From Microbulbifer variabilis (lineage in GTDB: Bacteria > Pseudomonadota > Gammaproteobacteria > Pseudomonadales > Cellvibrionaceae): a DNA stretch of 64,000 bases. The notes beneath the pieces are model-generated. The model ran no database searches, was not told where the DNA came from, and worked only from the letters and a program-made list of their open reading frames with translations. Below are positions 1 through 64,000 of this stretch, piece after piece. Numbering within the stretch: position 1 is the first letter of the stretch; the number at the start of each line of letters is the position of its first letter. A program made the position numbers and the translations under genes. The DNA lies in NCBI RefSeq assembly GCF_023716485.1, contig NZ_CP092418.1:3814501-3878500 (forward strand). The letters run 5' to 3'.

Positions 1-988
1 CTGAATATTTATAACGACTATCACACTCGGTTAGCATTAGCTCTCTGTAGGCGCCCAATTCTGAATTATATACATCTACAGCTGCAGAAATCATACCCGG
101 TATTTTTGTACTTTCAGTAATGAAAATACCAAGCATTTCCAGTACCGCTTTGTATGAGTCAAACTCGTCACCGATTACCCGGTCAAAAGTTAAAAAAGTA
201 TTAAAGTCTGCATTACAGTTCGCTACGGAACCCTCTGGGGTAGTTAAATAAGAATCAATAAATTCTGAAGTGTCATACTTAATTGTTTTTAGCAATTCAA
301 GATCAACGAGTTCATCGCTATCTATACCATTCCAGGTTGGATAAACTTCCTGGCTAAAACAGAAACGATTAAACTCTCTTCTGTGCAACAATTCCATTTG
401 AATAATGGAAACAAAAGCTGGCGCAACATTGTAAACTAAAGAATCATACTTGGCTTTAGTTACTACTGGGCTTTCTGCATACACTTCATCCAGTGTATTT
501 TTTATTGTGCCCCCTAATTTTACTGCCAGCTGTTGATAAGCATCTGCAGCCTCATTGTGGTAAGATAAGTTGCCCAAATCAATAATATTTTGTTTTGAAG
601 ATGATAAAATTGATTTTAGCTCGTTAAGATCAGCTTCAACAAAGGCCGATTCCAGATCAGAGATCCTATTATTGAATTGCTGCAAGCAACCAACAAGCTG
701 TGGATCTGCACCGTCTGTGGTTTCTGTGACAAACCCCCCAGTTATTGAACCATAAACAACTGGATACAAGCTTTTTAATATTGGAAAGTTAGAAGCGCCA
801 AGCGTTGTGTTTATTACATTGTGGGCAACAACCATTCCTATCGCTTGACCATCAAGCTTTACAGCTGAGGTGGCTTCTCTTGAAGCATAGTCATAACAAG
901 CGCCAGTTAGTTCTGCTGCGCTGGCAGACTGGTAAGCAACAGCTAGGGCAACACCTGCACATAAGCCTACCCGTTTCATAATTTTCAT
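1..988 (-). CDS. Secreted protein of unknown function (3' end outside window)
   Basis: An open frame runs on the minus strand from ATG at 988 to the window edge without a stop, giving about 329 residues. The N-terminus MKIMKRVGLCAGVALAVAYQ followed by SASA|AEL is a clear Sec signal peptide, so the mature protein should be periplasmic or extracellular. A second in-frame ATG at 979 is an equally possible start. The mature part has scattered cysteines, is rich in Asn, Asp, Ser and Thr, and shows no membrane helix or motif that I recognise. It is transcribed away from the MocR regulator at 1332, and a 33-bp motif shared with the second MocR gene lies in the divergent promoter region, so MocR control is possible. 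Coding potential is supported by frame length and signal peptide only. Confidence 0.7.
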   Translation of the reverse strand, partial: MKIMKRVGLCAGVALAVAYQSASAAELTGACYDYASREATSAVKLDGQAIGMVVAHNVINTTLGASNFPILKSLYPVVYGSITGGFVTETTDGADPQLVGCLQQFNNRISDLESAFVEADLNELKSILSSSKQNIIDLGNLSYHNEAADAYQQLAVKLGGTIKNTLDEVYAESPVVTKAKYDSLVYNVAPAFVSIIQMELLHRREFNRFCFSQEVYPTWNGIDSDELVDLELLKTIKYDTSEFIDSYLTTPEGSVANCNADFNTFLTFDRVIGDEFDSYKAVLEMLGIFITESTKIPGMISAAVDVYNSELGAYRELMLTECDSRYKYS

Positions 989-1331
989 TTATTTAGACCT
1001 CTTAAGAGATTTTTTACATTTAAATTAGAGCAAATTCCCATTTAAATTTAGCCAAATAAGCTAAACAAAAGTAAGGTCCAGTTTCGAAAAAACCATGGTG
1101 CCAGAAAAAAGGGTTTTTAATCTTGAAATTAAACCTTTAAGTACAATAAATTAACAAAACAATGTAGTTTCAAATGAAACCTTTTGTCGTATTGATACAT
1201 CACAGTTCAAATCTGTGAAATCCATCAATTTTTTGCTTTGTAATTTTTAAAGAAGTTTAAGCAAATAATCATTTGATGACACGATGTAGATATAATACAA
1301 AAAAATAATAGAATTTAAGTTTGAATACTTC
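989..1331. promoter_or_regulatory. AT-rich divergent promoter region
   Basis: 343 bp without a gene, between the secreted protein (minus strand) and the first MocR regulator (plus strand). It carries motif copy A (1071-1103). Just after it, a second block reads GGTGCCAG followed by AAAAAAGGG, which resembles the first half GGTCCAG plus A-run plus CC and so looks like a tandem repeat of an operator half. No confident -35/-10 pair was assigned. Confidence 0.45.
1071..1103. repeat. 33-bp motif copy A, candidate MocR operator
   Basis: The segment starts GTAAGGTCCAGTTT and ends AACCATGGTGCCA. It matches 31 of 33 positions of the segment at 3391-3423. It lies 83 bp upstream of the divergent secreted-protein start and 229 bp upstream of the first MocR gene. 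GGTCCAG/GGTGCCAG read as direct repeats, and MocR/GntR regulators commonly bind such repeats. Assignment as an operator is inference from conservation amid otherwise diverged AT-rich DNA. Confidence 0.5.
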
Positions 1332-2810
1332 TTGGTGCAGGTAGTGAGTGCTCCAGACCTTTTTGACCTATCTCTTGATCGAAATCGCCCCCTTCAAAAG
1401 CAGCTCTATCAAATACTGATAGATTGGATAGTGAATGGGCGACTTACCAAGGGTACAAAGCTGCCCTCTTCACGAAGACTGTCTGAGAGCCTGAATATCA
1501 GTAGAAATACCGTTATCCAAGTGATAGAACAATTAAAAAAAGAGGGATTTCTTGTTAGTAAGGCAGGTAAAGCTATTTATGTCTCCAGCAACTTAGCTTT
1601 CTGCACAATTGAAACAGCCGAAAATTCTACTCTGAGCGAGAATAATCCAGAGTTCTCCTTACCACCACTCTCAGATTATAGTGAGACAATAAAATCTCAC
1701 CCTAAACTTAAGTCGCGCTGGCCCACCCTTCTTCCTTTCTCACCAGGTGTGCCAGATTTAAAGTTATTTCCCTTTGCTATTTGGAATAAAATATATCGAC
1801 AACACCAAGATAGGATACCAATTAGCGGGTATGGAGATCCACAAGGATACTTAGCATTAAGAGAAAGGCTAGCACAACATTTACTGGCCTCACGGGGTGT
1901 TCGTTGTACAGCTGAGCAGATCATCATCACTAACGGAAGGCAAGAAGCTTTAAATATATGTGCCCAAACAATACTTAATAGTGGCGATACAGTTTTAATG
2001 GAAAATCCTGGCTATGGAGGAGCTAGATTTGCTTTTCACGCAAAGAATGCAACCGTAAATTTGGTTGAATTAAATGAAAACCGACTGGATATAGATCAAG
2101 TAGTCAGAGAAAACAAACAAGCAAGACTCATTTATACAACAGCGACTTATCAACACCCTATGGGTGGGGTTATCCCACTTCAAGAAAGAAGCAAGCTACT
2201 CAATTGGGCTGAAAAATCGAAGTGTTGGATATTAGAAGATGAAGCCAACGGTATATTTTCATTTGAAGAAAAGCCTATAGCCGCCCTACAAGGCATGAAG
2301 AAACACACTCCAGTTATATTTATTGGCAGTTTTAGCCGTACACTTTTGCCAAGCTTCCGTTTGGGCTATCTTATAGTACCAAAGTCTGTTGTACCCTCTT
2401 TTGTAGATATTAAGTCCATACTATCAGGACCATGTAACCAGCTCCAGCAAGCAGTGTTAGCCGACTTTATTAATGATGGGCACTATGTGCGGCACATTCG
2501 CAGAATGCAAATAAACTATCAAGAAAAGTGGGAACACTTCTGTCAGCTAATTCATATTCATCTAGAGCCAGATGTAAAACTTATTAAAAGCAGTGCTGCT
2601 ATGTTTGTAGTCATAAAAACTCCAGGACATGATGATACCTATTTGCATGAAAAACTTAACCAGAGAGGTTTCGGGAGTGCCCCATTGTCTCTATCTGACG
2701 CTAACAAATCAAAAGTATCCGGCCTAATATTAGGATGTGCCAATACGACTCACCTTCAACGGCAACAGTTCGTTGAATACCTATCGAAGCTTTTAAAAAA
2801 ACAAGGATAG
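1332..2810 (+). CDS. MocR-type (GntR/aminotransferase-fold) regulator lacking the PLP lysine
   Basis: A 492-residue MocR-family regulator. Residues about 12-80 form a GntR winged helix (LPSSRRLSESLNISRNTV) and about 125-490 a class I aminotransferase fold (GYGDPQGY, TNGRQEALN, ENPGYGG, RLGYLIVP). In typical family members this domain binds PLP through a lysine in a GTFSKTLFP-like motif. Here the motif reads GSFSRTLLP, so the lysine is Arg336. The tyrosine that contacts the PLP hydroxyl is Ala305 in EDEANG, while Asp303 remains; the 33-residue Asp-to-Lys spacing of GabR is preserved, which supports the alignment. The start is TTG at 1332, chosen because MVQVVSAPD aligns with MVPTVSAPD of the paralogue at 3725. 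It is probably a regulator that no longer forms a PLP aldimine. The target is unknown; candidates are the divergent secreted protein and the genes themselves. Confidence 0.9.
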   Translation: MVQVVSAPDLFDLSLDRNRPLQKQLYQILIDWIVNGRLTKGTKLPSSRRLSESLNISRNTVIQVIEQLKKEGFLVSKAGKAIYVSSNLAFCTIETAENSTLSENNPEFSLPPLSDYSETIKSHPKLKSRWPTLLPFSPGVPDLKLFPFAIWNKIYRQHQDRIPISGYGDPQGYLALRERLAQHLLASRGVRCTAEQIIITNGRQEALNICAQTILNSGDTVLMENPGYGGARFAFHAKNATVNLVELNENRLDIDQVVRENKQARLIYTTATYQHPMGGVIPLQERSKLLNWAEKSKCWILEDEANGIFSFEEKPIAALQGMKKHTPVIFIGSFSRTLLPSFRLGYLIVPKSVVPSFVDIKSILSGPCNQLQQAVLADFINDGHYVRHIRRMQINYQEKWEHFCQLIHIHLEPDVKLIKSSAAMFVVIKTPGHDDTYLHEKLNQRGFGSAPLSLSDANKSKVSGLILGCANTTHLQRQQFVEYLSKLLKKQG

Positions 2811-3724
2811 TTACCCGAAATTTTCAACCTTAAGCTGGCACTTACTATAAAAATAAACATAATAAAACTATTAAAAACCACCAGCCAGGAAATTATTACT
2901 GATACCTCTTAACAACGGTTTTCATCCACCTTAACAGCGTTGAAATCCACACCCCTACCCAATACAAAACTGTTGCTCACCCAATAAAGAAAACTTTAAA
3001 CCTTATCAAGCTAAAATATTTAAGCGTTATTTAAAGAGCATAATACCGCAATTATAAACTTCTAGACATCAACAACCGCATCAACTTATCGCACAGAATT
3101 ATATGTGATTGCACTTTATAAAACTTTGTCTGCCCCAAAACAAGTCAATACATAAAAATTATATATTGCACCATTCGCAAATGGGCGCATCTCAACTATA
3201 TAAGTTTTTCTCACACCATAAGCCCGCCCCAATAAGTCACCTAACTTTAACATAGGGGAAATATCTTGCACTCCTAAATAAACAACTAAAAGTTAAACCG
3301 CTCCACTTACATTAAAACACCTTACCATAATAATACCGAACTCAAATTCAACAACAAATAAGGCAATTAAATCAATTACAAACAAAAAAAGTAAGGTCCA
3401 GTTTAGAAAAAACCATGGTACCACCCGCCGAAAGGTTTTCTAAGGTGGTAAACTTGGCAAAATAATTTATGAAAAAAATAAACTCTGTATCCCATACCGA
3501 ATGATAACACTCCATATCTCTAATCATATCTGAAAGGAAGTGCAATAAGATTTAACCATCAAACATTATTGAACCAATAATAGATCTCTTAAATTTACAC
3601 ATACCATCCCAACTTAAAAATAAATTGTACAATAATGCAGCATGTAAAGCCTTACACAACTTAGATCAAACAGATGAAATTAAACTTGAAAGTTATCATT
3701 CTCCTATAAATTTAATTTTATTTA
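2811..3724. other. AT-rich intergenic region between the two MocR genes
   Basis: 914 bp with no coding frame that I can support on either strand. Its only recognisable element is motif copy B at 3391-3423. The length and AT-richness suggest remnant DNA from the duplication that produced the two regulators, but I see no gene fragment in it. Confidence 0.5.
3391..3423. repeat. 33-bp motif copy B, candidate MocR operator
   Basis: Second copy of the motif at 1071-1103, differing at two positions (the C after GTTT becomes A, and GGTGCC becomes GGTACC). It lies 302 bp upstream of the second MocR gene and is preceded by the same A-rich run. The flanking DNA does not align over a comparable length, so the motif appears selectively conserved. 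Confidence 0.5.
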
Positions 3725-5215
3725 ATGGTACCTACGGTGAGTGCCCCAGATTTTTCTGACTTAATCCTAAATCGAGACAAACCTCTTCAGAAGCAACTCT
3801 ATAATGCCTTAATGGCACGAATAATTAATGGGCGTCTATCACCTGGAGTAAAACTCCCTTCATCCAGAAGAATGTCTGAATGTTTACAAATCAGCCGAAA
3901 CACTGTCACGCAAGTAATAGAACAACTAAAAAATGAAGGATTTCTTTTTAGTGAAGCAGGAAAAGGGATTTTTGTTTCTTATCACCTACCACATTGTGTA
4001 ATAGATTCAAACAAGTCAAATTTAGTCAGTGAGAGTGGCAATAACAACAATGACCTTCCAGTGTTATCAAACTATTGTGAGATGTTAAAATCTCAATCTT
4101 CTCTTATGGCACGCTGGCCACCAACCCTCCCATTTTCTCCAGGCATGCCAGATTTAAGAGCTTTCCCTTTTTCTATTTGGAATAAAATATATCGACAACA
4201 TCAAGATAGGATTTCCATTAGCGGATATGGTGATCCAATTGGATATCTCCCTTTAAGAGAGAGACTTGCAGAATATTTACTTTTATCTCGGGGCGTTCGC
4301 TGCAACCCAGATCAAATTATTATCACAAACGGGAGGCAGGAAGCCTTAAACATTTGCGCTCAAACCATATTAAATCATGCTGACCCTGTAATTATTGAAA
4401 ACCCATGCTACCGAGGTGCAAGAATCGCTTTTGAAGCCAAAAATGCAAAAATAAATTTTATTGACTTAGATGCAAATCGATTGGATGTAAGCAAAGTTTT
4501 ACAAGCTAATATAGAAGCAAAATTAATCTATACAAGTCCAACTCATCAACACCCAATGGGTGGCGTTATTCCACCTTATGAAAGAGACAAGCTCTTAGAC
4601 TGGGCAGAAAAATCTAATTGCTGGATATTAGAAGATGAATCTAATAGTGTGTTTTCATTTGGAGAAAAGCCGATAGCGGCTTTACAAGGAATGCGTGAAA
4701 ACAGCCCAGCGATATTTATCGGTAGTTTTAATCGTGTATTAAAACCAAATTTACGCTTAGGCTATCTTGTAGTACCTAAGCCCGTAGTATCTTCTTTCAC
4801 ATATACAAAAGCCACACTCTCAGGACCTTCAACACTACTTTATCAAGCAGTAATAGCTGACTTTATTGCCGAAGGACACTTTGTGAGACATGTGCGAAAA
4901 ATGCAAAAACATTATCTGGATAAGTGGAAGCATTTTTGCGAATTAATCACAAATAAACTCGAACCAAGTGTTAAGCTAATTAGAAGCAGTGCATCTATGT
5001 ATGTTGTTATTAGTACACCAGGCTTTAATGACATCAAACTTGCACAAAAACTTAACCAGAATGGATATGGGAGTTCAGCGCTTTCCCTATCTTACGCAAA
5101 TCAACCAGCCAAGTCTGGATTAATTATTGGTTGCGTGAATACAACACAGACTCAGAGAGAGCAATTTGTGGAGCATTTAAAAAACCTGCTAAAGGACAAG
5201 GAAAATTTCTTATAA
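3725..5215 (+). CDS. Second MocR-type regulator, paralogue of the upstream gene, also lacking the PLP lysine
   Basis: 496 residues, collinear with and clearly paralogous to the gene at 1332 (for example GYGDP, TNGRQEALNICAQTIL and HQHPMGGVIP are shared). It has a GntR winged helix at about residues 12-80 followed by an aminotransferase-fold domain. The PLP-lysine motif reads GSFNRVLKP, placing Arg337 at the lysine position, and the PLP tyrosine position is Ser306 in EDESNS. Both paralogues therefore share the same active-site losses, which argues that the loss is ancestral and functional rather than decay of one copy. The start is ATG at 3725. It converges on the alpha/beta hydrolase, with a strong hairpin between them. 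Confidence 0.9.
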   Translation: MVPTVSAPDFSDLILNRDKPLQKQLYNALMARIINGRLSPGVKLPSSRRMSECLQISRNTVTQVIEQLKNEGFLFSEAGKGIFVSYHLPHCVIDSNKSNLVSESGNNNNDLPVLSNYCEMLKSQSSLMARWPPTLPFSPGMPDLRAFPFSIWNKIYRQHQDRISISGYGDPIGYLPLRERLAEYLLLSRGVRCNPDQIIITNGRQEALNICAQTILNHADPVIIENPCYRGARIAFEAKNAKINFIDLDANRLDVSKVLQANIEAKLIYTSPTHQHPMGGVIPPYERDKLLDWAEKSNCWILEDESNSVFSFGEKPIAALQGMRENSPAIFIGSFNRVLKPNLRLGYLVVPKPVVSSFTYTKATLSGPSTLLYQAVIADFIAEGHFVRHVRKMQKHYLDKWKHFCELITNKLEPSVKLIRSSASMYVVISTPGFNDIKLAQKLNQNGYGSSALSLSYANQPAKSGLIIGCVNTTQTQREQFVEHLKNLLKDKENFL

Positions 5216-5254
5216 AATAAATCACACCTTGCTATTTCCCTTCCCCAATCTCTG

Positions 5255-5291
5255 CTTAGACTGCACCTATGCTGGATAGGTACAGTCTAAG
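5255..5291. terminator. Hairpin between convergent genes
   Basis: CTTAGACTG-C-ACCTAT, loop GCTGG, ATAGGT-A-CAGTCTAAG form a stem of 15 base pairs with a single C/A mismatch. It sits 40 bp after the MocR stop and about 80 bp after the hydrolase stop on the other strand. No long U-run follows on either strand, so it may act with Rho or as an mRNA 3' stabiliser. Confidence 0.55.
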
Positions 5292-5370
5292 GCTACTTCA
5301 CTATGAAGATATCCTGTAATATACATCCCAAATATTCCGCCCCTAACAAGCTTGAAATACACTATAAAAT

Positions 5371-6396
5371 CTATGAGTTATGATCATAAAATTTTGAGAT
5401 GCTATTAGTTAGCATAAATAATTTAAGTATACTTCTCACTACCGAATTAGCACTGATTGCCCCCCAAAAAAAGAAGTGTCCCCCGGGAAGGGATATTGAA
5501 AAGTGGCTACCAGAACTTTCAACTTGTTCTTGAAGACACTCCCAATGACTAGAAGAGAGGTCCTTCAATGCATTATCTCCAAGCACCCTCTTAATAAGCA
5601 CTCTATTTCTAATAAACGCCCAGTTAGAGGTATTCAGTAATACGTTTTCCGCATCAGATATCGAATCACCATGAATAACTACAGGAAAAGGATAATCGTC
5701 GTAATTGAAAGTGTTCGCGGACTTAAGGCTCCATTCTAAGTCTTCTACAAATTGGCCATTCTTATACATCAGGCCCGCGCCGATCAATCCCACAGGGGTG
5801 GCCCCCAGGATCCTCTGCCGATAAATATCTTTTGAGAGAATAGTGTGGCCGTTATAGGTACTTTGATCTTCCAGTGCCTGAAAAAACCAGGGGTATAAGC
5901 TCTCCCGGTTTGCCAGTCCTTCTGGTGTCATAGCGATATTTTCAGCATTTGCTTTTGGCAAGAAGCCTGGAACAGCGGGATCTCCCGACATGGCAACAAA
6001 CATCACTATTGAGAAGCTCTTACCAATCGCTTCCCTCCCAAGAGCTCCGGCAATCTTGCAACCCATACTCCAGCCACAGACGATCACCTCTTGCTGCAAT
6101 CTATTCTCAGTGACAATCTTGTCAATTACTTCCGCGACCTGCTTACCCCAGTCTGCGATGGTGAAATTGGGGTAATATCCCTCAAAGGCCTTATTGGCGA
6201 TGGGGAAGGATATAGCAAGGAAGGGGTGGCCTGAACAATGTACCCAATAACTGATAAAGTCTTCTTCTCTGGCCTCGGAGCAGCCATAAAAGATACGTGC
6301 CAAGTGAGAGTTACCCGGCACAAATACCATTAGAGGTTTGGATTTATCTGCAGCTATATAGCGATAAAGAACGGGGAATCCTGCTGCAGTGCTCAT
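5371..6396 (-). CDS. Alpha/beta hydrolase
   Basis: A protein of about 341 residues with an alpha/beta-hydrolase layout: oxyanion region VFVPGNSH near the N-terminus, nucleophile elbow GWSMG (Ser110 from this start), and a C-terminal catalytic-histidine region PGGHFFFWG. I cannot name the substrate. The frame opens at GTG 6450, but ATG at 6396 is preferred because AAGG of the upstream AAGGGGAGGTA lies 7 nt before it and the alpha/beta fold begins soon after. No signal peptide is seen, so it is probably cytoplasmic. It is followed on the same strand by nothing and preceded by msrA after a gap of about 130 bp, so it may be its own unit. Confidence 0.8.
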   Translation of the reverse strand: MSTAAGFPVLYRYIAADKSKPLMVFVPGNSHLARIFYGCSEAREEDFISYWVHCSGHPFLAISFPIANKAFEGYYPNFTIADWGKQVAEVIDKIVTENRLQQEVIVCGWSMGCKIAGALGREAIGKSFSIVMFVAMSGDPAVPGFLPKANAENIAMTPEGLANRESLYPWFFQALEDQSTYNGHTILSKDIYRQRILGATPVGLIGAGLMYKNGQFVEDLEWSLKSANTFNYDDYPFPVVIHGDSISDAENVLLNTSNWAFIRNRVLIKRVLGDNALKDLSSSHWECLQEQVESSGSHFSISLPGGHFFFWGAISANSVVRSILKLFMLTNSISKFYDHNS

Positions 6397-6528
6397 TACC
6401 TCCCCTTCTTGCAACCTGCCAGATTCGGTGTTCCCCATGCCGTTTACCACATCCCAATTATCCTAGTCAGCAGACTTATTCGCTTAAGGGCACCTCTATT
6501 TAAGAGATCAAAAAACACCCCAAACTCT

Positions 6529-7131
6529 TCAGCTCTTGCTCTTACCTTTTCCTTTACCCCAAACTTCCTCAAGCCGCTGATCCCGCCCGCAGCGAAAGCG
6601 GTAGTATTTATAGCGTAGGGGATTGCGCTGATAATAATCCTGGTGGTAAGCCTCTGCTGGATAAAAAGTAGCGGCAGGCTTTATCTGGGTGACAACTTTC
6701 TTACCCAGCTCGGCCTCTACTTTCTTCTTACTCTCTTCGGCCAGTTTCTTCTCTTCTTCATTACCGTAAAAGATCTCAGCACGGTACTGGTCGCCCCGGT
6801 CACAAAACTGGCCACCGGCATCAAAGGGGTCCACGTTGTGCCAAAAAATATTGAGTAACTCGGAATAACTCACTTTGTTTGCATCATATTTAACTTGCAC
6901 CACCTCGGCATGGCCGGTGCCACCAGCAGAGACCTGATCATAGGAGGGGTTCTTTACATGACCACCGCTGTAACCTGAGGTGGTTTCCAGCACGCCATTC
7001 ACTTTGTCATACGGCGGTTCCATACACCAGAAACAGCCTCCAGCAAAAATAGCGGTTCGTATATCAGGAGAATCCTGGGCATATCCGAGGGTAGCTGCCA
7101 GAAGAATAAACAGAGTAAAAATACCGCGCAT
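6529..7131 (-). CDS. msrA: Peptide-methionine (S)-S-oxide reductase, exported
   Basis: A 200-residue MsrA. The catalytic motif GGCFWC is at residues 31-36 (Cys33 nucleophile), followed by EPPYDKV, GYSGGHVKNPSYDQV and GHAEVVQV, all MsrA hallmarks. It reduces the S-epimer of methionine sulfoxide in oxidised proteins. The first 18 residues (MRGIFTLFILLAATLGYA) form a Sec signal peptide, so this copy repairs periplasmic proteins rather than cytoplasmic ones. The C-terminal tail is basic (GKGKGKSKS). No fused MsrB domain is present. Confidence 0.95.
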   Translation of the reverse strand: MRGIFTLFILLAATLGYAQDSPDIRTAIFAGGCFWCMEPPYDKVNGVLETTSGYSGGHVKNPSYDQVSAGGTGHAEVVQVKYDANKVSYSELLNIFWHNVDPFDAGGQFCDRGDQYRAEIFYGNEEEKKLAEESKKKVEAELGKKVVTQIKPAATFYPAEAYHQDYYQRNPLRYKYYRFRCGRDQRLEEVWGKGKGKSKS

Positions 7132-7194
7132 AACGAATTCCTATGGAATGTTCTATTGATGGTTACTCTTCTGTCGACTCATAGAGGGAAACTC

Positions 7195-8379
7195 TTACAG
7201 TGTGACACTACCCTGGCAAGCACGCAGGAAAATATCGCGATATTTCACTGCACTAAACGACATAGGATTACTGGCTGCCGAGGGGTCTGCCGCAGCCATA
7301 TGAGCGATTCTATCGGCATCTTCAGCTTTGATACCGATTTCAACCAGAGTGTGGGGAATATTTAATTGCTGACGCAGACCGAGAATCCAATTCAGCACGG
7401 CATCGAAACCGCTCTCGAACCTATCTTTGCCGGTCAATTGCAGTGAGAGGGCCAACTGCCCCATGGGAACCTCTATAGCGGGCCGGTTGGCTACAAGCAC
7501 ATAGGGCATCAATATGGCGTTGAGTAAACCGTGATGCTTGTCATATAGGGCACCGAGCGGATGTGCCAGGGCATGAATAGCTCCCAAGCCACGCTGAAAT
7601 GCGGTGGCTCCCATACAGGAGGCTACCAACATCTGTTGGCGGGCTTTCAACTCAGCGCCAATCATGTAAGCACGGGGCAGATAATTCTTAATCAGACGCA
7701 TCCCCTGTAGTGCGATGCCCTCTGCCATGGGGTGGTAAATGGGGGAATAATAAGCTTCCAGGTTATGCGAGAGTGCATCCATGCCAGTGGCTGCAGTAAT
7801 CTGGGGGGGAAGATCCAGAGTCAGTTCGGCATCCAGTATGACGATATCCGGCAATAGTTTGGGGTGAAATATCAGGCGTTTTAGCTTCGCCTGCTCATCG
7901 GTTATGACCGCCACCCGCCCGACTTCCGAGCCAGTGCCCGCGGTTGTAGGCACGGCAATTACTGGAAGCATGCCGTCGAGGTCAACCCGCTTATAGTTAT
8001 CTCCAATATCTTCAAAATCCCAAATGGGACGACGCTGCCCGGCCATTAGGGCAATCGCCTTACCGGCATCTATGGCTGAACCACCACCGAAGGCGATTAC
8101 GCCGTCGCAATTTTTATCTCGTAACAGCTCGACACCACTGTCAATATTCTCACCATTGGGATTCCCCTTGATTGAGGAGAAAATCTCCACCTCCAGGCCG
8201 TATTCCTTACAAGGCACCAATGCGCGTTGAAGCAGTGGTATGCCTGCAATACCGGGATCCGTTACCAGTAAGGGGTGCTGCATATTGAGATCAGAGCAGG
8301 CTTTGGCAAGATCTGATATCCGGCCGGGACCAACCCAAATATTGGTAGGAAAATTCCAGTTTACCCGGTATTTATCCAC
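7195..8379 (-). CDS. Iron-containing alcohol dehydrogenase
   Basis: 394 residues of the group III (Fe-ADH) family. The NAD(P)-binding segment GGGSAIDAGKAIAL is at about residues 97-110, with the TAGTGSEVG segment further on, and metal-ligand histidines in HALAHPLGALYDKHHG. The start is GTG at 8379 with AGAGAGG just upstream. It oxidises a primary or secondary alcohol with NAD(P). It lies on the same strand as an aldehyde dehydrogenase (9099-10487) and a glutamine-synthetase-like ligase (10569-11948), so the natural substrate may be an alcohol intermediate of that pathway, for example a gamma-glutamyl amino alcohol. That link is inference from context. Confidence 0.9.
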   Translation of the reverse strand: MDKYRVNWNFPTNIWVGPGRISDLAKACSDLNMQHPLLVTDPGIAGIPLLQRALVPCKEYGLEVEIFSSIKGNPNGENIDSGVELLRDKNCDGVIAFGGGSAIDAGKAIALMAGQRRPIWDFEDIGDNYKRVDLDGMLPVIAVPTTAGTGSEVGRVAVITDEQAKLKRLIFHPKLLPDIVILDAELTLDLPPQITAATGMDALSHNLEAYYSPIYHPMAEGIALQGMRLIKNYLPRAYMIGAELKARQQMLVASCMGATAFQRGLGAIHALAHPLGALYDKHHGLLNAILMPYVLVANRPAIEVPMGQLALSLQLTGKDRFESGFDAVLNWILGLRQQLNIPHTLVEIGIKAEDADRIAHMAAADPSAASNPMSFSAVKYRDIFLRACQGSVTL

Positions 8380-8612
8380 ATTATCCTCTCTGCCTTTACT
8401 GCCTAGCCATTTAAAATTTCTAGTTACCCACAGTCTCTATGCGTTTAACCGATAGGATAAGGTTAAAAACAAATTTTCTATTCATGACCTCAACGCTATC
8501 TGGATATTCCACCTGTAAAAGCTCGGGGTTATTATCCATAGGCCAAACTACAGCTGAAAAAAACGCGATTGTCATTTTATTAACTGGACCTTTAAAACCA
8601 GCAGAAGCATCA

Positions 8613-9074
8613 TTAATCGACTACATCTTCTAAGGGCTCGATAGATTCGACTAACTTAATCACTGGAGTAAAATCCACTGAATGACAGTCACCTTGATAG
8701 GACGCAATCAGTAGATCGCTCCCATCCCCCAAAAACCAATTTGCCGAACACTTTTCTTCCGATGTAAAAGTGACAAAGTAACCTGAATATTTGCCAATCT
8801 GTACCGAAGAAACTGGATGCTCCAATGGGTGCATTTTTAAGAACACACTGGGGTCTCCTCCATTAACCAGCAACCCTTTCCTCAGAAAAAACCCCATCAC
8901 ATTGCCTGTATCATTCTGGCAAAATTCTATTCCCACATAGTCATTATATTCTCTGCGTATCGACCAACCATCAGGGACCTCTAGAGCAATATCTCTATAA
9001 ACATAGGACTCCGCGTTTAGCACCAGGGGATAAGTTAAGAACACACCATAAATACAACAAGCAATCCACCTCAC
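8613..9074 (-). CDS. Small secreted protein of unknown function
   Basis: 153 residues beginning with a hydrophobic signal peptide (MRWIACCIYGVFLTYPLVLN, then AES). The mature part contains three cysteines (FCQND, KCSANW, GDCHS) and a segment YVYRDIALEVPDGWSIRREY of the type found in small periplasmic proteins with a beta-rich fold. No family recognised. It sits between the Fe-ADH and the aldehyde dehydrogenase on the same strand, 25 bp downstream of the ALDH stop, so it may be co-transcribed with that operon. Confidence 0.7.
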   Translation of the reverse strand: MRWIACCIYGVFLTYPLVLNAESYVYRDIALEVPDGWSIRREYNDYVGIEFCQNDTGNVMGFFLRKGLLVNGGDPSVFLKMHPLEHPVSSVQIGKYSGYFVTFTSEEKCSANWFLGDGSDLLIASYQGDCHSVDFTPVIKLVESIEPLEDVVD

Positions 9075-9098
9075 AACATTTCCCTCTTTACTGGTTTA

Positions 9099-10487
9099 CT
9101 AGCCCCCAACTTTAAAGTGAAATGATTTGGGCCTGGTTAGCTGCTCAAACCCGACTCTGGACAAAGTACACCCCCTGCCAGATTGTTTAACGCCGCTCCA
9201 GGCCAATTCCGGGTCTAAATAGTCGCAGCGATTGAGAAACACTGTGCCCACTCGCAAGTGATCGCCAATTGCCAGGGCAGTTTCTTCATCTTGTGAAAAA
9301 ATAGCTGCCGTCAAACCGAAAGGGCTGTTATTCATTAATTCTAGAGCCTCACCATCGTCATGGACTTTTTGCACCCCCAAAACCGGGCCAAAAGATTCAT
9401 CGCGCATTACCCGCATTTTTTGCCGCACACCGGTAAGTAATTGTGGTGCCATATACTGAGTACCGCGCCTGTCCATGGAAAATTTACTGCTGTGCAGGTG
9501 GGGCTGGGCGCCCTGGGCCACTGCTTCATCAATTTGAGTGCGCACTTTGTCGGCAGCCTCTGCATTGACTAACGGACCCAGGGTTGTTTGAGGGTCATCG
9601 GGGCGCCCCAATTGGTAATCATCCACTAGTGCCACGGCGCGTTCGACAAATTCGTCGAATAGATTTTCCTGTACATAGGCACGTTCAATACCACAGCAAG
9701 ACTGACCGGAATTAAAAAAAGCACCATCTACTACAGCCTCTACCGCCAGTTCAAGGTCCGCATCTTCACGCACATAAGCGGGGTCCTTACCACCCAGCTC
9801 CAGTCCCAACTGGATAAATCGGCCGGCAACGATACGCTCTATATTGGCCCCGGCATCCACAGAGCCGGTAAAAGCAATATGCTGGATTTCTTCGGCACAG
9901 GCTAAACGTTGCGTATTGGAATGATTGAGGTGCAAATATTGAAATACTCCGTAGGGCAGACCCGCTTCCCTGAAAGCCTCCACCATACGCTCGGCGCACA
10001 AGGGCGTTTGTGCCGAATGTTTTAATATGACCGCATTGCCAGCCAGCAAAGATGGCACCAGTGCATTTACCGCGGTTAAATAGGGGTAGTTCCAGGGGGC
10101 GATCACCAGGGAAACCCCCAGCGGTTCACGGCGTATAAAGCGGGAAAATCCTGGTTTAATTGGCAAATGGATATCTACAAGGGCCTCCTCTGCCAGATTT
10201 GCCATGGCCGTAGCGCGCTCTGCAAAGCCGTCTATTTCGCCCGGTGCAAAACGAATGGGTCTGCCCATCATCCAACAGAGTTCCTCAGCCAGGCGATGCT
10301 TGCGCTCGGTAAAAAACTCCACTGCACGGTGGACAATGGCAATACGCTCCACCAGAGGGGTCAATCGCCAGGCTTTTTGTGAAGCCGCCGCCCTATCCAG
10401 GGCTACACGAATTTCAGCCTCGCCGGCCAGGGCCCGCTCCAGATATACACTGTTATCGACAGGGGAAATACAGCGCAGGTGGTGCAT
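9099..10487 (-). CDS. NAD(P)-dependent aldehyde dehydrogenase
   Basis: 462 residues of the ALDH superfamily. Visible motifs: APWNYPYLTAVNALVPSLLA for the cofactor domain, FTGSVDAG, the general-base glutamate in LELGGKDP, and the catalytic cysteine in FNSGQSCCGIER. It oxidises an aldehyde to the carboxylate. Its gene follows the glutamine-synthetase homologue by about 80 bp on the same strand and precedes the Fe-ADH, which fits a three-step route of ligation, alcohol oxidation and aldehyde oxidation. At 462 residues it is slightly shorter than most ALDHs (about 480-500), but all catalytic segments are present. Confidence 0.93.
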   Translation of the reverse strand: MHHLRCISPVDNSVYLERALAGEAEIRVALDRAAASQKAWRLTPLVERIAIVHRAVEFFTERKHRLAEELCWMMGRPIRFAPGEIDGFAERATAMANLAEEALVDIHLPIKPGFSRFIRREPLGVSLVIAPWNYPYLTAVNALVPSLLAGNAVILKHSAQTPLCAERMVEAFREAGLPYGVFQYLHLNHSNTQRLACAEEIQHIAFTGSVDAGANIERIVAGRFIQLGLELGGKDPAYVREDADLELAVEAVVDGAFFNSGQSCCGIERAYVQENLFDEFVERAVALVDDYQLGRPDDPQTTLGPLVNAEAADKVRTQIDEAVAQGAQPHLHSSKFSMDRRGTQYMAPQLLTGVRQKMRVMRDESFGPVLGVQKVHDDGEALELMNNSPFGLTAAIFSQDEETALAIGDHLRVGTVFLNRCDYLDPELAWSGVKQSGRGCTLSRVGFEQLTRPKSFHFKVGG

Positions 10488-10568
10488 ATTAAATATTCCT
10501 TATCCGCGGCTTATTTTGATTTCCTTACCATCCAAAAAATCACAAAAGCGGGCTTTTAAAAGGGCCAT

Positions 10569-11948
10569 TTAAATAATTTCAAAATACCTATCCAGCTCCC
10601 AGTCAGTAACATGGCGACGATACTCGCGCTCCTCCCATTCCCGGCTGGCGGCGAAATGTTCAATAAATTCACTGCCGAATAATTCATGAGCCGTCTCGGA
10701 ATTTTTTAGACGCTGGGTGGCATCCCATAAAGTGGTAGGCAACGCCTGCTGTGCCTCTTGTGTCAGGGTATAGGCATTACCCTCAATGGGCGTACTGGGC
10801 TGCCACTGCTGCATGATTCCGTAAAGGCCGGAGCCCAGGGCGGCGGCCAGCGCCAGATAGGGGTTGGCATCTGCAGCGCCCAGGCGGTATTCCACCCGCT
10901 GTGATTTTTCCCCGCCGGGGATGGCACGCAAGGCCGTGGTGCGATTTTCGACGCCCCAGTTCGCACCGGTAGGCGCCCAAAAACCCGGAACCAGGCGACG
11001 ATAGCTGTTGATAGTTGGCGCGAACAGAGCCAGGAATTCTGGCATCAGGCGCTGTTGGCCGGCGATAAAGTAACGCATGGTCTCACTGATTCCCTGGGGC
11101 TGAGAGCCATCGAAAAACACGGCATTGCCGTTATTCAAATCGCGCAGCGATAAATGAATATGGCCACTCTGCCCGGGAAGATCGCTGGACCAGCGCGACA
11201 TAAAAGTCGCCATCAGGCCCATACGCTGGGCCAGCACTTTCATAAAGGTTTTAAACAATGCGGCTTTATCCCCAGCAGCCTCGACCCTATCCACGGCGAT
11301 TGCCGCTTCGAGAACCCCCGGGCCGGTTTCTGTGTGAAGCCCCTCCAAAGGGAAGTCCATACACTCACCCATTTCGAGGATTTCCCGGTAGAGTTCGGCG
11401 TGAACCGAATTGCGCAGCATTGAATAGCCAAACCAGTCCGGCGTGAAAGGCTTCAGATTGCGAAAGCCCTTTTCCCGTACCGACTCGGGTGTTTCATCAA
11501 ATAAAAAGAACTCGTATTCCAAAGCCGCGAAGGGCTCAAATCCAATAGCCCGACAACGGTCTACCACCCGCTGCAGAGCCGCACGCGGACACACGACCTG
11601 AGCCCGTTCATCAAACTCCGCCAGGAATAACAGCATATTGTCTTCAAAGGGAATATCGCGACAGCTGTGCGGCAGGATACGCACCGGCGCGTCTGGGTAG
11701 CCCGTGTGCCAGCCGGTATAACGGGTATTGTCATAGAGCTGGTCTTTAACATCCCAGCCCAGCACCACATCACAGAAGGAAAACCCCTGCTCCAGGGCAG
11801 AGAAGAATTTTTCACGGCTCATATATTTGCCGCGCATGACCCCATCCAAATCAAACAGGCCCACTTTCACATGACTGAGACCGCGCCCCTCAACGATGGC
11901 ACGAGCCTCCTGAACGGTTTTTACCTCCCGCGCTTTGATCATGGCCAT
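10569..11948 (-). CDS. Glutamine synthetase family protein, probable gamma-glutamyl-amine ligase
   Basis: 459 residues with the GS catalytic fold: FDLDGVMRGK near the N-terminus, EYEFF and HTETGPG metal-site segments, GHIHLSL for ATP and glutamate binding, and ENRTTALRAIPG plus YRLGAADANPYLA near the C-terminus. The N-terminal part and length match PuuA/GlnA-like ligases that couple glutamate to polyamines, ethanolamine or alkylamines, rather than the 468-residue assimilatory GlnA; the adenylylation-loop tyrosine signature is not apparent. With the downstream ALDH and Fe-ADH it suggests catabolism of an amine or amino alcohol via gamma-glutamyl derivatives. No gamma-glutamyl hydrolase is in the cluster. 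The substrate is not determinable from sequence. Confidence 0.88.
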   Translation of the reverse strand: MAMIKAREVKTVQEARAIVEGRGLSHVKVGLFDLDGVMRGKYMSREKFFSALEQGFSFCDVVLGWDVKDQLYDNTRYTGWHTGYPDAPVRILPHSCRDIPFEDNMLLFLAEFDERAQVVCPRAALQRVVDRCRAIGFEPFAALEYEFFLFDETPESVREKGFRNLKPFTPDWFGYSMLRNSVHAELYREILEMGECMDFPLEGLHTETGPGVLEAAIAVDRVEAAGDKAALFKTFMKVLAQRMGLMATFMSRWSSDLPGQSGHIHLSLRDLNNGNAVFFDGSQPQGISETMRYFIAGQQRLMPEFLALFAPTINSYRRLVPGFWAPTGANWGVENRTTALRAIPGGEKSQRVEYRLGAADANPYLALAAALGSGLYGIMQQWQPSTPIEGNAYTLTQEAQQALPTTLWDATQRLKNSETAHELFGSEFIEHFAASREWEEREYRRHVTDWELDRYFEII

Positions 11949-12104
11949 CCCTGCCCATTGTTGTTATCAATGTCCTACAGGATAGACCCGCCAGCCGAGC
12001 CTTGACGCCCCATATTTCCTTTAAGGGCGTGACTTTCAGCCGTGCCGAACTGCATATATAATCCGCGCTCCAAATTTTTCGTTTTACCCAGTTCAGGACC
12101 AGCA

Positions 12105-12641
12105 ATGAGCTTCGACAAGATCCCCGCAGGTAAAGACCTGCCCAGCGATATCAACGTAATCATCGAGATCCCTGCCAACTCCGACCCCATCAAATATGAG
12201 GTGGACAAGGACTCAGACGCCGTATTTGTGGATCGTTTCGTTGCCACTCCCATGTTCTACCCAGCCAACTACGGTTATGTACCCCAGACTCTGTCCGAAG
12301 ACGGCGACCCCCTGGACGTACTGGTAGTGGCACCCTACCCGGTAATGGTTGGCTCCGTGATCCGCTCTCGCGTGATCGGCGTTCTGAAAATGACCGACGA
12401 ATCCGGTGTTGACGCCAAGCTGCTGGCGGTACCTCACACCAAGCTGACCAAGCTGTACGATCACGTTCAGGAAATTGGCGACCTGCCCGAGCTGCTGCTC
12501 AAGCAGATCGAACACTACTTCGAGAACTACAAGGCTCTGGAAGCTGGCAAGTGGGTGAAAGTGGAAGGCTGGGCCGACGCTGAAGAAGCGCGCAAAGAAG
12601 TGCTTTCCTCTCGCGAGCGCTACCTGAAAGAAGAAGGCTAA
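12105..12641 (+). CDS. ppa: Inorganic pyrophosphatase
   Basis: 178 residues, the usual size for family I soluble pyrophosphatases. Hallmarks: [17 protein letters not shown] at the N-terminus, [12 protein letters not shown], and the metal-binding signature DGDPLDVLV with its three aspartates, then [11 protein letters not shown]. It hydrolyses pyrophosphate made by nucleotide and aminoacyl-tRNA synthesis in the cytoplasm. The start ATG at 12105 is chosen because MSFDKIPAG matches the family N-terminus and AGGA lies 7-8 nt upstream; an open frame to 12042 has no support. A bidirectional terminator follows. Confidence 0.97.
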
Positions 12642-12688
12642 TCACAGCTTCTCTTAAGCCCGGCACGATTTTGTATTGGCCGGGCTGA

Positions 12689-12731
12689 CAGGCATAAAAA
12701 AACCGGCATCTAGCCGGTTTTTTTATGCCTG
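12689..12731. terminator. Bidirectional rho-independent terminator
   Basis: CAGGCAT, A-run, ACCGGC, short loop, GCCGGT, T-run, ATGCCTG: a long perfect palindrome with A and T tracts on both sides. It lies between convergent ppa and the 12763-13254 gene and should stop transcription from both. Confidence 0.9.
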
Positions 12732-12762
12732 GGCGCTGTAATCAACGCGAATCGCAGAAGAT

Positions 12763-13254
12763 CTAATTGAGATCCCATTGGGGAATATTGACTGGTGCAG
12801 CAACTGTTTCGGCCCGCTCGCTCTCATCCAGTAACAACCCCTCCGCCGCGCGCAGGCTGATATGTTCGGTGGGCACCTGCACCTCCGCTATCGACTCGCG
12901 TTCGTGGTCCTTAATCAGATTGCCCTCCATTGGCGCGAGCGTCCAGTTTGGAACGCGAGGGCCCTCTGGCTGAGGTGTTTGACTCGGTTCGGGCACCGGA
13001 GGGACGTCTTCAGGGCCACCCTCGCTTTTCAGATTGACCTGAGCCCCAACCTTGGCCAGGGTCGCTTGAAATTGCTCCGCCTGGGCGCGACTCAACCCCT
13101 TGCGCAGCACCAGCGGTCGACCACTAAACAGTTTTTCCACTGCCTGCGGGCTGCTCTTAAACAAGCGCGCCAAATTGGCCTTCACATCACCGGCAGTAAA
13201 CCCGGCAATCAGGTCGCCGCGGAAAATCAGGCTATAGGTGGCTTGGGTCATCAC
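12763..13254 (-). CDS. Protein with an N-terminal conserved region found in many proteobacterial proteins, function unknown
   Basis: 163 residues. The first 75 (YSLIFRGDLIAGFTAGDVKA, LFKSS, LFSGRPLVLRKGLS, FQATLAKVGAQV) correspond to a small conserved module that I recall as the N-terminus of many proteobacterial hypothetical and membrane proteins, in which the VxKGL-like stretch is typical. The remainder is a Pro/Glu-rich linker (VPPVPEPSQTPQPEGP) and an acidic C-terminus ending in VNIPQWDLN. No signal peptide or membrane helix. It is 48 bp from cysE on the same strand. Function not known. Confidence 0.75.
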   Translation of the reverse strand: MMTQATYSLIFRGDLIAGFTAGDVKANLARLFKSSPQAVEKLFSGRPLVLRKGLSRAQAEQFQATLAKVGAQVNLKSEGGPEDVPPVPEPSQTPQPEGPRVPNWTLAPMEGNLIKDHERESIAEVQVPTEHISLRAAEGLLLDESERAETVAAPVNIPQWDLN

Positions 13255-13302
13255 TCAATCCCTATGTGTAATGCTGGTTGGATAATACTTGCTGCAGTGA
13301 GT

Positions 13303-14127
13303 TTATTCTTCGGAATCCAGGGTTTGATCCATGGTAAACGCGGGGGCCTTTTCTATCCGGCCACCGACTTGACGAGCGGGGACACCGGCCACTGTGGTGT
13401 GGTCGGGGACGTCCTGTAGAACCAGGCTACCCGCAGCAATCTTCACATCCTCACCCACCCGTACAGGCCCCAATATCTTGGCGCCGGCACCGATCATAAC
13501 CCCGTGACCAATCTTCGGGTGGCGATCCCCGGAACCTCGGCCGCTGCCGCCCAGAGTCACCGAATGCAAAATAGAGACGTTGTCGCCCACCACCGAGGTC
13601 TCTCCCACGACCAGGCCCGTAGCGTGGTCAATCATAATGCCGCTGCCAAATTGAGCTGCGGGATGGATGTCCACAGAAAACTGTTCCGACACACGGCTCT
13701 GGAAGTACAGCGCGAGCGTCGTGCGGCCCTGCTTCCACAGCCAGTGGGCAATTCGGTGCGACTGCAGTGCATGAAAGCCCTTGAAGTAGAGAAAGGGGGT
13801 GAGGTACTGATCACAGGCGGGATCGCGATCGTACCAGGCACAGATATCCGCCAGCATACTGCGGGATATCCCTGTATCAGCCTGCAAGGCCGAAGCGATC
13901 ACCTCCTGCAAAGCGGTGGAGGTGAGTGCATTGTGATCCAGGACTGAGGCTAACTGGTCGGCGATTGCGTGCTCCGCCGACTTGTGGCGCAGCACCGTAT
14001 TGTGAAAATAACTCGCCAGAATTGGTTCATCCCTGGCAGCTGCGGCAGCCTCTGCGCGCATAGCACTCCATACGTCTCTGGGCTCAGTTTGGCTGTCGAT
14101 ATTCAGTTCCTCACCTGTCGTACTCAT
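13303..14127 (-). CDS. cysE: Serine O-acetyltransferase
   Basis: 274 residues. The N-terminal helical domain (DVWSAMRAEAAAAARDEP) leads into a left-handed beta-helix with hexapeptide repeats (AAQFGSGIMIDHATGLVVGE, HPKIGHGVMIGAGAKILGPV). The catalytic His/Asp region DIHPAAQFG and MIDHATG is present. It makes O-acetylserine from serine and acetyl-CoA, the first step of cysteine synthesis. The start ATG at 14127 gives the normal CysE length; the open frame extends to 14220 without support. It is normally feedback-inhibited by cysteine through the C-terminal tail. Confidence 0.95.
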   Translation of the reverse strand: MSTTGEELNIDSQTEPRDVWSAMRAEAAAAARDEPILASYFHNTVLRHKSAEHAIADQLASVLDHNALTSTALQEVIASALQADTGISRSMLADICAWYDRDPACDQYLTPFLYFKGFHALQSHRIAHWLWKQGRTTLALYFQSRVSEQFSVDIHPAAQFGSGIMIDHATGLVVGETSVVGDNVSILHSVTLGGSGRGSGDRHPKIGHGVMIGAGAKILGPVRVGEDVKIAAGSLVLQDVPDHTTVAGVPARQVGGRIEKAPAFTMDQTLDSEE

Positions 14128-14269
14128 TTTCCCGGCGCTTTCCCAATGTATTTGATTTGTCTCACACAACTTTGCGCCATTGGGCCCGCGCAGCTTCGCA
14201 GGAATACCAGGGCCTTTCAAGCGCCATCCGGCGGTGAAAATAAAGCGTACAGATTTGCGTAGATTTTAC

Positions 14270-14986
14270 TCAGAGCGGCATATCTGTCGGATAACAGTGA
14301 TCCGGAATCCATACAAAGCGCGTATAGATGTGCTCCAGCTGCTCGCAAACCGTGTCACACAGCGCCAAGTCGCAGGAGCGCAACTGCGCCTCCAGGCGTT
14401 CGGGTGTCAACAGATGCTGTAGCTCCTGGGCTCGCGGTGCATAACTCAAATGCCAGCGCTCAGGTGCAACGCCACCGAGATCTTCGGCATAGGGACGAAA
14501 CAGGCCGTAACTTTGCCCCGCGGCTATACGCTGATCCAGCCATTGGTGAAAAGCGCCAAAAACCCCATCATCGGCCACTTCCTGTGGGGTGAGCTGTACC
14601 TGGTAGTCCTCGGCTACAGCGGCGGCATCGATAATGTCGAAATCAGTACCCCAATGGTGGCGCGAGGCACCGGGCAGTGCCGACCAACGCAGTATGGCCA
14701 GCACTAACTCCTGCGGTGGCAGCTCAGAGACTTCAAGCTCTACGCCATCGGTGTTCAGCACTGGACGCAGACCTTGTGCCTTGTTATTCCAGATGGTGCG
14801 CTGGCGCTCAAAGCTGCGAAAACCTGAGACCACCTTGGGGTCAAAACCGGCATCTCGCGCATCGCGCCGCAGGCGCTGAAATGCCACCAGTGCCTCAGGG
14901 TGCAGCAGCTGTCCTGAGGGTGGATCGAGGATAACGTGCATATCGGTTAGCCCGAAGAGCATACTCTTAAGCGGTGTGGATAACAT
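14270..14986 (-). CDS. M15 family (VanY-like) D-alanyl-D-alanine carboxypeptidase
   Basis: 238 residues with the LAS/M15 zinc peptidase signature: VSGFRSFERQ, the zinc ligands in SRHHWGTDFDI (SxHxxGxxxD) and ERWHLSY (ExxWH). Enzymes of this family trim terminal D-Ala from peptidoglycan stems. No signal peptide is evident from M1, M9 or M16, so it may act on cytoplasmic precursors or be exported otherwise; the start is uncertain among these. It is 140 bp from cysE on the same strand. Confidence 0.88.
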   Translation of the reverse strand: MLSTPLKSMLFGLTDMHVILDPPSGQLLHPEALVAFQRLRRDARDAGFDPKVVSGFRSFERQRTIWNNKAQGLRPVLNTDGVELEVSELPPQELVLAILRWSALPGASRHHWGTDFDIIDAAAVAEDYQVQLTPQEVADDGVFGAFHQWLDQRIAAGQSYGLFRPYAEDLGGVAPERWHLSYAPRAQELQHLLTPERLEAQLRSCDLALCDTVCEQLEHIYTRFVWIPDHCYPTDMPL

Positions 14987-15229
14987 TTGGCTCCTATAGA
15001 CAGGCGATTTTCAAAAGGCGGGCTAAAGTGAGTAAACCCCCAGCTATTACTCTACCAAAGAGCGGCATGGAATAAGTGGCCACTGGAAATGCTAGGCAAA
15101 GTAATAGGCGCTGTCTTAGGGCATGCGGCGGTTATCTTTGTTGGCAGCTTGCTAATTTATGTTAAGTTCAGCCCCGCGATTGGGGATTGATCGTGACTAC
15201 TGGACGGAAAACCTTGCAGGGAAAACTGA

Positions 15230-15514
15230 ATGCACCCAAGTCAATCAGAACTACTTAAGCTGAAAAATTTGGGGCTCGCCTCCGTTAACATCCTTCACTC
15301 CATTGGTATTCGCACCTACGAAGACCTCCATCGTATTGGCCCGGTTGAGGCCTTTATCAGTATTCGCAACCGCGGGATCAACGCCTCGCGCGTCATGCTT
15401 TATGCACTGCAAGGTGCTCTACTTGATGTGCACTGGAACGATCTGGACCCAGATCTTAAACAGCAATTGGTCACTGAAGCCGACCGCCTGCTGGCTACAC
15501 AGAATTCAAACTAA
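15230..15514 (+). CDS. TfoX C-terminal domain protein
   Basis: 94 residues made only of the TfoX/Sxy C-terminal domain: LKNLGLASVNILHSIGIRTY, then DLHRIGPVEAFISIR and HWNDLDPDLKQQL. The domain has a helix-hairpin-helix-like fold. Full TfoX regulates competence through CRP; stand-alone C-terminal versions exist and have no defined function. The start is ATG at 15230, after AGGGAAAACTGA. Monocistronic by position, about 240 bp from the divergent M15 peptidase. Confidence 0.85.
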   Translation: MHPSQSELLKLKNLGLASVNILHSIGIRTYEDLHRIGPVEAFISIRNRGINASRVMLYALQGALLDVHWNDLDPDLKQQLVTEADRLLATQNSN

Positions 15515-15719
15515 AGCCTGTCACCAACAATTTTAGAAAGGGAAAAGCTACGCTGGGGCCCTTGCGCATCTGAGTGCCTGCGCAAGATGTACCGAGACGT
15601 TCGCACTGGCCCCTAATGCCTTACCCCATGCTACGGCTACGCAATAACTCGAGCTTTTGTCACACAAACCACCACAACCTATCTAAACTTGTCTAAGGGC
15701 AAAGAGACGGAGAGAGCCG

Positions 15720-16604
15720 ATGTTGCGCATTGGGCTATTCCTGCTGACCAACCTTGCGGTATTAGTTCTGGTTGGCATCATCTTCAATATTTTTGGTATC
15801 GGGGGCATCCTTCAGGCCAACGGGGTCGACCTAAATCTGGGGGCACTGTTACTCCTCTGCGCTCTTTTTGGGTTTGGTGGTTCGTTTATATCCCTGTTTC
15901 TCTCCAAGACCATCGCCCGCATGAGTACCCGCACCCAGATTATCACCGAGCCGCGCAGCGCCGATGAGCAATGGCTGGTGGAGACTGTGCGGGAGCTTTC
16001 GCGCAAGGCCAATATCGGTATGCCGGATGTGGGTATTTTTCCCATGCCCCAAGCCAACGCCTTTGCCACCGGCTGGAATCGCAACAATGCCCTGGTCTCT
16101 GTAAGCGCCGGATTACTGCAGCGCTTCAGCCGCGAAGAGGCCCGTGCGGTGATCGGCCATGAGATCGGTCACGTGGCCAACGGCGATATGGTAACTCTGG
16201 CGTTGATTCAGGGAGTGGTGAATACCTTTGTGATGTTCTTCGCACGGCTGGTCGGTTTCTTTGTCGACCGGGTGATACTGCGCAATGAGCAAGGCCTTGG
16301 CATCGGCTATTACGTTACTTCTATCGTGATGGATATAATTTTTGGCTTCCTCGCCATGTTTATCATCGCTTGGTTCAGCCGCCGTCGGGAGTATCGCGCA
16401 GACCACGCCGGCGCCACCCTCGCCAGCCCCAATTCAATGATCGCCGCACTGCAACGGCTCAAAGTGGAATCTGAACGGGGTCACGAAGAACCGCTGCCGG
16501 GCAATATGAAAGCCTTCGGTATTTTCGGCAATATGGGCGCACTATTAGCCACCCATCCGCCGCTGGATGATCGTATCCTGGCCCTGCAAAACTTCCGTAA
16601 GTAA
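15720..16604 (+). CDS. htpX: Membrane-bound zinc metalloprotease HtpX
   Basis: 294 residues. Two N-terminal membrane helices (residues about 5-25 and 38-60), then the M48 zinc motif HEIGH within VIGHEIGHVANGDMV, a second pair of helices, and the third zinc ligand in RREYRADHAGA. The C-terminal segment LATHPPLDDRILAL is typical of HtpX. It degrades misfolded inner-membrane proteins alongside FtsH. Start ATG at 15720 follows GGAGAGAGCC. Length matches E. coli HtpX (293). Confidence 0.96.
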   Translation: MLRIGLFLLTNLAVLVLVGIIFNIFGIGGILQANGVDLNLGALLLLCALFGFGGSFISLFLSKTIARMSTRTQIITEPRSADEQWLVETVRELSRKANIGMPDVGIFPMPQANAFATGWNRNNALVSVSAGLLQRFSREEARAVIGHEIGHVANGDMVTLALIQGVVNTFVMFFARLVGFFVDRVILRNEQGLGIGYYVTSIVMDIIFGFLAMFIIAWFSRRREYRADHAGATLASPNSMIAALQRLKVESERGHEEPLPGNMKAFGIFGNMGALLATHPPLDDRILALQNFRK

Positions 16605-16729
16605 TAACCCAGATTGCTGTTGGCACGTTTTAGGGGCGGGTTTTAATTCATTGCCGCGCCCCCATCTTCACTCCCTCACAACGAGCAAAGTAAACTTTTC
16701 ATTAAAGTGCTAAAGCGAAGACAGCGACC

Positions 16730-17785
16730 ATGACACCGCTTAAAACTCTGCCCACTATTCTGTCGATCCTTTTATTCATTCTCAGTGCTCCCCTGTACGC
16801 AGAGGTACAGGAGTTCGCCACAGATGATGAACGCAACACCATGCAGGTGTTTAATTTTGCCAGCCCCTCTGTGGTGTATGTCACCAATGAAACCCTGGTT
16901 CGCGATCGCAGAACCCTGCGCCTGCACGCAGTACCCAAAGGCGCCGGCAGTGGATTTATCTGGGATGAACAGGGTCACGTTGTGACCAATTTCCATGTCA
17001 TCGAGGGCGCGCGTAAAGTCACAATCACCCTGCAGGACCGCAGTGAGTGGCCCGCCACTGTAGTGGGTTCCGCTCCCGAAAAAGATCTGGCGGTGTTGAA
17101 AATCGAGGCTCCGAAAAAATTACTTAAACCACTGGTTGCCGGTACCTCCAGTGAACTCTCTGTGGGCCGAAAAGTACTCGCCATCGGCAACCCTTTTGGC
17201 CTTGATACTACCCTAACCACCGGAGTGGTCAGCGCGTTGGGGCGTGAAATCGAGGCCGCCAACAACCGCACCATTCGCAATGTGATCCAAACCGATGCCG
17301 CCATTAATCCCGGCAACTCTGGCGGTCCCCTGCTCGATTCCCTCGGCCGTCTGATCGGGGTAAATACCGCTATCTATAGCCCCAGCGGTGCCAGTGTGGG
17401 CATCGGTTTTGCTATTCCTGTGGATACTGTAAAGAAAATAGTGCCGCAACTGATTAACTACGGCCGCCTGGTGCGACCGATTCTCGGCATTGAATCCGCA
17501 CCGGACCAGTGGAGCAGCCGCTACGGTTTTGAAGGTGTGGCGGTGCTGCGCACAGCCCCTGGTATGCCGGCGGAAAAAGCCGGTTTACAAGGCATTTATC
17601 GCACACGCCAAGGGGGCTGGCAGCTCGGAGACGTTATCGTGGAAGTCGAACAGCAACCCGTCCGCAGCTACGACGACCTGCTCAATGCACTTGAGAAGTA
17701 CCGCGCCGGCGACCAGATCACTTTGGGGATAATGCGCAACGGGACAATCCGCTACACCTCGATTACACTCGCGGCGCCCCAATAA
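16730..17785 (+). CDS. Periplasmic HtrA-family serine protease with one PDZ domain
   Basis: 351 residues. Signal peptide 1-24 (MTPLKTLPTILSILLFILSA, PLYA). The trypsin-like domain carries the triad His89 (VTNFHVIEG), Asp119 (EKDLAVLKI) and Ser197 (NPGNSGGPL). A single PDZ domain follows at about residues 250-345. One PDZ and a short length resemble DegS, but DegS keeps its N-terminus as an anchor; here cleavage after PLYA looks likely, so it may be soluble. It probably degrades or senses misfolded envelope proteins. Neighbour of htpX, another envelope quality-control protease. Confidence 0.9.
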   Translation: MTPLKTLPTILSILLFILSAPLYAEVQEFATDDERNTMQVFNFASPSVVYVTNETLVRDRRTLRLHAVPKGAGSGFIWDEQGHVVTNFHVIEGARKVTITLQDRSEWPATVVGSAPEKDLAVLKIEAPKKLLKPLVAGTSSELSVGRKVLAIGNPFGLDTTLTTGVVSALGREIEAANNRTIRNVIQTDAAINPGNSGGPLLDSLGRLIGVNTAIYSPSGASVGIGFAIPVDTVKKIVPQLINYGRLVRPILGIESAPDQWSSRYGFEGVAVLRTAPGMPAEKAGLQGIYRTRQGGWQLGDVIVEVEQQPVRSYDDLLNALEKYRAGDQITLGIMRNGTIRYTSITLAAPQ

Positions 17786-17882
17786 ATCGGGGCAGAATCT
17801 GGCGCAGCTTCCCCAAATCAACCTATCTGGAGAGAAGGCGCCGCAATAACGAATAAATAATTGCGCCTAAGGCCGACCAGTT

Positions 17883-18227
17883 ATGCAGAAATACTTCCTG
17901 TGCCGTTACGAGGAATTAGCGGAAGGGCAATCCAAGGGCTTCTCCCTCGGTGACACCGCCGCCGGCACCGACAATGTGTTTGCGGTAATGAAAGGGGGCG
18001 AGGTTTTCGCCTATAAAAACACCTGCCCCCATCGCGGTATCAATCTCGACTGGCAGGAAGACCAGTTCCTCGATCCCGATGGCGCACTGATCCAATGCGC
18101 CTCCCATGGGGCGCTGTTCACCATTGAAACCGGCGAATGTATTGCCGGGCCCTGCACCGGCGATTCACTTACTCCCATCCCCGTGGAATACGCCCAAGAC
18201 GGCCTCTACGCCCTGCTGCCTGAATAA
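17883..18227 (+). CDS. Rieske [2Fe-2S] protein
   Basis: 114 residues forming a stand-alone Rieske domain. The cluster ligands are Cys48 and His50 in CPHRG and Cys72 and His75 in CASHGA, with the second pair followed by the usual Gly-Ala-x-Phe segment. Such small ferredoxin-like proteins pass electrons to oxygenases or reductases; no partner enzyme is adjacent. No signal peptide. It converges on sfsA. Confidence 0.93.
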   Translation: MQKYFLCRYEELAEGQSKGFSLGDTAAGTDNVFAVMKGGEVFAYKNTCPHRGINLDWQEDQFLDPDGALIQCASHGALFTIETGECIAGPCTGDSLTPIPVEYAQDGLYALLPE

Positions 18228-18233
18228 GATTTT

Positions 18234-18262
18234 ACTGGCTGGGTGGCCCCCACCCGACCAGT
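18234..18262. terminator. Hairpin between convergent Rieske and sfsA genes
   Basis: ACTGG-CT-GGGTGG, loop CCC, CCACCC-GA-CCAGT forms a stem of about 12 pairs with one mismatch and one wobble. It lies immediately after the Rieske stop and touches the sfsA stop codon. No clear U-tract, so terminator activity is likely but not certain. Confidence 0.5.
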
Positions 18263-18975
18263 TACTCTAAATTCCCTCTGCGAAACGGCAGAGCTTCGCC
18301 TAAAACGATTTCATCGGCGCTCATCCGCGCACGGTAAGCGAGCACCTGCACACCGGCTGAGATAGCACTGTCGAGAGCTTTAGCATAAGCCGGGTCGATT
18401 TCTCGCGCTGCCTCTACGCTATCTATGCTACTGTGCTGTACACAGTAAAAAAGCACTGCACGCACACCACTCTCAGCCAATTTCTGTAACTCACGCAGGT
18501 GCTTAGCACCGCGAGCACTCACCGCATCGGGAAAATAACCCCGCGCACCATCCGCCAGGGTGACATTCTTAACCTCCACATAGCAGTCGCCAGCATCGCC
18601 AGACAACAGAAAATCGATGCGGCTGTTTTCTTCGCCATAACGCACTTCCCGACGCAGGGATTCATACCCTTGCAACTCACTAACCACACCGGAATTTATT
18701 GCCTCTTCCACCAGGGCATTCGCGCGCCCAGTATTAACGCCGGCCAGAGATCCATCCGGTGTTGTACAAATTTCCAGCGTGTGGCGGTACTTGCGCTTGG
18801 GATTGCCCGAGTCCGAATACCAACAGGCGCCGCCTTCGATCCAGCAATTTTTCATAGAACCGGTATTTGGGCAGTGGATGGTAAATTTCTCGCCATCAGC
18901 CGTCTCCACATCAGCGAGGAAACGTTTATAGCGGCGCAACAGGGTGGCCTTTTGTAACTCAGGGGAAAACTTCAC
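18262..18975 (-). CDS. sfsA: SfsA family DNA/RNA nuclease-like protein
   Basis: 237 residues, the usual SfsA length. Recognisable segments: HCPNTGSMKNCW, NTGRANALVEEAI, and the nuclease-like motif RIDFLLSGDAGDCYVEVKNV followed by FPDAVSARGAKHL. The Asp and Glu-x-Lys pattern resembles a PD-(D/E)xK site. E. coli SfsA was named for sugar-fermentation stimulation; its biochemical role is poorly defined. In pseudomonads it lies next to dksA, as here (divergent). Confidence 0.95.
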   Translation of the reverse strand: MKFSPELQKATLLRRYKRFLADVETADGEKFTIHCPNTGSMKNCWIEGGACWYSDSGNPKRKYRHTLEICTTPDGSLAGVNTGRANALVEEAINSGVVSELQGYESLRREVRYGEENSRIDFLLSGDAGDCYVEVKNVTLADGARGYFPDAVSARGAKHLRELQKLAESGVRAVLFYCVQHSSIDSVEAAREIDPAYAKALDSAISAGVQVLAYRARMSADEIVLGEALPFRRGNLE

Positions 18976-19229
18976 TGGCTGGCACTCTTGTACATTTCAG
19001 CGCCACAAAATAGCAGACAACTATTTGTGGCGCGAATCGCGCAGATTTGATAGCTTCCTCGCTCTCGGTCGCCGGGGTACCGGCAATCGGGGCAAGGATT
19101 AGCCTGCCACCGAAACTGATTTGATAGGTGAAAAAAGCATCACCCAAAAAGATTCCGGTCTAGGCTAGATTGAATTTGGTGGTATCGCCCCCATTATCGG
19201 GGGCCCGTAAAGAAAGAGAGGCAACGACT

Positions 19230-19667
19230 ATGCCCAAAACTGCTGCGAGCACCGATTCTCTGCACGGCTTTGAGCCCTACAAGGAGACTAAGGGCGAAGA
19301 GTACATGAATGAGAAGCAGCAGGAGCATTTCCGCAACTTGCTGTTGGCCTGGAAGGCCGAACTGATGGCGGAAGTGGACCGCACCGTTTCCCACATGAAA
19401 GACGAGGCTGCAAACTTTCCCGATCCCGCTGATCGTGCGAGCCAGGAAGAGGAGTTCAGCCTTGAACTTCGCACCCGCGATCGCGAGCGCAAGCTGATTA
19501 AGAAAATCGACGCCACCCTGGAGCTGATCGACCAGGATGATTACGGTTTCTGTGAAGCTTGTGGGGTCGATATTGGTATCCGCCGTCTTGAAGCGCGCCC
19601 CACCGCAACCCTGTGTGTGGACTGCAAAACCCTGGCGGAAATCAAAGAAAAACAGCTTTCCGGCTGA
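19230..19667 (+). CDS. dksA: RNA polymerase-binding transcription factor DksA
   Basis: 145 residues. The coiled coil (about residues 30-105) carries the tip motif FPDPADRAS with Asp65 and Asp68, the pair needed for ppGpp synergy. The zinc finger uses Cys108, Cys111, Cys129 and Cys132. DksA inserts into the secondary channel of RNA polymerase and adjusts rRNA, tRNA and amino-acid promoters during the stringent response. The start ATG at 19230 has AGAGAGG 9 nt upstream; upstream frame to 19170 is unlikely. It is followed directly by gluQ, as in other gammaproteobacteria. Confidence 0.97.
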   Translation: MPKTAASTDSLHGFEPYKETKGEEYMNEKQQEHFRNLLLAWKAELMAEVDRTVSHMKDEAANFPDPADRASQEEEFSLELRTRDRERKLIKKIDATLELIDQDDYGFCEACGVDIGIRRLEARPTATLCVDCKTLAEIKEKQLSG

Positions 19668-19745
19668 TTTTTCCCCATCGTATTGCGGCGATCACCCTTG
19701 ATCGCCCGGCTCGACAGGGCGGTCGACGGGACCGCCCCTATCACT

Positions 19746-20618
19746 TTGAATAGTAAAACGCCCTATTTCGGTCGCTTCGCGCCTTCGCCGAGCGGTCCTC
19801 TGCATTTCGGCTCGCTAGTGTGCGCACTCGGCAGCTATCTGGACGCCCTTGCGCATGGCGGGCACTGGCTCGTGCGCATGGAAGATCTCGACCCCCCGCG
19901 CGAGGAGCCCGGCGCAGCCACTCGAATACTGAAATCCCTGGAATCCCATGGGCTGCACTGGCACGGCCCCGTGGTGTGGCAAAGTAAGCGCCACGCCCAG
20001 TACGAGGCAGTTCTGTCACAGTTACGCCAACGCGGACTCCTATATCCATGTCATTGCTCACGCAGCCAGATCCGTCAAAATGGTGGGCACGACAATCAAG
20101 CCTGCCGGATAAAAGACGAGGGCACAGGTGCCTGCGCCCTGCGCCTGTCCTGTGCCGGAGGTGAGGAGCACTTCGAAGATATCTGGCGCGGGCCCCAATC
20201 CCAGCCAGTGCGCGAAGACACCATTCTCAAGCGCCGCGATGGCCTCTACGCCTATCAGCTGGCGGTAGTGGTCGATGATATTGCCCAGGGCATTACTCAT
20301 ATCGTGCGCGGAACGGACCTGCTCGACACCACCGCTGCACAAATTCGTCTGTTTCACCTACTCGATAACAGAGCACCGATCTTCGGCCACCTGCCGCTGG
20401 TCATGGGACCGGGGGGGGCGCAAAAACTCAGCAAACAAAACCACGCACCGGCTATCGACGACAACCGAGCCGCCAGCAATCTCTGCACCGCACTGGATTT
20501 TCTCGGCTTTCATGTCGCGGATGGGCTGGAGGGCGAGGCGCCAGAACATATTCTCAAGTGGGCTGCTGCACGCTGGCAGCGTCATCAGATCGATAAACGC
20601 GACCGACAATTGCACTGA
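19746..20618 (+). CDS. gluQ: Glutamyl-Q tRNA(Asp) synthetase
   Basis: About 290 residues: a truncated GluRS paralogue that attaches glutamate to queuosine at position 34 of tRNA(Asp). The HIGH-like motif is GRFAPSPSGPLHFGSL and the KMSKS-like motif is QKLSKQN; zinc-type cysteines are in CHCSRSQIR and QACRIK. TTG at 19746 is preferred because it places 8 residues before GRFAPSP, as in E. coli GluQ; the frame is open back to TTG at 19683 but without a ribosome binding site. It directly follows dksA and precedes the cbr genes. Confidence 0.93.
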   Translation: MNSKTPYFGRFAPSPSGPLHFGSLVCALGSYLDALAHGGHWLVRMEDLDPPREEPGAATRILKSLESHGLHWHGPVVWQSKRHAQYEAVLSQLRQRGLLYPCHCSRSQIRQNGGHDNQACRIKDEGTGACALRLSCAGGEEHFEDIWRGPQSQPVREDTILKRRDGLYAYQLAVVVDDIAQGITHIVRGTDLLDTTAAQIRLFHLLDNRAPIFGHLPLVMGPGGAQKLSKQNHAPAIDDNRAASNLCTALDFLGFHVADGLEGEAPEHILKWAAARWQRHQIDKRDRQLH

Positions 20619-20704
20619 TCGTTGGAGGCAATTAACATTTTTGCGCCAGCCGACAGGCTCGCCATTTAACTTTTCACCCTCCACGCGGATTTACATAACA
20701 ACCT

Positions 20705-20881
20705 ATGAGCAACCGCACCCTGCTAATCCTGCTCGTGCTGGTGGGCTATGTGTTCTCCCCCACCATATTTACCTGGATGATCAACCCCGTTGGCGCCTGG
20801 TACCGGCCCTTTATCCTCTGGTTCGTTTTGATCCTGCTGGCGATTTTTATCCAGTGGAGGCGCAACTCGAATGAGCTTTGA
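20705..20881 (+). CDS. cbrX: Small membrane protein overlapping cbrA (CbrX-like)
   Basis: A 58-residue frame from ATG 20705 to TGA 20881, overlapping the start of cbrA by 11 nt. It has two hydrophobic helices: LLILLVLVGYVFSPTIF and FILWFVLILLAIFIQW, with a short WYRP turn between and a basic WRR before the end. In Pseudomonas a small frame called cbrX sits in the same place and is translationally coupled to cbrA (recalled, not checked). The overlapping stop/start here implies the same coupling. The family has no established biochemical role; it could assist the CbrA transporter domain. Confidence 0.85.
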   Translation: MSNRTLLILLVLVGYVFSPTIFTWMINPVGAWYRPFILWFVLILLAIFIQWRRNSNEL

Positions 20882-23831
20882 GATCGCCCATATTGCCCTG
20901 ATCGGGGTTGCCTACATCGCTACCTTGTTCTTTGTCGCTTTCGCCACTTCCAAGGGCTGGCTGCCCGCACGCTGGGTGCGCCATCCACTGGTGTACGTAC
21001 TCTCGCTGGGGGTCTCTCTATCTGCCTGGACGTTCTATGGCATTGTCGACCTCGCCTGGCAATACGGCTACGGGGTGCTTGCCTACTACCTGGGCACCGG
21101 TGCCATGTTCTTATTTGCGCCTGTGGCACTGGAGCCCCTCGCGCGCCTGGCCCAACGCTACCAGCTCTACTCCCCCGCAGATCTACTGGTTTTCCGCTAC
21201 CACAGCCGCCAGGTGGGCACCCTGGCCACCCTGTTTATGCTATTGGCGCTGCTACCACTGGTCGCCCTACAGATCCAGGCGGTATCGGAAACCTTGGCAC
21301 TGCTGTCACGAGACAGCGTCGCCGCCCTCGGCCTGCCCGACAGTGGTGTTTCCAGTAAAAACCTAATCGCCTTTTTCTACTGTGTGCTGTTGGCAGTCTT
21401 CACCAGTATGTACGGCGCCACCCGTGAGCGCGGTGAGGGCCTCGCCAGTGCCATGGCGCTGGAATCCCTGGTTAAACTGGTGGCACTGACCGCGGTCGGT
21501 GGTTATGCCGTTTACGGTGTGTTCGGCGGTTTCTCAGGGCTCGACCAGTGGCTGCTGGAAAACAATGATATGCAGCAGCTGCTCTACACCCCCATTGAAC
21601 AGGGCTCCTCGCATACACTGCTGTTAGTCTTTATCGCTACCGCCGTGGCCATGCCACATATCTTTTACCTCAGCATCGCCGAGCGCCCCACCGGCCAGGC
21701 CCTGCGCACCGCCAGCTGGGGTTTTCCGCTTTTCCTGTTGCTAATGGCGCTGCCGATCTTTCCGATTATGTGGGCGGGCTTCGCCCTGGATGTGACTGAA
21801 CCGGTACAGTACTTCTCGCTGGCGGTGCCGCGTGCCAGTGGCTCAGCGTTGCTCACAACACTGGCCTTTATCGGCGGGCTCTCCGCCGCTACCGGCGCAC
21901 TGATTATGATCACCCTGGCATTATCTACCATGGTCATGAATCACTGGCTGCTACCGGGCACCCGCTGGGACTCCGAAGACAATATGTACCGCCAGTTGGT
22001 GTGGCTGCGCCGCGCTTTAATCGCTGCATTGTTTATCGCGGGTTTTGCCTTTTATCTGCTGCTGGACAATCGCCTTTCCCTGTCGGATTTAGCCCTGCTG
22101 GCCTTTATCGGTTCCCTGCAGTTTCTACCGGGTATCTTCGCCGTTATTCACTGGCCGCGAGGCAATCGACGTGGCCTGATTGGCGGACTTCTGGCGGGGA
22201 TGTTGATCTGGGGTTGCGGCCTGTTGCTGCCATCGGTGTTCGAACTAACCGGTATCACCCTACCGGGTACTTCTCTGCAGATACCCCTGGGCATGTCCAT
22301 CTGGACCCAGGTCACTACCCTGTCTCTCGGTGTCAATATAATCCTATTCGTCAGCCTCTCACTGTTCACTTCAACGAGCAGCCTGGAGCAATACGCCGCC
22401 GACCTATGCAGTGACGACACCATCGCCCAGGCTCTGCGCCTGGGGCTCGATGTACAGTCCGCAGCGGACTTTCGCCTGCGCCTGGCGGAGAGCCTAGGGG
22501 CGGCCACCGCCAACACCGAAGTGAAGCGCGCCCTCAATCAGCTCAACCTGCCCGATAACGAGCGCCGCCCCTATGCCCTGCGCCAGCTTCGCAATCGCAT
22601 TGAATCCAACCTGTCCGGGCTGCTCGGACGGGTACTGGCCGGCCAGATTATCGATCGCCACTTTCCCTTTCAGAACAGCGATCAGCCGGCCAACAAGGAT
22701 ATCCACCTGATCGAGACACGCCTGGGGCGTTACAAGCACCAGCTGACCGGGCTGGCGGCAGAGCTGAACAATTTGCGGCTGTACCACCGGCAAATGCTGG
22801 AGGAGCTTCCCATGGCCGCCTGCTCTCTGGGGCGCGACGGCGAGATACTGTTGTGGAATTACGCCATGCAGGATCTCACCGGGATTGCCGCCGTTGAGGT
22901 AATTGGCTCCAAGCTGGAATATCTGGCCGAACCCTGGCGCAGTCTGCTAGCGGAGTTTGCCGAATCCAGCGATGCCAGCCGCTTCAAGCAGCAAGTCAGT
23001 CTCGGCGGCAATAGCCACTGGCTCAACCTGCACAAAACCCGGCAGAAACGCAGCCGCAGCGGGCGGGCCCGCAACCAGCGTGGCGATGGGCAGATGTTAC
23101 TGCTTGAGGACATCACCGAGACCCAGATTCTGGAGCAGGAGCTGATTCACAGCGAACGCCTGGCCTCGGTGGGACGCCTCGCCGCCGGTGTCGCCCACGA
23201 GGTGGGCAACCCAGTGACCGGTATCGCCTGCCTGGCACAGAACCTCCAGTTCGATTGCGACAATCCGGAAGTGCTGGAAACTGCCGACCAAATCCTCAGC
23301 CAGACCCAGCGCATCAGCCGCATCGTACACTCACTGGTGAATTTTTCTCACAGTGGCAGCCAAGAGAGCGAGCGGGCTCCGGTAGACCTCTACGCCTGTG
23401 TGCAGGAAGCGGTGCACCTGCTATCCCTGCAACGGGATAAAACCGAGGTGCGCTTCGAAAATGCAGTCCCAGCAGATCTGATCGCCCCCGGGGATAACCA
23501 GCGTCTGATCCAGGTATTTATCAACCTGCTCAGCAATGCCCGCGACGCCAGCCCGGATGGCGGTCTCATCCGCATTGAAGGTCGAGAAGCCAAGGGTTGT
23601 GCCTGTGTGTCAGTCACCGACGACGGCCCCGGTATCTCTGCCCAACACCGCGAGCGTATTCTGGAACCCTTCTTCACGACCAAGGAACCCGGAGAAGGTA
23701 CAGGCCTGGGCTTGGCCATGGTGTACAGCATTGTTGAAGAGCACGGAGGGCAGCTAGAGCTGGAGAGCCCGGCCAATCCGGAGACCGGCCGCGGCGCCAG
23801 ATTTACTGTACAGCTGCCCTTGGCAGGCTAA
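20871..23831 (+). CDS. cbrA: Sensor histidine kinase CbrA with SLC5 transporter domain
   Basis: 986 residues, close to Pseudomonas CbrA (about 983). Residues 1-480 are a sodium/solute symporter (SLC5) domain with about 13 membrane helices. A linker is followed by a PAS domain (about 635-740), HisKA with phospho-acceptor His776 in AAGVAHEVGNPV, and an HATPase domain with N box FINLLSNARDAS, G1 DDGPGI and G2 GEGTGLGLAM. With CbrB it governs carbon/nitrogen source use and, in Pseudomonas, switches on crcZ to relieve catabolite repression; histidine transport by the SLC5 part is reported there. Its start overlaps cbrX and it is followed by cbrB after 127 bp. Confidence 0.95.
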   Translation: MSFEIAHIALIGVAYIATLFFVAFATSKGWLPARWVRHPLVYVLSLGVSLSAWTFYGIVDLAWQYGYGVLAYYLGTGAMFLFAPVALEPLARLAQRYQLYSPADLLVFRYHSRQVGTLATLFMLLALLPLVALQIQAVSETLALLSRDSVAALGLPDSGVSSKNLIAFFYCVLLAVFTSMYGATRERGEGLASAMALESLVKLVALTAVGGYAVYGVFGGFSGLDQWLLENNDMQQLLYTPIEQGSSHTLLLVFIATAVAMPHIFYLSIAERPTGQALRTASWGFPLFLLLMALPIFPIMWAGFALDVTEPVQYFSLAVPRASGSALLTTLAFIGGLSAATGALIMITLALSTMVMNHWLLPGTRWDSEDNMYRQLVWLRRALIAALFIAGFAFYLLLDNRLSLSDLALLAFIGSLQFLPGIFAVIHWPRGNRRGLIGGLLAGMLIWGCGLLLPSVFELTGITLPGTSLQIPLGMSIWTQVTTLSLGVNIILFVSLSLFTSTSSLEQYAADLCSDDTIAQALRLGLDVQSAADFRLRLAESLGAATANTEVKRALNQLNLPDNERRPYALRQLRNRIESNLSGLLGRVLAGQIIDRHFPFQNSDQPANKDIHLIETRLGRYKHQLTGLAAELNNLRLYHRQMLEELPMAACSLGRDGEILLWNYAMQDLTGIAAVEVIGSKLEYLAEPWRSLLAEFAESSDASRFKQQVSLGGNSHWLNLHKTRQKRSRSGRARNQRGDGQMLLLEDITETQILEQELIHSERLASVGRLAAGVAHEVGNPVTGIACLAQNLQFDCDNPEVLETADQILSQTQRISRIVHSLVNFSHSGSQESERAPVDLYACVQEAVHLLSLQRDKTEVRFENAVPADLIAPGDNQRLIQVFINLLSNARDASPDGGLIRIEGREAKGCACVSVTDDGPGISAQHRERILEPFFTTKEPGEGTGLGLAMVYSIVEEHGGQLELESPANPETGRGARFTVQLPLAG

Positions 23832-23958
23832 GACTCCAGCCGGCAAACCGGCCAGGAACTGGGCAAAAATAACCCGGTTATCCGTTTTTGAGTTGCATCG
23901 AAACGGCGGCCGGGTAAAACTAGGCGTTTATTGAGCATTTTGTAACCAGGCGTAACAT

Positions 23959-25350
23959 ATGAGCCACATCCTGATCGTCGAAGATGAAGCCATTATTCGA
24001 ACGGCGCTGCGCAAACTGTTAGAGCGGCACCGATATAAGGTCAGTGAGGCGGGCTCAGTTAGGGAGGCCCTTAGTAAGCACCGGGTCAATGAAGTGGACC
24101 TGGTTATCTCAGACCTGCGCCTACCCGGTGCACCGGGCACCGACTTGCTCAAGCATGCCGGTGAAGTACCGGTATTGATCATGACCAGTTACGCCAGCCT
24201 GCGCTCCGCTGTGGACTCCATGCGCATGGGCGCCGCGGACTATATCGCCAAGCCATTCGACCACGACGAGATGCTCGCCACCGTGCGCCGCGTCATCGGC
24301 AAGGCCGAACAAAGTCGCGCCCAAGCGCCTTTGGATAAAAGTAACCCAGGCACTATCGCCGGAATGATCGGCGACAGCATGGCTATGCGCGAACTCTATA
24401 GGCGCATTCACAAAGTGGCACCCACAGACGCCACCGTACTGGTGCATGGAGAAACCGGCACCGGTAAAGAGCTGGTGGCCAAAGCTATCCATGAAGAGAG
24501 CCGCCGCGCTGGCAAGCCGTTGATCTCGGTCAACTGTGCCGCCATTCCCGAGACATTGATCGAATCGGAGCTGTTTGGTTACGAAAAGGGCGCTTTTACC
24601 GGCGCCCAGAGTGCCCGCGAGGGATTGGTTGCCGCCGCTGATGGCGGCACCCTGTTTCTCGATGAAATCGGTGAACTCCCGCTAGAGGCTCAAGCACGGC
24701 TATTGCGAGTGATACAAGAGGGTGAGGTGCGCCCAATTGGCTCTATCGAGTCGCACAAAGTGGATGTGCGCCTGGTTACCGCCACCCACCGTAACCTGCG
24801 TCAACTTGCCGCTGAACGCAAGTTCCGCGAAGACCTCTACTACCGCATCAACGTGGTGCAGATGACTCTGGCACCGCTGCGCGAGCGCGGCCGCGATGTC
24901 CTTGCACTGGCAGAGCACCTTCTCGAAAAGTTCTGCACCAAAATTGAGCGCCCACTGCTGCGCCTCTCTCCCGAGGCAGTTCAGGCAGTCACCACGTACA
25001 CTTGGCCTGGTAACGTTCGTGAGCTGGAGAACGCCATACAACGCGCGGTCATCCTCACCGACCGTGACAGCCGGGAAATCGACCACAAAACCCTAGATAT
25101 AGACTTGGACCTGGTCCCCGTGGAGGAGGCCATCGGCGAGCCTCGTCCGCGCAGCCTGCATACCGATCCTCGCGAGGATCTCTCGCTGGAGGACTACTTC
25201 GCTCGCTTCGTAATCGAGCACCAGGACACCATGAGCGAGACCGAGCTGGCGAAAAAGCTGGGGGTCAGCCGCAAGTGCCTGTGGGAGCGTCGCCAAAAAC
25301 TGGGCATTCCCCGCAAGAAAACCCGCCGCAGCGCGGTTGCCGAAGCCTGA
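23959..25350 (+). CDS. cbrB: Sigma-54-dependent response regulator CbrB
   Basis: 463 residues. The receiver domain (1-120) has acidic pocket Glu8-Asp9 and phospho-acceptor Asp52 in ISDLRLPG. The AAA+ domain (about 135-365) has Walker A GETGTGKE and the sigma-54 contact loop GAFTGA. The C-terminus is a Fis-type helix-turn-helix ([20 protein letters not shown]). It is expected to activate sigma-54 promoters after phosphorylation by CbrA. Directly downstream lie matching inverted repeats and a sigma-54 promoter for an A-rich transcript, just as CbrB activates crcZ downstream of its own gene in Pseudomonas. Confidence 0.96.
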
Positions 25351-25466
25351 TCAACTTTCTTGGGGGCTGAGCCCCCTCCCTCACCTACGCCACTCTTCCT
25401 CAACAAGTAGCCCCTTAAACTACTCTTCAACAGGCTTTAGCCGCGTCCATGACCGCTGTCCCACTT

Positions 25467-25540
25467 TGTTACATCACTGGTAACAGAGGGAAGTGTTACC
25501 CAAGACCTACCTCAAGTAACAGTTGCCGCACCTTACGTAA
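25467..25540. promoter_or_regulatory. Candidate CbrB upstream activating sites
   Basis: Two inverted repeats of the same half-sites: TGTTAC (25467-25472) with GTAACA (25480-25485), spacer 7; and TGTTAC (25494-25499) with GTAACA (25516-25521), spacer 16. A third partial palindrome TTACGTAA is at 25533-25540. They lie about 80-150 bp upstream of the sigma-54 promoter, the usual enhancer distance. TGTTAC/GTAACA-type subsites are what I recall for CbrB in Pseudomonas. Binding by CbrB is inferred. Confidence 0.7.
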
Positions 25541-25616
25541 CGCAATGCCACCCAGAAAAGTTCCATCAATTTTCGTAAAGATTGTAACTTGTTGATTTAT
25601 AAGGATTTTTAAAAGT

Positions 25617-25632
25617 TGGCACACTAAATGCT
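25617..25632 (+). promoter_or_regulatory. Sigma-54 (-24/-12) promoter of the CrcZ-like RNA
   Basis: TGGCAC-N5-ATGCT matches the consensus TGGCAC-N5-TTGCW at every position but one, with the critical GG and GC exactly 10 bp apart. Expected transcription start is about 25641-25645. It is placed downstream of the inverted repeats and just before the AAN-rich tract. Confidence 0.8.
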
Positions 25633-25641
25633 TTACTCTTA

Positions 25642-25976
25642 GTACAAAAATTAAAAACGGCCAACAATAAAAATAAATGACCGTTAAAAGCCCTATAACT
25701 ACTCAAAATAAGTGGGCGAAACACAATAAAAATAATGGGGCGGCCGATAACAAAAGCAATGAGTGGCCAAAACCGCAAGAACAACAATAAACAATAACAA
25801 TAATTTCGAAAGAAGAATAAAAATAACAACAAGCGCGTTGCAAACTGACTGATTTATACCTGGGAGAGGGTGTTTGCTTGATAGCAAATTAAGAGCGCAA
25901 GGAAGCCGCTGCCTTCATACCTGTAATAATAATTCCCAAACTTTTCCCCAACTTTCCGGCACCCGCAGATTGCGGG
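25642..25976 (+). ncRNA. crcZ: CrcZ-like small RNA (Hfq/Crc-titrating)
   Basis: The gap between cbrB and pcnB holds an untranslated A-rich tract with repeated AAN triplets, the pattern bound by the distal face of Hfq and by Hfq-Crc (CA motif AANAANAA). Main runs: 25663-25677 (5 triplets), 25725-25736 (4), 25749-25760, 25777-25791 and 25793-25804 (5 and 4), 25810-25833 (8 in a row) and 25925-25933 (3). Runs are separated by non-A segments, as in Pseudomonas CrcZ. Gene order, the sigma-54 promoter and CbrB-type sites all agree with crcZ. The 3' end is uncertain: hairpin CCCGCA-GAT-TGCGGG at 25962-25976 lacks a U-tract. Start is estimated from the promoter. Both strands were checked; the minus-strand frame here is only a Phe/Leu-rich shadow of the repeats. 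Confidence 0.8.
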
Positions 25977-26233
25977 CGCATTGCTTTGCGTGTGTTAGAA
26001 TCGCGCCAGCGAGTCCTCCACACTGACAGCAGATGCCATTGCCGCCCCCTGTTTTGGACTTCGCCCCCTGGGCCCGCCCAGGTACAGAGGCCCCAGTAGT
26101 GCAACAACATGCCCCAACTCCGTTGGGGAGGAAAGTGCAGGTGTAATGCCTGTCGCCACCGGAGATGTGGCCTCAGCACCAACAGGGCATTTTCGGTCAC
26201 CAACAGATGGCAGCAGTCAAGACAGACAGCCGT
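25977..26233 (+). promoter_or_regulatory. Structured leader upstream of pcnB
   Basis: An extended -10 element (TG-T-TAGAAT, TAGAAT at 25996-26001) could start a pcnB transcript separate from the sRNA; no good -35 was found. Two hairpins follow: CCCCAA-CTCCG-TTGGGG at 26112-26128 and GCCAC-CGGAGAT-GTGGC at 26155-26171. They may be leader structure or part of a read-through transcript from the sRNA. Function unknown. Confidence 0.4.
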
Positions 26234-27586
26234 ATGCTCAATAATTTGATTAGTAGTATCAAACGCTGGCGCAAGCCGGCCAAGAAAGGCCCCAGGGTTA
26301 TCGCCCGCAACGACCACAATATCTCCCGCCGGGATATCAGCCGCGCAGCCCTAACGGTCATGAAACGCCTACAGGAAGCAGGTTACCAAGCGTACATTGT
26401 CGGGGGCGGCGTGCGGGATCTAATGCTCGGCGGCCACCCCAAAGACTTCGATGTTGCCACTGACGCTACACCAGAACAGGCTAAAGTACTGTTTCGCGGC
26501 GCACGCATTGTCGGTCGGCGCTTTCGAATCCTGCACGCGCGTATTGGCCGCGAGGTTATTGAGGTCACCACTTTTCGGGGCCACCACAGCGATGGCGAGA
26601 CGCACGAAGCAAAACAATCCGAACACGGTATGTTGCTGCGCGACAACGTCTACGGCGACCTGGAAAGCGATGCCATGCGCCGCGACTTTACAGTCAATGC
26701 TCTCTATTACACCACCGATGGCTTCGCTGTTCACGACTACACCGGGGGTGTTGAGGACATTAATAATCGCCTGATCCGCATGATCGGGGCTCCCGCTACC
26801 CGCTATAAAGAAGACCCTGTGCGGATGCTGCGTGCGGTGCGCTTCGCAGCCAAACTGGATTTTGCCATCGAACCCGCTACCGAGGCCCCGCTAAAAGAGC
26901 TGGCTCCTCTACTGCGCAATATCGCCCCCGCGCGCTTGTTTGACGAGATCCTCAAACTGCTGATGAGCGGCCAGGGCGAGCGCACTTTCGAACTATTGCG
27001 CCGCTATCATCTGTGGCAGCACCTGTTCCCAGATAATGCAGCCCAAATTGAAAAGAACCCCGCAGCACTGGAGCTAACAAAGCGCGCCCTTCGTAATACC
27101 GACCAGCGCATCCAGGCTGATATGCGCGTGACCCCCGCCTTCCTATACGCTGCCCTGTTGTGGCCGGCTGTGGACGAGGAGCAGAAAAAGCTCATCGAGA
27201 AAGGGATTCCACCGGCGCCGGCACTGGCCCAGGCGGCTCAAAAAATTACCAGTAACCAACTGGCCCACACCGCTATTCCCAAGCGCTTCTCTATCCCCAT
27301 GCGCGAGATATGGGATCTCCAGCATCGTCTGCCACAACGCGGCGGCAGTCGCGCCCAGCGCCAGCTGGAGCACCCCCGCTTCCGCGCCGCTTACGACTTC
27401 CTGCTATTGCGCGAAGAGTGTGGAGAAATTGAACCCGGTCTGGGCAACTGGTGGACCGACTTTCAGCAAGCCGATGATGAACAACGCCAGCAAATGGTAC
27501 GCAAACTCCAGCGCAGCGGCGGCAACAATCGACGTGGCCGCAATTCCCGTGGCGGACGCCGACGCAAGCCAAAGGCTGCCGAATAA
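26234..27586 (+). CDS. pcnB: Poly(A) polymerase I
   Basis: 450 residues. The nucleotidyltransferase head has VGGGVRDLMLGGHPKDFDVAT with the catalytic DFD pair, then GRRFRILHARIGREVIEVTTF, and the RNA-binding region RRDFTVNALYY and RYKEDPVRMLRAVRFAAKL. The C-terminal arginine-rich tail (NNRRGRNSRGGRRRKPK) is typical. It adds 3' poly(A) tails that promote RNA decay. ATG at 26234 is chosen since MLNNLISSIKRW resembles Pseudomonas PcnB; the frame is open to 26165. Its stop overlaps the folK start by one base (TAATG), so translation is coupled. Confidence 0.95.
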   Translation: MLNNLISSIKRWRKPAKKGPRVIARNDHNISRRDISRAALTVMKRLQEAGYQAYIVGGGVRDLMLGGHPKDFDVATDATPEQAKVLFRGARIVGRRFRILHARIGREVIEVTTFRGHHSDGETHEAKQSEHGMLLRDNVYGDLESDAMRRDFTVNALYYTTDGFAVHDYTGGVEDINNRLIRMIGAPATRYKEDPVRMLRAVRFAAKLDFAIEPATEAPLKELAPLLRNIAPARLFDEILKLLMSGQGERTFELLRRYHLWQHLFPDNAAQIEKNPAALELTKRALRNTDQRIQADMRVTPAFLYAALLWPAVDEEQKKLIEKGIPPAPALAQAAQKITSNQLAHTAIPKRFSIPMREIWDLQHRLPQRGGSRAQRQLEHPRFRAAYDFLLLREECGEIEPGLGNWWTDFQQADDEQRQQMVRKLQRSGGNNRRGRNSRGGRRRKPKAAE

Positions 27587-28062
27587 TGGAAAAGGTTTTT
27601 ATCGGGCTCGGCAGTAATCTATCTGAGCCACAGAAGCAGCTGCGCAGTGCCCTGGCGGCCATGGAGGAAATCCCCGACTGCCGCCTGCTGCGCTGTTCCA
27701 GCTTTTATCACAGTGCGCCCATAGGCCCTGGCGAGCAACCAGATTATGTCAACGCCGTGGTTGAGCTGGAGTGCGCACTAACGCCCATTGAGTTACTCGA
27801 CCAGCTGCAAACGATTGAGCAGGCTCACGGGCGCGAGCGCTCGGTGCGCTGGGGAGCGCGAACCCTCGATTTGGATGTTTTATTGTTTGGCGAACAGCAA
27901 CTAGACGAGACGCGTCTGCAGGTACCGCACCCGCGTATGGCTGAGCGTAATTTTGTTTTGCAGCCACTCGCTGAGCTCGATCCACAACTGCAACTGCCAT
28001 CGGGGGAGCTATTGCAACAGTTGCTGCAGGATTGCCCACAAAACCGCCTGGAGAAATTCTAG
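27586..28062 (+). CDS. folK: 2-amino-4-hydroxy-6-hydroxymethyldihydropteridine pyrophosphokinase
   Basis: 158 residues with HPPK hallmarks: FIGLGSNLSEP at the start, the core GARTLDLDVLLFG carrying the metal-binding aspartates, and VPHPRMAERNFVLQPLAELDP. It transfers pyrophosphate from ATP to the pterin before dihydropteroate synthase in folate synthesis. It overlaps pcnB by one base, as expected for the pcnB-folK pair. Confidence 0.96.
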   Translation: MEKVFIGLGSNLSEPQKQLRSALAAMEEIPDCRLLRCSSFYHSAPIGPGEQPDYVNAVVELECALTPIELLDQLQTIEQAHGRERSVRWGARTLDLDVLLFGEQQLDETRLQVPHPRMAERNFVLQPLAELDPQLQLPSGELLQQLLQDCPQNRLEKF

Positions 28063-28170
28063 ACAGCCTCAAATACAGCGCTAAAAGTACTCGACTGGCC
28101 GCCCCGCTTGATAGTATTTTGGCGCCTGTAACCCATCAGGGAAGACGCCCCAACCAGAGGAGTCGAACAC

Positions 28171-28857
28171 GTGGTTATCGACAACAGCGAAACCAGTTCG
28201 TGTGAGTTTGGCCAGCCGGAGAGAACGCCACCGAAATTTATTGCCGTTGAGGGTAATATCGGAGTGGGCAAAACTACCCTCGCCAAAAAACTGGCCTGTA
28301 CCTTCAATTACGACACTCTGTTGGAGCTACCCGAGGAAAACCCCTTTCTCGAACGCTTCTATCGCGACCCCAAAAACGCCGCACTACCCACCCAGTTACA
28401 TTTTTTGCTGCAACGCTCTCAACAGATTCAGGCCCTGCGCCAGGATGATTTGTTTGAACCCGTGCGGGTGGCAGACTTTCTTATCGAGAAAGACCAACTG
28501 TTTGCCCAAGTCACGCTGGACGCGGATGAACTCGCGCTCTACCAACAGGTATTTCAGCACCTCACACTAGAGGCCCCCAAGCCCGACTTGGTTATTTATT
28601 TACAGGCCCCACTGGAAGTCCTGCAGGCTCGTATCCGCAATCGAGGCGTCCCAGCTGAACGCGTTATCAGCACCGAATATCTGGCCACACTCAACGACGC
28701 CTACACGCAATTTTTCCACTTTTACGACAGCTCACCGCTGTTGATTGTCAACAGTGAGGAAATCGATATCGTCGATAGCCCCGAGGATTACCAACAACTG
28801 GTGGAGTATATGCTCACCGTCACCAAGGGCCGTCATTACTACAACCCGGGAAGTTAA
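28171..28857 (+). CDS. Deoxynucleoside kinase
   Basis: 228 residues of the dNK/dCK/dGK family. P-loop in EGNIGVGKTTLAKKL (about residues 27-41), the ERFYRD segment, and the family LID-type region RIRNRGVPAER. It phosphorylates deoxynucleosides for dNTP salvage; the specific base preference cannot be read. The start is GTG at 28171 with AGAGGAG 9 nt upstream. It ends 5 bp before panB, so the two are likely co-transcribed, with folK 108 bp upstream. Its position between folK and panB is seen in some other gammaproteobacteria but not in Pseudomonas, as I recall. Confidence 0.9.
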   Translation: MVIDNSETSSCEFGQPERTPPKFIAVEGNIGVGKTTLAKKLACTFNYDTLLELPEENPFLERFYRDPKNAALPTQLHFLLQRSQQIQALRQDDLFEPVRVADFLIEKDQLFAQVTLDADELALYQQVFQHLTLEAPKPDLVIYLQAPLEVLQARIRNRGVPAERVISTEYLATLNDAYTQFFHFYDSSPLLIVNSEEIDIVDSPEDYQQLVEYMLTVTKGRHYYNPGS

Positions 28858-28862
28858 CCGCT

Positions 28863-29675
28863 ATGTATGCACCTTCAGAATTAGAAAAGCTCGTTACCGT
28901 GCAAACCCTGCGCAAAATGAAAGCGAACGGCGAGAAATTTATTACCGTCGCCCTCTACGACGCGCCCATGGCGGCCATGGCGCAGAAAACCGGCGTGGAA
29001 ACCGTGCTGGTAGGCGACTCCCTCGGTATGACCGTACTGGGCTACGACAGCACAGTGCCGGTCACCATGGAACAGATGATCTACCACGTGGAAGCAGTGG
29101 CAAGGGGCAATAAAAAATCCCTGATCATGGGTGATATGCCATTTATGACATATGCCACACCGGAGCAAGCGCTCACAAACGCCACCCGTATCATGCAGGC
29201 TGGCGCCCATATGGTGAAGATTGAGGGTGGTGCCTGGCTTGCTGACACAGTCAAAATGCTGACAGACCGCGGTATCCCTGTTTGTGCTCACCTGGGGCTC
29301 ACTCCTCAGTCCGTTCACAAGCTGGGCGGCTATAGGGTTCAGGGGCGCGACGAAAAACACGCCGAACAAATGTTGGAAGATGCGATCCTCCTAGATCAGG
29401 CTGGCGCCGATCTGCTCGTGCTCGAATGCGTGCCCAGCGCCCTGGCCAAGCGCATCACAGAATCAGTTTCCATGCCCACAATCGGCATCGGCGCTGGGCG
29501 CGATACCGATGCCCAAGTCCTGGTTATCAACGATATCCTCGGCCTTACCGAACAGCCGCCGAAATTTTCCAAGAACTTTTTAGTGGAGGCCGGCGATATC
29601 CCCGGTGCCCTGCGCAAGTATGCAGGGGACGTTAAACTCGGCGTATTCCCAGAAGACAGCCACACTTTCAATTAA
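28863..29675 (+). CDS. panB: 3-methyl-2-oxobutanoate hydroxymethyltransferase
   Basis: 270 residues, full PanB length. Motifs: TVALYDAPMAAMAQKTG, VGDSLGMTVLGYDSTVPVT, GDMPFMTYA, HLGLTPQSVHKLGGY, and the metal and substrate region GIGAGRDTDAQVLV. It adds a hydroxymethyl group from methylene-THF to ketoisovalerate to make ketopantoate for coenzyme A. panC, its usual partner, does not follow; the next gene is a thioesterase. Confidence 0.97.
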   Translation: MYAPSELEKLVTVQTLRKMKANGEKFITVALYDAPMAAMAQKTGVETVLVGDSLGMTVLGYDSTVPVTMEQMIYHVEAVARGNKKSLIMGDMPFMTYATPEQALTNATRIMQAGAHMVKIEGGAWLADTVKMLTDRGIPVCAHLGLTPQSVHKLGGYRVQGRDEKHAEQMLEDAILLDQAGADLLVLECVPSALAKRITESVSMPTIGIGAGRDTDAQVLVINDILGLTEQPPKFSKNFLVEAGDIPGALRKYAGDVKLGVFPEDSHTFN

Positions 29676-29764
29676 GTTTCTACGGGGCCACTTAACGACA
29701 GTGCAGTGGCCCAGACACCTCCTCCCGTGGACTGCACAAAGCCCGCTCTCCCAGCGGTAACACT

Positions 29765-30556
29765 ATGACTTTTGATGAACTTCTCCTTGATTGGCGCGAT
29801 AAACATGGCGCCAATGTGGTACCGACAGGCTGGAGCCAGGGCCGCGCTACTTTTGGCGGCCTGGTTGCTGCCATGCTCTATGAGAAAATGGCAGCGGAGG
29901 TGATTGCAGAAAGCAGTTTACGCTCACTCACCTTCTCCTTCGTCAGCCCGGTTAGCGCGGATGCGGTAAAAGTCGAAGCGCAGCTACTGCGCGCAGGCCG
30001 CTCTGTCACCCAGGTGCAGGGCCAATTACTGCAAAATAACGCGACTGTACTCGCTGGACTTGCCAGTTTTGGCAGCGGCAGGGAATCCTCCGTTAAAGTC
30101 GACACCCCTGCCGCTCCTGAGTTTGCCAGCCCGGATAAATGTATCGCCCTACCTTATATCGAGGGTGTGGTGCCAGAATTCACTCAGAAATATGACTATC
30201 GCATCGCTCGTGGCCAACTCCCCTTCAGCGGCACCACGGAGCGGCAACTGGGCGGTTGGGTGCGTTTTAAAGACGGCAGCGAATCTACTATAGGTATTAG
30301 CCATCTACTCACACTCATCGACGCCTGGCCACCAGCTACTCTACCGATGCTAAAAGTTCCAGCACCGGCCAGCTCGCTCACCTGGACGCTGGAGCTGATG
30401 GAACCGCTACCACAACGCAGCGCATCGGATTGGTGGCAATATTTGGCAGAGGTGGAGCAGGCTGAAGATGGCTATGCGGTGATCCAGGCGCGCCTTTGGG
30501 ATAACGCGGGCAGACTCGTCGCTTTATCCCGGCAAATGGTGACTATTTTTGCTTAA
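29765..30556 (+). CDS. Acyl-CoA thioesterase, double hotdog (TesB-like)
   Basis: 263 residues with two hotdog halves. The first has QGRATFGGLVAAMLYEKMAA and FSFVSPVSADAVKVEAQLLRAGRSVTQVQ (broken here: the RAGRS and VTQVQ segments are the family marks). The second half has WVRFKDGSES and ends in SRQMVTIF. It would hydrolyse acyl-CoA thioesters; chain-length preference unknown. About 90 bp after panB on the same strand. Confidence 0.85.
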   Translation: MTFDELLLDWRDKHGANVVPTGWSQGRATFGGLVAAMLYEKMAAEVIAESSLRSLTFSFVSPVSADAVKVEAQLLRAGRSVTQVQGQLLQNNATVLAGLASFGSGRESSVKVDTPAAPEFASPDKCIALPYIEGVVPEFTQKYDYRIARGQLPFSGTTERQLGGWVRFKDGSESTIGISHLLTLIDAWPPATLPMLKVPAPASSLTWTLELMEPLPQRSASDWWQYLAEVEQAEDGYAVIQARLWDNAGRLVALSRQMVTIFA

Positions 30557-30988
30557 GCAAACTCACTACTGACTTCCCTTCTTTTAGGCGCGCCATATAG
30601 AAACCACACCCAATACCACGCAGGGCCATATTCTAATAAAGTTAAAGAAAGTGCTCTGCGACTAAGTTCTTTACTTAATTGCCAACCAGAAAATACTGAC
30701 GCAGAAAAACCTGTGAGCAATCGTGTAGCTGGCGCCGCTTTATTGTCAGGATAATCTCAACTGACCGGCCTGTTAGTGTCTAACTTTTCTGACGCTGGGT
30801 ATTTTACTGGCAAAGCATACAAATTAACGTCAATTAAAGTAAAAAATAAAATAAAAAAAACCTTCCTTACTCCAATTTGTAATCTACGCTATCCATCATC
30901 CCACCCTCGAAAAATCAAAGACCGAGAAAAAAAGGCCTCGCCTTTTTAATTTCAGTCCACCGGCGATAAGAACCATGGAGAATAAAAA
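30557..30988. other. Intergenic region
   Basis: 432 bp with no coding frame I can support. It contains a compact terminator-like hairpin at 30929-30947 and, just before the next gene, a ribosome binding site (GGAGAATAAAAA before ATG 30989). Confidence 0.5.
30929..30947 (+). terminator. Rho-independent terminator or leader attenuator
   Basis: AAAAAGGC-CTC-GCCTTTTT: an 8-bp stem, 3-nt loop and T-run. It is far from the thioesterase stop (370 bp) and only 42 bp before the nuclease start, so it could either end the upstream transcript or attenuate the downstream one. Confidence 0.65.
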
Positions 30989-32026
30989 ATGATAAGAAAA
31001 ATCTGTATATCCCTTGCTCTACTGATCAGCTATCCCGCTAGCGCAGCAGATTTTGAAGATGTATGGGATGCGATCACCTCATGCAACTGGTTCGAATTTA
31101 TCGATGATGTGGATGACACGGGCACAAAAGATCTGGATGGCTACGAGTATGGTGACACCAGCTTCAAAGATGCCAACTCAGGCAACTTTGACATGATGGT
31201 GTATAACATGGATGGTTTTTTACAATGTATTGGTGGCAACAGTAAGTCAGATTTCAAACAAATTATCCGCACTTTTAATGACGACCCCAAGGATCTCTGG
31301 TTAATGCAGGAGGTGTGGAGTAAAACCAAAGCCAACTACCTGGATGACGATGACAAGCTGAGCAACGATACGGTTCCCTATCGTTCAAAACACTGGAAAG
31401 GTGGCGGCACCTCTTTTGGTAACGGCTTGCTGACTTTTTCCAAATTCCCCTTTGACCGGGACAATCGCGACGATAACGATTATTCCTTTGCCACTTATGA
31501 AGAGGAAACTTTTGATAAATGCTCAGGCAACGATTGTGATACCGAGAAAGGTTTCACCGTGGCCAACGTTGAAGTGACGGAGAACTATCATGTGCATATT
31601 TATAACACCCACATGGATGCGGGCCATCAAGATGCCGACCTAAACGCCAAGGCAAAGCAACTTGATCAAATCGCCGATATGATTGTCTCCCACTCAAATA
31701 ATGCCACTGTTATTTTGGCAGGGGACTTCAATATGGCATTCGATGAAAATGATGATGGCTGGCGCGGCGTTAACTACCAAACCTGGAAGGCCTTTTTCGA
31801 AAAAACCGGCGGTAAGCACGCCTGCCAATATATGCTCTCTGGCAATGACACCAGCCTGGAAGCCTGCTCCGATGAGCTACAAAATGACACAGACCATGTA
31901 GTAATCATCAACAATAATCCCAACTACACACTGGAAGTCACTGATTATTTTATCGGTTCTGCAACCTATTCTGGGTTAAGCGACCACGACCCAGTTTTTG
32001 TAGATTTTTCCTGGGTTAAAAACTAA
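30989..32026 (+). CDS. Secreted endonuclease/exonuclease/phosphatase family protein
   Basis: 345 residues with a signal peptide (MIRKICISLALLISYPASA|AD). The EEP fold is shown by MVYNMDGFL, the metal-binding LMQEVW, the histidine region HIYNTHMDAGH, AGDFNMAFDEND with the DxN pair, and C-terminal GLSDHDPVFVDF. Such exported enzymes include extracellular nucleases and sphingomyelinase-type phosphodiesterases; the sequence alone does not choose between them. The mature protein is very acidic, usual for marine secreted enzymes. Several cysteines (KCSGNDCDTE, ACQYM, EACSDE) may form disulfides. Confidence 0.88.
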   Translation: MIRKICISLALLISYPASAADFEDVWDAITSCNWFEFIDDVDDTGTKDLDGYEYGDTSFKDANSGNFDMMVYNMDGFLQCIGGNSKSDFKQIIRTFNDDPKDLWLMQEVWSKTKANYLDDDDKLSNDTVPYRSKHWKGGGTSFGNGLLTFSKFPFDRDNRDDNDYSFATYEEETFDKCSGNDCDTEKGFTVANVEVTENYHVHIYNTHMDAGHQDADLNAKAKQLDQIADMIVSHSNNATVILAGDFNMAFDENDDGWRGVNYQTWKAFFEKTGGKHACQYMLSGNDTSLEACSDELQNDTDHVVIINNNPNYTLEVTDYFIGSATYSGLSDHDPVFVDFSWVKN

Positions 32027-32036
32027 TCCCTAAAAG

Positions 32037-32066
32037 GGCTCCTTCCACTGCAACGTGGAGGGAGCC
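32037..32066. terminator. Bidirectional terminator hairpin
   Basis: GGCTCCTTCCAC, loop TGCAAC, GTGGAGGGAGCC: a 12-bp stem with one wobble. It lies in the 40 bp between the stop codons of the convergent nuclease and ZntB genes, with a T-run shortly after on the plus strand. Confidence 0.75.
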
Positions 32067-33041
32067 TTAGAGCCATTTTTTCCAATAAAAAAAGGCGATT
32101 TGTCCGGCAAGTGCAGCTACTAACAAAATACAAAATACCAAGAATCCCTCTCGAGCTTGAGCCCATGGAATCCCACCAACATTAATTCCAAACAATCCAG
32201 TTAAAAAGCTCAGAGGCAGGAAAATTGCTGCAACCATCGACAATACATACATACGACTATTCAGCTGTTCGGAGCTACGGCTTAGTAGTTCCTCCTGAGC
32301 AATTGCCGCCCGTTCACGAATTGTATCTATATCATCGATATGCCGCTGCAGGCGCTCATTAATATCCGCTAGTAGGATATGGCTCCCTTCATCAAACCAG
32401 GGAGCCGACTCCTGCTGCATACGAGTTAAAACCTCCCTCTGTAAGCAGAGGTATCGGCGCAATGCTATTGTCCTCTTACGAAACTGAACTAGATTCGCCC
32501 CCAGATCTTTCACCGACCATTCGAGTAATTGATCCTCAAGTTCATCGACCTTTTCCTCAAAGTCATCAACCCGGTCTCCCATACGCAGCACTAGTAAATC
32601 TGCCAGGGACACTACCAATGCCGCTGTCCCCCGTGGCCCACAACCACTGCTCAACCGGGAGATCAAATCCTCCTCAGCCAACAGGCGTCTCTTACCAATA
32701 CTGATGACACGATTCTCTTCCACCCATATTCGAATAGAGACCCGGCTCTCTCTCCGTGCTTTATGCTTTGGATCGACTCCACACAAAGCTAGAAATAATC
32801 CATCACCTACAGCCAGGGTACGCGGTCGCACCTCTTTGGCCAGTAATGCTTCTTTAACCACAGTAGGCAATTCACTACTATCGCTTACCCAAGCTAAAAC
32901 CTCTTCGCAAGCACTATCAAAATGGAGCCACAACACCCCCTGGCGGGGATGCCAAGACTCCACCTCCGGCCAAGCCACTTCTCGGCCCGATCCATTTCGA
33001 TCGAGCAAGGTTGCACGAACGTACTCAGATTCCATGGACAT
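32067..33041 (-). CDS. zntB: ZntB-type CorA-family cation transporter
   Basis: 324 residues. A long soluble N-terminal domain with coiled coil (about residues 140-260) is followed by two C-terminal membrane helices (VLSMVAAIFLPLSFLTGLFG and FLVFCILLVAALAGQIAFFY). The pore signature reads GINVGGIP between them, the ZntB version of the CorA GMN motif, and the protein ends in basic WKKWL. These are pentameric channels or transporters; ZntB moves zinc. MSMESEYV allows a start at Met1 or Met3. Confidence 0.9.
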   Translation of the reverse strand: MSMESEYVRATLLDRNGSGREVAWPEVESWHPRQGVLWLHFDSACEEVLAWVSDSSELPTVVKEALLAKEVRPRTLAVGDGLFLALCGVDPKHKARRESRVSIRIWVEENRVISIGKRRLLAEEDLISRLSSGCGPRGTAALVVSLADLLVLRMGDRVDDFEEKVDELEDQLLEWSVKDLGANLVQFRKRTIALRRYLCLQREVLTRMQQESAPWFDEGSHILLADINERLQRHIDDIDTIRERAAIAQEELLSRSSEQLNSRMYVLSMVAAIFLPLSFLTGLFGINVGGIPWAQAREGFLVFCILLVAALAGQIAFFYWKKWL

Positions 33042-33156
33042 AGACTTCCATTTACTGAACTTTCATTTAAAAAATTGCACCCCATAGGAGCGCTCTTAAA
33101 CCTCACCCAACAAACAAAATTAAGTTACAAGAACATCCAGGCATAACGCATACGGA

Positions 33157-33567
33157 TTACTCGGCCTGACTCAAGTGCGCTAATCCCGCAGCATTCTGTT
33201 CCCAGTTTTGCCCATCAAATGGCTCGACTTCTAATTCCTGCGGCACAATATCGAGACAACGCGCATTGAGGCTGTAACCATCGGGATTGGAGCGCGGTAT
33301 GTAAAAGGGTTTTACACCGCAATGACGGCAAAAATAGTGTTTTGCCACACCCGTATTAAAAGTGTAACAAGTGAGGGCTTCCTCTCCCCGCTCCAGCTGG
33401 AAGTTTGCCGCAGGTACGATCAGATGTAAGTAACCCACCTTTTCGCACATAGAGCAATTACAGGCGTGCGCCACCAGCGGCTCTCCATTTTGGCGACGAT
33501 GTATCGCACGAAAGCGCACAGCATCACAGTGGCAACCGCCCTGCAGCGGCAAGATAACTTCACTCAT
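33157..33567 (-). CDS. GFA-family (glutathione-dependent formaldehyde-activating-like) zinc protein
   Basis: 136 residues from ATG 33567. Zinc ligands: GGCHCDAVRF, ACNCSMCEK, and CRHCGVKPFY, the GFA/CENP-V fold pattern. Proteins of this family rarely act on S-hydroxymethylglutathione itself, and the actual role is usually unknown. The frame is open to 33702, but that extension lies inside the upstream membrane-protein gene, and the true start overlaps that gene by 8 bp, suggesting translational coupling. Confidence 0.88.
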   Translation of the reverse strand: MSEVILPLQGGCHCDAVRFRAIHRRQNGEPLVAHACNCSMCEKVGYLHLIVPAANFQLERGEEALTCYTFNTGVAKHYFCRHCGVKPFYIPRSNPDGYSLNARCLDIVPQELEVEPFDGQNWEQNAAGLAHLSQAE

Positions 33568-34231
33568 TATTAGATTGATCCAGATTAAATAATGGACGTG
33601 CCCACAATAGAGATAAAATTGAGAGGGCAAGAAGTAGGTGGAACCAATTAGTACGGGCAAGGCCCAACAGTCGTGAAGCTCCGGTGCCAATAAAGAGCCC
33701 ATTGAACACTACTAACAGTGCACCAGCGCCAATTACCAGGGCTTGGTTGCGCTTGAGCCGGCGCGGCGCTATCAGCTCCAATAATGCTACCAATAACCAC
33801 AGTACCAGCCCCACAGTAGAAAATAGGTCGATCACTGTAAGGGCTGACATGCTGGTACTTTGCGCGAGACCAATTGCCCCAGCCAATATCAAAACCATTA
33901 CCAGATAAGCCGGTGCGCGAGTATCTCGGCCCCAAGATATTTCCAGACGTGCCCAGGCAAGACCTATGCCGATCAACAGGAAGGAGGCAAAACCTGAGAT
34001 CTGCGCAAGTGCCCGATGCAGCTCTGTCACTCCGGGATCAATGCCATAGCGATAAGCGCCCACCAGGGCGGCCAGGGCCATAATCATCAGGGCGGCCACG
34101 ATTATCAGAGCTGCCGATTGAAAGCGCGCGCGGGTGAGATACCAATACTGGTTGGCAACCAGCAGGCTAGCGAGACCAAGGAGTGCATCGAGAAGCCAGT
34201 AGTTGTGCAAAATTTTCCCCTTTTTCGACAA
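33560..34231 (-). CDS. Integral membrane protein of unknown function
   Basis: 223 residues with six to seven hydrophobic helices, for example WLLDALLGLASLLVANQYW, AALIIVAALMIMALAALVGA, ISGFASFLLIGIGLAWA and LVLWLLVALLELIA. No family motif recognised. It overlaps the start of the downstream GFA gene by 8 bp, so the two form an operon. It lies 120 bp downstream of pnp on the same strand, behind a strong terminator, so it likely has its own promoter. Confidence 0.75.
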   Translation of the reverse strand: MSKKGKILHNYWLLDALLGLASLLVANQYWYLTRARFQSAALIIVAALMIMALAALVGAYRYGIDPGVTELHRALAQISGFASFLLIGIGLAWARLEISWGRDTRAPAYLVMVLILAGAIGLAQSTSMSALTVIDLFSTVGLVLWLLVALLELIAPRRLKRNQALVIGAGALLVVFNGLFIGTGASRLLGLARTNWFHLLLALSILSLLWARPLFNLDQSNNE

Positions 34232-34296
34232 ATTCTAACCGAAAAACCCCTGGGGCAAGTGCCTTTATTCCGTGTGAAGCCACTTTGAACAGCTAC

Positions 34297-34326
34297 AAAA
34301 AAACCCGGCACTGGGCCGGGTTTTTT
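34297..34326. terminator. Rho-independent terminator downstream of pnp
   Basis: A-run, CCCGGC, loop ACTGG, GCCGGG, T-run. The stem is extended by A/T pairing and gives a U-tract on both strands. It ends the pnp operon on the minus strand. Confidence 0.9.
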
Positions 34327-34349
34327 CAGGCTTCATCAGCTCGAGAGGT

Positions 34350-36473
34350 TTATGCCTCTTCGGAACCCTGTTTCGCCTCTTCGGAAGCGGCTTGGTCAGC
34401 CTTTGCTTCCTTGATGGACAGCTTGATACGTCCTCGCTGGTCAACGTCGAGCACCTTAACCTTAATCTTCTCACCTTCACTCAGGTAATCAGTTACGGCA
34501 TTTACACGCTCTTCAGCGATCTGGGAGATATGCACCAGACCGTCTTTGCCCGGCAGGAAGTTAACGAATGCACCGAAGTCTACGATGCGTACCACGGTAC
34601 CTTCGTAGATAGCGCCAATCTCAGCTTCCGCAGTGATCTCCTCGATGCGGGTTACCGCCGCTTCCAGGCTCTCACCGTCTTCACCGAAGACTTTGATAGT
34701 GCCGTCATCTTCGATATCGATGGAGGCGCCGGTCTCTTCAGTGATGGAGCGGATAGTCGCACCACCCTTACCGATCACGTCGCGGATCTTGTCCGGATGG
34801 ATCTTCAGGGTCGCGTAGCGCGGTGCGTTCTCATTCACGGTGGTGCGGGAAGAGTCGATCACCTTGTTCATTTCCGCGAGGATGTGCAGACGTGCGTGCA
34901 GGGCCTGCTCCAGAGCGGTTTCCATGATCTCTTCGGTAATACCTTCGATCTTGATGTCCATCTGCAGCGCGGTTACACCAGAAGCGGTACCCGCTACTTT
35001 GAAGTCCATATCGCCGAGGTGGTCTTCGTCACCGAGGATATCGGTCAGAACCGCATAGCCTTCGTCTTCCTTCACCAGACCCATAGCGATGCCGGCTACC
35101 GGTGCCTTCAGCGGAACACCCGCATCCATCAGCGCCAGGCTGGAACCACATACGGAAGCCATGGAGCTGGAACCGTTGGATTCAGTGATCTCGGAAACCA
35201 CACGCACGGTGTAGGGGAAGCTGTCCGGGCTCGGCAGAACTGCAGCGATACCGCGACGAGCGAGGCGGCCGTGACCGATTTCGCGACGACCGGTAGCACC
35301 TACACGACCCGCTTCACCTACAGAGTAGGGAGGGAAGTTGTAGTGCAGCATAAAGTAGTCTTTGCGCTCACCTTCCAGGGCGTCGATGATCTGTGCGTCG
35401 CCAGTGGAACCGAGGGTAGCCACTACCAGAGCCTGGGTCTCACCACGGGTGAACAACGCAGAGCCGTGGGACTTGGGCAGAGCACCAACTTCCACTGCGA
35501 TCGAGCGTACAGTTTTGCTGTCGCGACCGTCGATACGGGGCTCGCCGCGCACTACAGCGCCGCGCACCAGTTTCTTCTCCAGCTTGCCGAAGTAGCTTTT
35601 TACCAAATCGGCGCTAATTTCTTCAGTAGCCAGGGCTTCAGCGGCTTCGCTGCGCAGTTCCGCCAGGCGGGTGCTGCGCTCTTGCTTGTTGGTGATGCGG
35701 TAGGCTTCGGCAACCTTCTCGCCGAACTGACCTTCCAGGGCAGTTTTCAGCTCGGTATTTTCTGCAGGTGCCTGCCAGTTCCATTGGGGCTTGCCCGCTT
35801 CCGCTTTCAGTTCTTCACAAACCTTGATGATGGCCTGCATCTCTTGGTGTGCGTAGAGTACGGCACCGAGCATGATGTCTTCCGGCAGCTCTTGCGCTTC
35901 AGATTCCACCATCAACACAGCGTCTTTGGTACCGGCAACGACCATATCCAGCTCGGAGGTCTTCAGAGCTTCATAACCCGGGTTTAACAGGTAGCCGTCT
36001 TGCTGGGTGTAACCCACGCGCGCAGCACCGATTGGGCCTGCGAAAGGAATACCGGAAACAGACAGCGCTGCAGAAGTGCCGATCATGGCAGCGATATCCG
36101 GATCCATGTCCTTCTCAGCGGAGAGAACGGTACACATCACCTGAACTTCGTTCATAAAGCCGTTCGGGAACAGCGGGCGGATCGGGCGATCGATCAGACG
36201 GGAAGTCAGGGTTTCTTTTTCAGACGGACGGCCTTCACGCTTGAAGAAACCACCGGGAATTTTGCCAGCCGCGTAGGCTTTTTCTTGATAATGCACGGAC
36301 AACGGGAAGAAGCCCTGATCTGGCTTGGCTTCTTTAGCGCCAACAACAGTACACAGGACGACGGTCTCACCCATGCTAACCAGGGCAGCACCGGTTGCCT
36401 GGCGCGCGATGCGGCCGGTCTCGATGGTGACTTGGTGTTGTCCGTATTGGAAAGTTTTGCTTACTGGATTCAC
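34350..36473 (-). CDS. pnp: Polyribonucleotide nucleotidyltransferase (PNPase)
   Basis: 707 residues. Two RNase PH domains (first [15 protein letters not shown]; second [14 protein letters not shown], with catalytic-site [15 protein letters not shown]), an all-helical linker, KH ([19 protein letters not shown]) and S1 ([20 protein letters not shown]) domains, then an acidic, glutamine-poor tail. It degrades RNA 3' to 5' with phosphate and works in the degradosome and with Hfq. It is the last gene of the metY-rimP-nusA-infB-rbfA-truB-rpsO-pnp operon. Confidence 0.98.
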
Positions 36474-36736
36474 TAGTTTTTTCCTATTTCCTTACGGTTA
36501 CTGGCCCATTCCAGTAACCCCTACATAGTTGCCCGGGAGAGAGTTCCGAAAGCCTCACCCGAGGCGGCACGGGGATGTGCCACCACCGACCTGGGGTGGC
36601 CGGTGCAAACACTACACATCCAGCTCGGGTTGTTTTCCGCTGGCCTGTGCAGTGCGACTTCTGAAAAATGACAGTAAGGCCACTTTTCAGCAAGCATTAA
36701 AAAAGAATGCCCGCCAGAGGCGGGCATTCTAGGGTC
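36474..36736 (-). promoter_or_regulatory. pnp leader with hairpins
   Basis: 263 nt between rpsO and pnp. After the rpsO terminator hairpin (36704-36730), CTGAAAA pairs with TTTTCAG (36661-36690) across a 16-nt interior, and a GC-rich region (about 36555-36610) can fold further. In E. coli the pnp leader hairpin is cut by RNase III and PNPase then represses its own synthesis; a similar arrangement is plausible here. Confidence 0.5.
36704..36730 (-). terminator. rpsO terminator
   Basis: AGAATGCCCGCC, loop TCT, GGCGGGCATTCT, then TTTT on the minus strand: a perfect 12-bp stem with a U-tract, directly after the rpsO stop. Partial read-through must supply pnp unless it has its own promoter. Confidence 0.9.
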
Positions 36737-37006
36737 TTAGCGACGCAGGCCGAGCTTGGCGATCAGCTGTGCGTAACGATTCAGATCCTTGCGCTTCAGG
36801 TAGTCCAGCAGCTTACGGCGCTGGTTTACCATGCGGATCAGACCACGACGAGAGTGGTGATCCTGCTTGTGCGCAGAGAAGTGACCCTGCAGTTTGTTGA
36901 TGTTAGCGGTCAGCAGGGCTACCTGGACTTCCGGAGAACCGGTATCGCCTTCAGATTGGCCGTGCTCTTTCAGGATGGCTGCTTTTTCAACTGCAGACAG
37001 TGCCAT
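36737..37006 (-). CDS. rpsO: 30S ribosomal protein S15
   Basis: 89 residues, exact S15 length. Segments [39 protein letters not shown] and [13 protein letters not shown] are nearly invariant in the family. It binds the 16S rRNA central domain. Located between truB and pnp as in other gammaproteobacteria. Confidence 0.98.
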
Positions 37007-37150
37007 AACGAATTACCTCGTCGTAATATGCTTTAAAAGATTCGGCTGGCCCGTGCATATTTACAGACCAGCTAATCGTGAATGCGGCTGCGCCGCGAGG
37101 GCACCTTGCGGGTTACTGAATGTTGGCTTTCACCAAAAAGCAGCTTCCAT

Positions 37151-38092
37151 TCAGGTGCCACTTACCAGACGTCGTGGTGCCACGCACCCTTCGTCGGTAA
37201 TTTCTCCTACGCCCAGAAAATCACCGTTTTCCAGGAAGAGGCGCACCATATCACCTTCTGTACCGATACGGTAGACCTGCAAATCCATTACCGGTTGCCC
37301 CTGACGCACATAGTAACCAGAGTCGTCCGGCAGGACGAGTTTGGGCAGTGAAGACGCTGGAGAATCCATCGGCAACAAGTGGTGATCGAGCACTTCTGCC
37401 TTATCTTCACCGCGTTCTTCTGTAAGCTCATCCAGGGTCACTGCGTCGGCTTCATCGAAGGGGCCGGCGGCACTGCGGTGCAGTACTTCCACATAGGCGC
37501 CTACACCCAGAGCTTGACCCAGGTCCTCGGCAATACTGCGAATATAGGTTCCCTTGGAACAGTGCACCTCAACTTCCGCACGAGGCTGTGCGCCCGGCGT
37601 AAAGCTCAGCAGTTCAAACTCAAAAATTTCCACTTCCCGCGCTTCGCGTTCCACTTCCAAGCCCTGGCGCGCCAGCTTATATAGGGGCTGACCCTTGTGC
37701 TTAAGAGCAGAGTACATGGAGGGCACCTGCTTGATGCTGCCGCGAAAGGCTTCCATGGCCTTGAGCACTGCTTTTTCGGTTAAACCGGAAGCATCTTTGG
37801 TTTCCAGTACATCGCCATCGGCATCGCCACTGGCAGTGGTCATACCGAAGACAAAAGTGCTGCGGTAGCGTTTGTCAGCATCGAGTAGGTACTGGGAAAA
37901 CTTGGTGGCTTCGCCGAGACAGATCGGCAGCACACCGGTTGCCAGTGGATCTAAGGCCCCGGTATGACCGGCGCGATTGGCAAAAAAGAGTCGTTTAGCT
38001 TTTTGAAGGGCATCATTGGCGGTAATGCCGGCGGGCTTGTTTAATAACAGCACGCCGTGAACCGGCCGGCCCCATTTTGGTCTGCGGCCCAT
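37151..38092 (-). CDS. truB: tRNA pseudouridine(55) synthase
   Basis: 313 residues. VHGVLLLNKPAGITAND, catalytic aspartate in GHTGALDPLATGVLP, YRSTFVFGMTTASGDADGDV and the SKGTYIRSIAEDLG segment are TruB marks; the C-terminal PUA-like region ends in GVGEITDEG. It makes pseudouridine at position 55 in the T loop of all elongator tRNAs. Three bp after rbfA stops, hence co-transcribed. Confidence 0.97.
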   Translation of the reverse strand: MGRRPKWGRPVHGVLLLNKPAGITANDALQKAKRLFFANRAGHTGALDPLATGVLPICLGEATKFSQYLLDADKRYRSTFVFGMTTASGDADGDVLETKDASGLTEKAVLKAMEAFRGSIKQVPSMYSALKHKGQPLYKLARQGLEVEREAREVEIFEFELLSFTPGAQPRAEVEVHCSKGTYIRSIAEDLGQALGVGAYVEVLHRSAAGPFDEADAVTLDELTEERGEDKAEVLDHHLLPMDSPASSLPKLVLPDDSGYYVRQGQPVMDLQVYRIGTEGDMVRLFLENGDFLGVGEITDEGCVAPRRLVSGT

Positions 38093-38095
38093 GGA

Positions 38096-38491
38096 TCAAT
38101 CTTCGTTAGAGTCGCTGTCGTCTTGGTGCTTGCGATCGGCGCGCACCGCCTTGTCGATCAGAGCGGAGAGCTCCTGGCCACGCACCGAGGTCTCGTCGTA
38201 GCGGAAATACAGACGCGGGATGGTGCGTATCTGGATGGCGCGCGCCAACTGGCTGCGCAGAAAACCTGCGGCCTTGTTAAGCACTTCCATCGAGGTATTG
38301 ATCTTACTGCGGTCGTCCTCACCCACAAAGGTGACAAACACTTTTGCGGTGGTCAGATCACGGCTGACTTCAACATCGTTGATATTGACCATGCCCAGAC
38401 GCGGGTCGCGCACTTCCTGCTGAATCAGCTGGGCCAGTTCGCGACGCATAGCATCGGCGACACGGTCGGCGCGTTGGAATTCTCTTGCCAT
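38096..38491 (-). CDS. rbfA: 30S ribosome-binding factor A
   Basis: 131 residues of the KH-like RbfA fold: FQRADRVADAMRRELAQLI, VRDPRLGMVNINDVEVSRDL, VFVTFVGE and IPRLYFRYDETSVRG. It assists late maturation of the 16S 5' end and cold adaptation. The acidic C-terminal tail HQDDSDSNED is typical. Between infB and truB. Confidence 0.97.
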   Translation of the reverse strand: MAREFQRADRVADAMRRELAQLIQQEVRDPRLGMVNINDVEVSRDLTTAKVFVTFVGEDDRSKINTSMEVLNKAAGFLRSQLARAIQIRTIPRLYFRYDETSVRGQELSALIDKAVRADRKHQDDSDSNED

Positions 38492-38526
38492 TGTTTACCT
38501 ATTGAGAATGGCGGTTTAAAGACAGG

Positions 38527-38558
38527 AAAACCCGCACGGCCAAAGCCGCGCGGGTTTT
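38527..38558 (-). terminator. Terminator-like hairpin between infB and rbfA
   Basis: AAAACCCGC-G-CGGC, loop TTTG, GCCG-T-GCGGGTTTT on the minus strand. It has a strong GC stem with a U-tract, located inside the operon, so it probably causes partial termination or processing that lowers rbfA-truB expression relative to infB. Confidence 0.75.
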
Positions 38559-38581
38559 CCTTCACCAGGTGCCGGAACGCT

Positions 38582-41458
38582 TTACAGTTCGCGGGCAACC
38601 TTGACGATATCGTAAACTTCGATCTGGTCACCGGACTTAACGTCGTTGTAGTCCTTCACCCCGATACCACACTCCATACCGTTGCGCACGTCCTGCACAT
38701 CGTCTTTGAAGCGGCGCAGGGATTCCAGCTCACCCTGGTAGATTACAACGTTGTCGCGCAGCACGCGGATCGGCTTGTTGCGGTAAACGGTACCCTCGGT
38801 AACCATACAACCGGCAATCGCGCCAAACTTCGGTGAGCGGAATACATCGCGAACCTGGGCAATACCCACGATCTCTTCGCGAACTTCCGGCTCCAGCATA
38901 CCAGACAGTGCCTGCTTCACTTCGTCGAGCAGGTTGTAGATCACGCTGTAGTAGCGAATCTCTACGCCTTCGGTCTCTGCAGTTTTACGCGCTGCAACAT
39001 CGGCACGGGTGTTAAAGCCCAGTACGATAGCGCCGGAAGTCAGTGCCAGGTTGATATCGTTCTCGGCGATACCACCCACACCACTGGAGACTACATTTAC
39101 GGAAACTTCTTCGTTACCGATATCCGCCAGTGCACCCAGAATAGCTTCCAGGGAACCACGCACGTCGGCCTTGATGACAACCGGCAGCACCTTGCGCTCG
39201 CCAGCTTCCATATCCGCAAACATGTTTTCCAGCTTGGCTGCCTGCTGGCGCTGCATACGATCGCGTCGCTCGCTGTCAGCGCGCTGTTCAGCCACCTCAC
39301 GGGCCTTGCGCTCATCGGCAACCACCATGAACTCGTCACCGGCATTCGGGGTGGAATCCAGACCCAGCAGCTCTACTGGGGTGGACGGACCAGCTTCCTT
39401 CACCTGCTTGCCGTGCTCGTTGGTCATGGCACGTACGCGACCATAGCTCTGACCAGCCAAGATAATGTCGCCGCGCTTCAATTCGCCATTCTGCACCAGC
39501 AGGGTAGCAACAACACCGCGGCCTTTTTCCAGGCGGGACTCAATCACAACGCCAGTGGCCGGTACATTTACCTTGGCCTTCAGCTCCAGCATTTCCGCTT
39601 GTAGGGACACCGCTTCCAGGAGGTCATCAATACCCTGGCCAGTATGCGCGGATACGTTGATGAACTGGGTATCGCCGCCCCAGTCTTCTGGGATTACGTC
39701 TTTTGCGGCCAACTCATTTTTCACGCGATCGGGATCCGCGGCTTCTTTGTCGCACTTGTTCACGGCAACAACCAGCGGTACACCGGCGGCGCGGGCGTGA
39801 TTCACGGCTTCCTCGGTCTGCGGCATAACGCCATCATCGGCGGCCACTACCAGGATTACCACGTCGGTGGCCTGAGCACCGCGGGCACGCATGGCAGTAA
39901 AGGCGGCGTGTCCCGGAGTATCCAGGAAGGCGATCTCGCCCTGGCTGGTTTTCACTCGGTAGGCACCGATATGCTGGGTAATACCACCAGCCTCACCAGA
40001 AGCCACCTTGGTCTTGCGGATATAGTCGAGCAAAGAGGTTTTACCGTGGTCGACGTGCCCCATTACGGTTACTACCGGTGCGCGGGTAACCTCGGTGCCC
40101 TCTTGAGCCTTGGCATGCGCCACCAAGCTGTCTTCCAGCTCGGTCTCGGAGCGCATTACGACTTTGTGGCCCATTTCCTCGATGATCAACTGTGCAGTCT
40201 CACGGTCCAGGCTCTGGTTGATGGTAGCCATCTCGCCCATTTTCATCAGGCGCTTGATCAGCTCCCCAGCCTTCACATTCATCTGCTTGGCCAGTTCTGC
40301 GACGGTGATGGTATCGCCCAACTGTACTTCGTACACCTGCTTCTCCGTGGGCCGTTTAAACCCATGAGTCGGTTTAATTTTCAGATTCGGACGAGACAGG
40401 GAGCGCGTGCTGCGCTTGCTGGCTTCATCTTCCTCAAATACTTCCAGTGCCTGCTCGTACAGAGAGGTTTTGCTGGACTTCTTCGGGCCGGACTTGGAGC
40501 GACGACCTCGACGCTTGCGGGGCTCGTCCTCAGCACGAGCAGCTTCGCTTGGGGCGGCTTCTAGCTTGCGGCGCAAAGAGGGTTTAACCTCTTCGGTTTT
40601 CTCCGTAGCTTTGGTGGGCTTCGCCTTAGCAGCCTGAGAGGCCTGAGCAGCCTTCTCTTTTTTCTCTTGGGCGGCGCGTCGGTCGGCTTCTACTTTCGCC
40701 TTCTTCTCTTCTAGCTCGCGCTTCTCTTGCTCAGCCTGCTGCTTGCGACGCTCCATCGCGGCGATACGCATCGCCTCAATATCGTCTACATACGTTGAGC
40801 GGATGGGTGCGGCGGGTTCCGCCTTTTTCGCTACATTATCTACGGGTTTACCCTCTGCCTTATTATCGGCTTTCTGTGCTTCTTTAGCGGCTTCCGCTGC
40901 GGCAGCTTCCGCGCGAGCCTTCTCTTCTGCCTCGGCAGCGGCCTTCGCCTCTGCCTCAGCCTTCAAACGTGCTTCCTCTTCTTCCTCAGCAGCGCGACGA
41001 GCGGCCTCAGCTTCAGCGGCAGCCTTGGCTTCCGCTGCTGCTTTAGCTTCAGCGGCTGCTTTGGCTTCCGCTTCTGTGATAGCAGTAGCATCCGCGCCCT
41101 GAAGAGCCTCTTCCACCTCGGCAGCGCTCTCGGTACCAGCTCCTGTTTCAAGCTCAGCCTGTGGACGCTTCACATAAGTGCGCTTCTTGCGCACTTCCAC
41201 GTTTACAGTTTTACGGCCGGTGCCAGAGCCGGTTTTCAGCGTGGTTGTGGTCTTGCGCTTCAAGGTGATCTTGCGTGGGCTAGCGCCCTGCTCCCCGTGA
41301 CTGCTTTTCAGGAAACTGAGCAGGACCTGCTTTTCCTCATCTGACACCACTGCATTCGCAGAGGTGTGAGGCAAACCCGCTTCTTTCATCTGCTTGAGCA
41401 GACGGTCTTCGGTGGCACCAACCGATTTGGCGAGTTCGCTAACTGTTACTTCGGCCAT
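38582..41458 (-). CDS. infB: Translation initiation factor IF-2
   Basis: 958 residues. The N-terminal IF2_N module ([20 protein letters not shown] is broken across the start) is followed by a long charged region with Ala/Glu/Lys repeats (about 120-300), a second IF2_N ([20 protein letters not shown]), then the GTPase: G1 [10 protein letters not shown]3 DTPGHAAF, G4 NKCDK. The C-terminal domains bind fMet-tRNA. Longer than E. coli IF-2 (890), mainly from the repeat linker. Internal starts making shorter isoforms are possible. It follows nusA by 64 bp. Confidence 0.98.
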
Positions 41459-41522
41459 TCTCTCTCCTAAAAGTCACTTGGTCGGAGGGGGTTACTTATA
41501 CGTAATACTTATTGCGGTGTGT

Positions 41523-43025
41523 TTAAGCCTGCTCGCCATCATCATCGGCAAACCAGGGCTCACGCGCCTTCATAATCAGCGCTGCGGCGCGCTCCTGATC
41601 GAGACCCTCGATATCGAGCAGGTCATCCACTGCTTGTTCCGCCAGGTCTTCCATAGAGGCAATACCGCGGCTGGCTAGCTGGAAAGCCAGCTGGCGCTCC
41701 ATACCATCCATATTCAACAGATCTTCCTGGGGCTCAGAAGCATCCAGCTTTTCTTCAGAGGCCAGGGCCTGGGTGAGCAGGGAATCCTTGGCTCGGGCGC
41801 GTAACTCTTCGGCGATATCCTCATCGAAGCCCTCGATTCCGAGCATCTCTTCAATGGGCACGTAAGCCACTTCCTCTAGGGAGGTAAAGCCCTCTTCCAC
41901 CAGTACAGCGGCGACATCTTCATCAATATCCAGGCGGTCGATAAACACCTGCATGATGGAGCTGGATTCAGCCTCCTGCTTATTCTGCCACTCGTCGGAA
42001 CTCATGACATTGATTTGCCACTGAGTCAGCTCTGAAGCCAAGCGAACATTCTGGCCACTGCGGCCGATAGCCATAGCGAGATTTTCCTCAGCTACCGCCA
42101 CATCCATAGAACCGGTGTCTTCGTCGACAACGATGGATTCAATTTCCGCCGGCGCCATGGCGTTGATTACAAACTGGGCCGGATTTTCGTCCCACAGCAC
42201 GATATCCACACGCTCACCAGACAGCTCATTGGAAACTGCCTGAACACGCGCACCGCGCATGCCCACACAAGCACCGACAGGATCGATGCGACCGTCGTTG
42301 GTGTTTACTGCGATTTTTGCACGCAGGCCGGGATCGCGGGCCGCGCCTTTAATTTCGATTACCTGCTCGGAGATTTCCGGCACTTCAATGCGGAACAATT
42401 CGATAATCATTTCCGGGCAGGAGCGGCTCAGCATTAACTGAGGGCCGCGGGCTTCCGGCTGGATTTCCAACAGAATTGCGCGCACACGATCACCGAGGCG
42501 GAAAATTTCTCGGCCAACCAGCTGATCGCGGGGCAGGCGCGCTTCGGCGTTATTCCCCAGGTCTACAGCGATAAAGTCGCGGGTCACCTTCTTCACAGTG
42601 CCGCTGACCATCTCTCCGACGCGATCGCGGTACTCGTCTACAACTTTGGCGCGCTCGGCTTCACGTACTTTTTGCACGATAACCTGCTTGGCGGTCTGTG
42701 CAGCGATGCGGCCAAATTCTACATTTTCCACCTGCTCGCGGAAAACGTCACCTGCTTTCAGGTCAGCATCTTTTTCGTGAGCTTCTTCCAGGGTGAACTG
42801 GGTACCCAGCTCCGCCAGGACTTCATCACCGACTACTTCCCAGCTGCGGAAAGTCTCGTAATCGCCCGAACGACGATCAATGATAACCTCAATGGTTGAA
42901 TCTTCGTCGTAGCGCTTCTTCGTGGCCGTTGCCAATGCCGCTTCGATGGCCTGGAAAATAATCTCCTGGTCAACGCCCTTCTCGTTGGATACCGCCTCGG
43001 CTACCAGCAAGATCTCTTTGTTCAT
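41523..43025 (-). CDS. nusA: Transcription termination/antitermination factor NusA
   Basis: 500 residues from ATG 43025 ([17 protein letters not shown]), matching the family start; the frame extends 15 bp further upstream to 43040. Domains: N-terminal polymerase-binding region, S1 ([20 protein letters not shown]), two KH domains ([29 protein letters not shown]), and two C-terminal acidic AR2 repeats with [15 protein letters not shown]. It modulates pausing and termination. Follows rimP by 42 bp. Confidence 0.98.
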
Positions 43026-43067
43026 GCAACTGTGCCTCAAAATCGCCTGAGCTCAGGCTCCTACAGG

Positions 43068-43532
43068 TTACTTGGTAAATTGGGGAATAATATTTGCTTT
43101 CTCGATGCTGTCGATCGGCAGCAGGTATTCATTTTCACTGTCCACGCGCAGAACGACTTCATCCCCTTCCACACCGGCCAGCAGGCCGCGCCACTTGCGC
43201 TGACCGTCGAGCGGCATACGCAGGCGCACCTCGATTTGGGCACCGGCAAAACGCTCGTACTGCTCCAGCTTATACAGGGGACGGTCTAGTCCTGGGGAGG
43301 AGACCTCCAGGGTATATCTACCGCTAATGGGGTCTTCCACATCCAGTACGGCACTGGCCTGGCGACTGACTTTCTCGCAGTCCTCCACACCTATGCCATT
43401 TTCAGAATCGATATAGATGCGCAGCAGCGCGTTGCGACCATGGGTCTGATAATCGATCCCCCACAGTTCACACCCCAGCGATGCCACCACCGGCGCCAGA
43501 AGTTCTTCCAGCAATTCGCGTTTGCTCGCCAT
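43068..43532 (-). CDS. rimP: Ribosome maturation factor RimP
   Basis: 154 residues. [19 protein letters not shown] at the N-terminus, [20 protein letters not shown], and [19 protein letters not shown] are the RimP signature; a C-terminal SH3-like domain follows. It is needed for 30S assembly. First protein gene of the operon, directly behind the tRNA cluster. Confidence 0.97.
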
Positions 43533-43607
43533 TTACGTCACCACATACAAAAAATGGGCCTGCGGCCCACTTCGAAAATTATCTGCAACTTTTCTTGCAG
43601 ATACGAA

Positions 43608-43627
43608 AAAGCCCCTGACGGGGCTTT
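43608..43627 (-). terminator. Terminator/attenuator between metY genes and rimP
   Basis: On the minus strand AAAGCCCC-GTCA-GGGGCTTT then TTCG: 8-bp stem and U-tract. Two further perfect hairpins flank it: ATCTGCAA/TTGCAGAT (43581-43602) and ATTCATGCA/TGCATGAAT (43636-43660), the latter in the 3' trailer of the last tRNA. Together they separate the tRNA part from the protein part of the operon and may set how much polymerase reads into rimP. Confidence 0.85.
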
Positions 43628-43668
43628 GACCGCACATTCATGCAGCCAGTATGCATGAATGCAAAATT

Positions 43669-43745
<77 letters not shown>

Positions 43746-43785
43746 ACAACACATGCGCATCAAAGCTTTTACATAAAAGCAAAAT

Positions 43786-43862
<77 letters not shown>

Positions 43863-43901
43863 ACAACAAATGCACATCAAAGTTTTTGCTAAAAGCAAAA
43901 T

Positions 43902-43978
<77 letters not shown>

Positions 43979-44055
43979 ACAACTCCGAGAAACAAAGCCT
44001 GGTTGACCTTTGTTTCCCTGCGGCGGGACCAGCCCAACCACTCAAGAGGCTGCGC

Positions 44056-44084
44056 ATTCTATGGTTAGCGTCCCCATGAGTCAA
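44056..44084 (-). promoter_or_regulatory. Sigma-70 promoter of the metY-rimP-nusA-infB operon
   Basis: On the minus strand -35 TTGACT (44079-44084), spacer of exactly 17 bp, -10 TAGAAT (44056-44061), followed by GC-rich GCGCAGCC as discriminator. A GC-rich discriminator is typical of stable-RNA promoters repressed by ppGpp and DksA. The transcript would begin about 70 nt before the first tRNA. Confidence 0.85.
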
Positions 44085-44252
44085 GCCACAATTGGCATTT
44101 GTTTTCCCCTTCAGTCGGGAACAGCCTCGAATATACCTCGCTGATCAGTATAGAAAAGGAAGAAAATCCCGCAAATACAGCCCACTGCATATGCCGATTC
44201 TTACTTCCAATGCCACGGCCCTGTGTGTATTCATCACATCAAGCCTTGCTGT

Positions 44253-45419
44253 TTAGCGGGTGAGCTGGTGCACTATGGCACGCCGTACCGGTGGAAAATG
44301 TTCACTGATACGCAATATCGCTCTGCGTAATAATTTCGCTGGCAGTCGATCATCGGTGAAAAGGTCCACAACCCGGTTAGTACCGGTATAAATAGGGTGC
44401 GAATCCAAACGGTGCTGAGCCTGATAGCGAGACAATGCAAGGGAGAGCCCCGCCGGCTGATACAGCCGCGTTACATTATGCAATTGGCTAGCCAGAGTAT
44501 TCGCGCCGGCCAAGCCCAGGTTAAAACCGTGCGCCGTAACGGGGTGCATCCCCACCGCAGCATCTCCCACCAGGGCAAAGCGCTCAGCAAGAAATCGATG
44601 GGCATAAACTGCCACTAACGGGTAACAATGGCGCCTACTAAACGCCTCAACAGTCCCAAGAGCCCCAGCGCTCTCTCTCTGAACATGGGCCGCAAATTCC
44701 CTATCGCTGTAGGCCATCATTTCCTCGGCACAACTGGCGGATACCGTCACTACCGCCGAACAGGTTTGCGCATCGGACATTGGCAGTAGAGCAAGGGTTG
44801 AACCGTAACGAAAACACTCCCGGGCAACGCCACCATGCTCCCGCTCTGTGCGCACCGGACCTAGCACCGCAACCCTACCGAAGTCGCGCATATCTGCGCC
44901 AATCCCTGCCATACGACGCACCTCAGAAAAGCGGCTGTCCGCCGCCACCAACAAGGCCGCAGTAACAACCTGCCCCCCTTCAAGCTGCACCAGTCGCCGA
45001 CTCGTCTCGCAACGTGTGCCAATCACCTTGCTATTAGGCAGCAGCTGTATATTGCTATCCTCACGCACTGCCTCATAAAGTACCCGCCGAATTGCAGCAT
45101 TGGGTGCAATAAAGCCCAGTGGACCTCGCCCCCGAGTATCGAAGTCCAGACTAGAGGAGGAATCGCCATCGACCACCTGCGCAGACTGCAGCGAGCTCTG
45201 CTCCTCGGGCTTCAGCCGCTGCCAGGATCCTAGAGACTGCAACAATCTTACGGATTTGTGAGTGAGCGCAATTTCCCGCCCATCGTTCGCTGGACACGCC
45301 AGCATTTCATCATCCTGGCGCTCCAGCAACGTTACCCTGCAACCCCGAGCAGCCAGCATAAGCGCCAAAGCCAGACCCGCAGGACCCGCCCCTACAATCG
45401 CGACATCTGTGTGCAGCAT
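44253..45419 (-). CDS. UbiH/UbiM-family FAD-dependent hydroxylase
   Basis: 388 residues from ATG 45419, with an open frame to 45512 that lacks support. FAD-binding GxGxxG in VAIVGAGPAGLALALMLAAR, DGREIALTHKSVRLLQSLG and the second FAD motif FALVGDAAVGMHPVTAHGFN. These are aromatic hydroxylases of ubiquinone synthesis or relatives. The HPVTAHGFNLGL version of the motif reminds me of UbiM rather than UbiH, UbiF or UbiI (HPxAGQGxNLG), but I cannot settle that. It is not in an operon with other ubi genes. Confidence 0.82.
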   Translation of the reverse strand: MLHTDVAIVGAGPAGLALALMLAARGCRVTLLERQDDEMLACPANDGREIALTHKSVRLLQSLGSWQRLKPEEQSSLQSAQVVDGDSSSSLDFDTRGRGPLGFIAPNAAIRRVLYEAVREDSNIQLLPNSKVIGTRCETSRRLVQLEGGQVVTAALLVAADSRFSEVRRMAGIGADMRDFGRVAVLGPVRTEREHGGVARECFRYGSTLALLPMSDAQTCSAVVTVSASCAEEMMAYSDREFAAHVQRESAGALGTVEAFSRRHCYPLVAVYAHRFLAERFALVGDAAVGMHPVTAHGFNLGLAGANTLASQLHNVTRLYQPAGLSLALSRYQAQHRLDSHPIYTGTNRVVDLFTDDRLPAKLLRRAILRISEHFPPVRRAIVHQLTR

Positions 45420-45586
45420 CCTCCCCCCTAGAACATCCCACTTCAATTTCTGCTTGTGATAAATAACTTTTGTTATCGACCGATCGAAGCTCACTGTATG
45501 CTGGAGTAACAAGGGGGCAACTGATACAAATCAGAAAATCTCAAGGCAGGCACAACAAGAGAATAGACACATACAAAGGATCGTAT

Positions 45587-46393
45587 ATGCAGATAGAAAT
45601 CGATATCGTCGACGCTTTCACCAGCGCCCAATTTGGAGGCAACTCTGCAGCGGTAATCATTACTGAAAAGTGGCTCAGCGAACCCTTGATGCAATCCATC
45701 GCCGCACAAAACAATCTCTCGGAAACAGCATTCCTACTCAAGCGTAGCGACAGCGAATATCATATCCGCTGGTTTTCTCCGTTAACCGAAATCGACTTTT
45801 GTGGCCACGCCACCCTGGCCTCTGCTTTTGTAGTCTTTCGAAAGCACCCACATTTAAAGGTTTTGGATTTATTTGCTGAGGCAGTCGGTGAGATGCATAT
45901 CACTCACAGAGGGGACGGCCTGATCGCTATGAATTTTCCCTCCCGCACCCCACAGCCATTAGCTAACATTCCCTGTGACCTGCTCGAAGGGCTATCGATC
46001 ACACCGAGAGAAGTTCTGCGCAACAATCAAGCCTACTTTGCCATTTACGCTGAAGAAGAGGATATCCTACAGCTGCAGCAGGACCCCGCCAGGCTGGCAA
46101 ATCTCGCTCCCTATGATGTGGTAGTCACCGCACAATCTAGGCAATACGATTTTATCTCCAGGTATTTTTGGCCCACCAATGGCGGCGCTGAAGACCCAGT
46201 AACCGGCTCCATTCACACCGGACTGGCACCCTACTGGGGAGAAAAACTGGGAAGATCAAACCTGATAGCCTTCCAAGCCTCAAAACGCGGAGGCCTGCTA
46301 CACTGCCAGCTTGATGGGGAGCGAGTGATCATCTCCGGTAACGCAGTGCCATACCTTAGCGGCGTGATTGATGTAGTCGAAAAGGACAAGTAG
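45587..46393 (+). CDS. PhzF family isomerase/epimerase-like protein
   Basis: 268 residues from ATG 45587, which has AGGA 6-9 nt upstream; the frame is open back to 45470 without support. IDIVDAFTSAQFGGNSAAVI with the conserved N-terminal Asp/Phe/Gly-Asn-Pro-like region, NNLSETAFLL carrying the catalytic glutamate, EIDFCGHATLASAFV, and EDPVTGSIHTGLAPYW match PhzF/YddE proteins. Outside phenazine producers the substrate is unknown. No phenazine genes are nearby. Confidence 0.9.
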   Translation: MQIEIDIVDAFTSAQFGGNSAAVIITEKWLSEPLMQSIAAQNNLSETAFLLKRSDSEYHIRWFSPLTEIDFCGHATLASAFVVFRKHPHLKVLDLFAEAVGEMHITHRGDGLIAMNFPSRTPQPLANIPCDLLEGLSITPREVLRNNQAYFAIYAEEEDILQLQQDPARLANLAPYDVVVTAQSRQYDFISRYFWPTNGGAEDPVTGSIHTGLAPYWGEKLGRSNLIAFQASKRGGLLHCQLDGERVIISGNAVPYLSGVIDVVEKDK

Positions 46394-46468
46394 TTCTTAG
46401 TCACTGCACGATCGTCAGATTTCACGCACAAAAAATCCTTTGCCACAAAAAAATAAATGGAGAAAAAA

Positions 46469-46891
46469 ATGAATCACAAAGGCTCATGCCTCTGTAATGA
46501 AGTCCAGTTCACAGTGGAGGGGGCTTTTGAAAGCTTCTTCCTTTGCCACTGCGACCACTGCCGTAAAGACACTGGTTCCGCCCATGCCGCCAGCCTCTTT
46601 TCCACCTCGGCCAAGCTCCACTGGAACCACGGGGAAGAACTCATCAAAGTCTTTAAACTCCCCTCAACCCGGCACGTAAAAAGCTTCTGCGGTCAGTGCG
46701 GGTCCGCCCTGCCCTTTGCCGACAAAGATGCAGGATTACTGGCAGTGCCCGCTGGCAGCCTTAACAGCCCCATAACCATCAGACCCAATGCACATATCTT
46801 TATGGCCAGTAAAGCCGATTGGGACAAGGACCTTGGCAAAGTACCAGAACTCGATGGTTTCCCCCAGGTTGATAAAGCCGACACCCCCTGA
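46469..46891 (+). CDS. GFA-family zinc protein (second in window)
   Basis: 140 residues from ATG 46469, preceded by GGAG at 7 nt; an in-frame ATG at 46457 overlaps that site. Zinc ligands in GSCLCNEVQF, CHCDHCRKDTGS and FCGQCGSALP define the GFA/CENP-V fold. Different from the copy at 33157 and not adjacent to formaldehyde genes. It follows the PhzF gene by about 75 bp. Confidence 0.9.
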   Translation: MNHKGSCLCNEVQFTVEGAFESFFLCHCDHCRKDTGSAHAASLFSTSAKLHWNHGEELIKVFKLPSTRHVKSFCGQCGSALPFADKDAGLLAVPAGSLNSPITIRPNAHIFMASKADWDKDLGKVPELDGFPQVDKADTP

Positions 46892-46951
46892 AAGAAACAA
46901 CGGTGCCGCTTGCAAATAGGCAAAGCAGCACCTCACAACCTTTTGTAAGTT

Positions 46952-48112
46952 TTAGCCTGGGTGACCATCTACTCTGGGTTGAAATAGAACTGGGGTGTAG
47001 TAAATCAGGAAAAGTGAGTAACCCAGCACCCAGGCAACAATAGCAGCGAGAAAGCCACTGGGAGCCGGCGCCCAGAAAATACGGGCCAGGGCGGATAGCG
47101 CCAGTGCGGCAAACGCTAACGGCATAAGACGCGGCGCCTGTAAAATACGGCCGGTATGCCCCAAACTCACACGGCTGGTCATAGCCAGAATCAAACCACC
47201 AATGCCACCCACCGCAAAAGCATGTAGCGCTGGGCTCTGCCAAGCGGGTGCGATTCCGCTCCAGGCCAAAGCGGCGAGAAAACAACCCAAAATCACCAAC
47301 CAATAACTGAGGTGTAGGGACCAAACCATGGGCTCCGCCCAGATCTTGGTGGGATGCCAGCGCAACACTCTTACCAGCTGCAAAACACCCAGGGTAATGG
47401 CCAGCAATGCCCAAACCATCTTGGGCAAATCCAGGGCCACACTAAGCAGTAAGAGTACGGCCGCAATATGCGTGCCCCATTCCACAATGGGTAACTTCTC
47501 ACGCGGGCTCAAATGGAAGCGCCGCGCAGTAAAGAAAGGAATAACCCTGCCACCAATCACCAAAATAATCGCCGTCACCAAGAGCAGAACCATCAACGCC
47601 ACCCGGCTCTGCGCAGCGGGTAGCAACCAGTGGCTGGCCGCCAGTCCAGCAAAGGCCAACATAGCCGGCAGTACAAATAAGTTGCGCCATTGCTTGGTGC
47701 GCAGTACACGCGCCCCTAACAAGAATGCAGCCAGTAGGAAGAAAGACACCTCGGCCACGACCGGCATCCACAGAGGCACCGCCGCAAAGAGATATCCCAG
47801 GCGTGCCAGCAACCATAAACCCACCAAGCTTATTAGCTGAGTCCCCTTTGGTGAGGGAATTCCGGTCCAGGTTTGCATGGCGGTACCCAAAAAGCCCACC
47901 ACTACCGCCGCGGCAAAACCAAACAACATTTCATGGGAATGCCAGGCAACCCCCACACGTAGGGCGGGCAGCTGCCAACCGGACAGAGAGGCCTGCCAGA
48001 TCAGTAATGCGATCATGCTCCACAGGGCACCACCCCAAAAGAAAGGTCGAAAAGGCATGCGCCAGAAAGGGGCGATGGATTCCGCGCTCGCGCGGTCGAC
48101 AATGGGTATCAC
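46952..48112 (-). CDS. nnrS: NnrS family haem/copper membrane protein
   Basis: 386 residues and about 12 membrane helices. PFWRMPFRPFFWGGALWSM at the N-terminus, WHSHEMLFGFAAAVVVGFL with the conserved histidines, TWTGIPSPKG, GGRVIPFFTARRF and LHAFAVGGIGGLILAMTSRV are NnrS signatures. NnrS relieves nitrosative stress under denitrifying conditions in other bacteria. No nitrite or nitric-oxide reductase gene and no NnrR/Dnr-type regulator lies in this window. Confidence 0.92.
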   Translation of the reverse strand: MIPIVDRASAESIAPFWRMPFRPFFWGGALWSMIALLIWQASLSGWQLPALRVGVAWHSHEMLFGFAAAVVVGFLGTAMQTWTGIPSPKGTQLISLVGLWLLARLGYLFAAVPLWMPVVAEVSFFLLAAFLLGARVLRTKQWRNLFVLPAMLAFAGLAASHWLLPAAQSRVALMVLLLVTAIILVIGGRVIPFFTARRFHLSPREKLPIVEWGTHIAAVLLLLSVALDLPKMVWALLAITLGVLQLVRVLRWHPTKIWAEPMVWSLHLSYWLVILGCFLAALAWSGIAPAWQSPALHAFAVGGIGGLILAMTSRVSLGHTGRILQAPRLMPLAFAALALSALARIFWAPAPSGFLAAIVAWVLGYSLFLIYYTPVLFQPRVDGHPG

Positions 48113-48636
48113 AATCTTTTCTCCTTAAACAAAGGGAGGTTAATTCTCCCGGGGCAGGTATTTGCCTTCACAAGCCTCCATTCACAGTTAACACGCACTG
48201 CGCAACGCCATTATCACTGCTTCGAAATCAGCAATTTAAACGCAGGAGCCAAGAAAGGGGTCAGCACCAATAAGTCCCGTTTCTACTCAATGCCCAATGT
48301 AATGCCAGCCTGATGATTCACCACAATGTGAATTAACACCTGAGAGTCCATTCTAAGAATTGAGCACTCCACTTATTTTCCCCCAATCAACCCTATTAGT
48401 TAATAGGCAAGGGGCATAGTTTTTAAAATTTATAACCCTATACAAAAAGCGGGCATTTTCCCCATAAAAAAATCAAATAATGATTGACAAAAAAGCAACC
48501 TCACCAAAAAAACCGCTAACTTAAAGTTGAACTTTAAGTTAGTAAGCCAACAACTTTATGCAAAGAATCCTCACTGGCTATCGATAAAATTTATAAACAC
48601 CGAAATATCAACAATTAAACAACTAGGATTTATATT
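48113..48636. other. Intergenic region
   Basis: 524 bp between nnrS (start) and the end of the MFS gene, both on the minus strand. AT-rich in its right half (48360-48560). I see no coding frame worth listing; a plus-strand 60-codon frame at 48527 overlaps the MFS 3' end and has no ribosome binding site. Confidence 0.5.
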
Positions 48637-50022
48637 TTACATTTTGTTATCTGTGGACTTTCCTCGTACAAACAGAACACATACCAGCAGCGCCAATAAA
48701 GCCAAGTAAGCATTGACCACAAACGCACGATCAATACCTGTGGCTAAACTCGGGGCCAAGGATACTATGGTGGTATTCATTGCCAGCCCTATCGCCCCAC
48801 CAATAATCTGAAACATAAAAATCAGGGCTGCAGCAAGGCTAGCTCGATCAGGGCTCACTGCAGTAACAGCAGCAGTGGTAATAGTGGGAAAAAATAGACC
48901 TAGCCCAATTCCTAGAGAAATTAAGCCTGGCACTAAATGAATGTAACGAGTGTGCTCCAAGAGGTTCGATAACAAAAACATCCCTCCGCCAAGAAAGATA
49001 GCTGCCGCTGACAAAATCACTTTGGCCCCAAGCATGGCATATAGCCTGCCAGCAACATAGGAAATAATTCCATAAGTAATCATAACCGGCAGCAAGCCGG
49101 CACCAGACCAGACAGCGGAGAATTTTAATTCTTTTATTAAAAACTGTGGTACATAAAGCAACATCGAGACAAAAATAACGGAGAGTAACAGCGTTGTAAT
49201 GCCCACAGTAAAAAATCGCCCATTTTTTGCCACATCCGCAGGGATGAGTGGGCTCACCCTCGCATGAGCCTCCACCCAGGAAAAAGAACAAAATGTAATA
49301 ACAGAAACGATAAGCAACCCCAAAACCAAGGAGCTACTCAAGCCCATATCCACAACAAAATCCAGAGCCAGCAAGAGTGTTAATAAAGAAATCGACAAGG
49401 AAATAATTCCTGCATAATCCACCTGCTCACCAGATTTTTCTGGGCTGTCATCATCAATTACTCGCCAGCTAATCAACATAGCGATAAGCGCAATAGGGAA
49501 ATTAATAAGAAATATCCAACGCCAACTAAGGAAATCAGTAAGCAAGCCTCCGAGTAGCGGCCCAACCGAATTGGCAAACCCGCAAACTGTCATAATCAAA
49601 CCACCAGCCTGTCCAGCGCGACCCTCCGGCATAATCTGATAGGTCATCCCAAGAATTGCCGGCCACATCAAGGCCCCACCCACCCCCATCAGCGCCCGGC
49701 TGCCCAATAGCATCCAGACATTAACCGCAAAGCCACCCAATAGAGAAAACAGAATAAAAATACTGCTGCCAATAAAAAACAGACGGCGGCGCCCAAACAT
49801 ATCAGCCAGGCGACCTCCGGTGACAATCAACACACCGAATACCAGTGCATAACCGTTAATTACCCACTGCATCGTAGAAATATCTGCCTGGAAATGTCTC
49901 TGCATAGCCGGTATTGCCACAGAGAAAGCTGTAAAGTCATTGGCGATTAGAAAAATCGCAAAGGTTAATGCGGTTAGAGCAATGATCTGCTTTTTTGAAA
50001 GTGCCTCTTTTGCCGCTGCCAT
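48637..50022 (-). CDS. MFS drug exporter, DHA2 (14-helix) family
   Basis: 461 residues, 14 predicted helices. Motif A GRLADMFGRRRLFFIG between helices 2 and 3 and the antiporter motif in MGVGGALMWPAILGM (helix 5) mark proton-driven exporters of the EmrB/QacA type. No EmrA-like partner and no TetR/MarR gene adjoins it, so the substrate and control are open. The gene is AT-richer than the core operons, hinting at acquisition. Confidence 0.88.
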   Translation of the reverse strand: MAAAKEALSKKQIIALTALTFAIFLIANDFTAFSVAIPAMQRHFQADISTMQWVINGYALVFGVLIVTGGRLADMFGRRRLFFIGSSIFILFSLLGGFAVNVWMLLGSRALMGVGGALMWPAILGMTYQIMPEGRAGQAGGLIMTVCGFANSVGPLLGGLLTDFLSWRWIFLINFPIALIAMLISWRVIDDDSPEKSGEQVDYAGIISLSISLLTLLLALDFVVDMGLSSSLVLGLLIVSVITFCSFSWVEAHARVSPLIPADVAKNGRFFTVGITTLLLSVIFVSMLLYVPQFLIKELKFSAVWSGAGLLPVMITYGIISYVAGRLYAMLGAKVILSAAAIFLGGGMFLLSNLLEHTRYIHLVPGLISLGIGLGLFFPTITTAAVTAVSPDRASLAAALIFMFQIIGGAIGLAMNTTIVSLAPSLATGIDRAFVVNAYLALLALLVCVLFVRGKSTDNKM

Positions 50023-50947
50023 AGGTACTCCAGGCTGCCAATAGCTGAATTTATCGGCTCAATCTATTCACAATTTTAGAAGTAAAAAGTTGATCTCAAA
50101 ATTTAAAGGAGAGGGTTCAATTTGACATTTTAAGAGCTGGGATCTAATTACTGATAACAAAGTCCTATATTACTGAGAAAACCTCCTTATAAACTGTAGC
50201 CAACCAATAGCCTCCTACTTTCTTCCCAGGATTTCTACACTTCTCTCTCATACCGCCTTCCCGTTTTATCACCAACACTTACCCATGTAACAAGGTGAGT
50301 CCGGAAAGTTACTCTCAGAAATGAATTAGGGTATCTCACGGCACAGTGAGAACGAGGCAGTATAATTCGGATTTTAATCATATGCGCCATGAATTTAATT
50401 CATCAGGATGAGAATAGTGAAACCCATCCTGATTCAAACTCCGCCATCGACCGGCACCTAGGTAAAGACAAGCAGTAGTGCCATTAACAGTGGTTTGGGA
50501 AGAGTTCTATTAAGCTGTTCTGGAACTGATCCGCCGCTAAAGCCGATCCAATGCAGTAAACCGACTTCAGCGCTAGGCAGAGGCGGAAAGTAGTCGCCTG
50601 CGCCTGAAGTCGGACTTTTACGAACGAACAAAAAATAATATATAGATCTCAGTGCCAGCTGTGAATAACATCCAGTGTACACACTGTAACTACAATGACT
50701 CACACTTACGATATAACCCCGCTTACTTAAAGCGATTTACCGTCATAGTTAAAGATTTAGGCCAGACTACACTTACAGTTGTAGCCAGGCAAAAGTAATG
50801 GAGCTGTTAATCTATAGCAACCACCCTAGCTGTCTTTTTACTCACCATTTACTGTTACACCATATACAATCCCCGTGCGCTATATTCATATCTACCAGCA
50901 CTTTATCGAAAACACTATTAATTTTAATCTAGTGGAGAGCTACCGCT
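50023..50947. other. Long intergenic region
   Basis: 925 bp with no supported gene. It holds the inverted repeat at 50561-50613. A minus-strand frame of 81 codons (50458-50703) covers that repeat and has no family resemblance, signal peptide or ribosome binding site; I do not call it. The right end should contain the promoter of the NTF2-like gene. Confidence 0.5.
50561..50613. repeat. Inverted repeat, REP/MITE-like
   Basis: CCGACTTCAG-GC-like left arm (50561-50578) pairs with GCCTGAAGTCGG right arm (to 50613) around a loop of about 17 nt; outer GTAAA and TTTAC also match. The arms are too long for a simple terminator and no U-run follows. Could be a dispersed palindromic element. Confidence 0.5.
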
Positions 50948-51343
50948 ATGCTCGAACGGAAAACTGTCGAAGAGGTATTCAACGTTCTCCGTACAGACCC
51001 CCAACCATTTTTAGAACGCGTTGCGGACAATGTGCACTGGGTTATAAAGGGGACCCATGCTATGGCTGGTGAATATACCTCCAAGAGAGAATTGGTCGAG
51101 CGTGCCTTTCATGGAATTGGCAAGGTACTCCAAGGGGGTAAGGTAATGATGGAGGTCAAGCGAATACTAATCGACGGGGACTATGCGGTGGTTGAAATGG
51201 AAAGCACCTGCATCGCATTAAATGGTAGAAGATACAACAATACCTACTGTTGGATTGTTAAATTTGAGAATGACTTAATTACTGAAGGCACTGCCTATGT
51301 GGATTCTGCACTGGTACAGCAGGTCTTGGACGAAAACTCTTAA
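50948..51343 (+). CDS. NTF2/SnoaL-like domain protein
   Basis: 131 residues in one cone-shaped alpha+beta domain: VADNVHWVIKGTHAMAGEYT, then KRELVERAF and VEMESTCIALNGRRYNNTYC, IVKFENDLITEGTAYVD. This is the polyketide-cyclase/ketosteroid-isomerase-like superfamily; catalytic residues are not diagnostic and function cannot be assigned. Start ATG 50948 is preceded by GGAGAGC. Monocistronic, convergent with the chitinase. Confidence 0.85.
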   Translation: MLERKTVEEVFNVLRTDPQPFLERVADNVHWVIKGTHAMAGEYTSKRELVERAFHGIGKVLQGGKVMMEVKRILIDGDYAVVEMESTCIALNGRRYNNTYCWIVKFENDLITEGTAYVDSALVQQVLDENS

Positions 51344-51407
51344 CCCAATTTTTTATTGCCGAAAAACTTGCTTTGGCTTCAGACTATATAAAAATTATCT
51401 GTACAAA

Positions 51408-51434
51408 GCCCGGTAGCAATACTTGCTACCGGGC
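51408..51434. terminator. Bidirectional terminator hairpin
   Basis: GCCCGGTAGCAA, loop TAC, TTGCTACCGGGC: a perfect 12-bp stem with a 3-nt loop between convergent NTF2-like and chitinase genes. Only a short T-run (TTTG) follows on the minus strand. Confidence 0.75.
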
Positions 51435-51493
51435 CCACTGATCAGTAAAGAGCCGCATATTTACGGCCCCAGATTTTAAGTCGCCACTATTAG

Positions 51494-53878
51494 TTAGTTT
51501 TGATAATCGATAGTCATATCAAAATTACCCTCTACACATTTAGCGTAATCGCCTTGATTCAGTGCGGAGTAGGCGGTTTGATAGTTCACCAACTGACAGG
51601 CAAAACTCTCATTATTGGGATTGTCGGCAGACCAGCCCCAATCCTTATCCCAATAGATACTCAGGGAGGCTGCACCACCGGTCTCAAACTGACCCATATT
51701 GGCACATCCCAACTCTTCATCCACAGGAATATTCACGCCCAAATAGTCGGTGAAACTTTTGTAGTAGTTCATGCGATTCTGAGAGCGAGCGTCCTCTGAA
51801 CCCTTACTACACTCGATAGCGCCGTTCACAATATTGGTAGTGACACCAAAACCGGAACTCAGGTTATTGGCCCGGTCAACACTATTAGGCTCCCAGGTCC
51901 CATCAACCACATGCAACATGCTCGGCTTGGGCGGCTGTGGATACACGAAGAAGAAAATAGCGCTCGCCAGATTCAACCAGGTATCCGCAACCAGCTCCGG
52001 ATTTTCCAGCAGTGTATAAATATCACCGTACATAGCCTGGGAGAAAGGCCCGTAGTTATAGTTCCAGCTCAACTGCTTGGCACCGCGGCCAAAATAACTC
52101 TTGTAACCGCCATCGGCATTGATGGCACAGGGCCATACATCCGCCGCCCAGCTGCTGCTGGATTCGCAGGCGCCATAACCACCGGAGGTTTCCTCAGTCC
52201 AACCAATCTCTCGAATCCAGTAGAGACCCTGACGCCATTCCGGCTCATCCCAGGCCGCTGCATGGGCACCGGTTTCCTGGCCAAAATGGGCAAACATTAC
52301 TGCCAGCGCTTTACGGCAAATAGCATCGGAATTGCGACCATCGGTGTAGTCACCGCAAAAAGCCGGAAACTTGGCCACTGCGCGCAGGAAATTGGTGTAA
52401 GTGTATGCATCGGCCCGCAGGGGGAACAAATAGTCCCAGGTATCCTCAGAAATAATACTCTCAACACGCTGAACATTTGTCGGGTTAGCACTGCGACCGG
52501 GTTGAACCGCTTCCACAATCGCGTTATCTCGGGTCTCAACAGTATTTTTCACTTCTTGCAGAAGCGAATCAGTGGTACGGGCACTCTCCTCCGCCTTCAG
52601 TTCACTCAAGCCCATGACATGACCACTTGCGGAGGCACAACCCGTTTGATTGATGCTTACCTCTGCAACGTCACTGGCCGCAGAGGAATCGGTAGCCGTC
52701 AGCTGGAAGGTGTAGGTCACATTACTGTAAACCTCAGACAATACCGCCTGAGTGGAGCTGCCCACGTAGTTTGAGAGCTTGATGGAAGGGCCACCTGTCT
52801 GGCTCCAGATATAGCTCATACCGCTACCACCGGTAGAGTCAGAACCATCCAGAGTAATGCTGCCGGTACAGCCCACACTATTGGCAGAGGCGGAGATCAC
52901 CGCATTCACTGCACCACCTGAGTTGCCATTATCATTGGCGTCATCACCGTTACCAGCGTCAATGGCGAGGTTTTGCACTGTAACCTGCGCCTCCTCACTG
53001 GTTTCACCATCGCTGACAATCAGACTAAAAACAAAGTTCACATCATAGGTTGTGGCCGGTAGAGTCACAGAAGTCGAGGCGCTTGTCGCCGAGGCGATAT
53101 CCGCTTCAGGAGCGCTCGGTGAGAGCTGTGCCCAACTATAACTGAGCGTGCTATCACCGCCGGAAGCACTAGCGCTGAGCTGCACCGTACCTCCACCAGC
53201 CACTTGTGTTTGTGAAGTAGACAGGTTGAGAGAGATCGGTGTATTGTCGGTATCGCCATTGTTACCGGTATCTCCTCCACTATTACCGCCGTTATTACCG
53301 TCAGAGTCTCCGCCGTTTTCGCTTCCATTGTTTTCATCGTTAACGCTACATCCATCGGCCTCTTTGCGAACCCAAGGTGAATCCCAAGTATTTTCCGCTG
53401 TCAGTGCATCAGAGGGTAAGTCACTGCCATTTGCCCACCATTGCGCAACAAAAATATCGCCGGCATAGCAAACTTCACTGCCCTTGCGGTAGCTTTGCCC
53501 GGATTGGTAAGCGGCTACGTCACTGGAGCTATCACTACCGGAATTATCTGAACCAGCAGAATTTCCGGAATCAGAATTGTCATTGTGATTGCCGGAATGA
53601 TCACCATCACTACTATCATCAGAGGCGTCGCAGGCTCCCATTTCTTGCACAATCCAGGGGGAGTCCCAGGTGTTCTGCGCAGTCAGGGCCTCAACTGGAC
53701 GCTGTTCTGCAGTAGCCCACCACTGCGCTTTAAAAAGATCGCCGCCATAGCAAACTTGGCTACCTCCCCGGTAATGCTGGCCTTCCACATAGTCTTCTGC
53801 AGGCTGATCAGCTGCCACAGCCTGGGCACCAATGATCAATGCCGAAGCAATCGCTGTACGAATAAAAAGGTGGCTCAT
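51494..53878 (-). CDS. Secreted multidomain GH19 chitinase
   Basis: 794 residues from ATG 53878 (GGAG 6 nt upstream). Signal peptide ends AVA|AD (SHLFIRTAIASALIIGAQAV). Two CBM5/12 chitin-binding modules at about 28-85 and 128-180 (QWWATAEQ and QWWANGSD with TWDSPW) joined by Ser/Asp/Asn/Gly linkers, two PKD/Ig-like domains (about 215-310 and 325-410), then GH19 (about 415-780): FGQETGAH with the catalytic glutamate, REIGWTEE with the second, YFGRGAKQLSWNYNYGPFS and FGVTTNIVNGAIEC. It hydrolyses chitin outside the cell. Convergent with the NTF2-like gene. Confidence 0.94.
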   Translation of the reverse strand: MSHLFIRTAIASALIIGAQAVAADQPAEDYVEGQHYRGGSQVCYGGDLFKAQWWATAEQRPVEALTAQNTWDSPWIVQEMGACDASDDSSDGDHSGNHNDNSDSGNSAGSDNSGSDSSSDVAAYQSGQSYRKGSEVCYAGDIFVAQWWANGSDLPSDALTAENTWDSPWVRKEADGCSVNDENNGSENGGDSDGNNGGNSGGDTGNNGDTDNTPISLNLSTSQTQVAGGGTVQLSASASGGDSTLSYSWAQLSPSAPEADIASATSASTSVTLPATTYDVNFVFSLIVSDGETSEEAQVTVQNLAIDAGNGDDANDNGNSGGAVNAVISASANSVGCTGSITLDGSDSTGGSGMSYIWSQTGGPSIKLSNYVGSSTQAVLSEVYSNVTYTFQLTATDSSAASDVAEVSINQTGCASASGHVMGLSELKAEESARTTDSLLQEVKNTVETRDNAIVEAVQPGRSANPTNVQRVESIISEDTWDYLFPLRADAYTYTNFLRAVAKFPAFCGDYTDGRNSDAICRKALAVMFAHFGQETGAHAAAWDEPEWRQGLYWIREIGWTEETSGGYGACESSSSWAADVWPCAINADGGYKSYFGRGAKQLSWNYNYGPFSQAMYGDIYTLLENPELVADTWLNLASAIFFFVYPQPPKPSMLHVVDGTWEPNSVDRANNLSSGFGVTTNIVNGAIECSKGSEDARSQNRMNYYKSFTDYLGVNIPVDEELGCANMGQFETGGAASLSIYWDKDWGWSADNPNNESFACQLVNYQTAYSALNQGDYAKCVEGNFDMTIDYQN

Positions 53879-55005
53879 AGAGTCTCCACTATTCATTTTT
53901 AGGGTTCTATTCAAAAATGGATGTATGCAAGGCGGTAGTTCAGCACGCTAGTGTTATTACAAGAAGCGCGGGCTAAGATTTTATCGTTAAACTCTGTAGT
54001 GGGTTTTCAATTTCTAATTATGTGGTCAGAATTTATAAGCCATCTGACTTTAGCCCCACGCATTGAGAGGAATAATATTTCCATCCAATTAGCACTCTTA
54101 TTTCGGCACAAATAAACTGAGCCATATGATACCTTCAACAAATACTTAAAATTTCTCTGCGCTTTATAGCCAAAACCCCATACATACACTGCAAATTCGA
54201 TAGAACCTTCTCAGAATGGTTCCCACCATAAAAAACAATTCTTTACAAAACAGCCACCTCAAAACACACATAAAGTACTAGGAAGCGGAAGCAAATAGGA
54301 AAGCTATTCCAAAGCATATCAAAAACACCTCGACCTAGAGCCAACCCAGCCCATCTTAAATAGAAATTTAATTTTTAATAAAACAGACAAATCAATACAC
54401 AAAAAGCACATGAATATCATTCCACAGATAATCTTTTTCATATTTCTTCCATATTTATATATTTCAGGCTGTCGGCAAATGTAAAAAAACTAAACGAGCC
54501 AATGTCATTCTCCAGAGCAATTTCTCTCGTACTTCCAACAATCCAGCTTAACAGCCCTCCCTTTCCCTATGAGTGGGCTAGAGCCTCATCCGAATTACCC
54601 TTAAAGGACAACCAGGATTACCTAGCAACTATTTCCCACCACATGAAAAAATAGAAAAAACATTAAAAAAACACAGAGAAAAAAACTAATAGATCAAAGA
54701 GCAAGATATTGGTCTAAATCGCACTCAAGGCATTAAGTCATAATGCCAGGCTTAGCATCAATGCCCCCCCCGTAATTAGAGCAACCTCTGATGACTCTGA
54801 GATTAGCAATCATTAAAATAAAGCAACATTAAGAAACTTCTTTGGAATCTAATCGATATAAAGATAAAGACACGAGCCAATAAGGCATCGGATGTATCAC
54901 AACTTCTATTTCTCTTCCAGGCTCTACCCACTAAGTAATGAAGGGTTGCCAGCCGGGTCAGTGAAAACTAGGATACAACTTCAAGTCTGCTTGAGGTCAA
55001 TACAG
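53879..55005. other. Long AT-rich intergenic region
   Basis: About 1.1 kb between the chitinase start and the MerR gene. I see no coding frame to support: the 60-codon minus-strand frame at 54007-54189 lacks a ribosome binding site and family features. The left end must hold the chitinase promoter. Composition is AT-rich, as in the 58.5-64 kb flank. Confidence 0.5.
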
Positions 55006-55467
55006 ATGAGTGGTCAACAGGATATAGATATTCGCGAAGTCGCGAAGCGCAGTGGGCTTCCCTCCTCTACCCTTAGATATTATGAGGAGAAGGGTCTGAT
55101 CCAATCTATCAGTAGACGAGGTATTGCCAGAGTCTTCCATATCAGTGTGCTGGAGCAGCTCTCTCTAATAGCTCTGGCACGCTATGCGGGCTTCTCTCTC
55201 GATGAGATCGCTAGTATGTTTACATACAACGGAAAACCCAATATCGATCGGGAGCAATTACTCGAAAAGGCCGATGTAGTGGATAAGAATATCCGCCGCT
55301 TGGAAGCCATGCGCGATGGTTTGAGGCATGTGGCAAATTGCCCAGAGGACAATCAGCTGGAGTGTTCAAACTTCAAAAACCTTGTGAAAAGAGCGATGAA
55401 ATTACAGCAAGAGCCTAGTGATGACTCTACCGAAACGACTCAGAACAAGCTAAGTCACAACCAATAA
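55006..55467 (+). CDS. MerR-family transcriptional regulator
   Basis: 153 residues from ATG 55006 (GAGG 8 nt upstream); the frame is open to 54892 but that part does not resemble MerR. The DNA-binding region IREVAKRSGLPSSTLRYYEEKGLI is followed by RGIARVFHISVLEQLSLIALARYAGFSLDEIASMF, then a dimerisation helix and a C-terminal stretch with cysteines in NCPEDNQLECSNF, which could bind a metal or redox ligand. It precedes the FAD monooxygenase on the same strand by 337 bp and might regulate it. Confidence 0.9.
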   Translation: MSGQQDIDIREVAKRSGLPSSTLRYYEEKGLIQSISRRGIARVFHISVLEQLSLIALARYAGFSLDEIASMFTYNGKPNIDREQLLEKADVVDKNIRRLEAMRDGLRHVANCPEDNQLECSNFKNLVKRAMKLQQEPSDDSTETTQNKLSHNQ

Positions 55468-55804
55468 TCTATTATTCCCTTAAAGATGCCATCCCACTAA
55501 CCTGTTGGGAAACTTGTAAACGGTTAAAGATTTATTAGAGAGCCAAATGAATCACTACATATTGTGATACCTATAAATGCACCTTCCAAAGAATTCGGTA
55601 CTAGCAGCCCAAGATCTTATTGAGGATGCTGCCAGTTCTGAAAACAAGAAAAAGCAATCTACAAATATAACGATTAATGACCGATACATTTAAAGAAGTC
55701 ATGAAGGTATCGATTCACAGCCACCCATTTTGCACTTTATAATCCAGATACCTCCCTCGAGAGCTGTACTATCGTTGTGATAAGGGAAACAACAGCTTGC
55801 TATT
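55468..55804. other. Intergenic region between MerR gene and FAD monooxygenase
   Basis: 337 bp. No supported gene. AATGAATCACTACATATTG to GTGAT-like short inverted repeats occur around 55545-55570, which could be a MerR-type or other operator; this is weak. The promoter of the monooxygenase should be here. Confidence 0.35.
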
Positions 55805-56866
55805 ATGAAGGTACTGATTGTCGGTGCGGGACCAACTGGTCTTACTCTTGCCGTGGAATTAGCACGCCGGAATATATTTGCCAGGATTATAGATAAACGT
55901 GATAGTGCCTCTACTCTGAGTAGGGCCGTTGGTATTACCTCCAAAAGTTTAGAGCTACTATCACACTCCGGTGTATCTAAAAGGCTGATTGAAGAGGGGG
56001 TGCCCATTCAAAATGCTTGTATCTATCAAGATAGCCACCTTGCTTTGACCTTGCCGCTGCATTCAAGTACCTCTTATTTTCCTACCATATTAGGGTTACC
56101 CCAAGACCGCACCGAAACAATCTTAGCGGAGTCTCTAGCCTCCATGGATGTGGAAGTCGAGTATAAACTCGCACTCAATGAGCTTCATGAGGAAGCGCAA
56201 TCCGTTATAGCTCAATTATCCAGTGGAGAGGAGAGTAGCTTCGATCTTATTATCGGCGCAGATGGTGTTCGCAGCGCAGTTCGACAAGATGCCAATATCC
56301 CCTATCCCGGATTTGATTTAAACGAAGACTGGTCAATCGCCGATGTGGAACTGGATGATTGGCCTCATCCACAAATGTTCACCCTCACACAGACCAAGCC
56401 GGGAATAGTGGCAGTGTCAGTCCCCATCGGTAAAAATCGCTATCGCTTTGTTGGTAACTGCGAGAAGGTTTTGGAAGTTTTTCCGCTGCCGCTAAGAATT
56501 CACAAGGTGAGGCGGGAAGGGGTCTTCAAGATATCTATCCGTCAGGCACAGAGCTACTCCAAGGGCAGAATACATCTAGCCGGTGATGCTGCACATTGTC
56601 ACTCTCCAGTTGGCGGACGAGGTATGAATTTGGGTATCGCCGATGCAGCCGAGCTAGCCAAATGTATTGCAGAAGGCCAGCTGGATAATTACTCGTCGCT
56701 ACGCCGTCGGGAAGATAAGAAGGTAATAGATATCACAGAGCGAGGAAGAAAAATTGTCACTTCACAATCATTTCTAACCAGGCTCGAATTTTCTGTCTTA
56801 TTAGCCGCAGCCAATCATCTACCATTTGTTAAAAGAAGACTCAGTAGGTTTGTGGTTGAGTTTTAA
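55805..56866 (+). CDS. FAD-dependent aromatic monooxygenase (PheA/TfdB family)
   Basis: 353 residues. The FAD-binding GxGxxG is in VLIVGAGPTGLTLAVELARR, the DG motif in DLIIGADGVRSAVRQ, and the second FAD motif in HLAGDAAHCHSPVGGRGMN. This fits class A flavoprotein hydroxylases. It is shorter than the usual 380-600, as the C-terminal thioredoxin-like domain of PheA is absent. The substrate is unknown. It converges on the multicopper oxidase with about 30 bp between stops. Confidence 0.88.
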   Translation: MKVLIVGAGPTGLTLAVELARRNIFARIIDKRDSASTLSRAVGITSKSLELLSHSGVSKRLIEEGVPIQNACIYQDSHLALTLPLHSSTSYFPTILGLPQDRTETILAESLASMDVEVEYKLALNELHEEAQSVIAQLSSGEESSFDLIIGADGVRSAVRQDANIPYPGFDLNEDWSIADVELDDWPHPQMFTLTQTKPGIVAVSVPIGKNRYRFVGNCEKVLEVFPLPLRIHKVRREGVFKISIRQAQSYSKGRIHLAGDAAHCHSPVGGRGMNLGIADAAELAKCIAEGQLDNYSSLRRREDKKVIDITERGRKIVTSQSFLTRLEFSVLLAAANHLPFVKRRLSRFVVEF

Positions 56867-56897
56867 AGAGAGCAATAATACCGCGCGGCCCTCTTTA

Positions 56898-58469
56898 CTA
56901 AGCCACACTAAACTCTGTCATCATGCCAGAGTCCTCGTGCTCCAGAACATGGCAATGCACCATGTAGGGCATATCCGGCATCGCCTCCAAAGGAAAACGT
57001 ACATAGATTTCTGCACTACCGGCATTGGATATAGGCACCGTATCCTTCCAGCCACGCATATAGGCCGGTGGCGTAGCATCGTTAAATTTAACCAGGCGAA
57101 ACTGGCAACCGTGAATATGGACCGGGTGCAGCATAGTGTCTTTGCCCTCAGAAATTCGCCAGTGCAAGTCTGTATTAATCGGGGCCTTGAACCCAGGTTC
57201 AGTGAAGGAAAATGAAACACCATTAACCGCATTAGCGGTCAATTGTGCTTTCAAGGGCAACGCTGGCGCCTCAGTGATGAGTTTGAGCACCCTGGTTACC
57301 ACAGCAGGATCTGTTTTTCCCGAGGCTACCATTTTTTCCAGCCCGCTCGCATCAATAAGCTTGTCCGCGATCTGCGAGCGATTCATCTGCATTACCAACT
57401 TCTGGCTGATCGGCGGCAGCTTAGCCGGTATTTCAGGCATTGATACCAGCCGCTCAGGTAAAGAACCCCGCCCCTCCTCATTAGTGGGCACCACACTAAG
57501 AAACACTACAGGCCCATCGAATGGGGGCAACCGCATCACCTGCTGGGACACTGGTAGAGTTATAAAATCAAAGGGCTGGCCATTGCGAGCGTCCACCATT
57601 ACCTCGTAACGCTCCCCGGCAGCTATGGGTAATTCTTTAACCTCTACGGGTTCCGGTAAAAATCCACCGTCTGTGGCAATCACATAGATGGGCCGCTGAT
57701 CACTAGTGGAGAGTCGGTAGTTACGAGCGTTTGATCCGTCCAGAATCCTGAAGCGCACCCATCCTCTTGGGGGATTAACCACCGGGTTGACCACGCCATT
57801 GGTAAGCAAGATATCCCCACAATAGCCCGCTGCAACCGTAATCTCATTAAAGCGATGAAAGAAGCTACCGTCTTTGTTAAAGCGCCTATCCTGGATAATC
57901 ACAGGGATATCATCCACCCCCCAGCGCTTGGGCAGAGGCAAGGCATCACTATTTTCATCATCAATGATAATCAGCCCTGCCAGCCCCTTAAGTACCAACT
58001 CGGCAGTGGTGGGATAGAGATGCGGATGAAACCAAAGTGTCGCCGCCGGCTGGATAATCGGTAATTTTGCAGTCCATGTATGACCCGGTTTGATGGGCAT
58101 ATAGGGACCACCATCGGCATGACCCGGCACAATCAGGCCATGCCAGTGTGCAGTTACATTCTGGGTCAACTGATTATGTACGTTGGCCGTTACCGTTTCA
58201 CCCTTGCGCAAGCGCAAAGCCGGGCCTAAAAAGGGGCCATTAAAGCCATAGGTCGGCGTTGTTACTCCCTTGAGAAATACTTTCTCTGCTGGCTTGGCTA
58301 CTAGATTGATTTCTCCGGCTGAGTCCGCCCTCAACTCCGAAGGAATTGGCAGTACAGGCCTTGTAGAGTAATCCCAGGTGCCATTGGTTTGCGCCCTCAT
58401 ATTAGAACTAGCCAATAGAGATGCCGCCAAGGTACCAAGACAGAAATCTCGACGTGATAAACGAGACAA
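56898..58469 (-). CDS. Tat-exported multicopper oxidase
   Basis: 523 residues starting at TTG 58469, with GAGGAGGG 8-9 nt upstream. The N-terminus LSRRDFCLGTLAASLLAS is a twin-arginine signal. Copper motifs in order: HWHGLIVPG, WFHPHLY, HPVHIHGCQF and HCHVLEHEDSGMM, supplying the T2/T3 cluster and T1 site (His, Cys, His, Met). Related to CueO and bilirubin/laccase-like enzymes; it could detoxify Cu(I) or oxidise phenolics. No methionine-rich CueO insert stands out. Convergent with the FAD monooxygenase. Confidence 0.93.
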   Translation of the reverse strand: MSRLSRRDFCLGTLAASLLASSNMRAQTNGTWDYSTRPVLPIPSELRADSAGEINLVAKPAEKVFLKGVTTPTYGFNGPFLGPALRLRKGETVTANVHNQLTQNVTAHWHGLIVPGHADGGPYMPIKPGHTWTAKLPIIQPAATLWFHPHLYPTTAELVLKGLAGLIIIDDENSDALPLPKRWGVDDIPVIIQDRRFNKDGSFFHRFNEITVAAGYCGDILLTNGVVNPVVNPPRGWVRFRILDGSNARNYRLSTSDQRPIYVIATDGGFLPEPVEVKELPIAAGERYEVMVDARNGQPFDFITLPVSQQVMRLPPFDGPVVFLSVVPTNEEGRGSLPERLVSMPEIPAKLPPISQKLVMQMNRSQIADKLIDASGLEKMVASGKTDPAVVTRVLKLITEAPALPLKAQLTANAVNGVSFSFTEPGFKAPINTDLHWRISEGKDTMLHPVHIHGCQFRLVKFNDATPPAYMRGWKDTVPISNAGSAEIYVRFPLEAMPDMPYMVHCHVLEHEDSGMMTEFSVA

Positions 58470-59281
58470 GAAGAATCCCTCCTCATAATCTTAACGTTAA
58501 AATCTGGTAATATTCTGGCGGCTTAAACCTCTCGCTAACTACACACCTCTAATAAGCCCCAAAGCAGCATAGACTGCGGTGGCATCAGCAATAAATGGTT
58601 ACAAGAGTTGGGGTTAGGTGGCCTTACATTTATCTATATTTATATTCCAACAGCATTACTGTCATTTGAGATACAGGCTGTACTCTTATTTTTCCTCAGC
58701 ATAGTAATATCCACATCCAGAAGCCAATGCATATTAGAACCGCTGGCTTTATCATTTAACCGAAAAAGCTGGGTTGACACAATCAAAAGCATGGCCTCTC
58801 AATAGCGCCTCAATATAATAAATCCGCCAGTGTACATATAGAAATAGACACTCAATAAATCTAAGAAAATATTCCTATACAGTTAACTCAAATAATCAAT
58901 AAAGCGCCTAAAACTATAAAACAATCCGTAGAATAAATTGCCAATTTTTTTCAGGCCTTCACTCTAGGCATATATAGAATCACCAAAAAGGTAACATACG
59001 CCAAACCCATACTTTTTTCTCATAATTTCAACACTTATTTCCCATGGCGGAGAATCTGACATCTATTGATACTTTTATGAGAAGATTTACTTAGAAAGGG
59101 AACCAACTCCAAAAGACTAACCCCATCACTAAATAGAACACTCTCGTATAAACGGGACTCCCTCTAAATCCACGAAGGAGATCATTTAAATCTTATTTTC
59201 CACTTAAAGAATCAAAAAAATAATTAGACCTCAATATAGACCTGCCATTTATTTCAGACTCATGCAGTAAAGGAGTCACAC
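58470..59281. other. AT-rich intergenic region, divergent promoters
   Basis: 812 bp between the oxidase start and the curlin-repeat gene. A plus-strand frame 58608-58805 (65 codons, from TTG, with one hydrophobic segment LLFFLSIVISTS) is open but has no good start or ribosome binding site, so I leave it as doubtful. TAACGTTA near 58490 is a short palindrome. Otherwise nothing is recognised. Confidence 0.45.
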
Positions 59282-60637
59282 ATGAAGCCATATTGCAACT
59301 TATTTAAAGGGATAATTACATTTATAAGCATTGCAGCCTTTGCCGCAGGGAATCATGAACCTCAAAATCACTTACAAACAGACTTCAGCTCCAGCAGCGA
59401 TCAAACTGAAAGAAATAACGATAATTTCAGGAGGAGCATTCAAAATGGCAATAAAAATATTGTGGACACCCAGCAAATTAACGAAACACTTGGAGGTAGC
59501 ATACAATTCATTCAATTAGGAGACTTAAATCAGGCAAATATTTCTCAGCCAGGAACCATAACCTCATCCATTATTAATCGCCAACTTGGCAGTAAAAATA
59601 TTTTATCTGTCACCCAGACTAACAGCATTAACAGCAACATCTTCATTAATCAACAGGGCAACCAAAACTATTCAAACACAAACCAAATTTCTGGAGACAA
59701 AAATAGAGTCATCAATACTCAGATAGGAGGTTCAAATTATTTCATTGCCAAACAAGAAGGGAGCATATCCAGTACTATAAAAGTACATCAAGAAGGCAAT
59801 GTTCAGCATACCGCTGTAGAGGAAAGCAAATCTAGCTTTTTCAATACTATCTCCATTACTCAACTGAACCAAAAAAATTCTACATTTATTAATTTAGTTA
59901 CAACAAATAAAAGTAATGTCGATATATTTCAGCAGGGAGCCAAAAATCATGCAGGAATCTTACAAAGCTTATCTGCTAGGAATAGCTTACAAATTCGACA
60001 GATTGGAAACTCTAATGCGGTCTTAATCAGCCAGGCTAGCAGTTCTGACAACACTTCCAGTATATTTCAGAAAGGGGATAACAACCAGACTTCAATTACA
60101 CAAAATGGTAGCAACAACACTATTGTCTTACGCCAGAGTGGAAACCACACATCTGATAACCCAAGCCAGAAATCCATTGAAAAAAGCAAAGACATACAAC
60201 TAACCAATTCCAACAATCAAGTAATTGTCAATCCGCAAGGTACTGAGTTAAGCAGCATTAACTCCAATCAGTTTGGCTTAGCTAACCAACTCACCATTAA
60301 CCAGAGCGGTCAAAACATTAACACTTCTAATGAACAACAAGGCAATAAAAATGTTACAGGCATTGATCAAGCTGGAGAGAACCTCACCATCCTTACTCGC
60401 CAGATTGGCAATGAAAATCAGTCAACCTTTCATCAAATGGGAAGTGACCTAAACATAATTGCCAAGCAGCTTGGCGATAGAAATAGCCTTTCAATTATTC
60501 AGAAAAGTAATTTTAGCGTTATTGAAAGTGTCCAGATTGGAAATGGGAACCGACAAAAAATAGTGCAAAGCAACTCTAGTAGCCGGGCCTCTTTGCATCA
60601 AGTAGGGCAAGGTAATACTAGTCGGGTATATCAATGA
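59282..60637 (+). CDS. Curlin-repeat (CsgA/CsgB-like) secreted amyloid-type protein
   Basis: 451 residues. Signal peptide 1-22 (KGIITFISIAAFAAG). From about residue 55 to the end it is a solenoid of 22-24-residue curlin-like repeats with the spacing Q-x-G-x-x-N-x5-Q, for example QLGSKNILSVTQ, QIGNSNAVLISQ and QVGQGNTSRVYQ at the C-terminus. Gln, Asn, Ser, Ile and Thr dominate and there is no Cys in the repeats, as in functional amyloids. CsgA has five such repeats; this has roughly 17 or more. Start ATG has AAAGGAG 6 nt upstream. No csgC, E, F or G or csgD homologue lies within the window. Confidence 0.85.
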   Translation: MKPYCNLFKGIITFISIAAFAAGNHEPQNHLQTDFSSSSDQTERNNDNFRRSIQNGNKNIVDTQQINETLGGSIQFIQLGDLNQANISQPGTITSSIINRQLGSKNILSVTQTNSINSNIFINQQGNQNYSNTNQISGDKNRVINTQIGGSNYFIAKQEGSISSTIKVHQEGNVQHTAVEESKSSFFNTISITQLNQKNSTFINLVTTNKSNVDIFQQGAKNHAGILQSLSARNSLQIRQIGNSNAVLISQASSSDNTSSIFQKGDNNQTSITQNGSNNTIVLRQSGNHTSDNPSQKSIEKSKDIQLTNSNNQVIVNPQGTELSSINSNQFGLANQLTINQSGQNINTSNEQQGNKNVTGIDQAGENLTILTRQIGNENQSTFHQMGSDLNIIAKQLGDRNSLSIIQKSNFSVIESVQIGNGNRQKIVQSNSSSRASLHQVGQGNTSRVYQ

Positions 60638-60767
60638 TGGCCAGCTATTACTGATCACTTAAGCCTATATTTTGTATCAACTACTCCCTGTCTTGCTTAG
60701 TTTGTAGTGTTCTACTAAACCCGAACACCAATTTAGGAAGTAAAGTTGCCACCGCAGATAGAGGTGT

Positions 60768-61074
60768 TTAATAAGTAGACAGCATCGATCCTTTTGCCCC
60801 GAATTTAAACTAGATGCTGCCCACCTAGCAGTAGATCAAGGCTATTCAACCCCTAAATCAGCCCGGTCACTGGATGTTGACACAACGGCTATCCCACGAG
60901 CAACTAGAGACAGAGCGTGGTGGAGAGATACCTACAAGTAAAGCGCTTACCATTGAGCAATAAAATTAAGGAGCTTGAAGCCCGTATCAATCGTCTGGAA
61001 AGGGAGAAAGGAATACTAAAAAAGACTACCGCTCTCTTGACGTCCGACGAGATAAATCATACGCGTTTATAGAC
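60768..61074 (+). pseudogene. IS3 orfA remnant, copy 1
   Basis: Aligns with copy 2 (MNKQRRSFSPEFKLDAARLV type HTH_Tnp_1). The start codon is lost (AATAAG-TAG where copy 2 has ATGAATAAA), and the leucine-zipper segment contains stops (GAG CAA TAA AAT TAA where copy 2 has GAG CAG CAG AAA ATT CAG). The 3' part still reads KELEARINRLEREK. Non-functional. Confidence 0.8.
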
Positions 61075-61077
61075 CGA

Positions 61078-61604
61078 TTGAGTGAGCAGGAGTCCGTGGA
61101 ACTGGTCTGTAAAGCTTTTGAAACACCTCGATCATGCTACCACGAATATAGGAAAAAGAAGAGCTCCGCTGATGTACCCAGAATGCACCTTCGCTTCAAG
61201 GTCATTGAACTCTTCGAGCGCTGCCGTAGCTCTGCAGGAAGCCGTACAATCATAGGTTTACTTTATGCGCAGGGAGTACCAATAGGGCGCTTTAAAGTCC
61301 GAAGACTCATGAGAGAAGCGGGTTTGGTGTGTAAGTAACCTGATCATCATAAGTATAAGAGAGCAATCGTAGAGCACTTAAGTATACCAAATAAATTTGA
61401 CCACCAGTTTAATATAGATAAACCCAACCAAATGTATGGATACCGTCTCTTGATTACACATCCATCACAGGAGTAAGGCGAGACATCAGAGATTACCTGA
61501 TGACTTACTACAATTGGGAGCGTCCCCACCAATACAATAACGGAATACCGCCCGTGAAAGCAGAAGAGAAGTTAACCTACTGTCCGAAAATAATTGACCA
61601 CTAC
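61078..61604 (+). pseudogene. IS3 orfB remnant, copy 1
   Basis: The first 86 codons (61078-61338) encode the orfB N-terminus LVCKAFETPRSCYHEY to RRLMREAGLVCK, then a stop. Further on, NKFDHQFNIDKPNQM and, after a deletion of most of the rve (DDE) core, YYNWERPHQYNNGIPPVKAE of the C-terminus can be read to about 61600. The catalytic DDE region is deleted. Confidence 0.8.
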
Positions 61605-61788
61605 CGAGGCGGCCCTTGAGAAATTTAAGTAAGCCTAGCTACTCAATGATGCATGATAAAGTGCTTTCTTACTGCTGCTCCGCGGGATATATCTGACAAC
61701 TCGCTTTGGATTGGCTGTAGTGGCCAGTCCAATTTATGTGAAGCCTCACGATTCCTTTTGTGCAAGGGTCCACGAACTATTCGTAAAG

Positions 61789-62172
61789 CTAGTGTGAAAT
61801 CAATTTGCGCAATTGCTTTATTCGACGATCAGTTTCGCCTGCTCTACATAATTGATAAAGCATTGGCCAGATTGATCCTCCAGCTGCTTCTTCATTTGTT
61901 TGTGTAAGACAACTAGAATCACGTTTATTAAGCCATAAACGCTGTTCAGTACGTAGCTTTTTTTGCTTCTGTAGGGTTAGAGAATTTATAGTTTTTTCAT
62001 AGACTGCATTTAACTGATTATTACTAGATAGGAATTGCTGATATGCACATTGATTCAGCTCAAGTTGAGTACGCTCCCTTCCACACTGCTCTTCCCACTT
62101 ACTCCAGTTATACTCTATCGCAAACAAGGGGAGAGATATAACGATGGATATTAGTAGTAATATTGTCTTCAT
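61789..62172 (-). CDS. LprI-like (DUF1311) secreted protein
   Basis: 127 residues with signal peptide MKTILLLISIVISLPLFA. The mature part carries the DUF1311/LprI pattern: CGRERTQLELNQCAYQQF, YEKTINSL, LRTEQRLWLNKRDSSC and QLCRAGETDRRIKQLRKL. Four cysteines likely pair as two disulfides. Some members inhibit lysozyme; most are undefined. It lies between two decayed IS copies and has AT-rich codon use, so it may have arrived with that accessory segment. Confidence 0.82.
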   Translation of the reverse strand: MKTILLLISIVISLPLFAIEYNWSKWEEQCGRERTQLELNQCAYQQFLSSNNQLNAVYEKTINSLTLQKQKKLRTEQRLWLNKRDSSCLTQTNEEAAGGSIWPMLYQLCRAGETDRRIKQLRKLISH

Positions 62173-62204
62173 AGATACTCCTTAGAACAAAGCTTGATCT
62201 AGTA

Positions 62205-62500
62205 CACTATAAGCGGACACACTCCAGTGTATTTTTTTGTGACTCGTACTGTACCAGGCTGATATAACCCAAAGTGTTTTCACCGTTTTTATTGTAGTAG
62301 CCTTCAATTTATTCAAACACTGCTTGACGGGCATTTTCTCTATTCAGTAGTGAATCATGGCAGATGGCTTCTATCTTCAGAGAGCGGAAAAAGCTCTCAA
62401 CATAGGCATTATTCCAACAATCCCATTTCCGGCTCATGCTTTGGGGTATCTTGTGTTTAGCAAGAATTTTTCGGAATTTAGCAAGCGGTACAAAAACTTC
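62205..62500 (-). pseudogene. IS3-family transposase orfB 3' fragment
   Basis: Reading on the minus strand: FRKILAKHKIPQSMSRKWDC, then NAYVESFFRSLKIEAI and LLNRENARQAVFE-stop-IEGYYN, GYISLVQYE. This is the rve C-terminus of IS3-family transposases (SRKGDCWDNA, ESFFRSLK, IEGYYN). The in-frame TAA replaces the usual Tyr codon and the 5' part is gone. It is not from the same element as copies 1 and 2, as its C-terminus differs from YYNWERPHQ. Confidence 0.75.
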
Positions 62501-62865
62501 ATACTTTATAAAATACTTCGGTTCATATACTCCTTTGGTCTATCCAAAAATCCTGAGCCCAGTAACGTTCTCTTATGCGCCAATTCCAATTCTTACAGCC
62601 CCACTCCACATACTCTGAAAATCGCATGGCTACTGGGCTTGAAGTTTTGTTGCCCTAAGGTAATATTTCGCCGGTGTGCTAGTTTTTTTTAAGGTTATAT
62701 GGGGCACTTTAAAGGGCTTATAAGGGTCTTTAAGTAACGATCACTACCAACAACCTAAAGAAAGAAAATTAAAAGCTTTGAAAGGGTATCCCTGGAAGGG
62801 AGGACTTTCCTATGAACGAAAAAGGTAATTCTAATGTACCATCAGGAGACATAGCCTTTGATGGC
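62501..62865. other. AT-rich region between IS remnants
   Basis: About 365 bp holding no gene I can support; a plus-strand frame here is an antisense shadow of the orfB remnant. Short T-rich and A-rich stretches only. Confidence 0.4.
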
Positions 62866-63262
62866 TGTAGTGGTCTACCAAATCCGGGCACCAATTTAGA
62901 TGATAAAGTTATCTTCGAAAATAGAGGTGTTAAATGAATAAACAGCGTCGATCCTTTTCTCCTGAATTTAAATTAGACGCTGCCCGCTTGGTAGTAGAGC
63001 AGGGCTATTCAATTGCTGAAGCAGCCCGATCGCTGGATGTTGGCACAACGACTATCCGCCATTGGGTGAAGCAACTAGAGGCAGAGTGGAGAGACGCCTG
63101 CAAGTAAAGCGCTTACCACTGAGCAGCAGAAAATTCAGGAGCTTGAAGCCCGTATCAATCGCCTGGAAAGGGAGAAAGAGATACTAAAAAAGGCTACGGC
63201 TCTCTTGATGTCCGACGAGATGAATCGTCCGCGCTGATAGACCGATTGAGTGAGCAGGAGCT
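62866..63262 (+). mobile_element. Truncated IS3-family element, copy 2
   Basis: Left end TGTAGTGGTCTACCAAATCC at 62866, then the orfA gene. The similarity to copy 1 stops near 63261, right after the first codons of orfB (LSEQE), so the right three-quarters are missing. Confidence 0.8.
62934..63237 (+). pseudogene. IS3 orfA with frameshift, copy 2
   Basis: ATG at 62934 starts MNKQRRSFSPEFKLDAARLV and continues through the helix-turn-helix to KQLEAEWRDACK then TAA at 63105. Relative to copy 1 it lacks the five bases CGTGG near 63086, which shifts the frame. The second half, IQELEARINRLEREKEIL to MSDEMNRPR, is intact in the +1 frame and ends at TGA 63235-63237. Confidence 0.85.
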
Positions 63263-63294
63263 CTATGAGTAAGGGTCGCCCTGAGCTCCATTGC

Positions 63295-63557
63295 TTAGAG
63301 TATCGCTTCCTCGTAGTCACGATCCTCAAAGGCCGCTTCAAAACACGCCCCAATAGCAAGTATTTGAAGCACCCTAAGAAGCGAGTCTACTTCATTCGCT
63401 GCATTATCCTTTTTGACTAGATTAACAAGCTCGAAAAATGAATTTGGGGCTAAAGTGCTTGCTTTCTCCTCATTAGCAATTAAACCCTCACTTTGAAGAG
63501 AGGAGGAAATCTGACTCCTGAGAAGGGCAAGGAAATCTTTTAAGTTTTCTCCCGGTG
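63295..63557 (-). pseudogene. 3' fragment of an unknown gene
   Basis: Minus-strand frame with no start codon reading PGENLKDFLALLRSQ, then LQSEGLIANEEKASTLAP, FFELVNLVKKDNAANEVDSL and ending FEDRDYEEAIL stop at 63295. It overlaps the end of the integrase frame in another frame, and appears to be the tail of a separate gene joined to the integrase by a deletion. I do not recognise it. Confidence 0.4.
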
Positions 63558-64000
63558 CCCAAGTATTTCCTTCAAATCCTCAATATCGCGGACAATGGCT
63601 ATTACATCTTGGGGCTGAAGATCAGCTATAGGCCTTTGGCCAATTCGAGGGAAGGTATTATCTCGTAGCCTAGTCCATACACGGTTGGCATGGCCCTCTG
63701 TCCAGGTTCCTTTCTGGTGGTTCCACCACTCTTCAGCAACAGCAGCAAAACTCCGGTCAATACTGACTCTGGCTTGGTACTTCTCAACTCGTTTCTGTGC
63801 TGAAGGGGCATGATCCTCTGCTAGCAGCTGTTTTGCTCCAGCTACTTTTTGCCTCGCCTGTTTGAGACATACAGAGGGGCAAACGCCCAAGGCCAACGTC
63901 TTTTGCTTTCCTTGGAATCGATATTTAAGCCGCCAATACTTGGAGCCAGTAGGTTTGATCAACAGGCGCAGTCCCTGTCCATCCCTAAGCCACTGATCCT
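63540..64000 (-). pseudogene. Truncated P4-type tyrosine integrase (5' end outside window)
   Basis: The minus-strand frame is open at the window edge (DGQGLRLLIKPTGSKYWRLK) and reads through the DUF4102 arm-binding domain (LALGVCPSVCLKQARQKVAG) into the core-binding domain (FAAVAEEWWNHQKGTWTEGH), stopping after DVIAIVRDIEDLKEILGHRE. The catalytic domain with its R-H-R-Y residues is missing, so it cannot recombine. After RDIE the sequence leaves the family pattern; LKEILGH resembles a late integrase motif, so an internal deletion is possible. No tRNA or att site is visible inside the window. Confidence 0.8.

Follow-up and report, generated by a model that had tools for sequence, protein, structure and literature searches.

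Does the gap between cbrB and pcnB of a Microbulbifer genome contain a crcZ gene, i.e. a small RNA gene of the kind known from Pseudomonas? A 2022 review describes CbrAB as 'unique' to the Pseudomonadaceae, with Pseudomonas and Azotobacter as 'exclusive hosts' (PMC8871633; for all articles cited here, statements refer to excerpts of the text), and CbrAB is also held to be exclusive to this family in PMC6296734. Among the literature matches listed, whose scope excludes most subscription journals, there is no report of CbrB or CrcZ outside the Pseudomonadaceae, and PMC5955585, as far as its excerpt goes, mentions CrcZ in general terms only. Transcripts of cbrA and cbrB have been found in marine plankton metatranscriptomes (PMC5073097), the excerpt naming neither a taxon nor an sRNA; this may be read as a printed hint at a wider occurrence of the two genes. 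Single cases may already have been noticed by Rfam and by genome annotators.

A preliminary description of the window, the whole 64 kb stretch of DNA analysed here, had placed a CrcZ-type locus downstream of cbrB. The host genome consists of a single contig of 4.86 Mb. Coordinates refer to the window, and f1, f2 and so on are anonymous family labels.

Results

Gene order around the candidate locus

The candidate crcZ lies between cbrB and pcnB, in a gap of 874 nt when counted to the pcnB start codon used (26225). The upstream gene cbrA (20871..23831, plus strand) encodes a sensor kinase with an N-terminal transporter-like part, recognized from phmmer, HisKA/HATPase_c domains and position. Its best solved match is 10ed_A, a 'histidine kinase' (residues 1-604, E 2e-158, phmmer), and the name CbrA rests on position and on 49-50% identity to the gene preceding cbrB in four named Pseudomonas loci. 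It is followed by cbrB (23959..25350, plus strand), an NtrC-type sigma-54 activator identified by its 60-62% identity to CbrB of Pseudomonas and Pseudomonas-like loci. Neither CbrA nor CbrB matches an NCBIfam family above cut-off among the 25 families listed. On the other side of the gap pcnB (26225..27586, plus strand), encoding poly(A) polymerase, is assigned by TIGR01942 (544 bits, above cut-off); this start is provisional, the longest pcnB ORF beginning at 26165. The order cbrA-cbrB-gap-pcnB-folK is the same in all four named Pseudomonas loci compared.

Promoter and putative CbrB subsites

TGTTAC/GTAACA inverted repeats and a sigma-54 promoter had been described in the gap, and we find both. 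TGTTAC-N7-GTAACA at 25467 and TGTTAC-N16-GTAACA at 25494 fall in the cbrB-pcnB gap, and the 64 kb window holds no other TGTTAC-N7..18-GTAACA site. The P. putida sites consist of a forward subsite, F1 (TGTTAC), and two subsites in reverse orientation, R1 and R2, with a spacing of 20-25 bp; the R2 of crcZ is given as GTAACg (PMC6296734). The window contains putative CbrB subsites F1 (TGTTAC, 25494..25499), R1 (GTAACA, 25516..25521) and R2 (GTAACG, 25537..25542) on the plus strand, located 123, 101 and 80 bp upstream of the sigma-54 TGG. Their starts at 25494, 25516 and 25537 reproduce the 20-25 bp neighbour spacing of crcZ (PMC6296734), and the letters of R2 are identical to those of R2 in P. 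putida crcZ. The repeat TGTTAC-N7-GTAACA that had been described first (25467..25485, from a pattern scan, no strand given) is an extra one: among the loci of the family that pass the whole-element test (see below), it was printed only for the window locus (L007) and for L010.

The sigma-54 promoter TGGCACACTAAATGC (GG-N10-GC; 25617..25631, plus strand) was identified by motif score and is kept in the genus alignment. It scores 14.0 of 15.7 in a simple ad hoc sigma-54 weighting. As 21 sites on the two strands of the 64 kb window, the one at 25617 among them, score at least 13, the score alone is not rare and the weight lies on combination, spacing and conservation.

This combination recurs in other loci. 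Considering loci with a promoter score of at least 12.5, a promoter at least 130 nt past the cbrB stop and a gap longer than 200 nt, at least two of F1, R1 and R2 (at least 5 of 6 letters each) are found in 48/48 Microbulbifer, 15/15 Pseudomonas, 26/27 other family and 53/72 other loci, compared to 18 of 1040 random anchors used as control. The 48 'Microbulbifer' loci of the subsite and core counts comprise 39 genome loci and nine named loci, several of them from the same genomes, and thus correspond to about 39 distinct Microbulbifer genomes. Of the 66 family loci that pass, 62 have F1 at 121-126 bp from the promoter, the remaining four being without a full palindrome; in three Pseudomonas-like controls of the same run the distance is 123-124 bp. 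As a separate observation, in L094, L129, L209, L241 and others the CbrB half-sites are located farther out, at 87-89 and 131-143 compared to 80 and 123, a displacement of approximately one or two helical turns.

On the minus strand, WATCAANNNNTTR (25585..25597) matches the IHF consensus. With the same restrictions on promoter and gap, this consensus is present in 43/48 Microbulbifer loci (0.3 expected from shuffles), 1/15 Pseudomonas loci, 6/27 other family loci and 21/72 others. It is therefore not general at this stringency. For a CbrB target, an IHF site has been described between the CbrB sites and the sigma-54 promoter, and IHF also helps crcZ and crcY (PMC6296734).

The AAN tract

At least six AAN runs, one of them with eight triplets, had been claimed for the gap; the count gives exactly six runs of three or more triplets, five of which have at least four. 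On the plus strand they occupy 25663..25677 (five triplets), 25725..25736 (four), 25777..25791 (five), 25793..25804 (four), 25810..25833 (eight) and 25925..25933 (three). The CrcZ of PAO1, which titrates Hfq, has six (A-R-N)n stretches with n of at least 4 (PMC4063720), compared to five runs with n of at least 4 and one with n=3 here, where the triplets were counted as AAN and not as A-R-N. The gap contains 29 AAN triplets in runs of at least three, with a mean of 4.3 in dinucleotide shuffles (z 8.0). It also holds the 350-nt stretch with the highest AAN density on either strand of the window, with 87 nt covered and 36 nt in the runner-up.

The preliminary description had made its reading depend on conservation of these runs in related genomes. 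When 23 sequences (22 from the genus and one from a near genus) are aligned from the promoter, the AAN runs stand at similar places across the genus loci compared, with short stems between them, followed by a near-constant block of about 100 nt. These data bear on a quite different explanation, in which the tract merely has low complexity because the gap is AT-rich, or is the shadow of a short minus-strand ORF (25566-25832) with a hydrophobic product. Such an 88-aa ORF exists, and minus-strand ORFs of 42-138 aa occur in 39/39 loci tested; the 13 that were printed, however, vary in start and length, as AAN read backwards predicts. Together with the excess over dinucleotide shuffles (z 8), the conserved run positions and the stems with compensatory changes described below, this makes coincidence or an ORF shadow highly improbable.

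Instead of a separate RNA, the tract could also be the 5' leader of the pcnB mRNA and let Hfq-Crc regulate poly(A) polymerase. It is located a short way before pcnB and in the same orientation, and our scan found no clear terminator after it. On the other hand, 230-290 nt separate the end of the final A-rich run from pcnB, the exact figure varying with the start chosen, and a possible -10 element (TAGAAT, 25996..26001, plus strand) of a separate pcnB promoter, recognized by eye, is located in between and recurs in similar form in most rows of the genus alignment. The sigma-70 scan found no promoter at this TAGAAT. Moreover, f8 genomes have an element with sigma-54 promoter, CbrB half-sites and AAN runs away from cbrB, and L048 and L052 have the tract where the search found no pcnB (L052 ends near a contig end). 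We thus regard a leader of pcnB as very unlikely and favour a separate RNA transcribed from the sigma-54 promoter.

Conserved features of the predicted RNA

The predicted sRNA extends from 25642 to 25950 on the plus strand, its start being placed by distance from the promoter and its 3' end being uncertain: on the plus strand the scan found no clear intrinsic terminator, the sole match lying on the minus strand. As a whole, the predicted RNA folds no better than shuffles (z -0.06). According to the preliminary description, conservation beyond the A-rich motifs was not obvious. This does not hold, as stems in the 5' part, a conserved 3' block and a core common with Pseudomonas CrcZ are seen.

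In the 5' part, hairpin 1 (25656..25685, plus strand) holds the AAN run 25663-25677 in its loop and has three pairs changed on both sides; its pair 25661-25680 is not formed in the window sequence. Hairpin 2 (GCCC/GGGC; 25690..25717, plus strand) displays no compensatory change, and the subgroup of the window is misaligned there by one column. Three pairs changed on both sides are also found in hairpin 3 (25736..25775, plus strand; inner helix 25742-25745/25765-25768). Over 34 distinct sequences, 88.9% of the cells in the four small 5' helices are paired, with compensatory changes in six pairs and 26 cells. Controls with slid partners yield 0 to 12 compensatory cells and at most 45.5% of cells paired; as the four-helix structure was drawn by hand from the same alignment, it is favoured over these slid versions. 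Among 500 shuffles none reaches 26 cells or the covariation score, and two reach six pairs. The number of pair types in the 5' helices is not above that of shuffles (11 compared to 12.4, with 488 of 500 shuffles at least as high). One of the 18 pairs of the four-helix structure barely forms (columns 23-42, 7/34), and RNAalifold predicts just seven pairs for the 5' half, joining columns 22-24 to 79-81.

The strongly conserved 3' block (model R1; 25814..25955, plus strand) was delimited from the genus alignment. Only one of its 29 pairs is changed on both sides, the block being near-invariant and thus too conserved for a covariation test. Outside the genus, model R1 matches 8 of 95 loci, L043 strongly and seven weakly (E 4e-4 to 0.28), and none of these eight matches is to a Pseudomonas locus.

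The core AACTGA...GGGAGAGG (25843..25869, plus strand), located by motif search, is also found in Pseudomonas CrcZ. Considering loci with a gap longer than 200 nt, ACTGA-N-GGAGAGG occurs in 48/48 Microbulbifer and 14/16 Pseudomonas loci, in 7/31 other family loci and in 2/113 others, and in none on the reverse strand. Part of the RNA body is thus common to Microbulbifer and Pseudomonas. Most other sampled lineages are without a recognizable core or have an altered one. Motifs of the GGA type, UUGGA and AGGGA, mediate the binding of RsmN/RsmA to P. aeruginosa CrcZ (PMC6061880). This UUGGA may be the one within the Pseudomonas core; we treat this as a lead only, since a second UUGGA is located downstream in the loci looked at.

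Comparison with the Rfam CrcZ model

A search with the Rfam CrcZ covariance model (RF01675), proposed earlier as a check, gives 23.3 bits, which is below the gathering cut-off of 95 bits, so that the RNA of the window is not filed under RF01675 as now delimited. The sub-threshold match covers 25775-25928 (E 4e-4 in the window search). It is still the best match of the genome (E 5.8e-4, the next having 0.126), while at a loose E of 10 the model also has matches in 9 of 14 control genomes. The Microbulbifer genome contains five other weak CrcZ matches with neither paired CbrB sites nor a good sigma-54 site, and none of them is a convincing crcY or crcX paralogue. At the gathering threshold Rfam finds three tRNAs in the window and nothing else; these are tandem genes with equal Rfam scores (43672-43978, minus strand).

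In the order, the CrcZ model scores above cut-off in 14 of 293 genomes and below it, at E of at most 0.001, in 45 more, in a scan whose stricter filters (applied for more than 40 genomes) miss the genome of the window itself. For 18 loci chosen over the families, 15 match at E of at most 0.5, two of them above cut-off.

Crc and Hfq

The genome contains both crc and hfq. Its crc, whose presence had been set as a check, is a single gene flanked by ORFs recognized by eye as pyrE and rph, and the product has its best match to P. aeruginosa Crc over the whole length (E 4e-77). It is closer to Crc than to exonuclease III: the score to P. aeruginosa Crc is 262.6 bits, and below the two Crc chains and 2myi_A (250.2 bits), which carries the label exodeoxyribonuclease III, the best of the other 46 sequences reaches 173.4. 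A separate exonuclease III gene (xth) is present in the same genome. There is a single hfq gene; in its first 70 residues the product is nearly the same as Hfq of P. aeruginosa. A crude and strict search of the genome for targets (AAYAAYAAYAA-N2..12-ATG) gave 13 matches, compared to 10 for the reversed pattern, and hence no signal; only two matches precede an ORF of at least 100 aa.

An RNA driven by CbrB and sigma-54 might sponge Hfq alone, or act mainly via its 3' block by base-pairing or RsmA binding, Crc being dispensable. The 3' block is indeed the most conserved part within the genus, GGA motifs serve as RsmA/RsmN binding sites in P. aeruginosa CrcZ (PMC6061880), and in f28 the element is found in L129, yet 6 of 7 genomes have no Crc match. 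The Microbulbifer genome, in contrast, has a full-length Crc in the usual place, and its AAN runs persist across all the genus loci that were compared. An RNA that bypasses Crc is therefore unlikely here, and a decoy of Hfq-Crc remains the preferred reading.

Family f28 deserves mention in its own right. Its genomes G349, G207, G238, G265, G310 and G330 have no Crc match at E 1e-5, CbrB is present, and the single locus looked at, L129 (G349), has a crcZ-type element. It possibly represents an Hfq decoy without Crc.

Distribution in the family, order and class

CbrB is present in 48/48 genus genomes and 141/144 family genomes (E of at most 1e-120); from the order 293 genomes were sampled, and 213 have it (E of at most 1e-135); Crc is found in 222 of these 293 (E of at most 1e-45). 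We applied the whole-element test to 129 CbrB loci, 70 from the family of Microbulbifer (the genus contributes 39 of its 48 genomes, and 30 of the 31 other genera together contribute 31), 41 from the order and 18 from the class. The element is found in 100/129 loci, in none on the reverse strand and in none of the 129 cbrB coding sequences. In the family 66/70 loci pass. For the rest of the order, 34/40 loci from 32 other families pass (one of the 40 stopped at a contig end), with at least one pass in 27 families; as the choice of these loci, usually one for each family, required a CbrB match in the genome, the figure is silent on genomes without CbrB (80/293 at E of at most 1e-135). A further locus of the order, from f35, does not pass (0/1). 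In CbrB-like loci of the class outside the order the element is found in 0/18.

The failing order loci are L115 (f8), L116 (f9), L117 (f10), L122 (f17), L128 (f27), L144 (f7) and L152 (f35). Among the reasons, L116 has promoter and F1 but only six AAN triplets, L128 has no sequence and L144 has a weak promoter. A set of named loci, which overlaps with the genome loci so that the two counts are not to be summed, gives 72/80 passes and none on the reverse strand. It includes 9/9 Microbulbifer and 13/13 Pseudomonas loci, and passing genera include Microbulbifer, Cellvibrio, Gilvimarinus, Marinimicrobium, Zhongshania, Spongiibacter and Halioglobus. The failing named loci are L182, L186, L197, L201, L203, L206, L222 and L237 (Alcanivorax). 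The circuit had been proposed to extend to the Microbulbifer lineage; the candidate element appears to reach further than that, into most sampled families of the order.

Several arrangements differ from that of the window. In f8 (L103, L108, L109) a sigma-54 promoter, CbrB half-sites and AAN runs are found away from cbrB; in G342 of this family cbrB is located at 4927694 and the CrcZ match at 4870601, which we read as a moved crcZ. In L120 (f14), L119 (f12) and perhaps L135, L136 and L141 the gap between cbrB and pcnB is long and holds two sets of CbrB half-sites, which would fit a tandem duplication of crcZ. In L044, L045 and L046 (f1, three genera) cbrB is kept, but neither a pcnB match nor an A-rich tract follows it; crcZ would here be rearranged or lost.

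The loci L150, L151 and L153-L168 from other orders of the class have CbrB-like proteins (49-60% identity in local alignment), with neither a pcnB match in the stretch fetched nor the element. CbrB-like proteins without the element suggest that the regulator may predate its link to crcZ.

Discussion

Position, subsite spacing, promoter, conservation of the AAN runs and the presence of crc and hfq all support the reading as a CrcZ-type locus. Judged from sequence, the stretch from 25617 to about 25950 is thus very probably the crcZ gene of Microbulbifer, orthologous to crcZ of Pseudomonas and encoding an Hfq-Crc decoy driven by CbrB and sigma-54. We infer transcription, control, Hfq binding and target effect of this RNA from the work on Pseudomonas. 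Accordingly modelled, CbrA would activate CbrB when good carbon sources are short, and CbrB would bind F1-R1-R2. The DNA would be bent, probably by IHF, and sigma-54 polymerase would initiate near 25642. The resulting RNA, roughly 300 nt long, would present (AAN)n tracts, five or six in number and one located in a hairpin loop, which would fill the distal face of Hfq and keep Hfq-Crc off catabolic mRNAs. Freed of Hfq-Crc, these mRNAs would be translated.

If the RNA works as in Pseudomonas, the way in which these bacteria rank their carbon sources becomes predictable, and most of the range of this RNA escapes the Rfam model, which was built on Pseudomonas. The order also offers natural experiments, with crcZ perhaps without Crc, crcZ away from cbrB and crcZ perhaps in tandem.

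The exclusivity of CbrAB to the Pseudomonadaceae is contradicted by the distribution found here. A bolder proposal, which we advance tentatively and would not yet bet on, is that CbrAB-crcZ is an ancestral carbon-control circuit of the whole order (in the GTDB sense) and no speciality of Pseudomonas. Its oldest part would be a decoy RNA for Hfq, driven by CbrB and sigma-54 and able to work without Crc, as f28 may show, and some lineages would keep the GGA-containing core, perhaps read by RsmA-type proteins for carbon status. The ancestry of the circuit is here deduced from spread and common gene order, not from a tree.

With CrcZ of Pseudomonas the locus shares the place between cbrB and pcnB, the sigma-54 promoter, the F1-R1-R2 spacing, several (AAN)n runs and the ACTGA...GGAGAGG core. 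The body of the Microbulbifer RNA, in contrast, has diverged so far that it scores below the Rfam cut-off. Its core begins about 227 nt past the promoter start, near the predicted 3' end, compared to 113-118 nt in five Pseudomonas loci, and the predicted length is about 300 nt, compared to 407 nt reported for PAO1 CrcZ (PMC4063720). The low Rfam score, the displaced core and the shorter predicted length argue against a plain copy of CrcZ.

CrcX of Pseudomonas has the same promoter logic and decoy motifs as the locus described here. The likeness to CrcY is of the same kind (PMC6296734). Unlike with CrcY and CrcX in Pseudomonas, no second copy was found in the Microbulbifer genome, while tandem second elements seem to exist in other families (L119, L120). 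In Azotobacter vinelandii CrcZ and CrcY belong to CbrA/CbrB and Hfq-Crc control (PMC5429807; PMC6292655). Azotobacter, however, lies inside the Pseudomonadaceae, and Microbulbifer outside. The decoy RNAs RsmY/RsmZ and CsrB bind CsrA/RsmA via GGA motifs, and their position and control are unrelated to those of crcZ. What the Microbulbifer RNA would have in common with them is the principle of an RNA that sequesters a translational repressor.
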